64,000 nt of DNA from Paracoccaceae bacterium (GTDB lineage: Bacteria > Pseudomonadota > Alphaproteobacteria > Rhodobacterales > Rhodobacteraceae). Positions 1 through 64,000 of this stretch are shown here, piece after piece. The position numbers and the translations under genes were made by a program. The stretch is taken from positions 1-64,000 of the forward strand of contig CACDPP010000005.1 in NCBI GenBank assembly GCA_902554705.1, read 5' to 3'. Position 1 is the stretch's first letter. Each line of letters opens with the position of its first letter. Under the pieces are notes generated by a model. It was not told where the DNA came from. It saw nothing but the letters and a program-made list of their open reading frames with translations, and made no database searches.

Positions 1-950
1 AGGTTCCCACACACCGTCCCAGAATTTCGCACCTGCACTGATCCAAAACGCTTCCATAAAGCGTTAATTGTTGGCCATTTACTCCCTAACTTTTCCATGG
101 CTTCCTGATGGGTTACTGCGGGTCGAATAATTATAAAATCCTCTTGCTGGTCGATTTTGCTGAATTCTTTAACTCGACCAGTCCAAATCATGTTTGATAA
201 GTTCCGATTTTGCTTTGTCACCCAAAGACCAATGTCTGTAGCACCCGACACAATGGTAGAGGAAGGTTGATCTGCGTAAGCTGTTGAAAAATGTTTGTAA
301 TTAGTAGGTACAGAAAATGAATTTTTCCCGTCTGTAATTTCAACTGGCTCTGAGCTCTTTATTTTTAAAAGTTCTTTTTTAAGAATTTCATTGCGATCCA
401 ATTCCCACTGAGGTTGCTTTGCATTTTTCAGCGAAAGCCCGGCTTCGACGATTGGCCTGTAGCCTGTGCACCTACATAAATTCCCCGCCAAAGTATCGTC
501 TATATCTTCTGCCATCAAACCGTGTTTGTTTGACCAAGCTGTAAATAGTGACATAACAAAACCGGGCGTACAAAACCCACATTGAGATCCGTGAAAGTCT
601 ATCAGCGCTTTTTGACAGGGATGCAGTTCACTGTCAGGCCCATTTAAGCCCTCAACAGTAATGACCGCACAACCTTCAAGCATACCCATAAAAACAATAC
701 ATGCATTTACGGACCGCCAAGTTAAATTTCCAGAATCATCGGTTTTAACTATTGCAACCGTACACGCTCCGCAGTCACCTTCAGCACAACCCTCTTTAGA
801 TCCGACTAAGCTTTTTTGGTTTCTTAACCATTTCAATAGAGTCATATCACCAGCGATATTATCGACTCTCTGGGTTTTCCCATTTAAAATAAAAGTAAGA
901 TAATTTCTCACGTCACCATCATTAACTCCCACGATAGGTAGAGTATCCAT
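1..950 (-). CDS. xdhA: Xanthine dehydrogenase small subunit (2Fe-2S and FAD domains), C-terminally truncated by window edge
   Basis: Oxidises hypoxanthine/xanthine to urate together with a molybdopterin subunit that is not in the window. Reading from the right, an N-terminal ferredoxin-like domain has the cysteine pattern CAEGDCGAC (C55, C60, C63). A second [2Fe-2S] domain follows with CGFCTPG and [10 protein letters not shown], then the start of the FAD-binding domain ([13 protein letters not shown]). The frame stays open to base 1, so the gene continues beyond the window. ATG at 950 overlaps the end of uraH by 29 bases; an in-frame GTG at 911, just after the uraH stop, is an alternative start. 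The overlap with a urate-pathway gene supports a purine catabolic operon. Confidence 0.9.
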
Positions 951-1275
951 ATGCTGAGAGCAATAATGGGACATGATAATGCTGTTCAGCGTCATCAATT
1001 CCGAAAGCAATAACTACCTGATCTAGAAATGGTGTTTTCGGCAAAACATCACCCTTTTCTGCCAAATATGGAGCTGCATGAAAAATAAGCTTATATTTAC
1101 CGGGATTAAATGAATCTCCCTCTAAAAGAGGTTTGTCACACCTACCATCACTGTTGGTTGAAACTGATTTTAACTTCTGCTCAGTGCTCCCAGTAATTTT
1201 GTAAAGATCTATCGCCAAATTGGCTGCTGGCGTACCGCGAGCAGTGTCTAAAACATGGGTTGTAAGGCGGCCCAT
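922..1275 (-). CDS. uraH: 5-hydroxyisourate hydrolase (transthyretin-related)
   Basis: Hydrolyses 5-hydroxyisourate, the product of urate oxidation, to OHCU. The 117-residue protein starts [10 protein letters not shown] with the conserved N-terminal His and Arg, and ends in the family-specific C-terminal tetrapeptide YRGS. The frame is open further upstream, but ATG at 1275 is preceded by AGGAG at good spacing and matches the normal length and N-terminus, so the longer reading was not used. It lies directly upstream of, and overlaps, xdhA, and is divergent from the next pathway gene uraD, so the three act in consecutive steps of urate breakdown. Confidence 0.93.
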
Positions 1276-1386
1276 AGCGAACTCCTGTTTCAATTCCTTG
1301 TAATTTATTTTGCAAAACAAATTATTCAAAACTAGTGTACATTTTGTACTATCGTTTTCCAAATTAAATTCGTAACAGATAACAAA

Positions 1387-1890
1387 ATGGTTTTAGAAAA
1401 ATTAAATCAAGCTGAAATTATAGATTTATTAGGGAGTATTTACGAACACTCTCCTTGGGTTGCCGAAATCTTATTTTCACAAGGAATTACATCTCAAGAT
1501 AATGATGTTGGTTTTTTAGCAGAACGAATGAAGAGAATTGTAGACACATCAAGTGAAGAGATGAAACTCAACCTTCTTCAGGCTCATCCAGAACTAGCAG
1601 GCAAGCTCGCTATTTCAGGCAATTTAACAAAAGATTCTACCGCTGAACAAGCCAGCGCTGGACTTGATCAATGTTCAAAAGAAGAATTTGATGAATTTAG
1701 TAAATTAAACTTTGAATACACAAAAAAATTTGGCCACCCTTTTATAATAGCTGTAAAAGGTCTCACACGGTCTGAGATATTAACTTCATTTAATGACCGG
1801 CTTGATAACGATAGTAAGAAAGAATTTTCCACTGCTATTGGGGAAGTGCATAAAATAGCTAGACTGCGGCTGGAACAGCTTTCACTGTAA
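1387..1890 (+). CDS. uraD: 2-oxo-4-hydroxy-4-carboxy-5-ureidoimidazoline (OHCU) decarboxylase
   Basis: Decarboxylates OHCU to S-allantoin, the step after UraH. The 167-residue length is that of the family. The family's catalytic His is visible in the HPELAGKL segment (H67), and a second conserved stretch is [17 protein letters not shown]. It is divergent from uraH across about 110 bases that hold a short GTAC-N5-GTAC arrangement (1337-1349), a possible but weak operator. No urate oxidase or allantoinase gene is visible here; they may lie to the left of the window or elsewhere. Confidence 0.92.
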
Positions 1891-1941
1891 AGTAATCTTA
1901 TTTAACTAGAGAATTTTAACTGTTTACAAAATAGGCCGATA

Positions 1942-2898
1942 TCAATTTATAGGATAATGGCAAGAAACAGCTGACCCATTTTTAACTTTTTTAAAGATAG
2001 GTGTTTTCTGAGAGCAAAGCTTCTTTGAAAAATTGCATCTATCTCTGAAAGCACAACCTTTAGGTGGGTTCATAATATCAGGCAACTCATATCCACTGTT
2101 TTCATTTAAAGTCAGAGGTTTTCCAATAATTGGAGCACTGTCTGCCAAAAGCTTAGTGTAAGGATGTTTAGGCTTTGAAAAAATCTCTTCTGCTGTTCCA
2201 ACTTCAACGATAGATCCAAAATACATCACAGCTACTCTATCGCTTACCGCTTCTACAACTGAAAGGTCATGACTAATAAAAAAATATGTAAGGCCAAATT
2301 TTTCTTTAAGCTCTTCTAGTAAATTTAAAACTTGAGCCTGGATGGAAACATCAAGCGCAGATACAGGCTCATCTAATACTAAAATTTTTGGCTCAGCAGC
2401 CAAAGCCCTTGCGATCCCTATTCGCTGAGCCTGACCTCCAGAAAATTCATGAGGATGTCTATCTAAAAAATCTAATCTTAAATTTACGGCTTCAAATAAT
2501 TCTTTAATTCTACTGTCCCTATCTGGACGCTTCATTCCATGAAGGTTTTTGAGTGGCGCTTCCATAATCTGCCGAATAGTTTTTCTAGGGTTTAGACTGC
2601 TTATGGGATCCTGAAATACATATTGAATTTTTTTTCCAAAAATCTTTGGCTCTGGTTTATCAAAAATTTCTCCATCAATTTCTATCTTGCCAGAGGTGGG
2701 CTTCATTAATCCAACAAGCATTTTAGCTAATGTCGATTTTCCACAACCCGACTCACCAACGAGACCAAAAGTCTCCCCTTGCTTTATTTTCAAAGAAACA
2801 GTTTTAACCGCTGATACTTCAAATTTTGATAGACTCAACGCTCCTTTTCGAGCAGGAAACTTTTTACTAAGCTTATCGAATTGAAATGATACATTCAT
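1942..2898 (-). CDS. Peptide/opine-type ABC transporter ATP-binding protein (OppF/DppF family)
   Basis: Second ATPase of the importer encoded by 1942-7356. Walker A GESGCGKST is at residues 48-56, signature FSGGQ at about 152-156, Walker B ILVLDEP at about 172-178, and the C-terminal Cys-containing oligopeptide/dipeptide extension (PPKGCAFRDRCNFSKKLC) is present. At 318 residues it has the usual length. It is the last gene of a minus-strand operon and starts 3 bases after the fused permease/ATPase. The substrate cannot be read from the sequence. The neighbouring catabolic genes suggest it feeds that pathway rather than importing peptides. Confidence 0.92.
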   Translation of the reverse strand: MNVSFQFDKLSKKFPARKGALSLSKFEVSAVKTVSLKIKQGETFGLVGESGCGKSTLAKMLVGLMKPTSGKIEIDGEIFDKPEPKIFGKKIQYVFQDPISSLNPRKTIRQIMEAPLKNLHGMKRPDRDSRIKELFEAVNLRLDFLDRHPHEFSGGQAQRIGIARALAAEPKILVLDEPVSALDVSIQAQVLNLLEELKEKFGLTYFFISHDLSVVEAVSDRVAVMYFGSIVEVGTAEEIFSKPKHPYTKLLADSAPIIGKPLTLNENSGYELPDIMNPPKGCAFRDRCNFSKKLCSQKTPIFKKVKNGSAVSCHYPIN

Positions 2899-2901
2899 AT
2901 T

Positions 2902-4779
2902 TCAACCCGCCTTTATTTCTTCGGGAAAAAGGCACCTGACAGCTCGTTCCTGCCCAATCTTTTTAATATCGACCATAGCCGACTGACAATTTTGTTCTGC
3001 TTTTCCACATCTTGAAGCAAATGCGCATCCAGACGGCATATTATCAATCATCGGTGGAAACCCTGGAATTGCTATTAAGTTCCTTTTACCTTGCCCTAAC
3101 TCAGGAACACAACTTTTGAGCCGTGCAGTATAAGGGTGGGCTGGGGATTTAAGTATTTCTGCTGCCGGGCCAGTTTCGACTACCTTACCAGCATACATGA
3201 CTGCAACCTTGTCGCATATCTGTGAAATTACTCCAAAATCATGTGTTATAAAAACTAATGCTAAACCTTTTTCACGGCGAAGGTCTTGAAAAAGTTTTAA
3301 AATTTGAGCTTGAACAGTAACATCTAATGCAGTCGTTGGCTCATCAGCAATTATAATGTCTGGATCATTTGCCAAAGCCATTGCAATACCTATCCGCTGC
3401 CTCATGCCGCCGGACAGTTCATGCGGATAGCTATTTAGTCTTTTTTCTGGATTTGAGATACGAACCGCTTGTAGTAATTCTAGAGCTTTTTTGTGTTTTT
3501 CTAATTTACCAACATGATTATGAGATTGGATCGCTTCAGATAATTGCTGACCAACTGTATATAGTGGATGAAGTGTAGAAAGCGGGTCCTGAAAAACATA
3601 AGAAACTTTTTTGCCACGAAAATCCCTAAGATCTTCAGATGAAAGCTTTAAAAGATCATCACCTTTAAAATCTATACTGCCATCAGTAATTATGCCTGGC
3701 GGTGATGACACCAACCGCATAATACTCAATGCTGTAACAGACTTTCCAGAACCACTTTCCCCAATAATGCCAACACATTGGCCTTTATCTACTGTCAAAC
3801 TGACGTCATTAACTGCTTTCAAAATTCTATTACCTATGCGAAATTCAGTTTTTAATCCATTAATGGAAAGTAAGGTTTGGGTTTTTAAGCCAGCATCTGA
3901 TTTATTTTTTGCTACTTCTGTTGTTGAGCGTGGCGTAGACAAAGCCCCTGATTTCAGCCTTGGATCTAGTACATCTCTAATACCATCTCCAACAAGATTG
4001 ATTGCCATCACTATTATTAAAATCATAACGCCAGGAACAACCGAAGTGTAAGGGCTCGTAATAATCGCCGCCCGAGCTTCACCCAACATCGACCCAAGAT
4101 CAGCCTGTGGAGGCTGAGAGCCGAGGCCCAAAAAGCTCAGTCCTGCTGTTTCGAGTATCATCCAACCAACTGTTGTGGACATTGCAACGACGATAACTGG
4201 GAAAACATTCGGTAGTATTTCGTTTATTATTATTTTTGCATTACTCATCCCTGATAAACGTGCTGCGTCTACAAACTCTCGATGAACTATACCAAGCGTA
4301 ACTCCACGAATATTTCTTGCAAAAAAGGGGATGTTCACGATGGCAACTGCAATTAGAGCATTCATTAGTCCAGGACCCAAGGCCGCAACAATAGCCAAAG
4401 CCAAAAGGATGTATGGAAAAGCCATCAACATATCCACGCCACGCATGATAATATTATCAGTGTGACCACCATAAAACCCAGCTATAACTCCAATTGCTGA
4501 GCCAATAAAAGCAGCTATAATTGCAGCACAGAGACCAACGGCTATTGATAATCGTGTTCCCCAAAGTAAGCGGCTCAACAAATCACGGCCAAGGTGATCT
4601 GTCCCCAGAATACTATCTTCCGAGAATGGTCGTTTAAATCTGTTTGAAGTGTCTATTACATTTGGATCATTTAGGGGTAACCAAGGGGTTAAAATTGCTA
4701 AAATCAAAATCAAGGAAAGAATAATTAGCCCAATAAATGCAAGCTGACTGCGAGCAAATAAAGCCATGAAACGAGTCAT
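2902..4779 (-). CDS. Fused ABC transporter permease (DppC-like) and ATP-binding protein (DppD-like)
   Basis: One 625-residue protein combines what are usually two subunits. Residues 1-285 are a DppC/OppC permease with several membrane segments, the N-terminal LGTDHLGRDLLSRLLWG block and the EAA-loop segment DAARLSGMS (about 171-179). After a Ser/Lys-rich linker (about 280-303) comes a full ATPase: Walker A GESGSGKSV (about 340-348), LSGGM (about 455-459), Walker B IIIADE (about 475-480), and the C-terminal oligopeptide-type Cys cluster. No stop or frameshift lies between the halves, so this is a real fusion; similar fusions are known in the family. It overlaps the upstream permease by four bases (ATGA), implying translational coupling. 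Confidence 0.93.
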   Translation of the reverse strand: MTRFMALFARSQLAFIGLIILSLILILAILTPWLPLNDPNVIDTSNRFKRPFSEDSILGTDHLGRDLLSRLLWGTRLSIAVGLCAAIIAAFIGSAIGVIAGFYGGHTDNIIMRGVDMLMAFPYILLALAIVAALGPGLMNALIAVAIVNIPFFARNIRGVTLGIVHREFVDAARLSGMSNAKIIINEILPNVFPVIVVAMSTTVGWMILETAGLSFLGLGSQPPQADLGSMLGEARAAIITSPYTSVVPGVMILIIVMAINLVGDGIRDVLDPRLKSGALSTPRSTTEVAKNKSDAGLKTQTLLSINGLKTEFRIGNRILKAVNDVSLTVDKGQCVGIIGESGSGKSVTALSIMRLVSSPPGIITDGSIDFKGDDLLKLSSEDLRDFRGKKVSYVFQDPLSTLHPLYTVGQQLSEAIQSHNHVGKLEKHKKALELLQAVRISNPEKRLNSYPHELSGGMRQRIGIAMALANDPDIIIADEPTTALDVTVQAQILKLFQDLRREKGLALVFITHDFGVISQICDKVAVMYAGKVVETGPAAEILKSPAHPYTARLKSCVPELGQGKRNLIAIPGFPPMIDNMPSGCAFASRCGKAEQNCQSAMVDIKKIGQERAVRCLFPEEIKAG

Positions 4780-5723
4780 GTTTTTATCCGAGGGTCTAGC
4801 AGGCTTTGAATTATATCTACTACTATATTAAACATGACGTAGCAGGCTGCAACGAAAACAACACCACCTTGCACCAACAAAATATCTCTCTTCAATATGG
4901 CTTCTACGAGCATCCTTCCGACACCTGGCCATTGAAAAACCATCTCTATATAAACCGCTCCTGAAAGAACAAACCCAGCCTGCACACCGAGTACGGGAAT
5001 AACGCTTACCATAGCAGCCTTCAGAGCATGCCTCCATATTACCCTTGCCTCACTTAAACCTTTCGCTCGGGCTGTTCTAATAAAGTCCTGCCTCAAAACT
5101 TCTAACATAGCTGACCGAGAAAGTCGGGCAATCACGCCCGTTGCTACTACTGATAGTGCTACAGCTGGCAAGAATAAATGGCTTAGAAGTGCGGAGAGAT
5201 CTCTCGCCCCATATATTGGCCACATCCCCGAAACTGGAAACCACCTCAATTGAACTGAAAAGAACAATATCATCATCATGCCCAGAAAAAATGATGGGAT
5301 AGAAATTCCGATCAAAACTGACAATGTTATCAATTTGTCAGTTATACCAAATTGTCGAGATGCAGATAATGCTCCTGCAACCACACCTAAGATTGAACAA
5401 AGAACAAAAGAAACTCCAGCCAAAACAAGCGTTGCTCCAAATCTTTCAGAGATTTCATCAAGAACATCTTTATTTAAAGAAAAACTCCGGCCAAAATCGC
5501 CCTGCAACATATTTCCAAGCCAAATAAAATAGCGCTGGATCATCGGTTTATCTAAGCCAAGATCTCTGTTTAATTTTTCGACATTTTCTGGCGTGGCAAA
5601 TGACCCAAGAATTGCTGTGGCAGGGTCACCGGGTATCAAAGCCATTATAATGAAAACAATTACGGAAATTCCAAGTAATACAGGTATAGCTGATAAAAGT
5701 CGTTTTATGATATAAGCTATCAT
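4776..5723 (-). CDS. Peptide/opine-type ABC transporter permease (DppB/OppB family)
   Basis: First inner-membrane permease of the importer, 315 residues. The N-terminus MIAYIIKRLLSAIPVLLGISVIVF is the typical first membrane segment, followed by the IPGDPA block and the EAA-loop region FIRTARAKGLSEARVIWRHALK. Its stop overlaps the start of the permease-ATPase fusion. It is separated from the binding-protein gene by a strong stem-loop at 5744-5774, which probably sets lower expression of the membrane parts. Confidence 0.93.
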   Translation of the reverse strand: MIAYIIKRLLSAIPVLLGISVIVFIIMALIPGDPATAILGSFATPENVEKLNRDLGLDKPMIQRYFIWLGNMLQGDFGRSFSLNKDVLDEISERFGATLVLAGVSFVLCSILGVVAGALSASRQFGITDKLITLSVLIGISIPSFFLGMMMILFFSVQLRWFPVSGMWPIYGARDLSALLSHLFLPAVALSVVATGVIARLSRSAMLEVLRQDFIRTARAKGLSEARVIWRHALKAAMVSVIPVLGVQAGFVLSGAVYIEMVFQWPGVGRMLVEAILKRDILLVQGGVVFVAACYVMFNIVVDIIQSLLDPRIKT

Positions 5724-5743
5724 TTCCAGCCTTATTTAGAAAC

Positions 5744-5774
5744 GCCGTAGCCAAAGATTACTCTAGGCTACGGC
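5744..5774 (-). other. Intergenic stem-loop between binding-protein and permease genes
   Basis: A perfect 9-bp inverted repeat (GCCGTAGCC / GGCTACGGC) with a 13-base loop lies between the stop of the binding-protein gene and the permease gene. There is no long U-run on the minus-strand side, so it is more likely an mRNA-stabilising or partial-readthrough element than a full terminator. Such hairpins often raise the amount of binding protein relative to the permeases; that role is inferred here. Confidence 0.7.
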
Positions 5775-5781
5775 ATAATCT

Positions 5782-7356
5782 TTAATTCTTTGTTACACCA
5801 TCTAGCAACAAAAAGAATGATGGTTGCAATGAAAAGCTGCCAACTTTATCAGATGTGACAGCGTTCTGCTTCCAATTTGCAACAAAAACCCAAGGTGCAT
5901 CTTCCTGAACTATTGTCTGCATTTCTTGGTAAAGACGAGCACGTTCGTTTTGATCAGTTGAAGCACGCGCAGCCTCTAAAAGTTCATCGACTTTAGGATT
6001 AGAATAATAACCTGAGTTAAACCCACCCTTATCTGGCCAAGCTTCCGTCCGAAGGGCAAGAAACGGCAATGTGTCAGGATCGTTCGTCATCCATGCCATC
6101 TCAGCCATATCGGCTTTACCCTCAAGGCCAGGATTAACGACACCGAGAAAAGCATTCCATTCGTAAGTTTCTATTTTTACTTTTAAACCAACAGCTTGAA
6201 GATCAGCTTGTATGGCCGTTCCCATTGCAACTGGATCAAGCATTCCCGAACCACCTTCCGTTACATAGAAAGTCAACTCTGCGCCATCAGCACCAGCTGC
6301 GGCTAAAAGTTCACGGGCCTTGTCTGGATCATAGGGATATGGTTCTAGACTTTCATTATATGCCCAAGCAAAAGCTGGTGGCGTAGGACCAGCGGCAACT
6401 GCAGCAGTGCCCTCAAGCACGTCATTAACAATTGCTTCTTTGTTTATAGCATAATTAGCAGCCTGCCTGACCCTCACGTCTGCAAATGGACCTTCTTTCG
6501 CATTTAGAATTAAAAACCAAACATGGGGACCAGCTTGCTCATGAACAGTATAGCCGTCACCTTGAAACTGGCTTAGTGCTAGCGGAGGAACTTCTACCAT
6601 TAAATCTATTCCACCTGCTAACATTTCCGCAGTTCTAGTATTCGCATCTGTTATGGGGCGAAAAACTACTGCATTTAGATTTGGCGCACCTTCCCAGTGG
6701 TCGGCATTGGCTTCTACAACAACTGCCTCATTAGATCTCCAATCACCAAACTTAAATGCCCCAGTTCCTGATGGATTTCGACCAAAATCTTTTCCATGTT
6801 TTTTCACAGCAGTTGGTGAAACTATCAAACCTGTTGGATAAGCTAGATTAGATAAAAATGGAGCGTAAGGAGCATTTAAGGTAAACTTAACTGTCATATC
6901 ATCAATCACTGAAACATCAGTAATGGCTGAGAAGAAGAATGATAATGGAAAAGGTCCAGTATCATGATAGGGGTGGCCATCATCTAGCATTCTATCAAAA
7001 TTAAATTTGACGGCATCCGCGTTTAAAGCAGACCCGTCATGAAACTTCACTCCGTTACGTAGTTTAAAAGTATATACCGTTCCATCGTCACTTATATTCC
7101 ATGAAGTTGCGAGAGATGGCTCGACTTCCAGTGTACCATCTTTGTAGCGAACTAAACCATCATAGATATTCATTAATATGCGAAAATCATTAACCGCTGT
7201 AACAGTTGCTGGATCCATAGATTTTGGTTCAGCAATTTGACCCACGACAAGTACATCATCGGGTGTTTGTGCGGTCACTGGTATCGCAGATGTCGCAAAA
7301 GCTATTGCTGCTCCAGCAGCAATAATTGCTCTACGAGAAAACTTAAGCAGTGCCAT
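5782..7356 (-). CDS. ABC transporter substrate-binding protein (family 5, DppA/OppA-like)
   Basis: Periplasmic receptor of the importer, 524 residues. The N-terminus has a signal peptide: basic KFSRRA, a hydrophobic Ala/Ile-rich stretch, and likely cleavage after VTAQ near residue 30; the RR pair is Tat-like but not a strict Tat motif. Mature features of SBP_bac_5 are clear: MDPATVTAVNDFRILMNIYDGLV, LRNGVKFHDGSALNADAVKFNFDRML, and RQAANYAINKEAIV. ATG at 7356 is preceded by AAGGAT. The promoter region carries three near-identical palindromes (7379-7434), so it is probably controlled by the nearby GntR regulator. Ligand unknown. Confidence 0.93.
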   Translation of the reverse strand: MALLKFSRRAIIAAGAAIAFATSAIPVTAQTPDDVLVVGQIAEPKSMDPATVTAVNDFRILMNIYDGLVRYKDGTLEVEPSLATSWNISDDGTVYTFKLRNGVKFHDGSALNADAVKFNFDRMLDDGHPYHDTGPFPLSFFFSAITDVSVIDDMTVKFTLNAPYAPFLSNLAYPTGLIVSPTAVKKHGKDFGRNPSGTGAFKFGDWRSNEAVVVEANADHWEGAPNLNAVVFRPITDANTRTAEMLAGGIDLMVEVPPLALSQFQGDGYTVHEQAGPHVWFLILNAKEGPFADVRVRQAANYAINKEAIVNDVLEGTAAVAAGPTPPAFAWAYNESLEPYPYDPDKARELLAAAGADGAELTFYVTEGGSGMLDPVAMGTAIQADLQAVGLKVKIETYEWNAFLGVVNPGLEGKADMAEMAWMTNDPDTLPFLALRTEAWPDKGGFNSGYYSNPKVDELLEAARASTDQNERARLYQEMQTIVQEDAPWVFVANWKQNAVTSDKVGSFSLQPSFFLLLDGVTKN

Positions 7357-7378
7357 TAGTTATCCTTTCCCACGAAAA

Positions 7379-7434
7379 TTATCATTATAAAAATTTATCA
7401 TTATAAATTGCATTGAGACAAATTATCATGATAA
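7379..7434. promoter_or_regulatory. Three copies of a 12-bp palindrome in a divergent promoter region
   Basis: TTATCATTATAA occurs at 7379-7390 and 7395-7406, and TTATCATGATAA, a perfect palindrome, at 7423-7434. They fill the 107-base gap between the minus-strand transporter operon and the plus-strand DUF1028 gene. The regular dyads suggest a cooperative operator for a dimeric repressor. The GntR/FadR-type regulator at 8187-8948 is the obvious candidate, but that link is inferred. Confidence 0.65.
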
Positions 7435-7463
7435 AATCAAGAAAATTGTTGTAAGGTATCAAT

Positions 7464-8147
7464 ATGACTTTCTCGGTTCTAACTTTTGACCATAAAACAG
7501 GCATATATGCTGGTGCAGCAACAACTGGCAGCCTATGCGTGGGCGGTTGGGTCTTAAGAGGAGACATCGAATCAGGATTAGCTGCTTCACAAGGAACCTC
7601 GCCCAGTACATTCTGGCGAGACGGTGCTTTACGGGAAATGTTCAATAACAAGTCTTCAAAAGAAACAATTGCAAATTTAACTGCAGAAGATTTGGGTCGA
7701 AATAAGCGGCAATTATCAGTAATTGATAAAACGGGAACACCTTTTGCTTACACTGGCGAAGATAGCATTCCTTTTTCAGGACATTTAGTTGGAAAAAACT
7801 TTGTCATAGCGGGAAATATGCTTTCAAGCGCATCTGTATTGGATGCAATGAGCGCGTGCATTGATAAAACTTACAACTCTGAAGCTGAAAAAATGTTAGC
7901 AATATTGAAAGCAGGTCAAGGAGCAGGTGGTGATAAAAGAGGCATACAATCAGCAGCAATGATAATTCTTGATCCCCAAAAACCACCTTTAGACCTTAGA
8001 ATAGACCATCATGATAACCCTATTATAGCCCTAGAAGAATTATGGAAAAAATCCCAGAGACCGCCATATTCGTCTTGGTTAGAAGAAGTACCTGTTCTTA
8101 ATGACAGAAATAGAAATAACTCACCGCACAAAAATACGGGCTCATAA
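7464..8147 (+). CDS. DUF1028 family protein (Ntn-hydrolase-like fold)
   Basis: The 227-residue protein starts MTFSVLTFDHKTGIYAGAATTGSLCVGG and contains GLAASQGTSPSTFWRDGALREMF and GAGGDKRGIQSAAMIILDP, matching the DUF1028 family, which is often found beside amidohydrolases and peptide-type ABC importers. No signal peptide is seen. The biochemical role of the family is not established. It is divergent from the ABC operon across the triple-palindrome region, so it is probably co-regulated with it. A hydrolytic role on an amide intermediate is possible but unproven. Confidence 0.82.
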   Translation: MTFSVLTFDHKTGIYAGAATTGSLCVGGWVLRGDIESGLAASQGTSPSTFWRDGALREMFNNKSSKETIANLTAEDLGRNKRQLSVIDKTGTPFAYTGEDSIPFSGHLVGKNFVIAGNMLSSASVLDAMSACIDKTYNSEAEKMLAILKAGQGAGGDKRGIQSAAMIILDPQKPPLDLRIDHHDNPIIALEELWKKSQRPPYSSWLEEVPVLNDRNRNNSPHKNTGS

Positions 8148-8186
8148 TAAAAAAATTATCAATTAATTTATTGGGGCACAAAGTTC

Positions 8187-8948
8187 TTACTCTGCAATAA
8201 AACGGCGAACTATTTCAGCTTCCTGTTTATGCATTAGAGCTTCGGCTTTGAGCATATGCGACTGCATTACTTTGCGGGCTTTTTCCGAATTTCCATCCTG
8301 CAAAACTTTCAAAAGTTGCAGCTGGTGGTTTCTACCTTCTTGCCAAAGCTTAACGTTAGGTGGTTCGTATAACCGCTTATATAGCGTCAAATCAGTAAGG
8401 ATTTGCGCCATAAAACCAATGATAAAACCTAGCAGCTTATTTTCACCAAATTCAGATAATTTCTGATGAAAAGCTAAAGATGCGATGTGCTGATCTCGCT
8501 CCTCTTCTGCAGACTTTGAGGGTTGTGGATATTTGTCGACTAATTGTTTTAACTGAGCTAGCTGTTCGACGTTAAGCTTTCCGGCTAAACTAGCAGCTAG
8601 CTCGGGCTCTAAAACTTTTCTCATTTGATAAATATCGGCTATAGACAGGTCCTGAAAATAAAAATAATTGGCCAGCAGAGCCCGAGTTCTTTCAACAGAA
8701 ACCTTAGCAACTATACTACCTCCGCCAGGTCCTGTTTTTGTAAAAATAAGACCTTGTGCCTCTAGAATTCTCAGTGCCTCTCTAACTGTGCCCTTTGACA
8801 CACCAAAAAGATCTATCATTTCACTTTCATTTGGAAGCTTATCGCCACTCTTCAGATCTTTTTTAACAACCCATTCTTTGATTTCTTCTGCAACCAAAAC
8901 CGGCCTAGATCTTTTTGTCTTAACAGGCTCACTAATGCTGCCGTCCAT
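8187..8948 (-). CDS. GntR family transcriptional regulator (FadR/FCD subfamily)
   Basis: 253 residues. The N-terminal winged helix-turn-helix is at about 15-85 (VAEEIKEWVVKKDLKSGDKLPNESEMIDLFGVSKGTVREALRIL and the wing IFTKTGPGGGSIV). An FCD ligand-binding domain follows at about 100-240, with IADIYQMRKVLEPELAASLAG and the HQKLSEFGENKLL helix. These regulators usually sense an organic acid related to the pathway they control. Its position between the transporter/DUF1028 genes and the hydratase-lyase operon makes it the likely local repressor. ATG at 8948 follows GGAGG at good spacing. Confidence 0.9.
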   Translation of the reverse strand: MDGSISEPVKTKRSRPVLVAEEIKEWVVKKDLKSGDKLPNESEMIDLFGVSKGTVREALRILEAQGLIFTKTGPGGGSIVAKVSVERTRALLANYFYFQDLSIADIYQMRKVLEPELAASLAGKLNVEQLAQLKQLVDKYPQPSKSAEEERDQHIASLAFHQKLSEFGENKLLGFIIGFMAQILTDLTLYKRLYEPPNVKLWQEGRNHQLQLLKVLQDGNSEKARKVMQSHMLKAEALMHKQEAEIVRRFIAE

Positions 8949-9088
8949 CGGACCTCCAAAAATTAAAATTTTTGTTGGAGAAATTTGCTACCAAACTTCT
9001 CTAATTTATAAATAATTTAGATGTATTATATCCTATTTTCTTTTTGTTTTTATGTACAGCTAACAGTTCTAAAAGTTCCAAAAAACCT
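8949..9088. promoter_or_regulatory. Upstream region of the GntR gene with AT-rich inverted repeat
   Basis: 140 bases without a gene between the regulator and the tautomerase fusion. Nearest the regulator start is an inverted repeat, CAAAAATT-AA-AATTTTTG (8957-8974), overlapping the leader; it could be an autoregulatory operator. It does not match the 12-bp palindromes at 7379-7434. The rest is AT-rich, with no other structure I can support. Confidence 0.4.
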
Positions 9089-9646
9089 TTAGCGAAGGCT
9101 TTCGCCCATATCGTTCCAAACACTTTGTGACGTGATTTTCATATCCGAAACACTAAAGCGATCAATAAAGCGAATTTGGGAAAAGTTTTCTCCACTTAAC
9201 CATGTGCCCTCCAAATAGCCATTACAAAAGACCGTGGCGTTCAGCCCTTTAAAAGAAGTGTCAAAATTTTCAAATGATTTTTTTACATGCCTGTATCTTT
9301 TGCTAGACCAAGAAATTAAATCTTCAATTTTTTTGAAACTTACTCCTCCAGGAAAGACCATAGTGAAATCATTAGCTAGATACTGCTTAGCTTTCTCTAG
9401 ATCTCTTTTTTCCATGGCACTTAAATACTCTCTAACAATAACCTCTGGCTCAGTAGGAGCTGCTGCAGGCTTTCTGTTTACACGGCCACGCATGTAATTA
9501 GCGGCAAGCACTTCTTTTATAGTTACTATCACCTGATCGGGATGGGCTCCAATAGTTGAAGAGGCCGCATCTGTCACGCGTTCTGCAAGTAATTTACGAG
9601 TTTTTTCTTTGTAACCCTTAATTAAAGTACATTCGATCATTGGCAT
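9089..9646 (-). CDS. Tautomerase (4-oxalocrotonate tautomerase-like) fused to SnoaL/NTF2-like domain
   Basis: 185 residues from ATG at 9646, chosen because it gives the Met-Pro N-terminus needed for the catalytic Pro and follows GGAG at 7 bases; the frame is open upstream but lacks homologous content. Residues 1-62 are 4-OT-like (MPMIECTLIKGYKEKTRKL, VTDAASSTIGAHPDQVIVTIKEV). Residues about 70-185 resemble SnoaL/NTF2-like proteins (VIVREYLSAMEKRDLEKAKQYLANDFTMVFPGG, ending FSVSDMKITSQSVWND). 4-OT enzymes interconvert enol and keto acids; the partner domain may bind a small polar substrate. It is divergent from the hydratase operon, consistent with a step in the same pathway. Confidence 0.8.
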   Translation of the reverse strand: MPMIECTLIKGYKEKTRKLLAERVTDAASSTIGAHPDQVIVTIKEVLAANYMRGRVNRKPAAAPTEPEVIVREYLSAMEKRDLEKAKQYLANDFTMVFPGGVSFKKIEDLISWSSKRYRHVKKSFENFDTSFKGLNATVFCNGYLEGTWLSGENFSQIRFIDRFSVSDMKITSQSVWNDMGESLR

Positions 9647-9704
9647 TTTTAATCTCCGCTTATGCGCACAAAATGTTTTCTTAGTTTTGTACCACCTTTC
9701 ATAT

Positions 9705-9724
9705 AATGGAAAGATATTTCCATT
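9705..9724. promoter_or_regulatory. Inverted repeat in divergent promoter of tautomerase and hydratase operon
   Basis: AATGGAAA-GATA-TTTCCATT is a perfect 8-bp inverted repeat with a 4-base centre in the 104-base gap between the divergent tautomerase gene and the hydratase-lyase operon. Its position suggests an operator controlling both sides. The sequence differs from the palindromes at 7379-7434, so the same regulator need not bind both. Confidence 0.5.
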
Positions 9725-9750
9725 GGATGTTTTTGTGCTAGGTTTACCCA

Positions 9751-11019
9751 ATGACTACACTTGCCCAAAAAATAATTGCTAATGCCTGTAATAAATCCGA
9801 AGTAGAGCCGGGTGAGCTTGTCGTTTGTAAAGTCGATTTAGCTATGATCCATGACTCTGGTGGACCGCGACGAGTTAAACCTATTTTAGAAAAACTTAAT
9901 CGAAAAGTTTGGGACGCTGAGAGGGTTGTAGTGGTAACAGATCACTATGTACCGATTGAAAGTGAAGAAACACGGGCAATTCACGAACTCACAAAAAAAT
10001 GGGTTCGCAATCAAGATATACAAAATTTTTATGACCAGCAGGGTATTTGTCACGTGGTTGTTCCGGAAAAAGGGCATCTCAAACCAGGAATGTTTTGCGT
10101 AGGGGGCGATAGTCACTCTCCAACAGGAGGCGCATTCGGTGCTTATATGTTTGGTATTGGAGCCACTGAGATGGCTGGCGTTTTAGCAACTGGAGAAATT
10201 TGGTTAAAAGTCCCAAAAACCATTTTTATAAAATGGAAAGGAAAACTTAACAATCTTGTAACTGCCAAAGATATGATGCTCGCAACTTGTCGCAAAATTG
10301 GGATGGGTGGCGGACAATACCAGGCTATTCAATATATTGGAGAAGCTATTTATGATCTCTCAGTCCAGGATCGTATGACTTTATCAAATATGGCTGCAGA
10401 ACTCGGTGCGCAAACTGGATTAATAGCTCCAGACGATAAAACTATTGACTACATAAAGAGCTCTGGTGGATTAGTTCCTGAAAACTGGAAGAGTTTTCGT
10501 TTAGATGAGCCCACTTCTGGTGCTAAAGTTAATGAGTTTGATGCATCAACGCTATCACCCCAAATTGCTGCACCGCACTCACCTGAAAACTCTGAAAATG
10601 CAGATGAGTTTGCGAATACAGTTTTTGATGTTGCTTACATTGGTGCCTGTACTGGAGCTAAATATGTAGATTTGGCAGCTGCTGCGTCAGTTTTAAAAGG
10701 ACGAAAAATTGCTTCAGGTATCTCTCTTAAAGTAGCGCCCGCTAGTGCAAAGGATGAAAAGCAAGCTTTAGAAGATGGAATACTTAAAATTTTGCAAGAC
10801 GCTGGTGCAGAATTTCTGCCAAATTCTTGTGGCATTTGTGCAGGGTACGGAAAGGACAGGCTAGCAGAAGGACAGGTATGTCTCTCCTCAACGGCAAGAA
10901 ATTTCCAAGGCCGAATGGGAGCTCCAACTTCGGAGCTTTATCTGGCTTCACCTTATACAGTTGCAGCCTCTGCGGTTGTAGGAAAAATGACAGATCCTAG
11001 AAAGCTAATGGTAAACTAG
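9751..11019 (+). CDS. Aconitase-family hydro-lyase large subunit (LeuC / dimethylmalate dehydratase-like)
   Basis: 422 residues with the aconitase-family large-subunit core: GDSHSPTGGAFGAYMFGIGATEM (about 119-141), IGACTGAKY (C300) and NSCGICAGYG (C360, C363), which together supply the three Cys ligands of a [4Fe-4S] cluster. LeuC proper has IGSCTN and CGMC, so this is a divergent member. With the small subunit next to it and a PEP mutase/ICL-type lyase after that, the set resembles the DmdAB-Dml arrangement of 2,3-dimethylmalate metabolism in nicotinate fermenters. The true substrate is not determined. First gene of a seven-gene operon. Confidence 0.85.
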   Translation: MTTLAQKIIANACNKSEVEPGELVVCKVDLAMIHDSGGPRRVKPILEKLNRKVWDAERVVVVTDHYVPIESEETRAIHELTKKWVRNQDIQNFYDQQGICHVVVPEKGHLKPGMFCVGGDSHSPTGGAFGAYMFGIGATEMAGVLATGEIWLKVPKTIFIKWKGKLNNLVTAKDMMLATCRKIGMGGGQYQAIQYIGEAIYDLSVQDRMTLSNMAAELGAQTGLIAPDDKTIDYIKSSGGLVPENWKSFRLDEPTSGAKVNEFDASTLSPQIAAPHSPENSENADEFANTVFDVAYIGACTGAKYVDLAAAASVLKGRKIASGISLKVAPASAKDEKQALEDGILKILQDAGAEFLPNSCGICAGYGKDRLAEGQVCLSSTARNFQGRMGAPTSELYLASPYTVAASAVVGKMTDPRKLMVN

Positions 11020-11514
11020 ATGAGTAGACTTTGGCTTTTTGAGGAAACTATAAACACCGACGTTTTGGCGCCAGGTTTTTATATGAAGTCGCCATTGGCC
11101 GAACTATCACAACATTGCCTAGAAGCTGTACGTCCAGAATTTGCCTCCAAAGTAAAAAAAGGTGATGTATTATTAGCTGGTGACAATATGGGGGTAGGGT
11201 CTTCTAGAGAACAGGCAGCGGAAGTTTTAAAATTTCTTGGTATATCCTGTATTATTGCTAAAAGTTTTGCAGGTATTTTTTATCGCAATGCAATTAATCT
11301 AGGTTTGCCTGCTTTTTTGTTGCCAAAAGATAGCCAATTACCCAAAGAATTTGTTGACGGCTCATCCGTAGTCTTTGATTTTGAAAATAGCATCCTTTTT
11401 CTAGAGGGTTCAGGTATCCAAATAAATTTAGACCCTTTACCAGCCTTCTTGCAGGAACTCATAAATGACGGCGGTTTGGTTCCTCATCTTGAAAAACGTT
11501 TTGATGAAAAGTAA
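11020..11514 (+). CDS. Aconitase-family hydro-lyase small subunit (LeuD / dimethylmalate dehydratase-like)
   Basis: 164 residues; the swivelling small subunit that completes the active site of the preceding protein. The hallmark GVGSSREQAAEVLKFLG (about 58-74, the S-R of the family motif) and IIAKSFAGIFYRNAINLGLPAFLLP are clear. The start codon immediately follows the stop of the large subunit, so the two are translationally coupled and probably made in equal amounts. It is close in length to LeuD, but the context has no leucine biosynthesis genes (no leuA or leuB), so a catabolic hydratase is favoured. Confidence 0.87.
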   Translation: MSRLWLFEETINTDVLAPGFYMKSPLAELSQHCLEAVRPEFASKVKKGDVLLAGDNMGVGSSREQAAEVLKFLGISCIIAKSFAGIFYRNAINLGLPAFLLPKDSQLPKEFVDGSSVVFDFENSILFLEGSGIQINLDPLPAFLQELINDGGLVPHLEKRFDEK

Positions 11515-11523
11515 GGCCTTATT

Positions 11524-12372
11524 ATGCTCAAATCTATTATTAAAACAGAAACGCTTTTAGCCCCTGGTATATATGATGCTCTTTCTGGGCTTATAGCGGA
11601 ACAATCCGGAGCCCAAGCCGTTTACCTTTCTGGGGCTAGTATAGCATATACTAGGTTTGGAAGATCGGATGTAGGACTTGTTTCAGTTTCCGAAGTTCAT
11701 GATACTCTTGCTGCGGTAACTGATAGAATAAAAATTCCCATTATCGTTGATGCAGATACAGGATTTGGTAATGCCCTAAATGTACAGAGGACAATCCGTA
11801 ATTTTGAACGGGCCGGTGCCGCAGCCATCCAAATAGAAGACCAATCGTTTCCAAAGCGCTGCGGGCATCTCGACGGAAAAGTCTTGATAAAAACGGATGA
11901 AATGGTTGGTAAAGTAAAAGCTGCTGTGGATGCTAGAAAGACAAGTGATACATTAATTATCGCAAGAACAGATGCTCGAGCTGTTGAGGGCCTTCAAGAG
12001 GCAATTGATAGAGCGCACACCTACGAGGAAGCAGGAGCAGATATCCTTTTCATAGAAGCGCCCCGTTCAGTTGATGAATTGAAAATAATCCGAAAATCAT
12101 TCCACCTAAATACCCCTCTTTTAGCAAATATGGTCGAAGGTGGTAAAACACCTGTAAAAACTGCCGAAGATTTAAAAAGTCTAGGTTTTAATATCGTTAT
12201 ATTTCCTGGGGGCGCAGTAAGAGCGGCCACTTTTCAATTGCAAGAGTATTATGCAGGATTATTAAAAAACGGCAGCAACGCAGAGTTTTCTGAACGGATG
12301 CATGATTTTGATAGCCTTAACGCAGTTATAGGAACTCCAGAACTTTTAAGTATAGGGAAAAAATACGAATGA
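11524..12372 (+). CDS. PEP mutase / isocitrate lyase superfamily carbon-carbon lyase (2-methylisocitrate or dimethylmalate lyase-like)
   Basis: 282-residue TIM-barrel lyase. It shows the superfamily motifs LAPGIYDALSGLIAEQSG (about 12-29), IPIIVDADTGFGN with Mg-binding Asp residues (D76, D78), and the signature KRCGH at 111-115 that carries the catalytic Cys. Family members cleave 2-hydroxy-dicarboxylic or tricarboxylic acids to a 2-oxo acid plus an alkanoate, for example dimethylmalate to pyruvate and propionate. Placed 9 bases after the hydratase subunits, it probably cleaves their product. 2-methylisocitrate lyase is the main alternative, but no prpC or prpD partner is present. Confidence 0.87.
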   Translation: MLKSIIKTETLLAPGIYDALSGLIAEQSGAQAVYLSGASIAYTRFGRSDVGLVSVSEVHDTLAAVTDRIKIPIIVDADTGFGNALNVQRTIRNFERAGAAAIQIEDQSFPKRCGHLDGKVLIKTDEMVGKVKAAVDARKTSDTLIIARTDARAVEGLQEAIDRAHTYEEAGADILFIEAPRSVDELKIIRKSFHLNTPLLANMVEGGKTPVKTAEDLKSLGFNIVIFPGGAVRAATFQLQEYYAGLLKNGSNAEFSERMHDFDSLNAVIGTPELLSIGKKYE

Positions 12373-12399
12373 AACCTTTAATAGCTTTTGGGCTTTAAT

Positions 12400-14061
12400 A
12401 TGGATGCTGTCACACTAGCTATTCTTAAGGGCAGACTAGAACAAATTGCTGATGAAATGGATGCAACTCTATTTCGTTCTGCCTTCAACCCTATAATTGC
12501 CGAGGCACATGATGCCAGCCACGGTATTTATGATGCCCATACAGGCGAAACTTTAATCCAGGGAAAGTCAGGTTTGCCCATTTTTGTCGGGGTAATGGCT
12601 TTTGCTGTTCAGGCTGTAATCGATAAGGTCTCCTCGGGAGATGGCCTTAAAGAGGGTGATGTCTATATATTTAATGATCCCTACGACGGAGGTACCCACC
12701 TTTCTGATTTTCGCTTGGTTAAACCTATATTCAGAAACGGTGCAGTTTTTTGTTATATAGCCTCTGTGGGTCACTGGCACGATGTTGGTGGAAACGTGCC
12801 TGGGAACTATAACCCTGAGGCAACTGAAAGTTTCCAAGAAGGAATGTTAATTCCACCTGTCAAATTATTTACAGAAGGAAAACTTAATCAAGATATAGTT
12901 AACATTCTGTCTGCAAATTCTCGCCTACCTAACTCGCTATATGGAGATTTAAACGGTCAAATAAATGCTCTTGATTTAGGCGAGGAGAGATTACATTCGC
13001 TTTTAGATGAATATACAGAGGAAAAAATCACAAGTGCATTAAAAGAACTTCGTGAAAGAGCCGAGAAAATGATGCGGCAACACATAGGCGCTTTGCCAAA
13101 CCAAACAATTTCAGTCGAAGACTATCTTGATAATGACGGTGTTACAGACGATCCTCTTACTCTTGCGATTGACCTAACCATAAAAGACGATAAAATGACT
13201 ATTGACTTTAGCAGGTCAAGCAATGCGTGCGCTGGACCAGTCAATATTTCTAAATCAACAACAATTGCCGCAACTTATGTAGCTTTAAAACATATATTCA
13301 CTGATGTTCCCGCAAATGCCGGAGTATTAAAACCTGTTGAATTTATCATACCTGAAGACAGCTTTCTGAACGTTCGTGCACCAAAACCAGTTGGTGGTTA
13401 CACTGAAACAATTTTGCGCCTGATAGACGTGATCTTTCAGGCTTTTCAAAATTCAGCAAGCGATAGGGTTAATGGGTGTGCATATGGAACAATCAATGCT
13501 TTATCCCTTTCTGGTTATCGTAAAAATGGAAGTAGGTGGGTCATGTTTTCCTTCTTTGGCGGTGGTCATGGTGGGCACCCCGAAGGTGACGGCTTAAATC
13601 ACGGTAATGCTCCAATTTCTACTGCAACCATACCGCCACTTGAAATTCTTGAAGCAGCTTATCCAATTCAATTTACCAAGTGGGGTCTCAGGCCTAACTC
13701 AGGTGGGAAAGGAAAACACAGGGGTGGGTTGGGCGCAATTTACGAAATAGAGTTGCTAGAGGAAGAAGCTAACGCTTTTCTGTTTGGAGAACGCGGAAAA
13801 TTTGCTCCAAAAGGAGTTATAGAGGGCGAAGAAGGAGCATTAAACCAATTTTATTACGGTTATGAAGCGAATGACCCTCCAGAAAAACAATTATCTCCTC
13901 CTCTAAAATCAAAAATAACTGGTATTAGCTTAAAAAGGGGTCAGCGTGTAAGGCTTGAGACTCCCGGAGGTGGTGGATTTGGAAAGAGTTCTGAAAGGTC
14001 TTTGGAAAAATTAAATTACGATCTAGAGCAAGGCTACGTAACGGAGACAAAAGATGACTGA
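12400..14061 (+). CDS. Hydantoinase B / oxoprolinase family protein (HyuB-like)
   Basis: 553 residues from ATG 12400; an in-frame TTG at 12388 is possible but less likely. Motifs of the HyuB subunit are seen: MDAVTLAILKGRLEQIADEMDATLFRSAFNPIIAEAHDASHGIYD, DVYIFNDPYDGGTHLSDFRLVKPIF, the metal-region HWHDVGG, and the C-terminal GLRPNSGGKGKHRGGLGAIYEIE and LETPGGGGFGK. HyuAB enzymes use ATP to open cyclic amides (N-methylhydantoin, 5-oxoproline) or, in related complexes, to carboxylate ketones. It overlaps the HyuA gene by 8 bases, so the two form one complex. Substrate unknown. Confidence 0.9.
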   Translation: MDAVTLAILKGRLEQIADEMDATLFRSAFNPIIAEAHDASHGIYDAHTGETLIQGKSGLPIFVGVMAFAVQAVIDKVSSGDGLKEGDVYIFNDPYDGGTHLSDFRLVKPIFRNGAVFCYIASVGHWHDVGGNVPGNYNPEATESFQEGMLIPPVKLFTEGKLNQDIVNILSANSRLPNSLYGDLNGQINALDLGEERLHSLLDEYTEEKITSALKELRERAEKMMRQHIGALPNQTISVEDYLDNDGVTDDPLTLAIDLTIKDDKMTIDFSRSSNACAGPVNISKSTTIAATYVALKHIFTDVPANAGVLKPVEFIIPEDSFLNVRAPKPVGGYTETILRLIDVIFQAFQNSASDRVNGCAYGTINALSLSGYRKNGSRWVMFSFFGGGHGGHPEGDGLNHGNAPISTATIPPLEILEAAYPIQFTKWGLRPNSGGKGKHRGGLGAIYEIELLEEEANAFLFGERGKFAPKGVIEGEEGALNQFYYGYEANDPPEKQLSPPLKSKITGISLKRGQRVRLETPGGGGFGKSSERSLEKLNYDLEQGYVTETKDD

Positions 14062-16108
14062 GAAAATCGTCATTGGGGTAGATGTCGGGGGAACATTTAC
14101 CGATATATTAGCCTTTGAAGAAAAATCAGGGCATGTGTCTGTTGCCAAAACTCCTTCTACAAAAGAAGACCAATCTAAAGGTTTCTTAGAAGGCATACTT
14201 AAAACTACAAATGATTTATCATTAGTTTCTACTATTATTCATGGGACTACAGTGGCGACCAACGCCCTTCTAGAGAGAAAGGGTGCCAAAACTGGAATTA
14301 TCACAACTAGAGGCTTTCGTGACGTTTTGGAAATGCGTCGCCGCGATCGCCCCAAGACTTGGGGGCTTTGGGGAACATTTACCCCAGTTGTTGAACGAAA
14401 AAATAGATTAGAGGTTACTGAGAGAACTTTAGCAGATGGAACTATTAGAAGTCCAATTGATGAAAAGGAAGTTGAAAATTGCGCAAAAACTTTACTTGAA
14501 AATGGATGTTCTGCTGTATGTTTATTTTTCATCAATGGTTATGCTAACCCAGAGAATGAAAGACGAGCAGCAAAAGTTCTTCGATCGGTTTGGCCCAGTA
14601 AGCATGTCAGTGTAGCAACTGAAATCTTACCCGAAATTAGAGAGTTTGAGCGTTGCTCTACTGCAACCCTAAACGCATATTTGCAACCACCTGTGGCTAA
14701 TTATCTTGAGCGGCTAGAAACGAGAGTTTCTGAAGAAAGAAAGAAGTCTGAAATTTTAATCGTGCAATCTAATGGTGGAGTGATGTCTGTTGAAACAGCA
14801 AAATCTTTTCCCATTAGAACGGCTCTTTCTGGACCAGCAGCAGGTGTTGTTGCCGCGCGTCAGATTGCTAAAGCTGCAGGTTTTGAAAATATCATAACGG
14901 GCGATATGGGCGGAACATCTTTTGATATTTCCTTGATAGCTAACAATCAAAATATGCTTACATCACAGGCCAATATTGACTTTGGAATGACCATAAGAAC
15001 ACCTATGATCGAAATGACCACTATAGGAGCAGGCGGCGGATCTATAGCTCATATAGACTCAACAGGACTTCTTGAAATTGGCCCCGAATCTGCGGGCTCA
15101 GATCCTGGTCCAGCATGCTATGGATTTGGAAACGATCGACCTACTGTTACCGATGCCAATTTAGTATTGGGAAGGATTGATGCAAGTAATCCAATTGGCG
15201 GAAAGCAAAAATCACTGGACTACGATGCAGCAATTCGGGCCGTCGATAATCATATCGCAAAAAAACTGAACCTGTCTATTCATGACGCAGCAGAAGCAAT
15301 AATCAAAGTTGCGAATGCAAAAATGAGTGGTGCTATCAGATTAATCTCAATAGAGCGTGGATATGATCCTAAGAAATTTGCCTTAATGCCTTTTGGAGGT
15401 GGAGGGGCTTTGCATGCTGGCGCTCTCATGAAAGATATTGGCCTATCCGCTTCTATAGTGCCGCGTTATCCTGGAGTAAATTCGGCTCTTGGATGCATTA
15501 TGTCCGATCTGCGTCACGATGAAGTAAGAACATTGAACATCTCTCTAGAAGACTTGGATTGTAAAAATCTGGCAAAAACTATTGAAGAAATCACAATAGA
15601 GTCAAAGAAGGTTATTGATCGATCTAAAGCACCTCTTATTAAAAAAGAGCGAATTATTGAATTGGATATGTTGTATTTGGGACAAACACATTCAGTTTCA
15701 GTATCTGTTTCCGACGACTTAAAAAAATTAACAACGCGGAATATAGAAAAAGCCTTTTTAGAAAGCTACGCGCGCGCCTATAGTAGGCCACTTGAAGGAA
15801 TAAGTATTAGAGTTCTAAATCTAAGGTTATCCATGATTGGAGTGCGGCCAGACATAGATCTATCTGTTTTTTCTAAAGGCGAACGGGCAAAAGAAACCAG
15901 CGATTGTGTGATTTCAAAACAGAAAATTTATTCGAGCGGAGCCTGGCATGAGGCTAAAATTTTCGATCGCTTACTTTTGCCTGGTGGTTCCATAATTGCT
16001 GGTCCTGCATTGCTTACACAACCTGATGCAACAATTTTTATTGAACCCAAAATGAATGCAAAAGTAGATAGCTACGGTAATATAATCTTGAGCGAGGAGG
16101 TGTTTTGA
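14054..16108 (+). CDS. Hydantoinase A / oxoprolinase family ATPase subunit (HyuA-like)
   Basis: 684 residues. The N-terminal actin-like nucleotide site is IVIGVDVGGTFTDILAF (about 5-21), followed by IIHGTTVATNALLERKGAKTGIITTRGFRDVLEMRRRDRP, then ALSGPAAGVVAARQIA, ITGDMGGTSFDISLI and GAGGGSIAHID of the ATPase core, and FALMPFGGGGALHAGALMKDIG. It partners the overlapping HyuB-like subunit. The complex probably hydrolyses a cyclic amide with ATP in the cytoplasm; acetone carboxylase-like chemistry is the alternative, but no gamma subunit is seen. Confidence 0.9.
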   Translation: MTEKIVIGVDVGGTFTDILAFEEKSGHVSVAKTPSTKEDQSKGFLEGILKTTNDLSLVSTIIHGTTVATNALLERKGAKTGIITTRGFRDVLEMRRRDRPKTWGLWGTFTPVVERKNRLEVTERTLADGTIRSPIDEKEVENCAKTLLENGCSAVCLFFINGYANPENERRAAKVLRSVWPSKHVSVATEILPEIREFERCSTATLNAYLQPPVANYLERLETRVSEERKKSEILIVQSNGGVMSVETAKSFPIRTALSGPAAGVVAARQIAKAAGFENIITGDMGGTSFDISLIANNQNMLTSQANIDFGMTIRTPMIEMTTIGAGGGSIAHIDSTGLLEIGPESAGSDPGPACYGFGNDRPTVTDANLVLGRIDASNPIGGKQKSLDYDAAIRAVDNHIAKKLNLSIHDAAEAIIKVANAKMSGAIRLISIERGYDPKKFALMPFGGGGALHAGALMKDIGLSASIVPRYPGVNSALGCIMSDLRHDEVRTLNISLEDLDCKNLAKTIEEITIESKKVIDRSKAPLIKKERIIELDMLYLGQTHSVSVSVSDDLKKLTTRNIEKAFLESYARAYSRPLEGISIRVLNLRLSMIGVRPDIDLSVFSKGERAKETSDCVISKQKIYSSGAWHEAKIFDRLLLPGGSIIAGPALLTQPDATIFIEPKMNAKVDSYGNIILSEEVF

Positions 16109-16109
16109 A

Positions 16110-16715
16110 ATGTCATTTGATCCAAAAACGGCAGCCGTTTTAATTGTTGATTTGCAAAATGATTTTCTAGACCCAAAAGGTGCCTATGGGAGAGCAGGAC
16201 AAACCAGCTCGGAAATTGCCGCTTTGCCATCTCGTATTTTGCCCCTTTTAAAAGCCATTAGACTGGCAGGAGGATGGGTTGTTTCAACACAATTTACGCT
16301 TGTACCGGGCAAAGGCGGTGAGCCATTCATATCAAACCACCTTAAGAAACTGAGACCTTTCTTGGGAAAAGGTGACTTTTCGCCAGCTTCATGGGGAAAC
16401 TCACTTGTAGACAACCTACAGCCTGCAGACATAACTGTAGAGAAAATTGCATATTCGGCGTTTTACCAAACGCGGATGGAATATTCACTATCAAAAGCTG
16501 GTATTAAAACGTTATTCGTATGTGGCATTGTAACAAATGGTGGCGTGGCATCAACGGTTCGCGATGCACACGTCAGGGACTTTCATACTATAACCTTGGA
16601 AGACGGATGTGCAGCATTTTCAAAAGATACTCATAATTTAGCAATCCAATCACTTAAAACAGTAGGAGAGGTAATGAAAATAGCTGATGCTATTTCTCTA
16701 ATAAACGGAAATTAA
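16110..16715 (+). CDS. Isochorismatase-fold hydrolase lacking the catalytic cysteine
   Basis: 201 residues with the isochorismatase/cysteine-hydrolase fold: VLIVDLQNDFLDP carries the conserved Asp (D14), VEKIAYSAF the Lys (K112), and the segment VCGIVTNGGVASTVRDAHVRDF corresponds to the region that in amidases reads T-N/D-x-C-V. Here a Gly (G145) sits where the nucleophilic Cys should be, as in true isochorismatases. A standard amidase or nicotinamidase mechanism is therefore unlikely. SD GAGGAGG (16094-16100) precedes ATG 16110, one base after the hyuA-like gene. It probably acts on the product of the HyuAB step, but the reaction is unknown. Confidence 0.82.
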   Translation: MSFDPKTAAVLIVDLQNDFLDPKGAYGRAGQTSSEIAALPSRILPLLKAIRLAGGWVVSTQFTLVPGKGGEPFISNHLKKLRPFLGKGDFSPASWGNSLVDNLQPADITVEKIAYSAFYQTRMEYSLSKAGIKTLFVCGIVTNGGVASTVRDAHVRDFHTITLEDGCAAFSKDTHNLAIQSLKTVGEVMKIADAISLINGN

Positions 16716-16717
16716 TT

Positions 16718-18115
16718 TTGACTGACGTGCTAATAAATGACAATTTTTCTGGAGACACAGAAATTGATTGCTTAATCATTGGCGGTGGGGCTGCTGGCCT
16801 AACTGCCGCTTTGGCAGCTTCGGAGAGTGGTGCTGCAGTTTTAGTAGCTGAGCGCGAAAACCGACTTTCCGGATCTACAGCTTTATCATCGGGATTAATC
16901 CCAGCTGCAGAAACAAATGCTCAAAAAAGACAAGATATAAGCGACTCAAAAAAAACTTTCTTTGCAGACATAATGGAAAAAAATTGTAACTCTGCTGACC
17001 CTAATCATGTTAATCTTTGCGTTGAAAATATAACTCTTGCCCTCGATTGGCTGGAAGTAGAGCATGGAATTCCATTTCATGTTTTAGATGACTTTCTTTA
17101 TCCAAATCACACTAATTTTCGAATGCATGCTGTCCCAGAAGTTACTGGCGAAGCATTGATTAATTATTTGGAAAGAGCTGTTACAGAACTCGATATTTAC
17201 GTCAGTTGCAATCTCAAAATAGTAAATTTGGTCAAATCAAATAATGGAAGAATTTTGGGTGCAATTGGAGAGAGGCCGGACGGTTCAACTGAAGCAATAT
17301 CGTCAAAAACAATTATCTTGGCTTGTAACGGGTATGGCGGAAATTCTGCATTAATAGCGGAAAATATTCCTGAAATGCAAAATGCTATTTATTTTGGGCA
17401 TACCGGCAACCAAGGTGAAGCTGTTATTTGGGGTCGACAGCTTGATGCCAAAATCCATCATCTATCAGGTTATCAGGGACATGGGTCCGTGGCGCATCCA
17501 CATGGTATATTAGTTACCTGGGCACTGATGATGGAAGGCGGTATTCAAGTAAATACCAACGGCAAAAGGTTTTCAAATGAGCACAAGGGCTACTCTGAGC
17601 AAGCAGTTAACGTTCTTTCGCAACCGGAGAAGATAGCTTTTAATATTTTTGATGAAAGGCTATGTTCACTTGGTCGAAAATTTGAAGATTTTCGTAAAGC
17701 AGAGAAAGCCAATGCTATTATCTCAGCACAAACTATAGAAGATTTGGCAAGTAAGCTTAATATAAGCATAGGCTCATTATGTGAAACTATGCTAGAAATT
17801 GATGCTCTTGCCGAACAAAACACAGTAGACACATTTGGACGTAAATTTAACTCTAAAAACCGTCTGCATCCACCCTACTATGCGGTCAAGGTGACCGGGG
17901 CCTTATTTCATACGCAAGGAGGTCTTTTAATAGACGGTCAAGCGCGGGTCATTCAAAAAAATGGTTCAGTTATTCAGGGGCTTTATGCGTGTGGTGGCGC
18001 TGCGTGTGGCGTCTCTGGACCAGACGTTGCGGGTTACCTTTCCGGCAATGGTTTATTGACAGCCATAAGCCTGGGATATGTTGCGGGAAAATCTATCAAA
18101 GCAATTGAAATGTAA
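16718..18115 (+). CDS. FAD-dependent oxidoreductase (fumarate reductase / 3-ketosteroid dehydrogenase flavoprotein family)
   Basis: 465 residues. The Rossmann FAD site is IDCLIIGGGAAGLTAALAASESGAAVLVAER (about 16-46, GxGxxG at 22-27), followed by the SGSTALSSGLIPAAET substrate-loop region and the C-terminal GLYACGGAACGVSGPDVAGYLSGNGLLTAISLGYVAG flavin cap. This family introduces or reduces carbon-carbon double bonds next to carbonyls (fumarate reductase, urocanate reductase, ketosteroid dehydrogenase, tricarballylate dehydrogenase). The TTG start lies two bases after the isochorismatase-fold gene. Last gene of the operon; it could oxidise a saturated ring or dicarboxylate to an alkene for the hydratase. 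Confidence 0.87.
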   Translation: MTDVLINDNFSGDTEIDCLIIGGGAAGLTAALAASESGAAVLVAERENRLSGSTALSSGLIPAAETNAQKRQDISDSKKTFFADIMEKNCNSADPNHVNLCVENITLALDWLEVEHGIPFHVLDDFLYPNHTNFRMHAVPEVTGEALINYLERAVTELDIYVSCNLKIVNLVKSNNGRILGAIGERPDGSTEAISSKTIILACNGYGGNSALIAENIPEMQNAIYFGHTGNQGEAVIWGRQLDAKIHHLSGYQGHGSVAHPHGILVTWALMMEGGIQVNTNGKRFSNEHKGYSEQAVNVLSQPEKIAFNIFDERLCSLGRKFEDFRKAEKANAIISAQTIEDLASKLNISIGSLCETMLEIDALAEQNTVDTFGRKFNSKNRLHPPYYAVKVTGALFHTQGGLLIDGQARVIQKNGSVIQGLYACGGAACGVSGPDVAGYLSGNGLLTAISLGYVAGKSIKAIEM

Positions 18116-18216
18116 ATTTCAATATTATAAGACGAATTTAATTTAAGTTGGCCTTTTTGAATCAACTCTTTTACAAGGCGCCCAACCTTACCCACAGCTA
18201 ATTTGGAAATAAAAAA

Positions 18217-20430
18217 ATGGCAGAAATAACTAACCAAGATATATTGTATACAATTGTAGACGAAGCTCCAGAGCTGGCTAGTGCTTCCTTACTACCTGTA
18301 ATCCGGTTTTTCTCCAAAGCTGCTGGGATCAATGTTGGAACAAAAGATATATCCCTTGCAGGCAGAATAATTTCTGCTTTTCCAGAATACCTCACAGAAA
18401 AACAGCAGCAATCTGATGACTTAGCTAATCTTGGAAAGATAGTTAAAACTAAAACTGCCAACGTAATAAAACTACCGAACATATCAGCTTCTATCCCACA
18501 ACTTTTATCAGCCATAAGCGAATTACAAAATCAGGGTTATAATCTACCAAACTACCCGGAAGCACCAAAAACAGATGACGAAAGAGAAATTCAAGCTCGC
18601 TATGATGCTATAAAGGGATCTGCTGTAAATCCTGTTTTGCGTGAGGGTAATTCAGACAGGCGGGCAGCAAAAGCAGTTAAAAACTATGCAATGGCAAACC
18701 CTCACTCTATGGGCTCTTGGTCCAGTGATAGCAAAACCCATGTCTCATCAATGACAGGAAATGATTTTTATTCAAATGAAAGATCCGCAACTATCACCTC
18801 AAGCCAGATAGGAAATGCAAAAATAGAATTTATTGCTGATGACGGAACAACAAATCTATTGAAAGATAATATTTATCTGGAAGAAGGCACCGTTGTGGAT
18901 GCAACCTTCATGGACTCAGAAGCATTACGGCTGTTCTTGAAAAAACAAATTTCTGAGGCAAAAAGTCAAAATCTTCTTTTTTCTGTCCACCTTAAGGCAA
19001 CTATGATGAAGGTTTCTGATCCAATTATATTTGGACATGCTGTCTCATCATTTTTCGAAAAATCATTTCAAAAACACAATGCTGCTCTTGAAAAACTAGG
19101 GGCAAATCCAAACTTAGGTCTCGGTGATATTTTGGATAAAATTACTGTTGCACCAGAGATGATCGAAGATTTTAAGGTTGAAATGAATAATGGGCCTAAA
19201 ATGTATATGGTGGATAGTGACCGGGGTATAACAAACCTTCACGTTCCATCAGACGTTATTATAGATGCTTCAATGCCCGCACTTATCAGAGCTGGAGGTA
19301 AAGGGTGGGGGCCAGATGGAAAACCTTCAGACACAAAATGTGTTATTCCAGATAACTCCTATGCTCCAATCTATGATGAAACAATCAAATATTTTAAGGA
19401 GACAGGAGCTCTTGATCCTACGTCCTCTGGCGCAGTTGCTAACGTCGGGCTAATGGCTCAAAAAGCGGAAGAATATGGTTCGCACCCGACTACGTTTGAA
19501 ATCGAGAAGAATGGGGTGGTTCGTTATGTTCTCGAAAATGGCGATGTACTCCATCAGCACAAGGTAAAAGCTGGTGACATTTGGAGATCGTCAACCGCAA
19601 AAAAAGCACCAATTATCGACTGGATTAATCTTGCTATCACAAGACAAAAAGAAACTGGCTCAAAAGCTATTTTTTGGCTGGACAAAAATAGGCCACACGA
19701 TGCTGAGCTTATAGAATGCGTAAAATTTGCATTAGAACGCGAAAATTTAGCTGAAAAATTTTCAATTATGGCGCCACGAGAAGCTACTCGCCTTACATTG
19801 GAAACTATAAGGCTAGGCCAAGACAGTATTGCCATTACAGGTAATGTTTTAAGAGACTATTTAACTGATTTATTTCCCATATTGGAGCTAGGTACGTCTG
19901 CTAAAATGCTTTCTGTTGTAAAATTACTAAGTGGTGGTGGATTATTTGAAACTGGCGCTGGTGGGTCAGCACCAAAGCATGTCCAACAATTAAAGGAAGA
20001 AAACCATTTACGATGGGATAGTCTGGGTGAATTTTGCGCTTTAGGTGAAAGCCTAAACTTTTTTGCTAAAACCAACAATAATCCAAAAGCTGCGATCCTA
20101 GGTGCAACCGTAGAAATTGCTACACAAGAAGTTCTTAATGAAAACAAATCGCCCTCTAGGAAAGCTGGAGAAGACGACAATCGGACTAGTCACTTTTACT
20201 TTGCACTTTATTGGGCAAAAGCGCTTGCCAAGCAAAAACAAGATTTAGAAATTTCAAACTATTTTGAGCAGATAGCAAAATCTCTTGAAGAAAACGAAGA
20301 GAAGATCATTAAAGAGTTAATGGTTCTACAAGGAACCGAGGTAGATCTTGGAGGTTATTACCATCCAGACCCAGTCAAAGTTCAAAAAATTATGCGACCA
20401 AGCGAAACCTTCAATAAAATTATTCCCTAG
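18217..20430 (+). CDS. icd: Monomeric NADP-dependent isocitrate dehydrogenase
   Basis: TCA-cycle enzyme converting isocitrate to 2-oxoglutarate. The 737-residue length and N-terminus ([26 protein letters not shown]) identify the monomeric type, unrelated in length to the homodimeric enzyme of about 415 residues. Further family blocks: [61 protein letters not shown]-type segment (here [25 protein letters not shown]), and [14 protein letters not shown]. It stands alone after a 101-base gap that ends the catabolic operon, and faces an EamA gene with 16 bases between stops. Confidence 0.96.
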   Translation: [737 protein letters not shown]

Positions 20431-20446
20431 TACTTGAGATTGCCAG

Positions 20447-21313
20447 CTAAGTCTTCCGTTTAGAGGTTTGAACCATGTATATACCTACCGTAATAACAAC
20501 CACGCCCAAGGCGTCCATGTAACTAATGGTTTCCCTTAAAAACAGCCATGCAATTACGACCCCAAAGAATGGGTTTAAAAAATGATAGGTTGCTGCCCTC
20601 ACTGCACCAATATGATTGACAAGTTTAAACCACACTACTGTAGCAACCAGCCCGGGAAAAATAGTAGTATACGCAAATGCCAAAACAAAAGAACTATTTA
20701 AAGAAAAGTGAATGTTCTCAAATAACAGACAAAATACAGCCAATACCGCAGAACCAACGAGCATTTGAAGTCCCACTATCATCATTATATTTCCCCCAGA
20801 ACTAGCATCTTTAAGTGTAAGTGTAGCTACGGTAAGCGCTAGTGCTCCAATGACACAAAGCACTAGACCAAAAATATCGACACCATGGTTTAGTCTGGCC
20901 CACATAATTATCGTTACACCGGAAAACCCAAGCACTAGACCAAGAACCCCTGAAGGCGAAAGACGCTCCGATACAAATAACCAGCCAGCAAATGCCACCA
21001 TAAGCGGCATAGTTGATGCAATTATCGCAGCAAGCGAAGCTTCAATGGATTGCATCGCAACAAAGTTTAAACCCAGATAAAGAGTATTCTGGCATAAACC
21101 AAAAACAAAAGTTGCGCGCCATTGAGATTTTGTGAGCTTAAAAGACTGTCCCAAAGCTAGAGCTATAAGAACACCTATTAGGCCTGAAATGAAAAATCTA
21201 ATTGATAGAGCCGCTAAAGGTGAAGAATATAAGACAATTATCCGAGCAGAAGTAAATGCGGATGACCAAATGATCACAAAAATTAAGCCTAATAAAAGTG
21301 CGCGAACATTCAT
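20447..21313 (-). CDS. EamA/DMT family transporter
   Basis: 288-residue inner-membrane protein with about ten hydrophobic segments in two EamA repeats. It starts MNVRALLLGLIFVIIWSSAFTSARIIV and includes the typical LYLGLNFVAMQSIEASLAAIIASTMPLMVAFAGWLFVSERLS block and a second-repeat FVLAFAYTTIFPGLVATVVWFKLVNHIGAVRA. Members export or import metabolites such as amino acids; the substrate cannot be deduced. It is monocistronic, lying downstream of hup and its terminator. Confidence 0.9.
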   Translation of the reverse strand: MNVRALLLGLIFVIIWSSAFTSARIIVLYSSPLAALSIRFFISGLIGVLIALALGQSFKLTKSQWRATFVFGLCQNTLYLGLNFVAMQSIEASLAAIIASTMPLMVAFAGWLFVSERLSPSGVLGLVLGFSGVTIIMWARLNHGVDIFGLVLCVIGALALTVATLTLKDASSGGNIMMIVGLQMLVGSAVLAVFCLLFENIHFSLNSSFVLAFAYTTIFPGLVATVVWFKLVNHIGAVRAATYHFLNPFFGVVIAWLFLRETISYMDALGVVVITVGIYMVQTSKRKT

Positions 21314-21361
21314 AAGTTTTCTTTCGGTCCTACCCCGTACTATTAGTACAGGCTAAAATAC

Positions 21362-21390
21362 AAAAGGGCCGCTAAAAGCGACCCCTTTTT
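21362..21390 (-). terminator. Rho-independent terminator downstream of hup
   Basis: Read on the minus strand, a hairpin with stem AAGGGGTCGC / GCGGCCCTT and loop TTTTA is followed by TTTTGTATTTT. It begins 16 bases after the hup stop codon. One wobble pair and one bulged base are present. The position and shape fit a terminator separating hup from the EamA gene. Confidence 0.75.
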
Positions 21391-21406
21391 ACCAAAGATT
21401 TTAAGC

Positions 21407-21694
21407 TCAGCTATTTACGCTATCTTTTAATGCTTTAGCTATAGTCATTTTCACTACTTTATCTGCAGCTTTCATGAACTGCTCTCCAGTAGCGGGGTTG
21501 CGAACCATTCTTTCTGGACGCGCACGGCATTGGATTTTCCCAACTCCAGGAAGGGCAACAGCGCCGCCTCCAGAAACTTCGCGAGTAATTATATTACACA
21601 CCGCATCCAAAGCTGCAGCTGCAGACTTTTTATCTGAGCCCATTTCATCGGCCAGAGCCGCAACCAGTTGTGTTTTTGTCATTGGTTTAGACAT
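21407..21694 (-). CDS. hup: HU family DNA-binding protein
   Basis: Nucleoid protein of 95 residues that bends DNA as a dimer. MTKTQLVAALADEMGSDKKSAAAALDAVCNIITREVSGGGAVALPGVGKIQCRARPERMVRNPATGEQFMKAADKVVKMTIAKALKD shows in order the N-terminal helices, the FxLPGxG-like turn, and the beta-arm with RNPATGE ending in the C-terminal helix. ATG 21694 was chosen over the longer frame because AGGAG precedes it by 7 bases. Monocistronic, with its own terminator. Confidence 0.95.
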   Translation of the reverse strand: MSKPMTKTQLVAALADEMGSDKKSAAAALDAVCNIITREVSGGGAVALPGVGKIQCRARPERMVRNPATGEQFMKAADKVVKMTIAKALKDSVNS

Positions 21695-21823
21695 TATACT
21701 TCTCCTTACACTGCCCAAAGTTTTGGACCTCGTAATTCTATTTTAACTGTATATTGTGTCCGGACACAACCAATAGTGGTCAAAAAGTACATAAAAGTAG
21801 CTTTTTTCGCCTTTTTTTGTCAT

Positions 21824-23293
21824 TTAAAGGAAGGCCGTCTCGTTAAAACTCCTCAATTTTCGACTTTGGAGCCGCCCCAAAGGCATTTCTTGTAATATTT
21901 CCATTGTACGAACACCTATGCTTAAATGTTGCGAAACTTGGGTTTTATAAAACTCTGAAGCCATTCCAGGAAGTTTTAGTTCTCCATGCAACGGTTTATC
22001 AGAAACACACAAAAGAGTTCCGTACGGTATTCTAAATCGGTATCCATTTGCTGCTACCGTTGCGCTTTCCATGTCTAAGGCTATCGCACGAGATTGACTT
22101 AACCTATGAACGGGGCCGGTCTGTTCACGTAACTCCCAATTTCTGTTATCTACTGTGGCTACCGTGCCAGTTCGCATTATCTGCTTTAAATCATAACCCT
22201 TGAGCTGTGTGACGTCTGCGACTGCTTGCTCTAGAGCAATTTGCACTTCTGCCAATGCGGGCACTGGTACCCATGATGGCAAATCTTCATCAAGAACCTT
22301 ATCTTCCCTTAAATATGCGTGCGCGAGAACAAAATCGCCGAGTCGCTGGCTGTTTCGTAACCCAGCACAGTGCCCCAGCATTAGCCAAGCTTGAGGTCTC
22401 AAAACAGCTATATGATCAGTTGCGGTCTTAGCATTACTTGGACCAACACCAATATTCACGAGAGTTATTCCATTACCGTCTGATTTTTTAAGATGGTAGG
22501 ACGGCATTTGGGGAAGTTTGTTTGGTTCGGGAATTTCAGATTTCGCAGAGAATATTTCAAAGTTTTCTGGACCCACAAAACTTTCGTAGCCACTTTCTGA
22601 ATTACTTAATGCCTTCCGAGCAAAACGTTCAAACTCATCAACATAAAACTGATAGTTTGTAAAAAGAACAAAATTTTGAAAATGTTTTGGGTCAGTTGCT
22701 GTGTAGTGGTCTAGTCTTGCCAAAGAGTAATCAACTCTTTGAGCAGTAAAGAGACACAATGAACTCGGTTCTTCTTTGGAAGGTGATGCTGTTCCATTGA
22801 CTATGCTGTCATTTGTCGTTGATAAATCAGGTACGTCAAAAACATCCCTAAGTGGAAATTCGTCTATTTCATTGTTGGGACTGGCGACCAACTTGCCCTT
22901 CATTGCGAAGTGCAACGGTATTGGTGTTTTTGAAACCCCTATCGTGATTGGAACATTATGATTTTCAATTAATAGTGATATCTGCTGAATTAAATAATTT
23001 TCAAATAATTCTGGTTGTGTAACTGTCGCAGAATAAATACCGGGCTCTGTAACGTGTCCAAAACTGAGCCTGCTATCAGTTGGAGCAAAACTTTTTACCT
23101 CTATAAAAATCTCAGGATAGTAAGCTCTATACCTTTCACCTTTATATCCGTTCTGTAGAAATTTATCAAAGTTCTCTCTTAGAAAATGTATGCTTTTTTC
23201 ATAATCAGCTATTAACCTTTTAACAGCTTTAGTAGGGTCCCAGAATATTTCTGCCTTTGTTTTTTTAAGGGTTATTGTTTTTTGTTTTTTCAT
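21824..23293 (-). CDS. amn: AMP nucleosidase
   Basis: Hydrolyses AMP to adenine and ribose 5-phosphate, a purine salvage and adenylate balance step. 489 residues from ATG 23293 with SD GGGGAT; an upstream TTG is in frame but adds non-homologous residues. The N-terminal part (FWDPTKAVKRLIADYEKSIHFLRENFDKFLQNG, RYRAYYPEI) is the amn-specific domain. The C-terminal half has the phosphorylase fold with VNIGVGPSNAKTATDHIAVLRPQAWLMLGHCAGLRNSQRLGDFVLAHAYLREDKVL and the active-site AIDMES-type segment ALDMESATVAANGYRFR. Confidence 0.94.
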   Translation of the reverse strand: MKKQKTITLKKTKAEIFWDPTKAVKRLIADYEKSIHFLRENFDKFLQNGYKGERYRAYYPEIFIEVKSFAPTDSRLSFGHVTEPGIYSATVTQPELFENYLIQQISLLIENHNVPITIGVSKTPIPLHFAMKGKLVASPNNEIDEFPLRDVFDVPDLSTTNDSIVNGTASPSKEEPSSLCLFTAQRVDYSLARLDHYTATDPKHFQNFVLFTNYQFYVDEFERFARKALSNSESGYESFVGPENFEIFSAKSEIPEPNKLPQMPSYHLKKSDGNGITLVNIGVGPSNAKTATDHIAVLRPQAWLMLGHCAGLRNSQRLGDFVLAHAYLREDKVLDEDLPSWVPVPALAEVQIALEQAVADVTQLKGYDLKQIMRTGTVATVDNRNWELREQTGPVHRLSQSRAIALDMESATVAANGYRFRIPYGTLLCVSDKPLHGELKLPGMASEFYKTQVSQHLSIGVRTMEILQEMPLGRLQSRKLRSFNETAFL

Positions 23294-23356
23294 CCCTATC
23301 CCCAGGGTTAATGATTGAAAGTGATTCACGAAATCAACTATTGGAAGAGCCAAACC

Positions 23357-23426
23357 CAACTAATAATAGCACAAGTATACTAAATTTTAGCTAATTTAAT
23401 TTTTTCCTAGTTATTTTTATTAGTTG
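23357..23426. repeat. Widely spaced 10-bp inverted repeat in amn/aldolase divergent promoter
   Basis: CAACTAATAA (23357-23366) and its exact reverse complement (23417-23426) flank about 50 AT-rich bases in the roughly 190-base gap between divergent amn and the class II aldolase gene. They could be two half-operators or the arms of an mRNA leader structure. No other element in this gap can be supported. Confidence 0.4.
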
Positions 23427-23484
23427 AAGATTAGTATCTGTGAATAAGCTTTGCTCTTTAATTTTATTTGAACTTAGGAAAATT

Positions 23485-24243
23485 ATGTCACTAGCCAAAG
23501 ATAAAATACAAAATATTAGTTACTGGAAAGAACGTGTAGATCTTGCTGCAGCCTTCAGATGGGCGGCACGGCTCGATTTGCATGAGGGGGTAGCTAACCA
23601 TTTTTCATTTTCAATAAATAACGATGGATCAAAGTTTTTAATGAACCCCAATCAGGTTCATTTTTCACGCATTAAAGCGTCAGAGCTAATTGTTGTGGAC
23701 GCTAATGACCCTGATACTCTTAATTTACCGGGCGCACCCGACCCCACGGCATGGGGTTTGCATGGTTCAATTCATAGAAACTGTCTTCATGCCCGATGCG
23801 CAATGCACGTTCATTCTACCTATGCAACTGTTATAGCCTGCTTAAAAGACAGCTCATTACCGCCAATAGACCAGAATTGCGCTATATTTTATAACAGATA
23901 TGTGATTGACGAGAATTATGGCGGTTTAGCTTTTGAAGAAGAAGGTGAAAGATGCTCTAAATTGCTAAAAGATCCACAAAAAAAAGTTCTGATAATGGGA
24001 AACCACGGAGTTATGATCATTGGAAACTCTGTCGCCGATACCTTCAATCGACTTTATTATTTTGAGCGAGCAGCCAAAACCTATATTAATGCCCTGCAAA
24101 CAGGGCAGCCGTTAAGAGTTATACCTGATGATATCGCAGAGAAAACAGCCTCTGAAATTGAAAACTATTCTGACCAAGACGACCGCCATCTGGAGGAATT
24201 AAAGAAAGTTTTAGATTATGAAGGTAGCGATTATGCCAGTTAA
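23485..24243 (+). CDS. Class II aldolase/adducin family protein
   Basis: 252 residues from ATG 23485, preceded by AGGA at 6 bases; the longer frame uses a GTG without homologous sequence. WKERVDLAAAFRWAARLDLHEGVANHFSFSI and the zinc-binding HVHSTYATVIACL (His-x-His), with a third His in MGNHGVMIIG, are the aldolase II core. Members cleave or decarboxylate sugar-phosphate-like substrates, and many uncharacterised ones of this length occur in alphaproteobacteria. It lies upstream of deoC with a 109-base gap, so a link to deoxyribose use is possible but not shown. Confidence 0.88.
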   Translation: MSLAKDKIQNISYWKERVDLAAAFRWAARLDLHEGVANHFSFSINNDGSKFLMNPNQVHFSRIKASELIVVDANDPDTLNLPGAPDPTAWGLHGSIHRNCLHARCAMHVHSTYATVIACLKDSSLPPIDQNCAIFYNRYVIDENYGGLAFEEEGERCSKLLKDPQKKVLIMGNHGVMIIGNSVADTFNRLYYFERAAKTYINALQTGQPLRVIPDDIAEKTASEIENYSDQDDRHLEELKKVLDYEGSDYAS

Positions 24244-24352
24244 CCCAGCAAAAGAACACTCCAAGCTTAATATGTTTCGTTAATCAATTACACAGTCTTG
24301 CCATCAAATATAAGCCGTGCAATTGTTGAAATCTAATTCTCGAAAGTAATCC

Positions 24353-25342
24353 ATGGCCACAAAGCCCGAACAGAAACTAACCCTTTTGGCCCAAACGATT
24401 AGTGCGCGCAATAAAGGCATTGACTTAGATTTGGACTGGATTTCTTCTATACAGGCTAATACTTCAGCAATTGAAAGACGTGCCTCCTCTATAGCTTCTA
24501 GAAGGTCTGTTAAAAAACAGCACCAAGCCGCTTGGTTGCTCCAGGCCATTAAATGTATAGATCTCACAACTTTAAGTGGTGACGATACCGCTGGAAGAGT
24601 TAAGCGTCTATGCGCAAAAGCAAAAAACCCAATTTCTAGTAAACTCTTAGAAGATCTTGATTTAGACAACATAACAGTTGGGGCTGTATGTGTTTATCAT
24701 GACATGATTGAGGCAGCATTATCAAAGCTTAAAGGCACAGGGATTCCTGTTGCTGCAGTATCAACAGGTTTTCCTGCCGGGCTGTCACCACTACCTCTTC
24801 GCATTGCAGAGATCGAATACAGCGTTTCGGCGGGCGCACGTGAAATTGATATAGTAATATCTCGTCGTCACGTCCTTACGCAGAACTGGAAAGCTTTATA
24901 CGAAGAAGTTAAAGATTTTAGAAAGGCCTGCGGTTCTGCTCATATAAAAACTATCTTAGCAACTGGAGAGCTTGGAACTTTGCGTAATGTAGCTCGCGCA
25001 TCTGCAGTATGTATGATGGCTGGAGCAGACTTTATAAAGACCTCAACTGGCAAAGAACCTATAAACGCCACACTGCCAGTATCTTTAGTGATGGTGAGAG
25101 CCATTCGTGAATATCATGAGAAAACAGGATATAAAATTGGGTATAAACCAGCTGGAGGAATATCTAAAGCCAAAGACGCTCTTACATACCTCAGCCTAAT
25201 TAAAGAAGAACTAGGTGATCAATGGCTTAATCCTAAGTTATTCCGATTTGGCGCCTCAAGTCTTTTAGGGGATATTGAAAGACAGTTGGAACATCACATA
25301 ACTGGCGCATATTCCGCCTCGTATCGACATGCAATGGGATAA
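24353..25342 (+). CDS. deoC: Deoxyribose-phosphate aldolase
   Basis: Cleaves 2-deoxyribose 5-phosphate to glyceraldehyde 3-phosphate and acetaldehyde. 329 residues: the class I aldolase barrel includes VAAVSTGFPAGLSPLPLRIAEIEYSVSAGAREIDIVI, HIKTILATGELG, and the Schiff-base lysine K229 in ADFIKTSTGK, followed by GYKPAGGISKAKDAL. A roughly 100-residue N-terminal extension relative to the short E. coli-type barrel contains the IDLTTLSGDDT segment of the longer DeoC group. The next gene starts 2 bases after its stop and encodes an aldehyde dehydrogenase, fitting oxidation of the acetaldehyde formed. Confidence 0.94.
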   Translation: MATKPEQKLTLLAQTISARNKGIDLDLDWISSIQANTSAIERRASSIASRRSVKKQHQAAWLLQAIKCIDLTTLSGDDTAGRVKRLCAKAKNPISSKLLEDLDLDNITVGAVCVYHDMIEAALSKLKGTGIPVAAVSTGFPAGLSPLPLRIAEIEYSVSAGAREIDIVISRRHVLTQNWKALYEEVKDFRKACGSAHIKTILATGELGTLRNVARASAVCMMAGADFIKTSTGKEPINATLPVSLVMVRAIREYHEKTGYKIGYKPAGGISKAKDALTYLSLIKEELGDQWLNPKLFRFGASSLLGDIERQLEHHITGAYSASYRHAMG

Positions 25343-25344
25343 AA

Positions 25345-27684
25345 ATGTCTATTAAAAAAATTTTAGATGATATGGACTACGGGTTAGCTCCCGAAAGCCC
25401 TGACGAAGTAAAAAACTGGTTACTTAAGCACAATTCTTGTTTTGGCCACTTTGTCGGCGGCGTCTTTACCAGACCTAAAAACCAGTTTAAATCAATAAAT
25501 CCATCTAATGGAAAAACTATAGCCCATTTAAGCCAAGCCTCCAATACAGATGTAAATAACGCCGTTAAAATGGCAAAAAATGCATTCAAAAGTTGGTCTG
25601 AAACTAATCCACACGAGAGAGCTAAAGTGCTTTACTCCATTGCTCGGCTTTTACAAAAAAACTCTCGGCTTTTTTCTGTGCTTGAAACAATTGATAATGG
25701 CAAACCGATAAGAGAATCCCGCGATATTGATATACCCTTAGCCCAGCGTCATTTTTACTATCATGCTGGCCTTGCCCAAATATATAAAACCAAGATCCGC
25801 GATATGGAGCCAATTGGGGTATGTGGTCAGATAATCCCTTGGAACTTTCCACTATTAATGTTGGCATGGAAAATCGCACCCGCTTTAGCAGCAGGTAATA
25901 CAGTTGTTTTAAAACCAGCTGAATACACATCTTTGACTGCGTTATTATTTGCTGAAATTTGTATCGAGGCTGGGGTACCAAACGGTGTTGTAAATATTAT
26001 TACTGGCGATGGTAGTGTTGGGGAAATGCTTGTTGATCACCCTGACATTAAAAAAATTGCATTTACAGGATCTACTGAAGTTGGCCGAATAATAAGAAAA
26101 AGAACTGCAGGTACTGGAAAACTTTTAACTCTGGAGTTGGGTGGAAAATCACCATTTATTGTTTTTGACGATGCTGATTTAGATAGTGCTGTAGAGGGCT
26201 TGGTGGATGCTATATGGTTCAACCAAGGTCAAGTCTGTTGCGCTGGATCCAGGCTTTTAGTTCATGAAAGCATAGAGGAAAAGTTTCACAAGAAAATCCG
26301 AAAAAGAATGAACAAACTGCGAGTTGGGCACCCTCTCGACAAATCTATAGATATGGGTGCAATTATTGATAAGTCTCAATTATCAAAAATTAGAAAGCTA
26401 GTATCTCAAACAGAAGGTAGTGTTTATCACGCTGAATGTGATTTGCCAAAAGAGGGTCTTTTCTATCGGCCAACTCTAATTACAGGCCTTTCCCCCTCTG
26501 ATAAATTAATGCAAGAAGAAATTTTTGGACCTGTTTTAGTAAGTACAACCTTTAGGACACCGAAAGAAGCCTCTGACTTGGCAAACGATACCACCTATGG
26601 GTTGGCAGCAAGTATATGGAGCGAGAATATTAATTTAGCTTTAGGCTTAGCGCCAAAAATAAAAGCTGGGGTCATCTGGGTAAACGGAACCAACATGTTT
26701 GATGCCGCAATTGGCTTTGGTGGAGTTAAAGAAAGCGGCTTTGGCCGTGAAGGCGGATGGAATGGATTAAAAAGCTATTTAAAGCATTCCATAAATTTTA
26801 CCTTACAAAAAAACAAAAGCCCACAGAGCTATTCTCTTGAAGAAACTCTGGGTTTGGACAGAACTGCTAAACTTTATATTGGTGGAAAACAGACAAGGCC
26901 CGATGGCGGTTACTCACAGAAAGTTTTTGATGCATCAAAAAACTTTGTCGGACATGTCTCAGCTGCTAATAGAAAAGATATTCGAAATGCTGTTGAAGCA
27001 ATGAATAAGGCCTATAATTGGTCTACTTCCTCAGGACATTTGCGAGCTCAGATAATTTATTTTATGGCAGAAAACCTTCACGCCAGAAGAGAAGAGTTCG
27101 CAAAACGTATAAACCAAATGTCTGGCCATAAAGATGGCTCAAAAGAGGTTGAGCTGTCTATTAGGCGCCTTTTTACATATGCGGCATGGGCCGACAAATT
27201 TGACGGTACAATTAGCGGTGTTCCAGTAAGGGGTGTGGGCTTAACAATGCGAGAAGCCATCGGAAATATAATAGCTTTTTGCCCACCAAACAAACCTCTG
27301 CTTTCGTTAATCTCTTGTATCGCCCCAGCGATAGCGATGGGAAACCGAATTACTACGATTTCACCTTTTATTGCATCAATGACTGCAACAGACTTTTATC
27401 AAATATTAGAGACATCAGACATTCCTCCTGGTGTTGTAAATATATTAACTGGAAGCCATCTAGAGCTAGCCTCACACGCCGCAAGTCATATGGATGTCGA
27501 CTCTGTTTGGTCTTTTTCCGAAGAAGATATAACTAAGATTATTGAGTTAGAATCCGCGAACAATATTAAGCGTACTTGGTGCCTGAAAAATATTGATTGG
27601 CTAGACAAAAGGGCGGAAGGAGAGATGTTTCTTGATGCCGCAACAGAAACAAAAAGTGTTTGGATTCCTTATGGCGAGGGCTGA
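25345..27684 (+). CDS. Aldehyde dehydrogenase with second, degenerate C-terminal ALDH domain
   Basis: 779 residues. Residues about 40-490 form a complete NAD(P)-dependent ALDH: PWNFP (165-169), ELGGKSP with general base E264, NQGQVCCAGS with nucleophile C298, and EEIFGPVL. Residues about 510-779 repeat the N-terminal half of an ALDH (LYIGGKQTRPDGGYSQKVFDASKNFVGHVSAAN, IIAFCPPNKPLLSLISCIAPAIAMGN, PPGVVNILTGS) but end before a catalytic Cys, so the second domain is inactive. Coupled to deoC, it probably oxidises acetaldehyde from deoxyribose. Its 3' end overlaps the convergent lytic transglycosylase gene by 16 bases. Confidence 0.9.
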   Translation: MSIKKILDDMDYGLAPESPDEVKNWLLKHNSCFGHFVGGVFTRPKNQFKSINPSNGKTIAHLSQASNTDVNNAVKMAKNAFKSWSETNPHERAKVLYSIARLLQKNSRLFSVLETIDNGKPIRESRDIDIPLAQRHFYYHAGLAQIYKTKIRDMEPIGVCGQIIPWNFPLLMLAWKIAPALAAGNTVVLKPAEYTSLTALLFAEICIEAGVPNGVVNIITGDGSVGEMLVDHPDIKKIAFTGSTEVGRIIRKRTAGTGKLLTLELGGKSPFIVFDDADLDSAVEGLVDAIWFNQGQVCCAGSRLLVHESIEEKFHKKIRKRMNKLRVGHPLDKSIDMGAIIDKSQLSKIRKLVSQTEGSVYHAECDLPKEGLFYRPTLITGLSPSDKLMQEEIFGPVLVSTTFRTPKEASDLANDTTYGLAASIWSENINLALGLAPKIKAGVIWVNGTNMFDAAIGFGGVKESGFGREGGWNGLKSYLKHSINFTLQKNKSPQSYSLEETLGLDRTAKLYIGGKQTRPDGGYSQKVFDASKNFVGHVSAANRKDIRNAVEAMNKAYNWSTSSGHLRAQIIYFMAENLHARREEFAKRINQMSGHKDGSKEVELSIRRLFTYAAWADKFDGTISGVPVRGVGLTMREAIGNIIAFCPPNKPLLSLISCIAPAIAMGNRITTISPFIASMTATDFYQILETSDIPPGVVNILTGSHLELASHAASHMDVDSVWSFSEEDITKIIELESANNIKRTWCLKNIDWLDKRAEGEMFLDAATETKSVWIPYGEG

Positions 27685-28703
27685 GAAAGTAATTTTTTAA
27701 AAATTAATTTATCTGGAAACCCATCTGGCGTGTGACCAATAGTTTTCTGGAAACCTATTAAGGCTTTCTTTGTATTATTGCCAAATTTACCATCTGCACC
27801 GAAAGTATCATAACCCAATTGTGTTAAACGTTCTTGCATGACCAAGGTTTCTGAAGAACTGATCTGTTCACGGTTTTTTGGCCATAAAATTTTTTGTGGT
27901 TTGTTCTCCAAAGCGGATGAAAAAACCCAAACACTAAAAACATAAAGCTCAGATCTATTATAATGAAAAATCGCAGATGCATTTTTGCCAAATTTGAAAT
28001 GAGGACCAGAATGCCCAAAGGGAGCGGTAAAACCTTTCTCTCGTGTTAAGTTTATTCCTGTTTTTAAATAATTTATATTTTTTGGTTTATTTACTTTTTT
28101 CAAGATAAACCCTTCTTCCACCCAGCCTACATTTTTTAAATAGCAAGCTGCAGAAGAGAACGCATCCAAAGGGTTTTCTTTATTCCATATGTTTGGAACT
28201 TTTTTACTTTCAAAGGGAGCAGAAAACTTTAGATAAGTGGTTGGCATAAATTGGGTATGCCCAAAAGCCCCGGCCCAACTGCCCATCAGGCTTTCAACTT
28301 CTATACCTTTTTCATTTTTAATCTTTTCTAGAGCCAAAAGTTCAGACTTAAAAAACGCTCTTCTTTTTTTTCCCCTTGCACCAAAAGCAAGTGTGGCCAA
28401 AGAATCTACAACCCGATATCCGCCAAGTATTTCGCCGAAATTAGTTTCTATTCCCCATATTGCTATTATTACTTCAGGAGGTACTCCCCAATCCTTTTGT
28501 ATTTTTTTTAATTGGTTTTCCCAGATTTTAAGTTTTTCTTTTCCAGCGTCGACGCGCGTTTTGGTAACTGTTTTTTCTAAATATCTTTGTAGACTTAATA
28601 GATGTTGGCTTTGATTTTCATCTTGGAAGAGAACCTCTTTATTAAAAATTACTTTATCTTTAAAAAAAAGAGCCTCTTTTTCTAAAAACTCATTGAAATT
28701 CAT
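27669..28703 (-). CDS. Lytic murein transglycosylase (MltB-like) with C-terminal peptidoglycan-binding domain
   Basis: Cleaves the glycan strands of peptidoglycan. 344 residues: the SLT_2 catalytic domain has the active Glu in IWGIETNFGEILGGYRVVDSLATLAF, then GSWAGAFGHTQFMPTTYLKF and DAFSSAACYLKNVGW. The C-terminal PG_binding_1 domain is MQERLTQLGYDTFGADGKFGNNTKKALIGFQKTIGHTPDGFPD. Family members are normally exported, yet the N-terminus here (MNFNEFLEKEALFFKDK) has no signal peptide, and upstream codons run into the lysine-rich end of rnr, so no alternative exported start is visible. The domain assignment is firm; location is uncertain. Confidence 0.9.
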   Translation of the reverse strand: MNFNEFLEKEALFFKDKVIFNKEVLFQDENQSQHLLSLQRYLEKTVTKTRVDAGKEKLKIWENQLKKIQKDWGVPPEVIIAIWGIETNFGEILGGYRVVDSLATLAFGARGKKRRAFFKSELLALEKIKNEKGIEVESLMGSWAGAFGHTQFMPTTYLKFSAPFESKKVPNIWNKENPLDAFSSAACYLKNVGWVEEGFILKKVNKPKNINYLKTGINLTREKGFTAPFGHSGPHFKFGKNASAIFHYNRSELYVFSVWVFSSALENKPQKILWPKNREQISSSETLVMQERLTQLGYDTFGADGKFGNNTKKALIGFQKTIGHTPDGFPDKLIFKKLLSQPSP

Positions 28704-28704
28704 T

Positions 28705-30957
28705 TCACCCTGACGACCTTTTTGCTTTCTTCTTTCTTTTAACAGAACCCGTTTTGTTTCTATTTACCTTTCGACGAATAGTTTTTGAGGTTCTCTTTCT
28801 TTGTATATTGGGAATTTTCTTGTCATCAATTGTTAAAACTTCAAAAGCGATACCCCCAGCTAATGGATCAACATCTTTCAACCTTACCATTGCTTTTTGC
28901 CCCAAGCTTATGATGTGGCCGGACTGAGAACCCTTCAGAGTATTAGTTCTTAAATCGTAATGATAATAATCTGTTCCCAGTGTTCTAATAGGTACTATAC
29001 CCTCTGCCCCACTATCATTCAGCCTAACAAAAAAGCCAAACTTTGCCACGCCACTTACTTTTCCTTCGAACTCATTTCCCACTTTTTCTGATAAGTACGC
29101 TGCAAGATAACGATCAATGGTATCTCTTTCTGCAACCATTGATCTTCTTTCAGTATTTGAAATATGTTGCGCTGTTTCCTCAAGTTTTTCAGCATCCATT
29201 TTGTGCAAGCCATCAGACCCAAAACCCAAGGCGCTAATTAAAGCTCTGTGAATTATTAAGTCTGAATAACGCCTGATTGGGGAAGTAAAGTGCGTGTATT
29301 TTTTTAATGCTAAACCAAAATGTCCAAAATTTTCCCTACTATAATAAGCTTGAGACATTGAACGAAGCGTAGTCATGCTAATTAACTCAGAGAGCTCGCC
29401 CTGTTTTGACTTTGCAAGTAGATCGTTCAGGTGACTTGTTCTTAAAACTTGGCCTTTTGCTAAATTAAAACCAGCCGACTGGGCAACCTCCCTTAAGGCT
29501 TTCAATTTCTCAGGCGTTGGTTCTTCATGGACTCTATATAGAAGTTCGCTTTTGGCTTTAAAAAGTTCCTCAGCTGCAGCAACATTTGCTAAAATCATAA
29601 ATTCTTCTATCAGCTTGTGTGAATCAAAACGCTCTTTGAAAACGATCTTTTTGACTTTTCCGTTTTTAAACAACTCCACCTTTCGCTCAGGTAAGTCTAA
29701 ATCAAGTGGCTGGCGAGTTTCTTTTGATTTTTTTAAACACGTATAGGAATTATAAAGAGGCATTATAACTTTATCGAGGTAAGGCCTTACGCTCTCGTTT
29801 ACTTTTCCATCGATTGCTTTTTGCACTTCTTCATAGTTAAGCGATGCAACACTTTTAATATTTCCTCGGTAAAATGTTTGTTTCAACTTATTGCCGAATT
29901 TATCAATTGTCATACAAACAGCTAAACAAGGGCGCTCGACGCCTTCATGGATACTACACAAATCGCCTGAAAGTCTGTCTGGTAACATTGGCACAACCCT
30001 ATCAGCAAAATAGGTTGAGTTTCCCCGCTTTTGGGCCTCTTTATCCAAAGCACTTCCTGGTTTCACAAAATGGGCCACGTCAGCTATCGCCACCCATAAA
30101 ACATGACCTCCTTGATTACTAGGATCTTCATCTGCATGAGCATAAACAGCATCGTCATGATCTCTAGCATCTGATGGGTCTATTGTAACAAATGGTATTT
30201 TAGTTAAATCATCCCTAGGTACAGTTTCTAAAAAACTGATGTTTTCAGGCTCTTGTAGCACCTCTTGTGGAAATTGGTTTGGAATGCCATGCTGATGTAT
30301 CGCTATCAATGATACGGCCCGAGGTCCTGATGGATCACCAACTATATTAATAATCTTTGCTGCATATAAGCCGGACCTACGCTGAGATTTAAGCTCCTCA
30401 GCTTCTACAAGCTCACCATCCTTTGCTCCAAGATTGTCTGAAATCTTAACTCGCCATTCTTTTCCTGATTTTTCTATTGGCTGTATGCGACCACCTTCTG
30501 AAAGCTCTTTATAAATCCCTAATATGTTTTTTGAGGGTTTGTTCAAAAGTCTAATAACTCGTCCCTCATATTGGTATTGCTCACCATAAACTACTGAAGT
30601 TTTAGCGAGCACTCGATCTCCATATCCTAAGGCTGGGTCAGAAGAACGATGGACCATCAAAACAATTGGTTCAGGCTGGCTTCCTTGCCAGTCAACGGGC
30701 CTTGCGAAAAGATCACCATCACTAGTATTTGCCATCATTTGTAAAACACAAACAGCTGAAAGCTGGTTCGGATCCTCGAAAGACTTTTTATTTTTTTCTA
30801 TTTTGCCCTCTAGGGCCAGCTCTTTCAATATTCGTTTTAACTCAATACGCTTAGATCCTTTAATTCCAAAAGCCTTTGAAATTTCTCGCTTATTGGATTT
30901 TTTTGGGTTCTCTTTTATCCAATCTAAAATTTGTTTTTTTGACGGTATTTTGCTCAT
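28705..30957 (-). CDS. rnr: Ribonuclease R
   Basis: 3'-5' exoribonuclease that degrades structured RNA. 750 residues: N-terminal winged-helix and cold-shock domains (to about 240), the RNB catalytic domain with TIDPSDARDHDDAVYAH (Mg-binding Asp cluster) and the NSTYFADRVVPMLPDRLSGDLCSI and YTHFTSPIRRYSDLIIHRAL blocks, then an S1 domain (VGNEFEGKVSGVAKFGFFVRLNDSGAEGIVPI) and a very basic tail (KRKKKAKRSSG). ATG 30957 is preferred to the in-frame TTG two codons upstream because AGCAGG precedes it. The transglycosylase gene starts one base after its stop. Confidence 0.95.
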   Translation of the reverse strand: MSKIPSKKQILDWIKENPKKSNKREISKAFGIKGSKRIELKRILKELALEGKIEKNKKSFEDPNQLSAVCVLQMMANTSDGDLFARPVDWQGSQPEPIVLMVHRSSDPALGYGDRVLAKTSVVYGEQYQYEGRVIRLLNKPSKNILGIYKELSEGGRIQPIEKSGKEWRVKISDNLGAKDGELVEAEELKSQRRSGLYAAKIINIVGDPSGPRAVSLIAIHQHGIPNQFPQEVLQEPENISFLETVPRDDLTKIPFVTIDPSDARDHDDAVYAHADEDPSNQGGHVLWVAIADVAHFVKPGSALDKEAQKRGNSTYFADRVVPMLPDRLSGDLCSIHEGVERPCLAVCMTIDKFGNKLKQTFYRGNIKSVASLNYEEVQKAIDGKVNESVRPYLDKVIMPLYNSYTCLKKSKETRQPLDLDLPERKVELFKNGKVKKIVFKERFDSHKLIEEFMILANVAAAEELFKAKSELLYRVHEEPTPEKLKALREVAQSAGFNLAKGQVLRTSHLNDLLAKSKQGELSELISMTTLRSMSQAYYSRENFGHFGLALKKYTHFTSPIRRYSDLIIHRALISALGFGSDGLHKMDAEKLEETAQHISNTERRSMVAERDTIDRYLAAYLSEKVGNEFEGKVSGVAKFGFFVRLNDSGAEGIVPIRTLGTDYYHYDLRTNTLKGSQSGHIISLGQKAMVRLKDVDPLAGGIAFEVLTIDDKKIPNIQRKRTSKTIRRKVNRNKTGSVKRKKKAKRSSG

Positions 30958-30996
30958 TAACAAAACCTGCTTATTACCTTATTTCTAATTGTGATT

Positions 30997-31596
30997 TTAC
31001 ACTTTTACTGCTTCTAGATCCAACAAGCAGTCAACGTCTCGTAATTTAGAAATACAAGAGAATGATCGATCTTCAAAAGTTTGTATAGTGTCCAAGTATG
31101 CCCAAGGAGACGACCACCTAACTCCATCAAAAAGCTTCGCTGGGGCTCTTCCCTGATGACCAATTAACCAAAACCCACCATCCTCAGCTGGGCCAATAAC
31201 AAATTTTCTTGATGCTAGCTTTTTAAAGGCTTCTGATATTTCCAGCCTTGTAATACCTGGTATATCACCACCTATTATACAAATAGGGCGATTGGCAAAA
31301 AGCTTGAATATGTTTCGCATTTTCTGCCCCAAGTTACCTCTACCTTGTGGAATACAATTAATTTCAGGTGACCAAAAGTTTCTTCTTTTAACAAAAATAT
31401 CTGGGCTTAAAGACACGATTATGTCCCACCTAGGATCATTCAAAGTTCTTATTGTTTTTTTTAGCTGATGCCGAAACCACCAAGTGGCTACTGTAGAACC
31501 GACCTCTCTAGCTAATCTCGTCTTAACCCTTCCAGGTAAAGGCTCTTTTGCCATGATTACCAAGCAAGCCCTAGGTTTTCTCAAAATATGCCTCAA
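30997..31596 (-). CDS. TIGR04282/DUF2064 family glycosyltransferase-like protein
   Basis: 199 residues with a nucleotidyl/glycosyl-transferase fold. Characteristic stretches are [22 protein letters not shown] (about 12-33), [37 protein letters not shown] and [15 protein letters not shown], matching the family annotated in some genomes for arsenosugar biosynthesis. No arsenosugar partner genes (arsM, radical SAM arsS) are near, so the role here is open. It overlaps the dapE end by 26 bases. Confidence 0.8.
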
Positions 31597-32719
31597 GAAT
31601 CCGAGTGTAAATTTCTTTCAACTGATTAATTTGCTTTGTTTCAACCTTTTCATCAACAGCGTGCATTGTTTTTCCTACCAAACCAAATTCGGTTACCGGA
31701 CACATATCTTTTATAAATCTTGCATCTGATGTTCCGCCCGTTGTTGATAGCTTAGGTGTTACACCAAGTTCTTGTTTTACTGCTTTAGAAATTAAATCAG
31801 ATAATTCGCCAGGTGGTGTAATAAAACTTTCCCCAGATATTTTAAAATCAGTTTTAAATTTAATCCCATACTCGGCAGATACTTTTTCTATTTCATCTTT
31901 TAGCCAAGAAACAAGAGAAGAGCCCGAGTGGCTATCGTTAAACCTTATATTTATTGTTGCTTTGGTAACGGCAGGTATAACGTTTGATGCCTTGTTGCCT
32001 GTGTCAACAGAGGTTATTGCTAAAGTGGAGGGATCAAAATGTTCCGTTCCAGCATCAAGTTGATGCGACGCAAGTTTATCCAATAGTTTTACCATCGCCA
32101 CAATAGGATTATTGGATCTATCAGGATAGGCTGAATGGCCCTGAATTCCTGTAGCTGTTATTTTTACATTCATTGATCCACGGCGTCCAATTTTCATCAT
32201 CTCGCCCATTTGTGAGGGTGATGTTGGTTCGCCTACCAAACAATGGTCTATCTTCTCACCATTTTGTTTCATCCAATCCAAAATAGCTACTGTTCCATCT
32301 ATTGCTTCATCCTCTTCATCTCCTGTGACGGTAATTACAATAGAACCGTCTGGAGGTTGTTGGTTTACAAAATCAATTGCAGAAGCAACAAAGGCCGCTA
32401 CGCCTGATTTCATATCGGTTGCTCCTCGGCCATATAAATAGCCGTCTTTTATTTCTGCACCAAATGGATCAACCGTCCAAGACGATAAATCGCCAACAGG
32501 AACGACATCAGTGTGACCATTGAAACCAAAAATTCTTCCGTTTTTCCCAGTTCCCCATTTAGCGAATAGATTACTCACCTGCCCTCTTACTATTCTGGTA
32601 CAAGAAAAACCATTTTTCTCGAGTAATTGCTCTAATAAATCTATTGCGCCGCCTTCCTCAGGTGTAACAGACGGGCAACGAACAAGATCAGCAGTTAGTG
32701 ATACTGGATCAATTTTCAT
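31571..32719 (-). CDS. dapE: Succinyl-diaminopimelate desuccinylase
   Basis: Hydrolyses N-succinyl-LL-diaminopimelate to LL-diaminopimelate in lysine and peptidoglycan precursor synthesis. About 382 residues. M20 metallopeptidase motifs: [13 protein letters not shown] (metal His), [36 protein letters not shown] and the C-terminal [15 protein letters not shown]. Two ATGs are in frame; 32719 has GAGGA at 9 bases, while 32728 would leave none, so 32719 was chosen. dapD lies in the same minus-strand run with an HAD gene and a small conserved gene between. Confidence 0.94.
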
Positions 32720-32720
32720 T

Positions 32721-33380
32721 TTAATCATTCCTCAAGGGTAAAGCTTGCATAATATCGTTTGCAAAGTCCTCTGGTTTTTCAATTAGACGGCTTGCTCCTG
32801 AGTTCAAAAGCTCTTTTTTACTCCCGTATCCATAAAGCACACCTAAACCAAGCACTTTATTGTTTTTTGCACCAATCATATCGTAACTACGGTCGCCAAC
32901 CATAACAGTATTTTTGGGAGCTAAATTAATTTCTTTTAACGCATAATTTATTAATTCGGTTTTGTCAGAACGCGTTCCGTCTAATTCAGAACCAAACTCA
33001 AAATCTAAATAATCTGATGCTCCAAAAAACTTAGTTATTTTTCCAGCATAAGAAATTGGTTTAGATGTAACCAGCGCTAATAAATAGCCTTGCGTTTTAA
33101 GAGTATTAAGCTGTTCTAGAATCCCAGGATAAAAGAACCCTTCATACATAGCGCCTTCAGTATAACACTTTCTATATAATGAAATAGCTTGCTCTAGCTC
33201 ACTTTCTTTTATTCCAAGCTTAATAAAAGTTGGCCAAAGTGACGGGCCAACAACCCAAGAAGTATCGCCTTGCAGCTTTGCATAACCTAAGTTTTCCAAA
33301 GCGTAATTTATAGATTTAATAATAGCTAAACCAGAATCTGATAAAGTGCCGTCTAAATCTATTAAGGCTGCTTTCGACAT
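32721..33380 (-). CDS. HAD superfamily hydrolase (phosphoglycolate phosphatase-like)
   Basis: 219 residues. HAD motif I is [13 protein letters not shown] (nucleophile D8, general acid D10), motif II LVTSKP, motif III Lys in DKTELINYA, and motif [18 protein letters not shown]. An alpha-helical C1 cap lies between about 15 and 85. The fold and motifs fit Gph-type phosphatases, but the substrate cannot be fixed from sequence. It sits 1 base from dapE, apparently co-transcribed. Confidence 0.87.
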
Positions 33381-33386
33381 TTGTTT

Positions 33387-33707
33387 TTAGTTTTCAAAGA
33401 ATGGTGTCATTTGAGCTACAATAACGCTGTTTTCATTTTCTGCTCTTTCCATTAGATTTAACTCATCCTCACCAATTTCTTCTCCACCTTTTAATCGATC
33501 TTCAACCGCTCCGTGGCCAGTAACATCTAGTGGTGCCAGATCTGCCTGTTTGAGAATTGCAACAGTTTCTCTCACAGCCTCTGGTTCGTCGATACCACTT
33601 GCGTAACATAATAAACCAGCTCCTGTTGAGCCAGCCGGAAGACCATCGTTTTTTGAACGACCTACTTGAACGATTAAAGTATAAACGGACTTTTTTTTGT
33701 TTGTCAT
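33387..33707 (-). CDS. Conserved small hypothetical protein in the dap gene run
   Basis: 106 residues, not assigned to a named family. MTNKKKSVYTLIVQVGRSKNDGLPAGSTGAGLLCYASGIDEPEAVRETVAILKQADLAPLDVTGHGAVEDRL reads as a small alpha/beta soluble protein with no signal peptide or membrane segment and a strongly acidic second half (GGEEIGEDELNLMERAENEN). Located between dapD and an HAD phosphatase/dapE with gaps of 6 to 31 bases, it is most likely expressed with lysine/DAP biosynthesis. Its codon use is like its neighbours', so it is a real gene. Confidence 0.75.
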   Translation of the reverse strand: MTNKKKSVYTLIVQVGRSKNDGLPAGSTGAGLLCYASGIDEPEAVRETVAILKQADLAPLDVTGHGAVEDRLKGGEEIGEDELNLMERAENENSVIVAQMTPFFEN

Positions 33708-33738
33708 TTATTGTGACGCTAAAATGTTAAAACTTTTA

Positions 33739-34566
33739 CTAATCTCTTAATAGCTCATTTATACCAGTTTTACTTCGAGTTTTTTCATCAACACGTTTTA
33801 CTATTACAGCACAATATAAACTCACATTATTTTTTGATGGCATAGAACCAGAAACAACTACAGAATATGGCGGAACTTCTCCATACATAACCTCTCCAGT
33901 TTCTCGGTCTACTATTTTAGTAGATTGCCCTATATAAACTCCCATTCCCAGGACAGATCCCTCCCGGACTATGCATCCCTCTACAACTTCCGATCTTGCC
34001 CCTATAAAACAATTATCCTCTATGATAGTAGGCCCTGCTTGCATTGGTTCCAAAACACCCCCAATACCAACTCCCCCAGAAAGGTGAACATTTTTACCTA
34101 TTTGGGCACAACTTCCTACTGTGGCCCATGTGTCAACCATTGTTCCCTCATCAACATACGCGCCTAAATTTACAAAGGAAGGCATTAAAACCACACCTGG
34201 TGCTATATATGCTGATTTTCTTACAACACTATTAGGGACAGCCCTGAAACCGGCTTTTTTCCAAGCTTCCTCACCCCAACCTTTGAATTTACTATCCACT
34301 TTGTCCCACCATCCTGAGGACTGTGGGCCACCACTTTGAATCTCCATGTCTTTAATCCTAAAGCCAAGAAGCACCGCTTTTTTTGCCCATTGATTAACTT
34401 GCCAAACATTATCATTTGTTTTTTCTGCTACACGAAGATTTCCCTTATCTAAAGCTTCCAAAGTTTCTTCTATGGCGTCACGAACTTTACCTTTGGTGCT
34501 AGGGTTTATCGTATCTCTTACGCTCCACGCCGCCTCTATTTCGTTTTCTAATATAGCATTAGACAT
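33739..34566 (-). CDS. dapD: 2,3,4,5-tetrahydropyridine-2,6-dicarboxylate N-succinyltransferase
   Basis: Transfers succinyl from succinyl-CoA to tetrahydrodipicolinate in the succinylase branch of DAP/lysine synthesis. 275 residues, the standard length. The N-terminal helical domain ([40 protein letters not shown]) precedes a left-handed parallel beta-helix of hexapeptide repeats ([56 protein letters not shown]). The later pathway enzyme dapE is encoded downstream on the same strand. Confidence 0.96.
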
Positions 34567-34628
34567 CTTCTAGCTCCTCAAAATTTTCTGACCCTATAAA
34601 CAGCGAAACAGAATGATACAATGCCAGA

Positions 34629-35549
34629 TTAAAATTCTGGTATTGTATTTGGATTTGCCCCACAAATTAAGACAGCTAATTTTTCATCAGTCTTTGGCTT
34701 ATACTTCCCAGATGTAATTGCGGCTAATGCCGCAGCTCCTGCTGGCTCTACAAACATTCGATGGTTTTCCCACAGCAGTCTCTGAGCTGTTTTGATTTCT
34801 TCATCTGATATGACCAAACTCTCTATCTGATTTTCTTTTGAAAGATTAAAACAAATATTTCCAATTGATTTTGCCCCCAGTGCACTTGCTGCAACTCCAG
34901 ATACTGAGACATTAGATGGCTTACCCTTTTTCAATGCTACGTTTAGAGTGGGGCAATTTTCAGGTTCGACTGCCACTATTTTCTTTCTTTTTTGAAACCA
35001 GGAAATAGCGCCAGAAATCAACCCGCCACCGCCAACTGCTATAATAATAGTATCTGCTTCCAGCCCTTGATTTTCCCACTCACAAAAAAGTGTCCCTTGT
35101 CCAATAATCGTTTCCTTTGAATCATAAGCGTGAACCGATACGGCGCCTGTTTCTTTTTGGTGCCTGTTTGCTGCTTCTAGTGCGTCTGCATATGCCCCAG
35201 GTACTATTGTTAAATCAGAACCAGTTCTTTTAATTAAATCTATTTTTGTTTTACCAGATAGTTCTGGAACAAATATATGTGATTTTATGCCAAGTTTTTG
35301 GGCAACATAAGCAACGGCAGCACCATGGTTTCCGCCAGAAGCGGCAACCACTCCTTGTTTTGCTTTCTCATTATCTAAAAGTGAATTAAATGCTCCTCTA
35401 CATTTAAAACTGCCAGTGTGCTGTAACTGTTCCAACTTTAAATCCATTATTTGACCAAAAGATAATGTCTTAAACGTTGGTGTTGTAACAATATAAGGTC
35501 TTATTTTAGCAAGACTATCTTTGATTTCTTTTATAGGGTTTGCCGACAC
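34629..35549 (-). CDS. PLP-dependent threonine/serine dehydratase family protein
   Basis: 306 residues of fold-type II. The PLP lysine is K49 in TGSFKCRGAFNSLL, the substrate loop is ASGGNHGAAVAYVAQ, and the phosphate-binding Gly loop is AVGGGGLISGAISWF. There is no C-terminal ACT regulatory domain, so it is the short catabolic or racemase-like type rather than biosynthetic IlvA. Candidates are threonine/serine dehydratase, serine racemase or EutB-like hydroxyectoine enzyme; the sequence alone does not decide. It is upstream of dapD with a 62-base gap. Confidence 0.85.
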   Translation of the reverse strand: MSANPIKEIKDSLAKIRPYIVTTPTFKTLSFGQIMDLKLEQLQHTGSFKCRGAFNSLLDNEKAKQGVVAASGGNHGAAVAYVAQKLGIKSHIFVPELSGKTKIDLIKRTGSDLTIVPGAYADALEAANRHQKETGAVSVHAYDSKETIIGQGTLFCEWENQGLEADTIIIAVGGGGLISGAISWFQKRKKIVAVEPENCPTLNVALKKGKPSNVSVSGVAASALGAKSIGNICFNLSKENQIESLVISDEEIKTAQRLLWENHRMFVEPAGAAALAAITSGKYKPKTDEKLAVLICGANPNTIPEF

Positions 35550-35673
35550 TTTCTTTGACCTTTTGATTTTTTAACTTTACGTAACTGAAACTCTTTAGTC
35601 AGAAAATGACTAATAGTTGAGATTTAAATTTTTAAATTGTATGGCTTATCTAACACAAAGTGAGGATAGCAGT

Positions 35674-36357
35674 ATGGGCTTTGATCGTTCAATAAAAATA
35701 GCACCGTCTATTCTTTCAGCAGATTTTGCAAATTTTGGTCAAGAAATTGAAGCTGTAGAAAGCCAAGGTGCAGACTGGATACATGTTGACGTAATGGATG
35801 GGCATTTTGTACCCAATATAACTTTTGGTCCACCACTTTGCAGTGCTATTCGTTCCCATATAAAAACAATAATGGACGTACATTTGATGATTTCGAATGT
35901 TGATGATTATATCACAACATTTGCTAAAACAGGCGCAGATATAATAACTGCACATATTGAAGCTGGAAAACATTCACACAGAACCATGCAAGCTATCAGA
36001 GCCTCTGGGTGTAAGGCAGGAATAGCACTAAACCCGTCCACTCCCGCAGAGAGTATAGAATACCTACTGGATGAAATTGATTTAGTTTGTGTTATGACAG
36101 TGAACCCTGGTTTTGGAGGTCAGAAGTTCATTCATTCACAGCTAACAAAGATAAAAACCCTAAGAGAAATGATAGCAGATCGACCAATCCACTTGGAAGT
36201 TGATGGAGGTATAACTACTGAAACCGCTCCTCTTTCTGCTAAGGCGGGTGCAAACATACTTGTTGCTGGATCTGCTGTATTTAAAAATGGATCAGTATTG
36301 AACCCTGATCCATATGGGGAAAACTTAAAATCTATTAGGGCCGCCTGTACGGTTTGA
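35674..36357 (+). CDS. rpe: Ribulose-phosphate 3-epimerase
   Basis: Interconverts ribulose 5-phosphate and xylulose 5-phosphate in the pentose phosphate pathway. 227 residues from ATG 35674, chosen for the GAGGATAGC ribosome site; upstream in-frame starts lack one. TIM-barrel motifs: [56 protein letters not shown] and LEVDGGI. Convergent with coxG with one base between stops. Confidence 0.95.
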
Positions 36358-36358
36358 T

Positions 36359-36841
36359 TTATTTCTTAAACCAACCTTTCTTTTCTTTTTCAGGTAGAGC
36401 GGTCCCCTCAACCGTAGCTTTGAAGTTTTCAAAAAATTGATCAGCCATTTTTTTGGCAAAACCATCTATTATTCTACTTCCTAACTGAGCAAGTTTTCCA
36501 CCAACCTTTGCGTTTACTGAATAAGATAAGGTGGTGATGTTGTTATCTTCCGATAAATTAACGGTCGCTTCTCCTTTAGCAAAACCTGCTGCACCTCCTT
36601 TTCCCTCTCCGCTAAGTTTTAGACTTTCTTCTGATAGAATATCCGAAAGCGTAACCTTCCCCTTAAAGGTTGCCTTAACTGGGCCTACTTTCTGAACAAC
36701 TGTCGCCTCAAAGCCATCTTGTGGGTTGCCTGTCATTTGTTGGCACCCCGGAATGCACTGTGAAAGTACCTCTGATGACATCAGAGCGCTCCAAACGATT
36801 TTTTTTTGCGATTTTATAATTTTGTTTTCTGTCAGTTCCAT
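36359..36841 (-). CDS. coxG: CoxG-like SRPBCC family protein
   Basis: 160 residues from ATG 36841. The CoxG family pattern is visible: VWSALMSSEVLSQCIPGCQQMT, VVQKVGPVKATFKGKVTL, and GAAGFAKGEATVNLSEDNNITTLSYSVNAKVGGKLAQLGSRIIDGFAKKMADQFFENF, ending in a basic tail. CoxG anchors or matures CO dehydrogenase-type molybdoenzymes in the bacteria where it has been studied. No coxL, coxM or coxS is in this window, so here it may serve another molybdenum hydroxylase, perhaps the xanthine dehydrogenase whose small subunit lies at 1-950; that link is inference. Confidence 0.87.
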   Translation of the reverse strand: MELTENKIIKSQKKIVWSALMSSEVLSQCIPGCQQMTGNPQDGFEATVVQKVGPVKATFKGKVTLSDILSEESLKLSGEGKGGAAGFAKGEATVNLSEDNNITTLSYSVNAKVGGKLAQLGSRIIDGFAKKMADQFFENFKATVEGTALPEKEKKGWFKK

Positions 36842-36899
36842 TAACGCATCCAAAAATTTGCTCTTATTATGTCTAGTGTTCTAATTTGCTTAGCTATAA

Positions 36900-37463
36900 T
36901 CATCGTTTTTTTCTTAAATATACATAAAAAGCGCCACCGCCACCATGCTTAACGTGAGCATTTGTAATCTGGAGAATCTTGCTTGATATGGGCTCCATAG
37001 CAAGCCAATTAGGGACGTTAGCTTTTAAAATACCCTTCCTTTTAGGTATTATATCGTGGTCCTCAGTGTTTCTTCCCTTGCCAGTAATTATCAGGATAAG
37101 CCTTAAACCTTTTCCATGAGCATCCAGAACAAATTTTGTTAAAATCGGCTGCGCTTGAGATAAATTTAGCCCATGTAAGTCTAGCTTTGCTTCTGGTCTT
37201 ATTTTGCCCTGTCGCATTTTGGTATGAAGTTTAGAATCCATGCTCAACACAGATGAAACTGGAGCCTTATCAACATGCGCGGGGGTTTTTTTACCCCCTA
37301 TGTAATGTTTTTTCTCATCTTTTAAATTTACAGAGTTTATTAGTTTCTTTTTTCCAGGTGCTGTCTTCTGATTTTCCTGATTTTGATGTGGTAAGGGCTC
37401 AGTCGATTTAGAAAACTCTTTCCATAGCTCTTTTTCATCATCGCTTAAATCGCGCTTTTTCAT
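36900..37463 (-). CDS. Smr domain protein
   Basis: 187 residues from ATG 37463 with GGTGGA upstream. The N-terminal half is charged and probably disordered (KRDLSDDEKELWKEFSKSTEPL). The C-terminal Smr domain has KLDLHGLNLSQAQPILTKFVLDAHGKGLRLILIITGKG and HVKHGGGGAFYVYLRKKR. Smr domains (from the MutS2 C-terminus) can act as DNA-nicking or RNA-cleaving nucleases, with the H-G-x-G motif in the core; here it reads H-G-L-N plus ITGKG. It sits next to the Tim44-like gene, as is common in alphaproteobacteria. Confidence 0.88.
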   Translation of the reverse strand: MKKRDLSDDEKELWKEFSKSTEPLPHQNQENQKTAPGKKKLINSVNLKDEKKHYIGGKKTPAHVDKAPVSSVLSMDSKLHTKMRQGKIRPEAKLDLHGLNLSQAQPILTKFVLDAHGKGLRLILIITGKGRNTEDHDIIPKRKGILKANVPNWLAMEPISSKILQITNAHVKHGGGGAFYVYLRKKR

Positions 37464-37512
37464 ATCTTTTCCACCCAATATCCGGGTAAATCATTAAATC
37501 ATTTTCTATGCG

Positions 37513-38166
37513 TTATTCTCCAGTTGCAACTAATAACCAATTTGGATTGGAGGATTGGATATCTTTAGAAAACGACCAAGTATCTTTTTGTCTTTTGATT
37601 TGCTTTGAATCACCCTCAACAATTTCCCCGGAAGAGTTTTTCACAACTGAAGTCATTTCTCCAATGAAAGAAACTGCTATCTCTGCTGTATTTGTTTTCG
37701 AATTATAGCTTGCATCTACTAATTTCATTTCTCTAACACCAATAAACTCTGCTTCAATTGTCAAACCTTGCGAAATTCGCTGTTCTACTACTGAGTCAAA
37801 AGCTTCAGCAACCTCTTCACTCAAAAGCTCTCTTATGTCGTCAATTTCATTTTTTTCGAAGGACATAAGAATCCACTCATAAGCAGATCGAGCGCCAGAC
37901 AAGAATTCATTTACCGTAAAAGTTTCATCTTTTTCTTTTATTGTTTTCAAAGCCTTTGCAGATTTAGAATTTTTTTCAACGTTATCTGTAATGTCTTTAT
38001 CGTCACCACCATCTATCACCTTAAAGTCTCGCTTGGGTGCATCGTCTTTTGGCTGCATACGTGGTTTTTCAAATCCTTCTCGAGTTCCAAGAACGCTTCT
38101 AAGTCTCAAAAATAAAAACACGGCTATTCCAGCCAGGATAATTAATTCTATTAGCGCAGGGTTCAT
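37513..38166 (-). CDS. Tim44-like domain membrane-anchored protein
   Basis: 217 residues from ATG 38166 (GAGGT upstream). A single N-terminal membrane segment (ALIELIILAGIAVFLFLRL, about 4-22) precedes a charged linker (about 30-80) and a Tim44/TimA-like domain (FLSGARSAYEWILMSFEKNEIDDIRELLSEEVAEAFDSVVEQR ... WSFSKDIQSSNPNWLLVATGE). Bacterial relatives are inner-membrane proteins thought to share ancestry with the mitochondrial import motor anchor. Divergent from fxsA-secB, another protein-translocation gene, across about 100 bases. Confidence 0.88.
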   Translation of the reverse strand: MNPALIELIILAGIAVFLFLRLRSVLGTREGFEKPRMQPKDDAPKRDFKVIDGGDDKDITDNVEKNSKSAKALKTIKEKDETFTVNEFLSGARSAYEWILMSFEKNEIDDIRELLSEEVAEAFDSVVEQRISQGLTIEAEFIGVREMKLVDASYNSKTNTAEIAVSFIGEMTSVVKNSSGEIVEGDSKQIKRQKDTWSFSKDIQSSNPNWLLVATGE

Positions 38167-38267
38167 TTTAACCTCAATCAAAGAATGGGTAGAAATTATC
38201 TATCTCATTATCTATGTAGGTGCAAAGGCCCAACAAGTCCACCACTCGATAAATTGGAGATAAAAAT

Positions 38268-38753
38268 ATGTGGTTGTTATTGCTATTTATCCTAATACCA
38301 CTTTTGGAGATTTGGCTTTTCATAATGCTGGGTGGTTTTATTGGTATTTATCCCACTCTTTTTATTATTTTAATAACTGCTATCTTGGGCACATTCTTAG
38401 TTAAAACACAGGGCATTAACGTCTTAAAGGAAATCCAAAGTAAATTTAATGAGTTAGAAAACCCCACAGAGCCAATAGTACACGGTGTAATGATTTTGTT
38501 TGCTGGTGCTTTGCTTTTAACACCAGGCTTTTTTACGGATACTGTTGGTTTTTTATTGTTGTTACCAAATGTTAGAAAGGTTGCGTTTTTTTGGTTAAAA
38601 AACAAGCTAAATTTCGTAAAATACTCTTCCTCTGAAAGAAGTAATGCTTATAAAAATAAATATTCAGATATAGAAGTTACAGACTACAAAGAAGTAGAGC
38701 CAGAAGAAAAATCACCGTGGACCAATAAAAGTAAAACTAATAATAGTGATTAA
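38268..38753 (+). CDS. fxsA: FxsA family inner-membrane protein
   Basis: 161 residues with three to four hydrophobic segments: LLLLFILIPLLEIWLFIMLGGFIGIYPTLFIILITAILGTFLVKTQG, the LFAGALLLTPGFFTDTVGFLLLLPNVRK hallmark, then a charged cytoplasmic tail. In E. coli FxsA eases phage T7 exclusion when overproduced; its normal role is poorly known. ATG 38268 follows GGAG. secB begins 38 bases later in the same direction, a usual alphaproteobacterial arrangement. Confidence 0.92.
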   Translation: MWLLLLFILIPLLEIWLFIMLGGFIGIYPTLFIILITAILGTFLVKTQGINVLKEIQSKFNELENPTEPIVHGVMILFAGALLLTPGFFTDTVGFLLLLPNVRKVAFFWLKNKLNFVKYSSSERSNAYKNKYSDIEVTDYKEVEPEEKSPWTNKSKTNNSD

Positions 38754-38791
38754 ATTATTCTATTATATTAAAAATTAGTTGGGAGTAATTG

Positions 38792-39286
38792 ATGGCAGAG
38801 CAAAAACAGGTAATTCAACCAAATACAAAGGTTTTGGCCCAGTTTATAAGAGACCTGTCATTTGAAAATATTTTAGCCCAAAAAGGGCTAGACACAAATA
38901 CGCCCCCCGACATCAAAGTTAACGTTAACCTTGATGCGAATAAAAGAAAATCTGAAAACCAATATGAAGTACTAATAAAGTTATCCGTTGTCTCTTCAGC
39001 TAAAACAGAAACCTCTACTGATAATGAAAATTCTAAACTATTTATATTAGAAATAGAATATGGTGGTATATTTGAAATAACTGGCGTTCCCGAAGACCAA
39101 GTCCACCCATACTTAATGATCGAGTGTCCAAGAATTTTATTCCCATATCTAAGGCGTATAGTGGGCGATGTAACGCGTGACGGTGGTTTTCCACCTTTAA
39201 ACCTTGAACAAATTAATTTTTTAGCTTTATACCAAAACGAAATTGCTCGCCGTCAAGCAGAAGCAGAAAAAGCTACTAAAAATTAG
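38792..39286 (+). CDS. secB: Protein-export chaperone SecB
   Basis: Keeps preproteins unfolded and hands them to SecA. 164 residues from ATG 38792 (GGGAG upstream; a TTG one codon earlier is also in frame). Family features: [99 protein letters not shown]. Its last four bases overlap the convergent dnaQ stop. Part of the conserved alphaproteobacterial origin-side cluster secB-dnaQ-coaE-aroE-maf. Confidence 0.96.
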
Positions 39287-39981
39287 TTTTTGGTAACTAG
39301 TTTATTCCAGATAGCATTTGTCCCAAGTTTTTTTAAAAATGCCGTATGAGCCTCTTCCTCTTTAACGGTCAAACGAGCTTTTAATGGTTTCGGCCGCTTA
39401 AATACTTGTTTTTCTTCATCGCCTTTTCTTTCAATAGTGTTGTTTGTATCAGCTAGTCCAAAACCTGGTTGACGACCACCTATAAGCTCCAAATAAACTT
39501 CTGCTAAGATTTCTGAATCTAACAAAGCTCCATGCAATGTTCTTGCAGAGTTATCGATATTAAAACGTCTGCACAATGCATCTAATGAAGCAGGTGATCC
39601 TGGAAAACTTTTTCGTGCTAATCCCAGAGTATCTATAGCAATATCGCTTGGTAGCAACTGTTTTTCAGCCAATGCCAATTCTGCGTTTATAAATTTCATA
39701 TCAAACGAAGCATTGTGTATTACCAGCTTTGACCCCTTTATAAATGTCAAAAAGTCGTCTGCAATTTGAGAAAATACAGGCTTATCCTTTAGAAATTCCT
39801 CTGTCAAACCATGAACGGCCTGAGCTTCTTCGGGCATATTACGCTCGGGGTTCAAGTATTTATGAAATGTTTTGCCTGTAGGAAGGTGGTTCCAAAGCTC
39901 AACAGCTCCTATTTCTACTATTCTATCGCCTGTTGCGGGATCAAGCCCTGTAGTCTCTGTATCTAAAACTATTTCACGCAT
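39283..39981 (-). CDS. dnaQ: DNA polymerase III epsilon subunit (3'-5' proofreading exonuclease)
   Basis: 232 residues. The Exo I motif is [28 protein letters not shown] (catalytic Asp and Glu), Exo II is [17 protein letters not shown], and Exo III is [20 protein letters not shown] with the His and Asp. The C-terminal tail (about 175-232) is charged and likely contacts the polymerase alpha subunit. It overlaps coaE by 8 bases and belongs to the co-oriented run maf-aroE-coaE-dnaQ reading away from the predicted origin. Confidence 0.95.
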
Positions 39982-40564
39982 GAAGACAGTTTTCTATCTC
40001 TTTAATTATACTTACAACTTGTTTTTCAGTATCCTTTTTATTGTAAGTTTCTATAACGAAATCTGATAACCTACATATCTCTTCTATTGACATCTGTTGT
40101 TTTATTATTTTTTCTATCTGGTCTTCTGTCATAGATCTTCGTGACCGTATTCTCTCCATTTGGATAGGCTTCGAAACAAATACACATGCTACTTTATCCA
40201 TGATTTTATTAGAACCCGTCTCAAACAACAATGGTATATCGAACACATTGATCTTATATTTTGTGTTTTCGATAAATTTTTCCCTATCCGCTGACACCAA
40301 AGGATGAACAATATTTTCTAATAGAGTTATTTTGTCAAAATCTTCGCTTAGATATTTTTTTAGCTCTGTCCTATTTACCGAACCATTTGTTATGGCTTTT
40401 GGAAAAAGCTTAGCTATTGGCTTTACCGCGTCACCACCTTTTCCATAAATTCTATGTACAGCTTTATCAGCATCCCACACTCCACAATTGTATTTTTCAA
40501 ACAAAAATGCAGTGCTTGTTTTACCCATTCCCATTGATCCTGTTAGACCAAGTTTGAATTTCAT
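39974..40564 (-). CDS. coaE: Dephospho-CoA kinase
   Basis: Last step of coenzyme A synthesis. 196 residues. The P-loop reads [18 protein letters not shown] (about 4-21), followed by [16 protein letters not shown] and [14 protein letters not shown], then [24 protein letters not shown], all typical of CoaE. It overlaps aroE by four bases and dnaQ by eight, so the operon is tightly coupled. Confidence 0.95.
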
Positions 40565-41394
40565 TTTATTAATATCTTTCTTAGCTCTTCAGTAACTAAA
40601 GGTTTTTGACCAAACCAAGCCTCAAAACCTGGTATTCCCTGGTGAATTAACATGCCTAAACCGTCAACCGTTCTGGATCCTCTATTTTTTGCCATTTTCA
40701 ATAAATTTGTTTCTAAAGGCGTGTAAACCAAATCTGAAACAAGAGCTTTTTTAGGTATAGCCTTTGGATTAATAGCAATAAATGTTTCATTATTCATTCC
40801 CAGTGAGGTAGTATTGATTATATTACTGCTCGAGGACGCTATTTCATTTATATTTTTCCAAGTCTCAACGATAATTTTATTGTCGTAATCTTTTTTTAGT
40901 TCTTCGGCTTTTTCAATAGTTCTGTTTAGAACTATTATTTTTTCTGAACCTTCCGATAGTAATGCTGCTATAACGGCTCTACTTGCTCCTCCTGCTCCTA
41001 ATACTACTGACGTTCCTTTTTTTGGATTCCAGTCCGGATATTTGCCTTTGATATTATTTATAAAACCGTAAGCATCTGTATTATCGGCATATATTTTATT
41101 TTCTTTAGTAAAAGTTAAAGTGTTCGCTGCGCCAATATATTGGGCTGTTCTTGAGCTTTCATCTGCTATCTCAAGAGCTGATAGCTTATAAGGTATAGTG
41201 ACGTTAACTCCAGAAAAACCCATACACACCAAAGCTCGTATAGTTTCCTCAAAACATTCTAATTCAACTTTTATTGGTATATAGTAACCATTTAATTTAT
41301 TTTGCTTTAGCCAATAGTTGTGCATTCTGGGCGATTTTGAGTGCGATATTGGGTTGCCCAAAACAGCTGCTAAAAGTGGCCTTTTCTCATCCAT
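40561..41394 (-). CDS. aroE: Shikimate dehydrogenase
   Basis: Reduces 3-dehydroshikimate to shikimate with NADPH. 277 residues. Substrate-binding motif VLGNPISHSKSPRMHNYWL (about 11-29), catalytic Lys in GVNVTIPYKLSALEIAD, the NADP loop VVLGAGGASRAVIAAL, and NTTSLGMN. Another shikimate gene, aroC, is at 61033-62136. It overlaps maf by eight bases and coaE by four. Confidence 0.95.
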   Translation of the reverse strand: MDEKRPLLAAVLGNPISHSKSPRMHNYWLKQNKLNGYYIPIKVELECFEETIRALVCMGFSGVNVTIPYKLSALEIADESSRTAQYIGAANTLTFTKENKIYADNTDAYGFINNIKGKYPDWNPKKGTSVVLGAGGASRAVIAALLSEGSEKIIVLNRTIEKAEELKKDYDNKIIVETWKNINEIASSSSNIINTTSLGMNNETFIAINPKAIPKKALVSDLVYTPLETNLLKMAKNRGSRTVDGLGMLIHQGIPGFEAWFGQKPLVTEELRKILIK

Positions 41395-41986
41395 CTATTA
41401 CACCTCTGATACATAGAAAGTTTATAATTTCTATTATTGGCATACCCAAAATAGAGAAATAGTCACCATTAATCTTTGAAAACAAACGGCAACCTTCTTC
41501 TTCTATTTTATATCCGCCTACACTGTTTTTAATACTATCCCAATTTCTATTTACATAATCAGAAATATATGTCTCACTGTTGTTTTTTAAAAAAAGGTCT
41601 GCTTTACCAACGAAACGCCAGATAGGTTGAGAATTTTCAAATATAACTGCTGCTGAATATGCACTATGTTTTTTTCCTGAAATTTTTATTAATTGCTGGA
41701 CAGCTAAATTTTTAGAAGCCGGTTTCTCTAATATAATTCCTTCAAATTCTAAGATCTGATCGCATCCCAATACCAATCTATCTTGGTTTTTTAAGGAAAC
41801 CTTACTAGCTTTTAATTCTGCCAATGTATCTGCTATGTCGCGGGGTGAATAATTTTCAACCAATAAAGAGGATTTTACAGCGTCCTCGTCTATATTTGGC
41901 TGGACTGATACGAATGATATATTCGACTTTTCTAACAGTTCTTTTCTTACTTCAGAAGAAGAAGCTAATATAAGTTCCCCGCTCAT
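41387..41986 (-). CDS. maf: Maf family nucleoside triphosphate pyrophosphatase
   Basis: 199 residues from ATG 41986; an ATG at 41998 is also in frame. The family start ELILASSSEVRKELLEKSNISF is followed by NIDEDAVKSSLLVENYSPRDIADTLAELKASKV, LVLGCDQILEFEGIILEKP and the conserved SVGGYKIEEEGCRLFSKINGDYFSILGMP. Maf proteins hydrolyse non-canonical or modified NTPs and can affect septation. It is the first gene left of the predicted replication origin, as in other alphaproteobacteria where RP001 and maf border the origin. Confidence 0.93.
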   Translation of the reverse strand: MSGELILASSSEVRKELLEKSNISFVSVQPNIDEDAVKSSLLVENYSPRDIADTLAELKASKVSLKNQDRLVLGCDQILEFEGIILEKPASKNLAVQQLIKISGKKHSAYSAAVIFENSQPIWRFVGKADLFLKNNSETYISDYVNRNWDSIKNSVGGYKIEEEGCRLFSKINGDYFSILGMPIIEIINFLCIRGVIDG

Positions 41987-42007
41987 TAATAAAACCATGT
42001 ATTATTT

Positions 42008-42016
42008 TGTGGATAA
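42008..42016 (-). promoter_or_regulatory. Perfect DnaA box
   Basis: TGTGGATAA, the exact complement of the consensus TTATCCACA, 22 bases upstream of the chosen maf start. Strongest single DnaA-site match in the predicted origin. Confidence 0.75.
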
Positions 42017-42205
42017 AAAATGTTTTGTTTCACTGTATTTGCCGACACTATATGTTTTTTTTCTATTTTTTTTTTTTCCGTTAGTTATAACAAATAACTT
42101 ACATCTTATCCTTTGTGAGGATGCACTTAAATAAAAATCCACAATTTGTTAGTTAAATTTTTTTTTCTTATTTTTTAATTACTTACAGATAATTTTTGTT
42201 TGATT

Positions 42206-42235
42206 AAAGTGTGGATTAAATTTGATCCACACTTT
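42206..42235. promoter_or_regulatory. 11-bp inverted repeat carrying two opposed near-consensus DnaA boxes
   Basis: Arms AAAGTGTGGAT and ATCCACACTTT are exact complements around an 8-base spacer. Each arm holds a one-mismatch DnaA box (TGTGGATTA at 42210-42218; TGATCCACA at 42223-42231). Since the flanking genes are divergent, a terminator function is unlikely; a paired initiator-binding site is the better reading. Confidence 0.65.
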
Positions 42236-42366
42236 TCTTCATAACTACAACATCTTCTATCTTTATATAAATATTTATTTTTATATAGAACTGAATACTT
42301 TAATTTTTCAAATGGCTAAATAAAAATGACAATGGGTATTAGTTTCCAGACAGGTTGACTCAAATT

Positions 42367-42381
42367 GGTACACAGTGTACC
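42367..42381. promoter_or_regulatory. Perfect dyad upstream of rho
   Basis: GGTACAC-A-GTGTACC, a 7-bp perfect dyad with a single central base, 62 bases before the rho start. The tight symmetry suggests a protein-binding site (operator or origin-binding factor). A second dyad, CAACAC-TGTTCT-GTGTTG, follows at 42391-42408 and could fold as a hairpin in the rho leader. Confidence 0.5.
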
Positions 42382-42390
42382 GAAATCTCA

Positions 42391-42408
42391 CAACACTGTT
42401 CTGTGTTG
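42391..42408 (+). other. Possible leader hairpin of rho mRNA
   Basis: CAACAC and GTGTTG pair around a 6-base loop, 35 bases upstream of the rho start codon. rho is autoregulated by attenuation in its leader in E. coli; whether this hairpin takes part in such control here is unknown. Confidence 0.4.
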
Positions 42409-42443
42409 ATTTTCAATAATTCTTTTTGTTAGCAGGTACCGAT

Positions 42444-43715
42444 ATGTCTTCTACTCGCTTAAATCTATCTGATTTAAAGGTTAAGAGCCCTAAAGATCTT
42501 CTTTCCATGGCAAAAGAACTAGAAATAGAAAACGCCTCAACTATGCGTAAGGGTGAAATTATGTTTCAGATTTTACGCGAAAGAGCAGACGAAGGTTGGG
42601 AGATTGCAGGAGATGGTGTTCTAGAAGTTTTACAAGACGGCTTTGGTTTTTTAAGGTCACCGGAAGCTAACTATTTACCAGGTCCAGATGATATTTATGT
42701 GTCCCCGGAAATGATCAGAAAATACTCATTGAGAACAGGTGATACGATAGAGGGATTAATAAAATCACCAGAAGATAACGAAAGGTACTTTGCCCTAATT
42801 GAAGCGCACCAAATCAATTTTCAAGATCCTGATAAAGCAAAACATAAAATAGCTTTCGATAACCTTACGCCACTATATCCTGATGAGCGTCTTAATATGG
42901 AAATAGAAGATCCAACGGTAAAAGATAAATCAGCTAGAGTTATAGATTTAGTGGCACCTATTGGTAAGGGTCAACGGTCACTTATTGTTGCACCACCGAG
43001 AACTGGTAAGACAGTTATTCTACAAAATATAGCCCACAGTATAGAGCAAAATCACCCAGAGTGTTATCTTATAGTTCTTCTTATAGATGAGAGACCAGAG
43101 GAAGTTACAGATATGCAGAGGTCAGTAAAAGGCGAGGTGATATCTTCTACTTTCGACGAGCCTGCAGCCAGGCATGTAGCAGTATCAGAAATGGTTATAG
43201 AAAAAGCGAAGCGACTTGTTGAACATAAACGGGATGTAGTTATTCTTTTGGACTCTATAACCCGGTTGGGTAGGGCTTTTAACACCGTAATACCATCATC
43301 AGGTAAAGTTTTAACAGGTGGAGTGGATGCAAATGCTCTTCAAAGACCAAAAAGGTTCTTTGGGGCTGCTCGAAATATAGAAGAAGGTGGCTCATTAACC
43401 ATCGTATCTACAGCTTTGATAGATACAGGTAGTAGAATGGATGAGGTTATTTTTGAAGAATTTAAAGGAACAGGTAACAGTGAAATCGTGTTAGACAGAA
43501 AAGTTGCCGATAAAAGGGTTTTCCCAGCTATAGATATATTGAAATCTGGTACACGAAAAGAAGACCTTCTTATAGATAAAATTGATTTACAGAAAACATT
43601 TGTTTTGAGACGTATTCTAAATCCAATGGGAACGACAGATGGGATTGAATTTCTTTTATCAAAATTAAAACAAACAAAGACAAATTCTGAGTTCTTCGAT
43701 TCTATGAATACCTGA
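42444..43715 (+). CDS. rho: Transcription termination factor Rho
   Basis: Hexameric RNA-dependent ATPase ending transcription. 423 residues from ATG 42444 (AGCAGG upstream; a TTG at 42426 is in frame but adds seven non-homologous residues). N-terminal helical domain ([23 protein letters not shown]), cold-shock RNA-binding domain ([43 protein letters not shown]), Walker A in [33 protein letters not shown] and the RNA-channel Q-loop/R-loop region [35 protein letters not shown]. First gene right of the predicted origin, leading the series rho-mnmE-mnmG-rsmG-parA-parB. Confidence 0.97.
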
Positions 43716-43729
43716 TCTAGGGATTTTTT

Positions 43730-45019
43730 ATGGTTGATACTATTTATGCGCTTGCCACACCACAGGGACGCGCAGGAGTTGCAGTTGTTCGGATTTCAGG
43801 TCCAGATGCTTTTATGTCGTTAAACACTTTGTGTAACGATATTAGAATTAAACCAAGGAAAACAATACTTTGTGATTTATACACACAAGAAGGATTACAT
43901 ATTGATAGGGCTTTAGTGCTTCCATTTAAAGGCCCTCATAGTTTTACAGGCGAGGACGTGGTTGAATTGCATCTTCATGGAAGTATTGCTGTAATACAAA
44001 AAACTATAGAAACGCTTTCAAAAATCGCTAATTTTCGACAAGCACTACCAGGAGAGTTTACACGGCGGGCTTTTTCAAATGAAAAGCTTGATTTAGCAGA
44101 AATAGAAGGTCTTGCAGATCTTATAGAGGCTGAAACAGAAACTCAAAGAATACAGGCCTTAAAAGTTCTTTCAGGCAAATTAGGGGAACGAGCCCAAGAA
44201 TGGCGCTCTATGATAATTAAAGCAATGGCTTTAATTGAAGTAACTATAGACTTTGCTGATGAAGAGGTTCCCGCAGATGTTTCTGAAGATGTAATATATA
44301 ATTTATCTAAATTAATCAGTGACTTACGTTATGAATCTACCGGTATAAATATTGCAGAGAGAATAAGATCAGGCTTTGAGGTGGCTATAGTGGGTAAGCC
44401 AAATGTTGGTAAGTCTACACTTTTAAATGCACTAGCGGGTAGAGAGGCTGCAATCACATCAGAACAAGCTGGAACAACTAGGGACATCATAGAAGTAAAG
44501 ATGGATTTGGATGGTCTGCCTGTAACGATGCTTGATACGGCTGGATTGAGAGAGACAAACAATTCGATCGAAACAAAAGGTATTTATAAGGCTATCGAAA
44601 GAGCTAATTCGTCGGACCTGGTTATCGCGCTTACAGATGATGGTAAAAAACTGCCAGAAATAAAGAACCCAAACATTTTAACTTTTATATCAAAATGTGA
44701 TGATGGTGATGTGAAAAATGGTCTTTCAGCTGTTACAGGTTTCGGCATAGATAACATGATAGATTCTATTAAAAATGAATTAGGAAATAATGTTGAAAAC
44801 CAGGGTATTGCAACAAGGTTTCGGCATAAGGAAGCGATCGATAGATCTATAAATAAGCTAACAACAGCAAAAAAATTTGTAACCGATGGCCCAACCTTTT
44901 ATGATCTGGCAGCAGAAGAATTAAGACAAACTGCCTACACCTTAGATGAATTGTTTGGTAAAGTAGATGTAGAAAAAGTTCTGGATGAGATTTTCTCGTC
45001 TTTTTGTTTGGGAAAGTAA
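43730..45019 (+). CDS. mnmE: tRNA uridine-5-carboxymethylaminomethyl modification GTPase MnmE
   Basis: With MnmG it makes the cmnm5 modification at wobble U34 of tRNAs. 429 residues. N-terminal folate-binding domain (DTIYALATPQGRAGVAVVRISGPDAF; FTGEDVVELHLHGS), central helical region, G domain with GKPNVGKSTLLNALAGREAAITSEQAGTTRD (G1) and LDTAGLRET (G3), and the catalytic C-terminal FCLGK. Fifteen bases after rho and 12 bases before mnmG, so probably co-transcribed. Confidence 0.96.
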   Translation: MVDTIYALATPQGRAGVAVVRISGPDAFMSLNTLCNDIRIKPRKTILCDLYTQEGLHIDRALVLPFKGPHSFTGEDVVELHLHGSIAVIQKTIETLSKIANFRQALPGEFTRRAFSNEKLDLAEIEGLADLIEAETETQRIQALKVLSGKLGERAQEWRSMIIKAMALIEVTIDFADEEVPADVSEDVIYNLSKLISDLRYESTGINIAERIRSGFEVAIVGKPNVGKSTLLNALAGREAAITSEQAGTTRDIIEVKMDLDGLPVTMLDTAGLRETNNSIETKGIYKAIERANSSDLVIALTDDGKKLPEIKNPNILTFISKCDDGDVKNGLSAVTGFGIDNMIDSIKNELGNNVENQGIATRFRHKEAIDRSINKLTTAKKFVTDGPTFYDLAAEELRQTAYTLDELFGKVDVEKVLDEIFSSFCLGK

Positions 45020-45023
45020 GGAG

Positions 45024-45039
45024 TGTTTCACGTGAAACA
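45024..45039. promoter_or_regulatory. parS site 1, overlapping the mnmG start
   Basis: TGTTTCACGTGAAACA, a perfect 16-bp match to the bacterial parS consensus. The GTG start codon of mnmG (45032-45034) is the right-of-centre part of the palindrome, so ParB binding and translation start share the same bases. parA-parB are encoded 2.5-4.2 kb to the right. Confidence 0.93.
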
Positions 45040-46897
45040 ATTTGACGTGATAGTGGTTGGTGGAGGGCATGCAGGTAGTGAGGCTGCTGCGGCTTCATCG
45101 AGGATGGGTGCCAGTACAGCTCTCGTTACGCTGAAATCCTCTGATCTCGGGATAATGTCATGTAACCCTGCTATTGGTGGCCTTGGGAAGGGTCACTTGG
45201 TGCGTGAAATTGATGCATTGGACGGTATTATGGCGCGTTCGGCGGACGAGGCGGGTATTCAGTTTAGATTACTAAATCGCAAAAAGGGACCTGCAGTTCA
45301 AGGGCCGCGGGTTCAGGCTGACCGTTTGTTATATCAAAATTCAATAAAAAGAGCTTTAAAATCAATTGAAAACCTCTCCATCGTAGAGGGTGAAGTTGTC
45401 GATCTTGTTGGTTCACATGATGAGGTAAGGGGTGTAATTTTAGCAGATGGTTCTGAAATTTTAGCAAAATCAACAATTATAACTACCGGAACATTTCTTC
45501 GAGGAAAGGTTTATATAGGAGAGGTTTCATACTCAGCTGGCCGTATGGGCTCAAATCCATCATTAAAACTTGCGGAAAAGATTGAGGGTTTTGGTTTAAA
45601 ACTAGGCAGATTAAAAACGGGAACACCTCCACGATTAAATGGAAAATCTATAAATTGGGAAGAGCTAGAAAGGCAGCCTGGCGATGTTGACCCAACAATG
45701 TTTTCCTTTTTATCAAAAAACCCAACAGCAGAGCAAATTTCATGTGGAATTACATTTACAAACGAAAAAACGCATGAGATTATAGAAAAAAATCTCTCAA
45801 AATCAGCGATGTATGGAGGTCATATAGACGGTGTGGGTCCTCGATACTGTCCTTCTATAGAAGATAAAATAGTCAGATTTAGGGATAAAAGCTCGCATCA
45901 GGTTTTTTTAGAGCCGGAAGGTCTTTCGGTAGACACTATTTATCCTAATGGAATTTCCACATCACTTCCAGAAAAAACCCAAAAAGAATACGTGAGATCA
46001 ATAAAAGGATTAGACAAAGTTGAGATTTTACAACCAGGCTATGCGATAGAATATGACTATGTTGATCCTAGGTCGTTATCACTAACTTTAAGCGTTAATG
46101 GTGTAAGTGGTCTCTATCTCGCAGGTCAAATCAATGGAACAACAGGCTATGAAGAGGCTGCGGCTCAGGGATTGGTTGCTGGATTAAACGCAGCGGTTGA
46201 ATCAAGTGAAGAAGAAGCAATTACTTTTTCGAGGTCAGATAGTTATATAGGTGTTATGATAGATGATTTAATTTCTAAAGGTGTAAGTGAGCCTTATAGA
46301 ATGTTTACGTCTAGAGCGGAGTTCAGGCTTTCATTGCGTGCTGACAATGCAGATCAACGATTGACCCCAAAAGGCATAGAAATAGGCTGTATATCGACAT
46401 TTCGAAAGGAAGCATTCTTAGATAAAGTCGACAAAATAGAGGAATGTAATACAATACTTTCTGAAAAAGAGCTTACCCCAAACCAACTGATAGCCCAGGG
46501 TATTTCGGTGAGCCAAGATGGTAATAAAAGAAACCTGAAACAAGTATTGGCATTTCCAAATATAACTTTTGATAACATAACGGTGTTTGATAATAGGTTG
46601 TCAGACATAGAAAGTGAAATTCAACAGCAGGCTCACAGAGACGCGCTGTACTCAAACTATATCGACAGACAGAAGAAAGATATAGAAGCTGTCAAAAGAG
46701 ACGAAGCAATCAAAATACCATCTAGTTTTGACTATAAGTCAATGTCTGGGCTATCAAACGAACTAAAAAATAAATTACTTACCCAAAAACCAAAAAATAT
46801 AGCTCAAGCTTCCCGTATAGAAGGAATGACGCCGGCAGCTCTTTTTTTAATATTATCAAAAGTTAAACAGGGTCAAAATCAGATTAAGGCCGGATGA
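45032..46897 (+). CDS. mnmG: tRNA uridine-5-carboxymethylaminomethyl modification enzyme MnmG
   Basis: FAD-containing partner of MnmE. 621 residues from GTG 45032, which has AAGGAG at 8 bases; an in-frame GTG at 45023 overlaps the ribosome site and is rejected. FAD motif [26 protein letters not shown] (Ser where most homologues have Cys), [30 protein letters not shown]-type loop [11 protein letters not shown], the long C-terminal helical domain ending [16 protein letters not shown] ([12 protein letters not shown]). Overlaps rsmG by four bases (ATGA). Confidence 0.96.
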
Positions 46898-47508
46898 AAG
46901 ATGATATTTTAATAGATGTTTCACGTGAAACAATAGTACTCTTACAGCGGCTTGGATTGCTTGTTGAAAAGTGGAATAAGAGTATAAATCTAATCTCTAA
47001 AAAAACTGTACCTGAAATATGGAATCGTCATATTTTAGATTCAGCTCAGATTTTTTATGCTAACAACAAAAGTTTTAAAAAGTGGTTGGATATTGGATCT
47101 GGGGCAGGATTTCCTGGACTGGTTGTGGCAATTCTTGCTCAGGACAAAAATATTGGTGGTGAGACAGTCTTGGTTGAAAGCGATAAAAGAAAATGTGTTT
47201 TTCTCAGCACTGTAAAAAGGGAATTAAATCTCAATTTTTCTATTATAAACAATAGGATAGAGAGTTGCGATAGACAGCAGGCTGATGTAATATCAGCTAG
47301 GGCTTTAGCTAATTTACCTAGTCTTCTTGATTTATCATTTAATCATTTGAGTGATAAAACCACCCTTATATTTTCAAAGGGAAAGTCTTGGAAAGAAGAA
47401 TTGGTTGCTGCAGAGAAAACCTGGAACTTTAGTTGGGAAGCAGTTACCAGTATAACTGATGAAAAGTCAGTGGTTTTGAAAATAGGAGAGCTTTCGCGTG
47501 CCAACTAA
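46894..47508 (+). CDS. rsmG: 16S rRNA (guanine527-N7)-methyltransferase RsmG
   Basis: 204 residues. The SAM-binding core is [20 protein letters not shown] (about 65-84) with the preceding [13 protein letters not shown] and [17 protein letters not shown]. The N-terminal VSRET stretch is encoded by the second parS site and is a common feature of alphaproteobacterial RsmG proteins. Translationally coupled to mnmG and overlapping parA by 11 bases. Confidence 0.95.
46917..46932. promoter_or_regulatory. parS site 2, inside rsmG
   Basis: A second perfect TGTTTCACGTGAAACA. It encodes part of the RsmG N-terminus (VSRET), so the site is kept under both coding and ParB-binding constraint. Located 1.9 kb from parS site 1 and 0.6 kb before parA. 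Confidence 0.93.
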
Positions 47509-48292
47509 TAAGTCCAAAACTGCAAAAATAATTTCTGTGGCAAATCAAAAAGGGGGGGTTGGTAAAACAACTACAACTATTAACCTAGCAGCGGCATTGT
47601 CAGAATTAGAAAAGAAAGTTCTAATAATCGACTTGGATCCCCAAGGAAATGCATCCACAGGTTTGGGTGTAGGGATAGAGGATCGAGAATTATCGACATA
47701 CGAATTTTTGGTTGAGGGTGTTCCACTAGAAAAGGTCGCAATGGAAACAGAAATATCAGGTTTGAGCATTGTTCCTGCAACGATAGATTTGAGCTCCGCA
47801 GACATAGACTTGATATCAAATGAAAAAAGAAGCCACTTATTGCACGAGGCATTACGAAAAAAGCAAGAAAACAAACAAAAATATGACTATATTCTGATTG
47901 ATTGCCCACCTTCTCTAAATATTTTAACGGTTAACGCAATGGTAGCATCGCACTCTGTTTTAATACCATTACAGAGTGAGTTTTTTGCGCTCGAGGGTCT
48001 CTCACAACTTTTATTAACGGTTAAAGAAGTACGTCAAAATGCAAATGAGAATTTGCGGGTTGAAGGAATAGTTTTAACTATGTTTGATGGAAGAAACAAT
48101 CTATCTAAACAAGTAGAGGTTGATGCTAGAAGTAATCTGCGCGAGTTAGTTTTTGAAACAATTATTCCGCGAAATGTACGGGTAAGTGAAGCACCTTCGT
48201 ATTCGATGCCTGTTTTAACTTATGATCCTTCATCAAAGGGATCAAAGGCATATATGAGTTTGGCCAAAGAGTTATTAGCTAATAACTCTTGA
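47498..48292 (+). CDS. parA: Chromosome partitioning ATPase ParA
   Basis: 264 residues from GTG 47498. Deviant Walker A ISVANQKGGVGKTTTTINLAAAL (about 11-33), LIIDLDPQGNASTGLG (Walker A-prime/Asp), and DYILIDCPPSLNILTVNAM (Walker B). It drives segregation of ParB-parS complexes in the cytoplasm. The start lies inside the end of rsmG; parB follows after 13 bases with a strong ribosome site. Confidence 0.96.
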   Translation: MPTNKSKTAKIISVANQKGGVGKTTTTINLAAALSELEKKVLIIDLDPQGNASTGLGVGIEDRELSTYEFLVEGVPLEKVAMETEISGLSIVPATIDLSSADIDLISNEKRSHLLHEALRKKQENKQKYDYILIDCPPSLNILTVNAMVASHSVLIPLQSEFFALEGLSQLLLTVKEVRQNANENLRVEGIVLTMFDGRNNLSKQVEVDARSNLRELVFETIIPRNVRVSEAPSYSMPVLTYDPSSKGSKAYMSLAKELLANNS

Positions 48293-48305
48293 TAGGAGGT
48301 TTTTG

Positions 48306-49196
48306 ATGGTAGAAAAAAAAGGTAAATCAAGAGGTCTTGGACGAGGTTTGTCATCTTTGATGGGCGACTTTAATAACGAGCCTGTAAGCAGCAGTGTAAA
48401 TTCAGAAAATCAGGCATTTGAGAAACTTGTACCGGTTGAGAAAATATATCCAAACCCAAATCAGCCTAGAAAATCTTTTCAAGAAGAAAAATTAATTGAA
48501 TTAGCAAATTCGATTAAAACGAAAGGCATAGTCCAACCCTTAATAGTTAGAAAAAAGAAAGGAACAAAAGAAAGTTTTGAAATAGTTGCAGGCGAACGAA
48601 GATGGCGCGCCGCCCAAAGAGCTCAAATCCATGAGATACCAGTCATTGTAAAGGAGTTCAGTGATATCGAGGTTCTAGAAATAGCCATAATTGAAAATGT
48701 TCAAAGGGCTGATCTAAACCCAATAGAAGAGGCTCTTGGATATAAAAGTTTGATGGACAACTTTGATCACACTCAGGAAGGGCTTTCTAAAGAAATTGGA
48801 AAAAGTAGAAGCCATATAGCCAACCTATTGCGACTACTCAATCTTCCGACAGCAGTTCAAGAATTGTTGATTTCCGGACAGCTGACAGCAGGTCACGCTC
48901 GAGCTTTGGTGACATGTGACAATCCACTAGCCTTAGCAAAACAAATTATTTCACTCGGTCTTTCGGTAAGGGATGCAGAAAGGTTGGCTAAAAATGTTGA
49001 TCAGAAAAAAGTTAATAACAAAACAAAAAATAAACCCGCTGATACTATGCTTCTGGAAGCTGATCTATCAGCGGCTCTTAAAATGAAAGTATCCATTAAT
49101 CACGAAGAAGGAAAAGAAAAAGGTTTAATTTCAATATCTTATAAATCATTAGATGAACTAGATCATATTTCTGAAATACTGATAAATAGTTCCTAA
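48306..49196 (+). CDS. parB: Chromosome partitioning protein ParB
   Basis: 296 residues from ATG 48306 with AGGAGG at 6 bases. N-terminal CTPase/ParB domain with VPVEKIYPNPNQPRKSFQEEKLIELANSIKTKGIVQPLIV and the GERRWRAAQRAQ motif that binds CTP, central helix-turn-helix (LSKEIGKSRSHIANLLRLLNLP) recognising parS, QLTAGHARALV, and a C-terminal dimerisation region. Two matching parS sites lie just upstream at 45024 and 46917. Confidence 0.96.
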   Translation: MVEKKGKSRGLGRGLSSLMGDFNNEPVSSSVNSENQAFEKLVPVEKIYPNPNQPRKSFQEEKLIELANSIKTKGIVQPLIVRKKKGTKESFEIVAGERRWRAAQRAQIHEIPVIVKEFSDIEVLEIAIIENVQRADLNPIEEALGYKSLMDNFDHTQEGLSKEIGKSRSHIANLLRLLNLPTAVQELLISGQLTAGHARALVTCDNPLALAKQIISLGLSVRDAERLAKNVDQKKVNNKTKNKPADTMLLEADLSAALKMKVSINHEEGKEKGLISISYKSLDELDHISEILINSS

Positions 49197-49207
49197 TATA
49201 GGGGCTT

Positions 49208-50365
49208 CTAATTTAAAAGCTCTGCAAGAACAGAATTTAAGACCTTTCTTCCTGACAAAGTGGCAATTACGTTTTCCTCTTTCTGCTCGATGAGCTGCAT
49301 GCTTTTTAAAAAGGTTAATTTATTTTCAGAAAAATAAGAGCCCGATAAAGTTTCAAACCTCTTACAATTAACTCCTTCGTCCAATCTTAAACCCATCATA
49401 ACCATTTCGGCGGCTTGCTGCTCTGTGGATAGCTCAGTTACGCAAGACTCTCCAGAACCGCGATGCTCTACCCTTGTAAGCCACTCTTCTGGAGATAAAA
49501 ATGTTTCAGTAGCGTATTTTTTACCGTCAACGGTAAGACGCCCATGAGCGCCAGGTCCAATACCGATGTAGTCACCATATCGCCAATACACAAGATTATG
49601 TACGCTCTCAAAACCTTTTTGCGCATAATTAGAAACTTCATATGCTGAGAACCCCCTGTCTTCACATAAATTGGAAGTAATGTCATATAATTCGGCAGAC
49701 ATATCGTCACTGGGCAATCCCTTAAGTAGCCCACGATTATATCTATCACCAAATGCTGTGCCCTGCTCAATGGTTAACTGATATAAAGACATATGATTGG
49801 CCCCCAAATCTAAGGCTTTACTTAATTCCTTTTCCCATTTCATCAGATTTTGGTTTTGTCTCGCATATATTAAGTCAAAACTTACGGCTGTGAAGATTTG
49901 CTGAGCAATTTCAAAAGCAGATAATGCTTCTTTTACCGTATGAGTTCGACCTAAAGCCTTTAAGTCCTTTTCGTTGAGTGACTGAATTCCCATTGATATT
50001 CTATTTACACCGGCAGACCTATAAGCCTCAAAATTTTTCGCATCCACTGAGCCTGGGTTAGCTTCTAGTGTTACTTCAAAAATATCTTTGGTTTTCCAAT
50101 ATTTTTGGATTTCATTCAAAATATCGCTGATAACCCAAGGCTCTATAAGGCTTGGTGTTCCACCACCAAAGAAAACAGAATTTAAAGATCGGTTTGATGT
50201 ATTTTTTGAAACTCGATTTATTTCGCTTAGGTATGATCTAAGCCACTGTTTTTGATCAATATTATTTCTTACATGGCTATTGAAATCACAGTAAGGACAT
50301 TTCGCAGCACAAAAAGGCCAATGGATATAAAACCCAAACCCTCCATTTTCCCAGTCTTCACTCAA
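49208..50365 (-). CDS. hemW: Radical SAM heme chaperone HemW (coproporphyrinogen oxidase-like)
   Basis: Radical SAM protein of the HemN-related family that delivers heme to respiratory enzymes. About 385 residues. The 4Fe-4S motif is IHWPFCAAKCPYCDFNSHV (CxxxCxxC), followed by SVFFGGGTPSLI and the HemW-type C-terminal region. It lacks the N-terminal extension of true HemN. Start assignment is uncertain: TTG 50365 gives a normal N-terminus and has GAG upstream; TTG 50389 is also open. Either start overlaps the end of rdgB. Confidence 0.9.
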   Translation of the reverse strand: MSEDWENGGFGFYIHWPFCAAKCPYCDFNSHVRNNIDQKQWLRSYLSEINRVSKNTSNRSLNSVFFGGGTPSLIEPWVISDILNEIQKYWKTKDIFEVTLEANPGSVDAKNFEAYRSAGVNRISMGIQSLNEKDLKALGRTHTVKEALSAFEIAQQIFTAVSFDLIYARQNQNLMKWEKELSKALDLGANHMSLYQLTIEQGTAFGDRYNRGLLKGLPSDDMSAELYDITSNLCEDRGFSAYEVSNYAQKGFESVHNLVYWRYGDYIGIGPGAHGRLTVDGKKYATETFLSPEEWLTRVEHRGSGESCVTELSTEQQAAEMVMMGLRLDEGVNCKRFETLSGSYFSENKLTFLKSMQLIEQKEENVIATLSGRKVLNSVLAELLN

Positions 50366-50966
50366 AACATGCTCTAACAAGTTTATCAAAAGCTATTGAT
50401 CGATGGCTAATTTTATTTTTATTCTCGAAGCTCATCTCTCCGCAAGTAATCTCATAGCCGCTAGGTTGAAATATAGGATCGTACCCATGGCCGTCTAATC
50501 CCCTCGGGGGCCAAATAACTTGACCAGCTAGGGTACCTTCAAAGATTTCGTCATGACCGTCCGGCCATGCGAGAACTAAAGTACAGCGAAATTGTGCTAA
50601 TCTTGGATAGGGTGCAGAAATTTTTGTTAGAGCTTCCTGAGTTTTTTTCATTGCCAAAAAAAAATCTCGTCCATTTGGGGTTTCAGCCCAATCTGCAGTG
50701 TACACGCCAGGCGCACCGTTCAAGGCGTCAATAGTAATTCCACTATCGTCTCCAAGCGCTGGCAGGCCAGTAATTTTCGATGCAGAGTGTGCTTTTATTC
50801 GAGCGTTTCCTATAAAATTATCTTCTGTTTCTAAAGGTTCTGGAAGCTCAAGTGATTTGCTGGATAAAATTTCTACTGATTTATTTGAAAATAGTGCGCG
50901 AACCTCCTCGAGCTTACCTTCATTATGTGTGGCAACTACCAATTTTTTACCCTGAAAATTTCGCAT
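50358..50966 (-). CDS. rdgB: XTP/dITP diphosphatase (RdgB/HAM1 family)
   Basis: House-cleaning enzyme that removes deaminated purine nucleotides. 202 residues. KLVVATHNEGKLEEVRALF (about 7-25), LPALGDDSGITIDALNGAPGVYTADWAE and the C-terminal GHGYDPIFQPSG and SHRSIAFDKLV match the family. ATG 50966 shares its last base with the stop of rph, so translation is coupled. It forms the run rph-rdgB-hemW on the minus strand. Confidence 0.95.
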   Translation of the reverse strand: MRNFQGKKLVVATHNEGKLEEVRALFSNKSVEILSSKSLELPEPLETEDNFIGNARIKAHSASKITGLPALGDDSGITIDALNGAPGVYTADWAETPNGRDFFLAMKKTQEALTKISAPYPRLAQFRCTLVLAWPDGHDEIFEGTLAGQVIWPPRGLDGHGYDPIFQPSGYEITCGEMSFENKNKISHRSIAFDKLVRACFE

Positions 50967-51679
50967 TAGTTTCGGGAAGCTTTTTGAATATCAAAGAGTT
51001 CAGAAGCGCCTTTTTCTGCCAAATTGATCAGGCTATTTAGTTCATCCTTGGTATATGTTGCTCCCTCAGCACTTATTTGGGTTTCAATCATATTCCCACT
51101 TTCAAGCATGATAAAATTTCCGTCTACACCCGCTTCACTATCTTCCGAATAATCGAGATCCAAGACCGGCTGTCCAGCGTAAATACCGCAACTGACTGCA
51201 GCAACTGGTGAAATCAAAGGATCTGTAGATATAGTGCCAGAAGCTAAAAGTTTATCTATTGCCAAACGTAGCGCTAACCAACCCCCAGTGATAGAAGCAC
51301 AGCGCGTACCACCATCTGCTTGTATTACATCACAATCGATTGTTATCTGTCGTTCACCTAATGCGAGCCTATCAACACCGGCTCTTAAAGATCTTCCGAT
51401 GAGTCTTTGTATCTCAACTGTTCGGCCGCCTTGCTTACCAGAAGCTGCTTCCCTTCGCATTCTGGAACCGGTTGATCTTGGTAACATACCATATTCAGCA
51501 GTAACCCACCCCAGACCAGATCCTTTGATAAATGGTGGAACTCTATCTTCTATTGTTGCGGTGCATATAATATGAGTATCACCCATTTTAATTATGCAAC
51601 TTCCCTCAGCATGCATAGTTATATTAGTTTCTATTGAAACGTTTCTTAGTTCGTCAAGTTTTCGACCAGATGGGCGCAT
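50966..51679 (-). CDS. rph: Ribonuclease PH
   Basis: 3'-end processing of tRNAs by phosphorolysis. 237 residues from ATG 51679 (AAGGA at 6 bases; the frame extends to a TTG without homology). [88 protein letters not shown] and [19 protein letters not shown] are all diagnostic. Divergent from hrcA across 112 bases. Confidence 0.96.
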
Positions 51680-51791
51680 TTTAAATCCTTTCAACTTTAA
51701 TTTGGAAATACATCTCGATTATGTAATTTTGCAACCCTGTTTGAAGTTTTTCATTAGGCTAATCGGAATATATAAGCTAAAACACGTCCCG

Positions 51792-52862
51792 ATGATTGAA
51801 AAAAAAGAAATTCTTGAGGAATTGAACAACCGCTCGCGAGAAGTATTTCGTCGGGTAGTAGAGGGTTATTTGACAGATGGTGAGCCTGTTGGATCGAGAA
51901 CCCTTTCGCGTGAATTTAGTGAAGATATTTCTGCTGCAACAATTAGAAATGTTATGCAAGACTTAGATTTTTTAGGACTACTAGGAAGCCCACATAAAAG
52001 TGCTGGCCGAATACCCACTCAGCTAGGCTTACGAATGTTTGTCGATGGCATTTTGGAGGTATCAGAGGTCGATAAAAATGATAGAAAAAAAATAGATAAG
52101 ATAGTTTCAGATGAAACCAATCAAGTAGAAGATATTTTAGATGACATTTCGACAACTTTATCAGGTGTCACCCAAGGAGCTTCGCTTGTTTTAACACCGA
52201 AACGCGAAGCTCCAATTAAGCATGTGGAGTTTTTACCTTTATCAACAAGCCAAGCTCTTGTCGTCTTAGTTTTTGCTGACGGTCACGTTGAAAATCGGCT
52301 ATTTAAGCCCCCACCGGGTCAAACGCCAAGCTCCATGAAAGAGGCAGCAAATTTTTTAAATGCCATAATGGAGGGAAACACACTGAGCGAAGCTAAAAAA
52401 TTAATCAAAAATGAAATCGATTTCAGACGGCAAGAACTCGATACTTTGGCTCGTGACCTGGTAGAGAGCGGTTTAGCACTGTGGGAGGATACTGAAGAAC
52501 GTCACGAACGATTAATTGTTAAAGGAAGAGCAAATCTCCTAAATGAGTCTTCACAACAAGAGGACTTAGATAGAATAAAAAATCTATTTGACGATTTGGA
52601 ACGAAAACGCGATATAGCAGACTTCTTAGAGCTTACTGAAAAGGGTGAGGGGGTAAGAATTTTTATAGGGTCTGAAAACAAACTTTTTTCTTTAACGGGT
52701 TCATCTTTGGTTGTTTCTCCTTATATGAATTCGGATCGTAAGATTATTGGTGCTGTAGGAGTAATAGGACCTACAAGATTAAACTATGGTCGGATAGTTC
52801 CTGTAGTAGATTATACCGCGCAACTGGTTGGAAAAATGATCGCTGACCGAAATAAGAGGTGA
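51792..52862 (+). CDS. hrcA: Heat-inducible transcription repressor HrcA
   Basis: Represses heat-shock operons through CIRCE elements. 356 residues from ATG 51792; the frame is open well into rph but the family start is LNNRSREVFRRVVEGYLTDGEPVGSRTLSR. That winged-helix region continues SAATIRNVMQDLDFLGLLGSPHKSAGRIPTQLGLRMFVD. The C-terminal region has the GAF-like HrcA domain with GPTRLNYGRIVPVVDYTAQLV. grpE follows after 3 bases. No CIRCE sequence was found in this window, so its target (usually groESL) lies elsewhere. Confidence 0.95.
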   Translation: MIEKKEILEELNNRSREVFRRVVEGYLTDGEPVGSRTLSREFSEDISAATIRNVMQDLDFLGLLGSPHKSAGRIPTQLGLRMFVDGILEVSEVDKNDRKKIDKIVSDETNQVEDILDDISTTLSGVTQGASLVLTPKREAPIKHVEFLPLSTSQALVVLVFADGHVENRLFKPPPGQTPSSMKEAANFLNAIMEGNTLSEAKKLIKNEIDFRRQELDTLARDLVESGLALWEDTEERHERLIVKGRANLLNESSQQEDLDRIKNLFDDLERKRDIADFLELTEKGEGVRIFIGSENKLFSLTGSSLVVSPYMNSDRKIIGAVGVIGPTRLNYGRIVPVVDYTAQLVGKMIADRNKR

Positions 52863-52865
52863 CAA

Positions 52866-53426
52866 ATGGCTGAGCAAAAAAAAGAAGAGTTTCTGGACGA
52901 GGTTGAAGAAGCTGAATTAGACCAAGATGAATTAATAGATATTGATGCAGAAGCAGCTGAGCTAGAAAAACTGGATGAAGTTACAGCAGAGCGAGATGAT
53001 TATCGTGATAGGTTTATGAGGGCGCTGGCTGACGCAGAAAATGCTCGAAAAAGGGCAGATAAAGATCGAAAGGAAGCGGAGAACTACGGTGGATCTAAAC
53101 TGGCGAGAGACCTATTGCCAATCTATGATAATATGAAAAGAGCCGTTGACTCTATAACTGCCGATCAAAAAGAAATTGTTGGTTCCGTCATTGAAGGTGT
53201 TGAGTTAACGATGAGAGAACTTTTAAACGTTTTTGCAAAACATGGGATAAAACCCATATCTCCGGAAATTGGTGATAAATTTGATCCCCAGCTACACGAG
53301 GCAATGTTTGAGGCCCCTGTTCCTGGCACAAAAGCTGGTGACATTATAGAAGTCTCTTCTGAAGGTTTTATGTTACATGATCGCTTGTTGCGCCCCGCAC
53401 ATGTCGGAGTGTCTTCGAACAACTAA
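52866..53426 (+). CDS. grpE: Nucleotide exchange factor GrpE
   Basis: Releases ADP from DnaK. 186 residues: an acidic N-terminus (EEFLDEVEEAELDQDELIDIDAEAAELEKL), a long helix (DRFMRALADAENARKRADKDRKEAENYGGSKLARDLLPIYDNMKRAV), and the beta-domain PISPEIGDKFDPQLHEAMFEAPVPGTKAGDIIEVSSEGFMLHDRLLRPAHVGVS. Co-transcribed with hrcA, as in many proteobacteria; dnaK is not in the window. Four bases separate its stop from that of the convergent mutS. Confidence 0.96.
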   Translation: MAEQKKEEFLDEVEEAELDQDELIDIDAEAAELEKLDEVTAERDDYRDRFMRALADAENARKRADKDRKEAENYGGSKLARDLLPIYDNMKRAVDSITADQKEIVGSVIEGVELTMRELLNVFAKHGIKPISPEIGDKFDPQLHEAMFEAPVPGTKAGDIIEVSSEGFMLHDRLLRPAHVGVSSNN

Positions 53427-53430
53427 CCCC

Positions 53431-56052
53431 TTAATTTTTCTGGGTTTCTTTTAGCTTGTAGAGAAATTCCAAAGCGTCCCTAGGTGAAGTGTTGTCTAAA
53501 TTTATGTTTCTTATTTCTTCGTGAATCGGGTCTACTTCTTTCTCCGTAGGTTCATGAAAATTTTGATCGTTGGAAAATAAAGGAAGATCGTTTATTAGCC
53601 CCTTTAAGTTTGATTGGCCTTGGTAGTGCCCCTTTTCAAGCTTTTCTAATATCAGTTTTGATCTTTTTATTACAGTCTCTGGCAAGCCAGCGAGCTTGGC
53701 GACTTGAACTCCGTATGACCGGTCTGCGGCTCCTCTTATAACTTCATGTAAAAATACAACCTCACCTTCCCATTCTTTGACGGAAACAGTAGAGTTCTCT
53801 AATCGATCCATTTCAACTGACAAATGGGTTAATTCATGATAATGTGTAGCAAATAGTGCTCGGGCCTTATTTACATTGTGCAAATGCTCTAAAGTAGCCC
53901 AAGCAATTGATAGGCCGTCATATGTTGCTGTTCCCCTACCAATTTCGTCTAGTATTACAAAAGAGTTTTCATCAGCTTGGTTCAAGATAGATGCGGTCTC
54001 AACCATTTCGACCATAAAAGTAGACCGACCCCTAGCTAAATCGTCTGATGCGCCCACTCGGCTAAAAAGCTGCGATACAATACCTAATTTGGCTGAAGCA
54101 GCAGGAACGAAAGAACCAATTTGAGCCAATAAAACAATGATAGCATTTTGTCGAAGAAAAGTTGATTTTCCAGACATATTTGGTCCTGTAAGCAGGCAGA
54201 TTTTCCCATCGTTTAAGGTACATTCATTTGAAATAAATGCCTTCCCCTCTTTTTTAAGAGCGTGTTCAACTACTGGATGGCGCCCACCAGAAATCTCAAA
54301 GTTCTGTGATTCATCAACTGCGGGCTTAACCCACGACTCATTTCTAGCCAGTACAGAGAGGGCAATAGTCAGGTCTATTTCTGATAAATAATCAGCGATA
54401 TCGGTGATAAATTGGCCATATTGTAATATGCTACCACATAGATCTTTAAAGGTTTGCTTTTCTATCTCTAAAGAATGACTAGCTGCGTTCAAAATCTTGG
54501 TTTCAATCTCAGAAAGTTCAACAGTCGAAAAACGAACCTGATTTGCGGTTGTTTGTCTATGAATAAAGGTATCAGACAGGGGTGGCGATAACATACGGTC
54601 GGCATGAGTTGCTGGCGTTTCGACAAAATATCCGAGCACATTATTATGTTTTATTTTAAGAGACTGAATGCCAGAGATTTTCACAAGATCCATTTGCATT
54701 TCAGCAATAATTTTTTTCCCTTCATTTCTCAGCCTTCTGGCCTCATCTAATTTAGGATCAAAACCCTCTCTAATAAATCCGCCGTCTCTTGCCAATATAG
54801 GCGGCTCATCTACTAGGGCTTCGGTAAGCAAGCCTAAGAATTTATCTTTTTCGGGAAACACAGCCATCTTCTCTTTAATGAGTTTTGGCAAAGTGAAGCT
54901 TGAAAGAATCTTTGATATAATAGAAGATTGCAGTAACCCATTTCTAATAGCCACCAGGTCTCGCGGCCCAGCTCTTTCTAATGATATTCTGGATAAAGCC
55001 CTATCTAAATCAGGAACTTTTCTGAGTTCTGACCGAAGGCTAGAAGATAAGCTTGGATCAGCTATCATAAAATCTAGTCCGTTTAATCTTTTTTCTATTT
55101 CATCTAGATTAGTAGACGGGGCAGACACTCTTTTTTCTAACAATCTTGCCCCACCTGATGTTAAAGTATGGTCGATTACTGAAAGAAGTGAGCCAGATTT
55201 ATTCCCAGAGGAAAGACCCTTTGTAAGCTCTAAGTTTTTTCTCGTTGCTGTATCTATAGTCATAAAGGAGGAGTTTAGTTCCCGCCGTGGCCTTGATAAC
55301 ATTGGGAGCTTGCCCTTTTGTGTTATCTGTAAATATTCTATAATGGCTCCCATAGATGATAGTTCGGCTCTATTGAAAGTTCCCAGGCCATCTACTGTCT
55401 CAACGTTGAAGATTTTTTTTAAACGTTCTCGTGCAGAACTACTGTCAAAAGCAGAATTTCCGAGCTCTGTAACACTAATACCAAACTCCTCTGCTAAATC
55501 CCTATGTGCTTTCGCTAAGTCTTCAGATAGCAGAATTTCACTTGGAGAAAGCCTGGTTAATTCTGAACCTAATTTTTCTGGCGTTATGCTAGAAATGTAA
55601 AAAGAACCTGTTGAAATATCGATCCAAGAAACTGAGGCCTCCTTGTGTACCAAAGAATAAGAAGCAAGGTAGTTACTTTTTTTAGCGTCTAATAAATTAT
55701 CTTCTGTTAAGGTTCCGGGAGTGACTAGTCTAACAACTTCTCTTTTAACTACAGCTTTGTAACCTCTTTTCTTCGCCTCTTCTGGACTTTCCATTTGCTC
55801 ACAAATCGCAACGCGAAAACCCTTGTTTATTAAAGTATAAATATAGTTTTCTGCAGAATGATGAGGTACCCCACACATCGGGATATCTTCTCCATTATGC
55901 TTTCCTCGTTTTGTTAAAGCGATATCTAAAGCGCTTGCCGCAACTTTAGCATCTTCAAAAAATAACTCATAGAAATCGCCCATTCTGTAGAACAATAAAG
56001 CCTCAGAATAGTCAGATTTAATTTCCATGTATTGCGACATCATTGGTGTCAC
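53431..56052 (-). CDS. mutS: DNA mismatch repair protein MutS
   Basis: 873 residues. N-terminal mismatch-binding domain (MMSQYMEIKSDYSEALLFYRMGDFYELFFEDA, including the Phe-x-Glu pair in the FYELF segment), core and clamp domains, and the C-terminal ABC-type ATPase with LTGPNMSGKSTFLRQNAIIVLLAQIGSFVPA, GASDDLARGRSTFMVEMVE, ILDEIGRGTATYDGLSIAWA and ALFATHYHELT. GTG 56052 with GGGAG at 7 bases is used; the following ATGs are possible. A 310-codon open frame on the other strand (54668-55600) is a shadow of this gene. Confidence 0.96.
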   Translation of the reverse strand: MTPMMSQYMEIKSDYSEALLFYRMGDFYELFFEDAKVAASALDIALTKRGKHNGEDIPMCGVPHHSAENYIYTLINKGFRVAICEQMESPEEAKKRGYKAVVKREVVRLVTPGTLTEDNLLDAKKSNYLASYSLVHKEASVSWIDISTGSFYISSITPEKLGSELTRLSPSEILLSEDLAKAHRDLAEEFGISVTELGNSAFDSSSARERLKKIFNVETVDGLGTFNRAELSSMGAIIEYLQITQKGKLPMLSRPRRELNSSFMTIDTATRKNLELTKGLSSGNKSGSLLSVIDHTLTSGGARLLEKRVSAPSTNLDEIEKRLNGLDFMIADPSLSSSLRSELRKVPDLDRALSRISLERAGPRDLVAIRNGLLQSSIISKILSSFTLPKLIKEKMAVFPEKDKFLGLLTEALVDEPPILARDGGFIREGFDPKLDEARRLRNEGKKIIAEMQMDLVKISGIQSLKIKHNNVLGYFVETPATHADRMLSPPLSDTFIHRQTTANQVRFSTVELSEIETKILNAASHSLEIEKQTFKDLCGSILQYGQFITDIADYLSEIDLTIALSVLARNESWVKPAVDESQNFEISGGRHPVVEHALKKEGKAFISNECTLNDGKICLLTGPNMSGKSTFLRQNAIIVLLAQIGSFVPAASAKLGIVSQLFSRVGASDDLARGRSTFMVEMVETASILNQADENSFVILDEIGRGTATYDGLSIAWATLEHLHNVNKARALFATHYHELTHLSVEMDRLENSTVSVKEWEGEVVFLHEVIRGAADRSYGVQVAKLAGLPETVIKRSKLILEKLEKGHYQGQSNLKGLINDLPLFSNDQNFHEPTEKEVDPIHEEIRNINLDNTSPRDALEFLYKLKETQKN

Positions 56053-56132
56053 GATGGTTCTCCCAAGCTCTAAAATAGTCTAACACTTGTTTCGCTGGGT
56101 AAAAGCTCAAAAACTTTTGCAATGAATGTTTG

Positions 56133-56789
56133 TCAATTCAAGAAAGCATCTTTTCCCCATACTTCTTTAAGACGCTCATCTCTCCTGCAGGCTGAACGGT
56201 ATCTTTTGTAAGCATTCTTTTGTTTGATTGGGCCAAATCTAGTAAATACTAGGTTCTCTCCCTTGTAATAGTCTTGATGATAGTCCTCGGCAGTAAAGAA
56301 TGTATCCGCCTCTAAAATAGGGGTAACAATCTTTTCACCTAAAACGGCTTCTGCCTCAAGAAGGGCATTTTTTGCAGTTAAAACTTGATTTGGTCTGGCA
56401 AAAATAGCTGACTTGTAACTATGACCCCGATCACAAAATTGTCCGCCATCATCAGTAGGGTCTATAGAGCGAAAAAATTTATCTAAGATATTTTTTGTTG
56501 TGATTATTTTGGGATCAAAGTGAATAATGACGGCCTCATAGTGCCCCGTGCCGCCTTTTACGACCTGCTTGTAGGTTGGGTTTTCTATAAATCCACCAGT
56601 GTAACCAGAAATAACCTCACTGACCCCGTTAACTTTTTCAAAATCAGCCTCAACGCACCAAAAACATCCACCAGCCAAAATTATAGTATCTTTTGATTGC
56701 GCGCTTAACTTTAGGTTGCCTAAAATAGGCCCTAGTTGTGTTGTAAATGTCAAAAATAAAATAAAGAGTAGTTTTAATATTTTATGCAT
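56133..56789 (-). CDS. msrA: Peptide-methionine (S)-S-oxide reductase, exported
   Basis: Repairs oxidised methionine. 218 residues with an N-terminal signal-like segment (HKILKLLFILFLTFTTQLGPILG, likely cleaved near LSAQ, residue 31), so it probably works in the periplasm. The active site AGGCFWCVEADFEKVNGVSEVISGYTGG holds the catalytic C42; IHFDPKIITTKNILDKFFRSIDPT and FYTAEDYHQDYY (here FFTAEDYHQDYY) are the other family blocks. Divergent from the aminotransferase across 138 bases. Confidence 0.94.
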   Translation of the reverse strand: MHKILKLLFILFLTFTTQLGPILGNLKLSAQSKDTIILAGGCFWCVEADFEKVNGVSEVISGYTGGFIENPTYKQVVKGGTGHYEAVIIHFDPKIITTKNILDKFFRSIDPTDDGGQFCDRGHSYKSAIFARPNQVLTAKNALLEAEAVLGEKIVTPILEADTFFTAEDYHQDYYKGENLVFTRFGPIKQKNAYKRYRSACRRDERLKEVWGKDAFLN

Positions 56790-56866
56790 AAAGCTTTCCT
56801 TTGATTATTAAATATAGGCTTAGGGTAAAAAAAGCCTTTGCCAACCTAGAAATTCTGAAAGGCCAA

Positions 56867-56882
56867 CAAGAAATATTTCTTG
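56867..56882. promoter_or_regulatory. 16-bp perfect palindrome in the msrA/aminotransferase divergent region
   Basis: CAAGAAATATTTCTTG, centred about 53 bases before the aminotransferase start and 86 bases before msrA. It may be an operator for either gene; no regulator gene is adjacent. The rest of the gap holds nothing else I can support. Confidence 0.4.
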
Positions 56883-56927
56883 GCATAAATTAACTTACCT
56901 AATAGCAATATTGAAAAAGGGGTAAAA

Positions 56928-57836
56928 ATGACAGTAACCGTTTCCACACACCAATCAGAAGAAGATATCAGAAATGAAGATATTTTAATCTATTTAAATG
57001 GGAAAATCGTGCCAAAAAATGAAGCGGTAGTAAGTGTTTATGATAGTGGTTTTATGTTGGGAGACGGTGTCTGGGAGGGATTACGTCTATATAATAATAT
57101 ATGGGCCTTTTGTGATGAACATATAGATAGGCTTTTTGAGGCAGCATTAGCGATCGATTTAGACATTGGTTTGAATAAATCAGATGTTATTGACGCGCTG
57201 GTTAAGACACAAAAGTCTAATGGCATGGAAAACAATGCTCATGCTAGGCTCATGATAACGCGGGGACCTAAAAAAAGACCCTTTCAACATCCAGCACTAT
57301 CACAAGATGGCGCCACAATTGTTATTATTATGGAGCACTCTATTCCCAAAATACCAAGGCCTATATCGTTAGCGACAGTGCCTCATTTGAGAGGCTTGCC
57401 AATGACGCAAGACCCAAAGTTAAACAGCCATTCTAAACTTAACTGTATATTAGCTTGCATAGCAGCAGAGAAGGCTGGGGCTGATGAGGCGCTAATGCTT
57501 GATATTAATGGCTTCGTAAACACTACAAATGCCTGTAATTTTTTTATAGTTAAAAAAGGAGAGGTTTGGACTAGTACAGGTGACTACTGCATGAACGGAA
57601 TTACTAGGCAAAAGGTAATAGATATTTGCCGATCAGACGGTATACCAGTGTACGAAAAAAACTTTTCTTTAGTTGATACATATAGTGCGGAAGAGGCATT
57701 TCTTACAGGTACTTTTGGCGCACAAACTCCAGTTGGATCTATCGATGGAAGGAGTATAGGTAGAGGTGAACTAGGCCCAATCACAGAACACATTAGAAAG
57801 CTTTATAAGCTGTTAATTGAAAAAGAGTGTGCATGA
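56928..57836 (+). CDS. Class IV aminotransferase (branched-chain / D-amino acid aminotransferase family)
   Basis: 302 residues, PLP fold-type IV. Key blocks: IYLNGKIVPKNEAVVSVYDSGFMLGDGVWEGLRLYNN, ARLMITRG, PLP lysine K170 in DPKLNSHSKLNCILACIAAEKAGADEALMLDINGFVNTTNACNFFIV, and the C-terminal FLTGTFGAQTPVGSIDGRSIG. Whether it uses branched-chain, D-amino or other amino acids cannot be settled here. Its last bases overlap the start of the next gene (ATGA), so both are translated together. Confidence 0.9.
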   Translation: MTVTVSTHQSEEDIRNEDILIYLNGKIVPKNEAVVSVYDSGFMLGDGVWEGLRLYNNIWAFCDEHIDRLFEAALAIDLDIGLNKSDVIDALVKTQKSNGMENNAHARLMITRGPKKRPFQHPALSQDGATIVIIMEHSIPKIPRPISLATVPHLRGLPMTQDPKLNSHSKLNCILACIAAEKAGADEALMLDINGFVNTTNACNFFIVKKGEVWTSTGDYCMNGITRQKVIDICRSDGIPVYEKNFSLVDTYSAEEAFLTGTFGAQTPVGSIDGRSIGRGELGPITEHIRKLYKLLIEKECA

Positions 57837-58549
57837 TAAATTTAGCAGTGTGGTCTGGACCGCGAAATATTTCAACAGCCTTAATGTATTCATTTGGTAA
57901 TCGAGACGATTTCGAAATAATCGACGAACCGTTTTATGGAAATTATCTGATTGAAACGGGTTTAGACCATCCAATGCGAGAAGAAATTATATTATCGCAA
58001 CCAGAGAATGTCACAGACGTGATAGATAATTTGACAAAAGATAGGTCAATTATTGGGAAAAATTTATACCAAAAGCATATGACCCATCATATGGTTCGTT
58101 CCGTGCCACGAGGTTGGCTTGACCAAGTAAAACACGTTTTTCTACTTAGACATCCTGCAAGAGTAATTTCGAGTTTTGCAAAAAAATACAACAGAATTAG
58201 TGAGCAAGATATTGGTTTTAAAAAACAGGTTGAGCTTTTCTTGGAAATTACAGAACGTGGCTTAAAACCTATTGTTGTAAATTCTGAAGACATCCGAAAG
58301 AAACCCGAAGAGACACTTACAAAACTATGTGATAGAATTAATTTAGGCTTTCAAAAGTCTATGCTGTCTTGGTCAAAGGGTGGGCATATAAAAGATGGAG
58401 TTTGGGCTTCACATTGGTACGGGTCAGCACATAAATCGACCGGGTTTTCTGGTCCAGAAGATACGCTCCCAAATTTGAAAGGACGAAACGCAAATTTAGC
58501 AGAGGCTTCCATGCCTTTTTATAGTTCTCTATTAAAGTTTGCTATTTAA
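57833..58549 (+). CDS. Sulfotransferase-like P-loop protein
   Basis: 238 residues from ATG 57833. The N-terminal WSGPRNISTALMYSFGNRDDFEIIDEPFYGNYL carries a PAPS-type 5'-phosphosulfate loop, and the downstream HVFLLRHPARVISSFAKKYNRI resembles the 3'-phosphate-binding Arg/Ser region of sulfotransferases. GRNANLAEASMPFYSSLLKF ends the protein. The acceptor is unknown. It is translationally coupled to the aminotransferase and followed after 5 bases by a fumarylacetoacetase-family gene, which suggests a shared small-molecule pathway. Confidence 0.78.
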   Translation: MINLAVWSGPRNISTALMYSFGNRDDFEIIDEPFYGNYLIETGLDHPMREEIILSQPENVTDVIDNLTKDRSIIGKNLYQKHMTHHMVRSVPRGWLDQVKHVFLLRHPARVISSFAKKYNRISEQDIGFKKQVELFLEITERGLKPIVVNSEDIRKKPEETLTKLCDRINLGFQKSMLSWSKGGHIKDGVWASHWYGSAHKSTGFSGPEDTLPNLKGRNANLAEASMPFYSSLLKFAI

Positions 58550-58554
58550 AAAGA

Positions 58555-59241
58555 ATGAAGCCTGTTTTTTCAACATCTGAACCACCCATACTCAAGGTCA
58601 CTGGAAGAAACTATGGGTACCCGGTACGAAGAATTTTCTGTGTTGGTAGAAATTATGCGGAACATGTTCTTGAGTTTGGAAATAAGGTAGAAAAAAAACA
58701 GCCGTTTTATTTTACTAAATCAGCATTTTCATTATTGGGTTCAGAAAAAAACCTTACCTATCCTCCTATGACAAATGAGTTACATCACGAGGTAGAATTG
58801 GTTGTTGCTATTGCAAAACCACTTCAAAAAGCAAAAAGGGAAGAGCTAGAAGGCTCCATATTTGGGTATGCTTGTGGCCTAGACATGACTAGGCGCGATT
58901 TACAAAGTTTAGCGAAAAAACAGGGTAAACCGTGGGATATGTCAAAAGATTTTGATGGTTCTGCTATAATAGGGGAAATCACAGAGGCTAAAAAAGTTCC
59001 CGAAATACAAAATGCAAATCTAAAGTTGTTTTTGAATGATAAAATTCAGCAGCACGGACAAATTTCAGATATGATCCACTCCGTCGATGAAATACTTTTG
59101 GATTTATCGAAATATACTCAATTAATTCCTGGAGATATAATAATGACTGGGACACCAGCAGGCGTCAGTTCAGTGAAAAAAGGCGATTTTCTTGTTGCAA
59201 AAATAGATGGCTTAACAGACTTAAAAGTAAAAATAACGTAA
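58555..59241 (+). CDS. Fumarylacetoacetate hydrolase family protein
   Basis: 228 residues. RIFCVGRNYAEHVLEFGN is the typical start of the small single-domain FAH group (fumarylpyruvate hydrolase / acylpyruvase type). Metal-binding Glu residues are in ELHHEVELVVAIAKPL, followed by GYACGLDMTRRDLQSLAKKQGKPWDMSKDFDGSAIIGEI and the terminal LIPGDIIMTGTPAGVSSVKKGD. It hydrolyses or decarboxylates 2,4-diketo acids; the exact substrate is not defined. Third gene of the aminotransferase cluster, convergent with the BKACE gene. Confidence 0.9.
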   Translation: MKPVFSTSEPPILKVTGRNYGYPVRRIFCVGRNYAEHVLEFGNKVEKKQPFYFTKSAFSLLGSEKNLTYPPMTNELHHEVELVVAIAKPLQKAKREELEGSIFGYACGLDMTRRDLQSLAKKQGKPWDMSKDFDGSAIIGEITEAKKVPEIQNANLKLFLNDKIQQHGQISDMIHSVDEILLDLSKYTQLIPGDIIMTGTPAGVSSVKKGDFLVAKIDGLTDLKVKIT

Positions 59242-59248
59242 TAATTGT

Positions 59249-60076
59249 CTAACCTGATAGGCCAAGTAAACTTCTAGCTTCCTGTGAGGTCGCAACGGGT
59301 CTATTGTACTTCTCACATAATTCAACAGCCCGATTAACAAGTGCTGCATTCGATGGTGCTAGAGTATTCTTATCAAGCCGAACATTATCTTCCATGCCAA
59401 CCCTTGTATGTCCGCCAGCTTGAATAGACCATTCGTTAACTAGTATTTGGTTTGCACCTATTCCCGCTCCACACCATTCTGATTTTGGAGCACGTTTCTG
59501 CATTAATTCAACATAGAAATTGAATATAGTTTTATCTGCTGGCATAGCATTTTTTATACCCATTACGAATTGAATATATAAATCTCCAAATAGCAGTCCC
59601 TTAGAGTGCATATCGATAGCATTAATTATATGTGAAAGATCGAAGGCCTCTACTTCGGGCATAATTTTGTGGATACGCATTTGCTCTGCTAACCAAAGAA
59701 TTAGTTCTGGTGAGTTTTCATAAACTCGAGTTGGAAAATTGTTAGAACCTACCGATAAAGATGCCATATCTGGCTTTAATGGCAACATTCCACCCCGTTC
59801 TTTTCCAGAGCCAGATCTTCCACCTGTTGAAAACTGAATAATCATACCTGGGCAATGCTTTGAAATACCATCCTTTAGCAAAGAGAACTTTTCTGGATCA
59901 GATGTTGGTGTTTCATCTTCGTTTCTAACATGAGCGTGGCATATGGTTGCTCCTGCTTCGAAAGCTTCATGTGTACTTTCTATCTGTTCAGATATTGAAA
60001 TTGGCACATTAGGGTTGTCTTTCTTTTTTGGAACAGATCCAGTGATTGCAACACAAATAATACATGGTTTGCTCAT
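59249..60076 (-). CDS. Beta-keto acid cleavage enzyme (BKACE, DUF849 family)
   Basis: 275 residues. Members condense a beta-keto acid with acetyl-CoA and release acetoacetate, as in carnitine or lysine catabolism (Kce). Family signatures: IICVAITGSVPKKKDNPNVPIS, metal-binding CHAHVRNEDETPTSD (His47, His49), QFSTGGRSG, MASLSVGSNNFPTRVYENSP, and the C-terminal GHTRVGMEDNVRLDKNTLAPSNAALV with the third metal-ligand Glu. Substrate is open. Monocistronic, with its stop 8 bases from that of the FAH gene. Confidence 0.93.
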   Translation of the reverse strand: MSKPCIICVAITGSVPKKKDNPNVPISISEQIESTHEAFEAGATICHAHVRNEDETPTSDPEKFSLLKDGISKHCPGMIIQFSTGGRSGSGKERGGMLPLKPDMASLSVGSNNFPTRVYENSPELILWLAEQMRIHKIMPEVEAFDLSHIINAIDMHSKGLLFGDLYIQFVMGIKNAMPADKTIFNFYVELMQKRAPKSEWCGAGIGANQILVNEWSIQAGGHTRVGMEDNVRLDKNTLAPSNAALVNRAVELCEKYNRPVATSQEARSLLGLSG

Positions 60077-60163
60077 TAAGATTTTTCTACTTTCAATAAT
60101 GATGTATTTTTATCGTTGGATTACTAAACCATTTTAAATAAATTCGAGCAAGGTTTGAGACGT

Positions 60164-61036
60164 ATGATAAATAAAAAACGCTTGTCAATTTTAACGGTGA
60201 TTTTAGCAGCAACTTTGTGGGGCTCAACAGGAACTGTTCAAGCGCTTATTCCTGAATATAAAGAGCCCTTGGTTATAGGCGCTGTACGTCTGTATTTAGC
60301 AGCAATTTTTCTATTTTTAATATCGATTATGTTTGATAAAAATTTACTTTCTGCCATTTTTAAATCCCCTGTTTTAATAGCTTTTTCAGGTCTATTTATG
60401 ATGTTATATAATATGACTTTCTTTGCGGCTGTTTTGATTTCTGGTGTGGGCGTCGGAACAGCGATTACTATTGGCAGTGCGCCGATTTGGGCAATTTTAT
60501 TTGAGTTATTTATATTTAAAACAAAACATGGTTTGAAAAAACTCATAGGCGCAACTCTAGCTGTGACTGGTATTTGCGTCTTGATGCTTTTTGGTGATAA
60601 TACCGACTGGTCAAACTTAGGTGCTTTTTTGGCCCTACTTTCAGGTTTGTCTTATGCCCTGTATTCATTGTCTACATCAAGGATTGTTAATAAACTTTCA
60701 CACCATAACACGGCAGCTTGGACATTTTTAATAGCTGCATTTCTATCTACACCAGTATTTATTTTTTATCCATCTTCTTGGGTGTTTTCACACGAAGCAA
60801 TTTATCATCTAATTTTTCTTGGGACTTTTGCTACGGGAGTTGCTTACTCTTTTTTTACTTTTGGGCTGAAATATTTAAGCTCTTCAACAGCAGTGACCCT
60901 GTCAATAGTAGAACCAATAACCGCTGTAATTTTGGCAATAATAATTTTGGGAGAGTTTTTTTCTATGAGGCAAAATTTAGCTATTATGATTATTATTCTA
61001 GGATTATATTTCACATCTAAAAGCGAGGCTAATTAG
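60164..61036 (+). CDS. EamA/DMT family transporter
   Basis: About 290 residues and ten predicted membrane segments in two EamA repeats ([122 protein letters not shown]). ATG 60164 is preferred; TTG 60155 is in frame. Unlike the EamA protein at 20447-21313 it does not sit beside hup. Substrate unknown. Its stop overlaps the convergent aroC stop by four bases. Confidence 0.9.
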
Positions 61037-62136
61037 CCTATTTGACCTCGGTTTTCGCCTATTTGCCCCCGGTGCAAAAGATAATGGTCAAGAAGCACGC
61101 AGGCCATCATAGCTTCGCCAACTGGAACAGCGCGAATACCCACACAAGGATCATGCCGACCCTTAGTTATAATTTCAGTCTCTTCCCCCTTTTGTGTTAT
61201 TGTTTTTTTAGGTGATAGGATTGAGGAAGTCGGTTTAACTGCGAACCTTACAATAATGTCTTGTCCAGTGGTTATGCCGCCAAGTATGCCACCCGAATGG
61301 TTTGACGAATATCGTGGCTTGTTTTGTCCATCCATGAAAATCTCGTCTGCATTTTCAGACCCTAAAAGTGATGCCGCATTCATACCTTCGCCAACCTCTA
61401 CACCCTTAACAGCATTTATTGACATCATTGCAGCCGCTAAGTCGGTATCAATCTTTCCATATATGGGAGCTCCTAAACCAGGAGAGACATTTTTAGCTAT
61501 AATTTCGATTACGGCTCCAACAGAGTCCCGAGACTTTCTGACCTTCTCCAAATAGTCTTTCCAATTGTTGGCAGCGTTCAAATCGGGACACCAAAAAGGA
61601 TTATTGTCAATTTGATTTAAATCAATTCTAGATCTATCAATTTTCTGATCGCCCATTTGTGTCATATAACCATATATTTCTATATTGGGCGCCAAATGCT
61701 TCAGTACAAGTCGAGCCACTCCACCTGCAGCAACTCGAGCAGCAGTTTCTCTTGCAGATGATCTGCCACCTCCACGATAATCTCGGATGCCATATTTCTG
61801 CCAGTAGGTTATGTCCGCATGACCAGGCCGAAAAGTCTGAGCTATTTCGCTATAATCTTTTGATCTTTGGTCAGTGTTTTTAATGATTAATTGGATAGGT
61901 GTCCCTGTCGAAACCCCTTCGAATACACCAGATAATATTTCTACGCTATCTGGTTCATTTCTTTGGGTTGTGTATTTGTTTTGACCTGGTTTTCTTTTAT
62001 CCATCCAAACTTGCAATTTGCTCTGGTTGATTTCTATGCCTGGAGGACATCCATCTATAGTTGCACCAAGACTTGGGCCATGGCTCTCGCCCCAGGTCAT
62101 GACCTTATACATATGCCCAAAAGAATTCAGACTCAT
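61033..62136 (-). CDS. aroC: Chorismate synthase
   Basis: Final step of the shikimate pathway, using reduced FMN. 367 residues. Diagnostic stretches: [102 protein letters not shown] and [27 protein letters not shown]. The C-terminus ends in a short duplication, [12 protein letters not shown], encoded by a near-repeat of about 21 bases, extending the protein slightly. Overlaps the EamA gene at the stop codons. aroE at 40561-41394 serves the same pathway. Confidence 0.96.
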
Positions 62137-62290
62137 TATCTATTACTTTCTACTATAACCATTCTGATACTGTCTCTTCTTGCGCTGGGCAAGTGTTACA
62201 CAAAAGTAAATTTTCTTCAGTTATCACAAAATAAAAAAATCCTTTATGTTTCTTGACCTTAATAAAATTTATGATAATCCATAAAGAACC

Positions 62291-62402
62291 TCGGGGAGCC
62301 AAAAATTGGCTGAGATGCGCAAGCGAACCCGTAGAACCTGAACCGGATAACGCCGGCGGAGGGAAGGATAAACTTCTTTAAGTTTGAACTTGCTCTCCCC
62401 GA
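62291..62402 (+). promoter_or_regulatory. TPP (THI-box) riboswitch upstream of thiB
   Basis: The conserved core is visible: GGCTGAGATGCGCAAGCGAA (62308-62327, the CUGAGA pyrimidine-sensing part), ACCCGTAGAACCTGAACC, then GGATAACGCCGGCGGAGGGAA (pyrophosphate-sensing part). Outer stem P1 pairs TCGGGGAG (62291-62298) with CTCCCCGA (62395-62402), leaving an unusually long segment (about 62371-62394) between the core and the closing strand. The ribosome site GAGGAG (62409-62414) follows 6 bases later, so translational control of thiB by thiamine pyrophosphate is likely. Confidence 0.95.
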
Positions 62403-62420
62403 AAAAGTGAGGAGATTGAA

Positions 62421-63398
62421 TTGAAATTTTTGATATTTTTGACGGGTATTTTTTTGGCAACATTAGCTTCTGCTAATAAGCCAGTACTTACAGTTTACGC
62501 GCCTGATTACTTTGTATCAGAGTGGGGTCCTGGCCCCTTTATAGAAGAAGCCTTTGAGAAAACTTGTGAATGTGATCTTAAGTTTTCAGCAGGCGATTTG
62601 TTGCCAAGATTGATTTTAGAAGGATCCAGTACAGAGGCTGATATCGTTATAGGTTTGAATACAGACGTGACAAAAAAGGCTCGGGAAACGGACTTGTTTG
62701 CACCCCACGAGCAAAACAACGAGGCATTGTTTTTACCTATAAAATGGAGTGATAACATTTTTTTACCCTTCAACTGGTCTTATGTTTCTTTTGTATATGA
62801 TGAAACAAAGATCTCCCAGCCTCCCAAAAGTTTTGATGAATTAGCAAACATGAAAAACAATAAAATAGTTATACAGGACCCAAGAAGTTCAATATCTGGC
62901 TTGGCCCTAGTATTGTGGGTCAAAGAGATTTATGGCGAAAAAGCAGAAGAATATTGGTCAAAACTAGCACCAAATATTTTAACAGTGACAAAGGGCTGGT
63001 CCGAAGCCTATGGGCTTTTTACTTCTGGTGAAGCTGAAATGGTATTATCTTTCAACACGTCGCCAGCCTATCATATTTCTGTGGAAGAAGATCAGACAAA
63101 AAAAGCGGCTATTTTTGACCAAGGACATTATGCATATTTTGAATTGGTTGGGAAATTGCGAAACTCAAATCAACCTGAATTGGCGACTAAATTTATGCAA
63201 TTTGTTCTTTCTAGTGAGTTTCAGTCTTTAATACCGTTTACCAATTGGTCTTACCCCTCGGCACAAGAAAGATCAGATTGGCCGGACGTATTTTCAAAAC
63301 TTCCTTATCCAGAAAAAGCATATTTTGTAGACGAAGATAAGGCTGATAAGATGCGCAAAAAGGCTATAGAAGAATGGCGCGCAGCACTGTCACAATAA
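62421..63398 (+). CDS. thiB: Thiamine ABC transporter substrate-binding protein
   Basis: 325 residues from TTG 62421 with GAGGAG at 6 bases. An N-terminal signal peptide (KFLIFLTGIFLATLASA, cleaved near residue 18) leads into the periplasmic-binding fold: LTVYAPDYFVSEWGPGPFIEEAFEKTCECDLKFSAGDLLPRLILEG, ADIVIGLNTDV, and YEV-type LGLYSTSPAYHISVE region (here MVLSFNTSPAYHISVE). The TPP riboswitch directly upstream and the ThiP-like gene downstream support thiamine (or TPP) uptake. The last 25 bases overlap thiP. Confidence 0.95.
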   Translation: MKFLIFLTGIFLATLASANKPVLTVYAPDYFVSEWGPGPFIEEAFEKTCECDLKFSAGDLLPRLILEGSSTEADIVIGLNTDVTKKARETDLFAPHEQNNEALFLPIKWSDNIFLPFNWSYVSFVYDETKISQPPKSFDELANMKNNKIVIQDPRSSISGLALVLWVKEIYGEKAEEYWSKLAPNILTVTKGWSEAYGLFTSGEAEMVLSFNTSPAYHISVEEDQTKKAAIFDQGHYAYFELVGKLRNSNQPELATKFMQFVLSSEFQSLIPFTNWSYPSAQERSDWPDVFSKLPYPEKAYFVDEDKADKMRKKAIEEWRAALSQ

Positions 63399-64000
63399 TT
63401 TGTTCTGTGTTTTTAGTGGGTCTGTTGTTGGGCCCACTCATCTTTCTTATAAATTTTAGTGGCCTATCATTGAGCTTATCTAATTCGGATATAGCTGCGA
63501 TAAAGTTCACATTTGTTCAGGCTGCCTACTCAGCAACTCTTTCAACAATTCTTGCCATTCCTGTAGCCAAAGCGCTTCTACGTCAAAATTTTTGGGGAAA
63601 AAGATTTGTAGTTCTAATTCTAGGAGCACCTTTTATTTTACCAGTAATTGTTGCCGTTTTGGGGCTAATTTTAGTTTTCGGTAATAATGGCATAGTAAAT
63701 AATCTTCTAAACTTAATTGGTCTTGGTTCTGTAAAAATTTATGGTTTTTGGGGCGTAATTCTGGCACACGTATTTTTCAATCTGCCTCTAGCAATTAGGA
63801 TTTTACTTCAGGCTTTGAATGATGTGCCTGGTGAACATTACAGGCTTGTCTCCTCGTTAAAATTATCTTTTACTCAAAATTTCCTCGCTCTAGAGTGGCC
63901 TGTTTTGAAAAAGGTTTGTCCAGGTATTTGGGCAGTTATATTTGCAATTTGTCTTTCCAGCTTTGCTGTGGCTTTAACTTTGGGTGGAGGTCCGAAGGCC
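63374..64000 (+). CDS. thiP: Thiamine ABC transporter permease, truncated by window edge
   Basis: Open from ATG 63374 to the last base, 209 codons. The first residues read MARSTVTIICSVFLVGLLLGPLIFLINFSGLSLS, with strongly hydrophobic segments, then AIKFTFVQAAYSATLSTILAIPVAKALLRQNFWGKRF, GAPFILPVIVAVLGLILVFGNNGIVNNLLNLIG and a permease EAA-type loop PGEHYRLVSSLKLSFTQNFLALEWPVLKK. ThiP proteins are about twice this length, so roughly half is missing. It starts within the end of thiB, implying coupling under the same riboswitch; a thiQ ATPase should follow outside the window. Confidence 0.9.
   Translation, partial: MARSTVTIICSVFLVGLLLGPLIFLINFSGLSLSLSNSDIAAIKFTFVQAAYSATLSTILAIPVAKALLRQNFWGKRFVVLILGAPFILPVIVAVLGLILVFGNNGIVNNLLNLIGLGSVKIYGFWGVILAHVFFNLPLAIRILLQALNDVPGEHYRLVSSLKLSFTQNFLALEWPVLKKVCPGIWAVIFAICLSSFAVALTLGGGPKA

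What the first reader, a model, noticed from the sequence alone, without database searches (positions are those of the whole stretch)
41987..42443. Predicted replication origin between maf and rho, without hemE and RP001
The motifs (perfect DnaA box, opposed near-perfect boxes in a dyad, AT-rich unwinding stretch), divergent flanking transcription and parS/parAB 2.6-7 kb away agree. Classic alphaproteobacterial origins sit between hemE and RP001 beside maf; here rho directly follows, so the arrangement looks shortened.
Basis: partly seen in the sequence, partly recalled or inferred. Interest (0 to 1): 0.7.

Follow-up and report, generated by a model that had tools for sequence, protein, structure and literature searches.

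The report
Ordinary chromosome origin between maf and rho
This short AT-rich gap is where an uncultured bacterium, probably of the family Rhodobacteraceae, most likely starts copying its chromosome; it is an ordinary origin whose usual neighbour genes were lost or moved step by step, with one conserved opening element worth testing.

Summary
The maf-rho gap (41999-42443, 445 bp, 26% GC) is almost certainly oriC of an AT-rich uncultured genus, probably Rhodobacteraceae. The motifs are real: three DnaA boxes with at most one mismatch against 0.2 expected (P about 0.0006), including a dyad found once in the genome. Replication-strand bias, corrected for gene strand, switches within 1.6 kb of this gap in four genomes of the genus, not at dnaA 54-55 kb away. 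Raw skew minima lie inside the gap in three and 97 bp into rho in the window. In a one-contig relative, skew flips here and again about half a chromosome away. Two perfect parS sites lie 2.8 and 4.7 kb off.

Missing hemE and RP001 are not unusual: neither was found at this locus in 78 of 78 informative named relatives. Intermediates show hemE moved, the RP001-type gene lost, then hemJ lost; direct maf-rho contact recurs (4 of 78).

New detail: the best-conserved 20 bp of the named gaps is CCTACAAAAACATCATCCTT, usually 13-14 nt after a DnaA box, where a DnaA-trio would lie. The strict three-trio rule fails in the window but is met in 4 of 11 genus genomes. No strict CtrA or IHF site was found. 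No experiment was possible.

The parts
41387..41998 (-). maf, left boundary gene, transcribed away from the origin
   Evidence: ORF; tblastn matches in relatives; name recalled from family resemblance and gene order
41999..42300 (.). inferred oriC core (boxes, dyad, opening element, AT-rich stretch)
   Evidence: box statistics, conservation, strand-bias switch
42008..42016 (-). perfect DnaA box TTATCCACA, 10 bp from maf
   Evidence: perfect at the same place in G000, G001, G002, G004, G005 and G015, one mismatch in G007
42105..42117 (+). CTTATCCTTTGTG: TTATCCTYTGTG is shared by the 8 genus genomes aligned across it; possible weak DnaA site
   Evidence: function inferred
42135..42143 (+). weak DnaA box AAATCCACA (two mismatches)
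42206..42235 (.). dyad of opposed DnaA boxes
   Evidence: unique exact match in own genome; box spacing 13 in G000, G001, G002, G004, G005, G007, 24 in G011; in named gaps with a left box 25-26 in 35 of 55, 14 in 15, 12 in 4, 29 in 1
42210..42218 (-). left dyad box TAATCCACA
42223..42231 (+). right dyad box TGATCCACA, identical to the Caulobacter high-affinity G-box
   Evidence: G-box sequence from PMC4285127 passages
42245..42260 (+). CTACAACATCTTCTAT, 13 nt after the right box: opening element at the DnaA-trio position; fails the strict trio rule in this genome
42261..42288 (+). AT-rich stretch, likely unwinding element
   Evidence: TATATAAAT in 7 of 8 genus rows; 88% AT at 42265-42314, highest of the 50-bp windows
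42355..42360 (+). TTGACT, probable -35 of the rho promoter, marks the end of the origin part
   Evidence: TTGAC in 9 of 9 rows of the first genus alignment and 4 of 4 of the second; the consensus promoter scan did not call it
42444..43715 (+). rho, right boundary gene, transcribed away from the origin
   Evidence: ORF; 41 of 41 genomes give a match, some of these only weak distant ones
45024..45039 (.). perfect parS TGTTTCACGTGAAACA
   Evidence: motif recalled
46917..46932 (.). second perfect parS
47498..49196 (+). parA (47498-48292) and parB (48303-49196)
   Evidence: conserved in order in relatives where the stretch reaches

Best explanation
The gap is the chromosomal replication origin. DnaA binds the box beside maf and the opposed pair at 42206-42235. 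From the right-hand box it probably extends over CTACAACATCTTCTAT onto one strand and opens the AT-rich stretch 42261-42288, where helicases load and forks leave in both directions. ParB on the two nearby parS sites moves the new origins apart. Shown: the motifs, their conservation, and the strand-bias switch. Inferred: DnaA binding, the opening site and the order of events. The arrangement arose because hemE moved and the RP001-type gene and hemJ were lost, while the origin stayed between maf and rho.
For: Strand-corrected third-position skew: best breakpoint 41337 in the window (gap 42220, r2 0.611 there against a best of 0.634); 93193 against 94780 in G001; 48978 against 49090 in G007; 41347 against 42940 in G015; 0 of 1000 permutations reach each best value. 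Raw skew minima 42541, 94881, 49210 and 43004. dnaA, 54-55 kb away, fits far worse: r2 0.142, 0.045 and 0.066 against 0.446, 0.592 and 0.473. G018: 19 of 20 sampled 20-kb windows fit one origin here and a terminus near 1.6 Mb; the sign changes near 3.477 Mb. Boxes. parS. Named relatives: 2.32 boxes per gap against 0.12 in shuffles, 78 gaps.
Against: No experiment. The window's genome is a 69%-complete assembly in 79 contigs, so its own chromosome-wide skew cannot be drawn. The skew model used long non-overlapping reading frames, not annotated genes. Only three good boxes. In the more distant part of the genus boxes with at most one mismatch are sometimes few (G003 one, G014 none, though G006 three). 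No strict CtrA or IHF site (0.33 and 0.47 expected by chance). In G018 one of 20 coarse windows and several 5-kb windows have the unexpected sign. The bare box-N-CTAY pattern is no commoner than its control genome-wide (16 against 21 in G000).
Confidence: 0.94

Rival explanations
1. The origin is beside dnaA, as in many bacteria, and the maf-rho gap is only a promoter region.
For: Many bacterial origins lie beside dnaA (recalled). The G018 and G033 records start beside dnaA, but that may be convention.
Against: The strand-bias switch is at maf-rho, not at dnaA, in three contigs that hold both. The skew sign change in G018 is near 3.477 Mb, about 82 kb from dnaA across the record's start.
Confidence: 0.02
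2. The boxes and conserved block are regulatory sites of the divergent genes (DnaA or another factor controlling maf, hemJ or rho) near the origin, and the real origin is within a few kb.
For: Skew places the switch only to about 2 kb. The conserved block lies shortly before hemJ in most named relatives.
Against: A form of the block persists where hemJ is gone: the window's sub-lineage and 3 of the 4 named hemJ-less loci. It stays beside maf when the distance to rho changes. The rho promoter region is separate, at 42340-42443.
Confidence: 0.03
3. The dyad is a transcription terminator.
For: It is an inverted repeat followed by T-rich DNA.
Against: It lies between divergent genes, so no known transcript needs ending there. 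Its arms are DnaA boxes, and the scan calls a different stem-loop, 42391-42408, and not the dyad.
Confidence: 0.01

Closest known systems
Caulobacter crescentus Cori and Rickettsia origins (hemE - COG1806/RP001)
   Same: Origin in an AT-rich gap of similar size (404 bp in Caulobacter, 383-396 bp in Rickettsia, table seen) beside the same conserved gene block; DnaA boxes; one box identical to the Caulobacter G-box.
   Different: hemE and the DUF299 gene do not flank it; no strict CtrA or IHF consensus site.
Rhodobacteraceae origins predicted by Ori-Finder in 101 closed genomes (PMC6699656)
   Same: Probably the same family; same criteria: skew minimum, low GC, DnaA boxes, closeness to parAB (passages seen).
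   Different: The passages I saw give no flanking genes and no sub-structure, so identity of location was not checked there.
Basal unwinding system / DnaA-trio origins (Bacillus subtilis, Helicobacter pylori; PMC8287927, PMC8235120, passages)
   Same: Box, then a CTA-starting element at the commonest published spacing (13), then AT-rich DNA. Four of 11 genus genomes have three trios in frame.
   Different: One trio only in frame in the window; three in 1 of 65 named gaps. Runs of this length are not above shuffled T-rich sequence.

Membership tests
bacterial chromosomal origin (oriC) | replication-strand bias switches at the site | tested here: met
   four genomes; one-contig relative
bacterial chromosomal origin (oriC) | cluster of DnaA boxes above chance | tested here: met
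   3 against 0.197 expected, P = 0.0006
bacterial chromosomal origin (oriC) | AT-rich unwinding stretch beside the boxes | tested here: met
   composition only; unwinding itself untested
bacterial chromosomal origin (oriC) | DnaA-dependent autonomous replication | not testable with these tools
   needs plasmid assay or marker frequency
hemE/RP001-flanked alphaproteobacterial origin (Cori type) | flanked by hemE and the DUF299 gene | tested here: not met
   DUF299 in 0 of 16 genus genomes, hemE on other contigs where found
hemE/RP001-flanked alphaproteobacterial origin (Cori type) | CtrA sites TTAA-N7-TTAA and an IHF site | tested here: not met
   window gap only: 0 strict CtrA, 0 IHF consensus sites (0.33 and 0.47 expected by chance); loose TTWW-N7-TTWW 13 matches in T-rich DNA, uninformative
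hemE/RP001-flanked alphaproteobacterial origin (Cori type) | same chromosomal neighbourhood by descent | tested here: met
   G019 keeps maf, DUF299, gap, hemE, hemJ, rho; G016 is intermediate
DnaA-trio / basal unwinding system | DnaA box 0-16 nt from the element | tested here: met
   13 nt in the window; 12-13 in 11 of 11 genus genomes and 12-14 in 4 of 7 other family members looked at; 13 or 14 in 65 of 78 named gaps
DnaA-trio / basal unwinding system | at least three consecutive trios with a central A (read as NTN on the box strand) at the element | tested here: not met
   run of 1 in the window; run of 3 in G003, G006, G011, G014 (4 of 11 genus genomes), 0 of 4 family hits, 1 of 65 named gaps. 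By eye, T-rich spacer directly after the box would satisfy the published rule trivially, so the rule discriminates poorly here

The most novel reading that the evidence does not exclude
Origins of this bacterial family open through a lineage-specific element, DnaA box - 13/14 nt - CTAC(A/T)...CATCATC - T-rich DNA, that sits where DnaA-trios sit but in most members does not repeat in trio register, so DnaA would hold the opened strand through a different or partly decayed repeat; a few members of the window's genus keep a true three-trio run at the same place, as an intermediate. This sub-lineage kept the element while losing every classical origin-flanking gene between maf and rho.
Probability: 0.3. 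Interest if true: 0.5.

Novelty: new member of a known kind. Interest (0 to 1): 0.3.

Why it matters
It fixes the origin in a genus seen here only as fragmentary genomes, so read-depth growth estimates can be anchored there. Intermediates show how an alphaproteobacterial origin neighbourhood erodes while the origin stays put: looking for hemE and RP001 alone would miss such origins, while maf, rho and parS would find them. The conserved opening element is a concrete test of how general the DnaA-trio model is.

Tried and rejected
Perfect-box counting over the genome was uninformative (21 against 20 control). Raw skew alone is confounded by the divergent genes, so a strand-corrected version was used. 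Box-N13-15-CTAY as a genome-wide marker is not specific (its listing was cut, so I took no per-genome origin count from it). One search used a looser search over the whole gap: 64 of 78 gaps, 60 of them with spacing 13 or 14, but in L140, L081, L087 and L122 it picked a pair elsewhere in the gap; one search replaces it. Of the 14 gaps that one search missed, 10 show no CTAC or CTTC(A/T)A at 280-370 at all. Loss of the DUF299 gene does not track loss of its presumed target: 23 of the 30 genomes without it have a strong match to the PPDK model, many of these under its cut-off. My DUF299 query was an antisense reading frame, so the arrows there are wrong; one search gives the true strand and one search used the corrected protein. 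HemY-type protoporphyrinogen oxidase was sought in 25 genomes: only one, a class outgroup, passes the cut-off. A paper on Rhodobacter sphaeroides origins gave no flanking genes in the passages shown (PMC6315104). Supplementary origin positions of published genomes were not opened. Nine paper searches were made; none searched for the letters of the element, and I make no claim that it is absent from print.

Full report
WHAT IS THERE. The window is part of contig C5 of a 1.85-Mb, 79-contig, 69%-complete assembly. maf (41387-41998, minus) and rho (ATG 42444, plus) diverge around a 445-bp gap of 26% GC in a 39% GC window. No credible gene lies inside: apart from rho, the longest reading frames there are 45 and 46 codons. 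The dyad occurs once exactly in the genome. A perfect box by itself is not rare enough to mean anything (21 against 20 for the control).

THE DECISIVE TEST. The window's own chromosome is in pieces, so I used the window and three contigs of other genus members that span the gap. For each, third-position G/C skew per long reading frame was modelled against leading or lagging strand with a free breakpoint, which removes the effect of the divergent genes. Best breakpoints lie 0.9, 1.6, 0.1 and 1.6 kb from the gap centre, with 0 of 1000 permutations as good in each. Frames on the leading strand have skew 0.13 to 0.20 and on the lagging strand -0.08 to 0.01, on both sides of the gap. Raw cumulative minima fall between the maf and rho matches in G001, G007 and G015, and 97 bp into rho in the window. 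In G007 that interval still holds hemJ, and the minimum is at hemJ's start. dnaA lies 54-55 kb away on these three contigs and fits poorly (r2 0.045-0.142 against 0.446-0.592). In G018, a family member with a one-contig genome, 9 of 9 sampled windows from 0.06 to 1.5 Mb are positive, 9 of 9 from 1.68 to 3.12 Mb are negative, one at 3.30 Mb is weakly positive and one at 3.43 Mb is negative. The fine scan changes sign near 3.477 Mb, at maf-hemJ, with some 5-kb exceptions on both sides, including weak negative values around dnaA. About 18% of that chromosome was sampled.

PARTITION SITES. Exactly two perfect parS sites occur in six of the seven genomes searched (G000, G001, G007, G018, G024, G033); G004 has one perfect and one with a single mismatch. 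In the window they are 2.8 and 4.7 kb from the dyad, followed by parA and parB.

NEIGHBOURHOOD HISTORY. Of ten class outgroups fetched, six keep maf, DUF299 (RP001), hemE, rho in that order (G025, G033, G036, G038, G039, G040). G028 lacks hemE there, G032 lacks DUF299, G029 lacks DUF299 and shows no maf match, and in G034 none of them was found beside rho. Within the window's family, G019 keeps DUF299, hemE and hemJ; G016 has hemE elsewhere but keeps DUF299 and hemJ; G018, G020, G021 and G022 keep only hemJ; G017 and G024 have nothing recognised between the origin and rho; G023 is uninformative. DUF299 was found in 0 of 16 genus genomes and in 2 of 9 other genera of the family. Inside the genus G006, G007 and G014 keep hemJ at the locus, G010 a piece of it at a contig end, G003 only a broken remnant, and G000, G001, G002, G004, G005, G015 and (on a cut contig) G011 none; G008, G009, G012 and G013 are uninformative. 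In the named set of the 80 best Maf matches (of at least 520), two loci are cut before rho; of the other 78, 74 read maf-hemJ-rho and 4 maf-rho directly; none matched the one hemE or the one DUF299 protein used as query. So absence of hemE and RP001 is the usual state among the relatives nearest by Maf, and direct contact with rho is a recurrent last step.

SUB-STRUCTURE. Alignment of 74 named gaps shorter than 480 bp shows that the best-conserved 20 columns are CCTACAAAAACATCATCCTT (1.45 bits per column); the next blocks are T-rich DNA just after it and GGATAACTCAATAATCCACA just before it. At positions 260-380 a box with at most two mismatches is followed by CTA after 13 (47) or 14 (18) nt in 65 of 78 gaps; 13 gaps lack this. 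In the genus it is present in 11 of 11 genomes looked at (12-13 nt), including the distant G003, G006 and G014; in the rest of the family in 4 of 7, not in G016, G017 or G018. In the window the element is CTACAACATCTTCTAT at 42245-42260, exactly 13 nt after the right dyad box, then AT-rich DNA. The commonest published box-to-trio spacing is also 13 (PMC8287927, passages), and a perfect trio is read as CTA on the box strand (PMC8235120, passages). A run of three in-frame trios from that CTA is absent in the window (run of 1), present in G003, G006, G011 and G014, and found in 1 of 65 named gaps; in shuffles of the eight genus sequences tested such runs are not rare (P 0.56 to 1.00). The element remains where hemJ is lost, so it is not merely a hemJ signal; it was not found in the named hemJ-less locus L111.

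WHAT IT LACKS. No strict CtrA or IHF consensus site in the window gap. CtrA sites are also absent from some published predicted origins, such as that of Ehrlichia ruminantium and of one Wolbachia (PMC1914354, passages).

LITERATURE. Rhodobacteraceae origins have been placed by Ori-Finder in 101 genomes (PMC6699656, passages), and parAB was suggested as an anchor for alphaproteobacterial origins (PMC8116508, passages). The kind of object is therefore known; this is a new, well-supported member. The names maf, rho, mnmE and so on are recalled from family resemblance and gene order; hemE, DUF299, the HemJ family (UPF0093) and DnaA were tested by profile.

Noticed in passing
ori-rho interval of G000, G001, G002, G004, G005, G011, G015: These seven genomes have no HemJ-family match, 5 of the 7 keep ferrochelatase (all but G000 and G004), and no HemY-type enzyme passes its cut-off: a possible gap in haem synthesis, or an unknown oxidase. 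HemG was not tested and the genomes are incomplete.
   Followed up: partly
L040 (G003:C9), about 41.9-42.2 kb of that contig: A decayed hemJ remnant (UPF0093 match of 31 positions, with a stop in its frame; alignment) beside the origin, a snapshot of the loss.
   Followed up: partly
42206-42235 and relatives: The dyad's box spacing is 13 in the window and five close relatives but 24 in G011 and 25-26 in 35 of 55 named gaps with a left box, a shift of about one helical turn.
   Followed up: no
42367-42381 and 42391-42408: The rho leader holds a perfect palindrome GGTACACAGTGTACC and a small stem-loop, both partly conserved in the genus; perhaps an operator or rho autoregulation.
   Followed up: no
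62282-62381: TPP riboswitch, 74.3 bits.
   Followed up: no
for example G007, G015, G018, G024 (family f1): Where long matches exist in this family, the PPDK-like proteins match the model only from about position 78-103 on, unlike the full-length matches in 12 of 16 class relatives.
   Followed up: no
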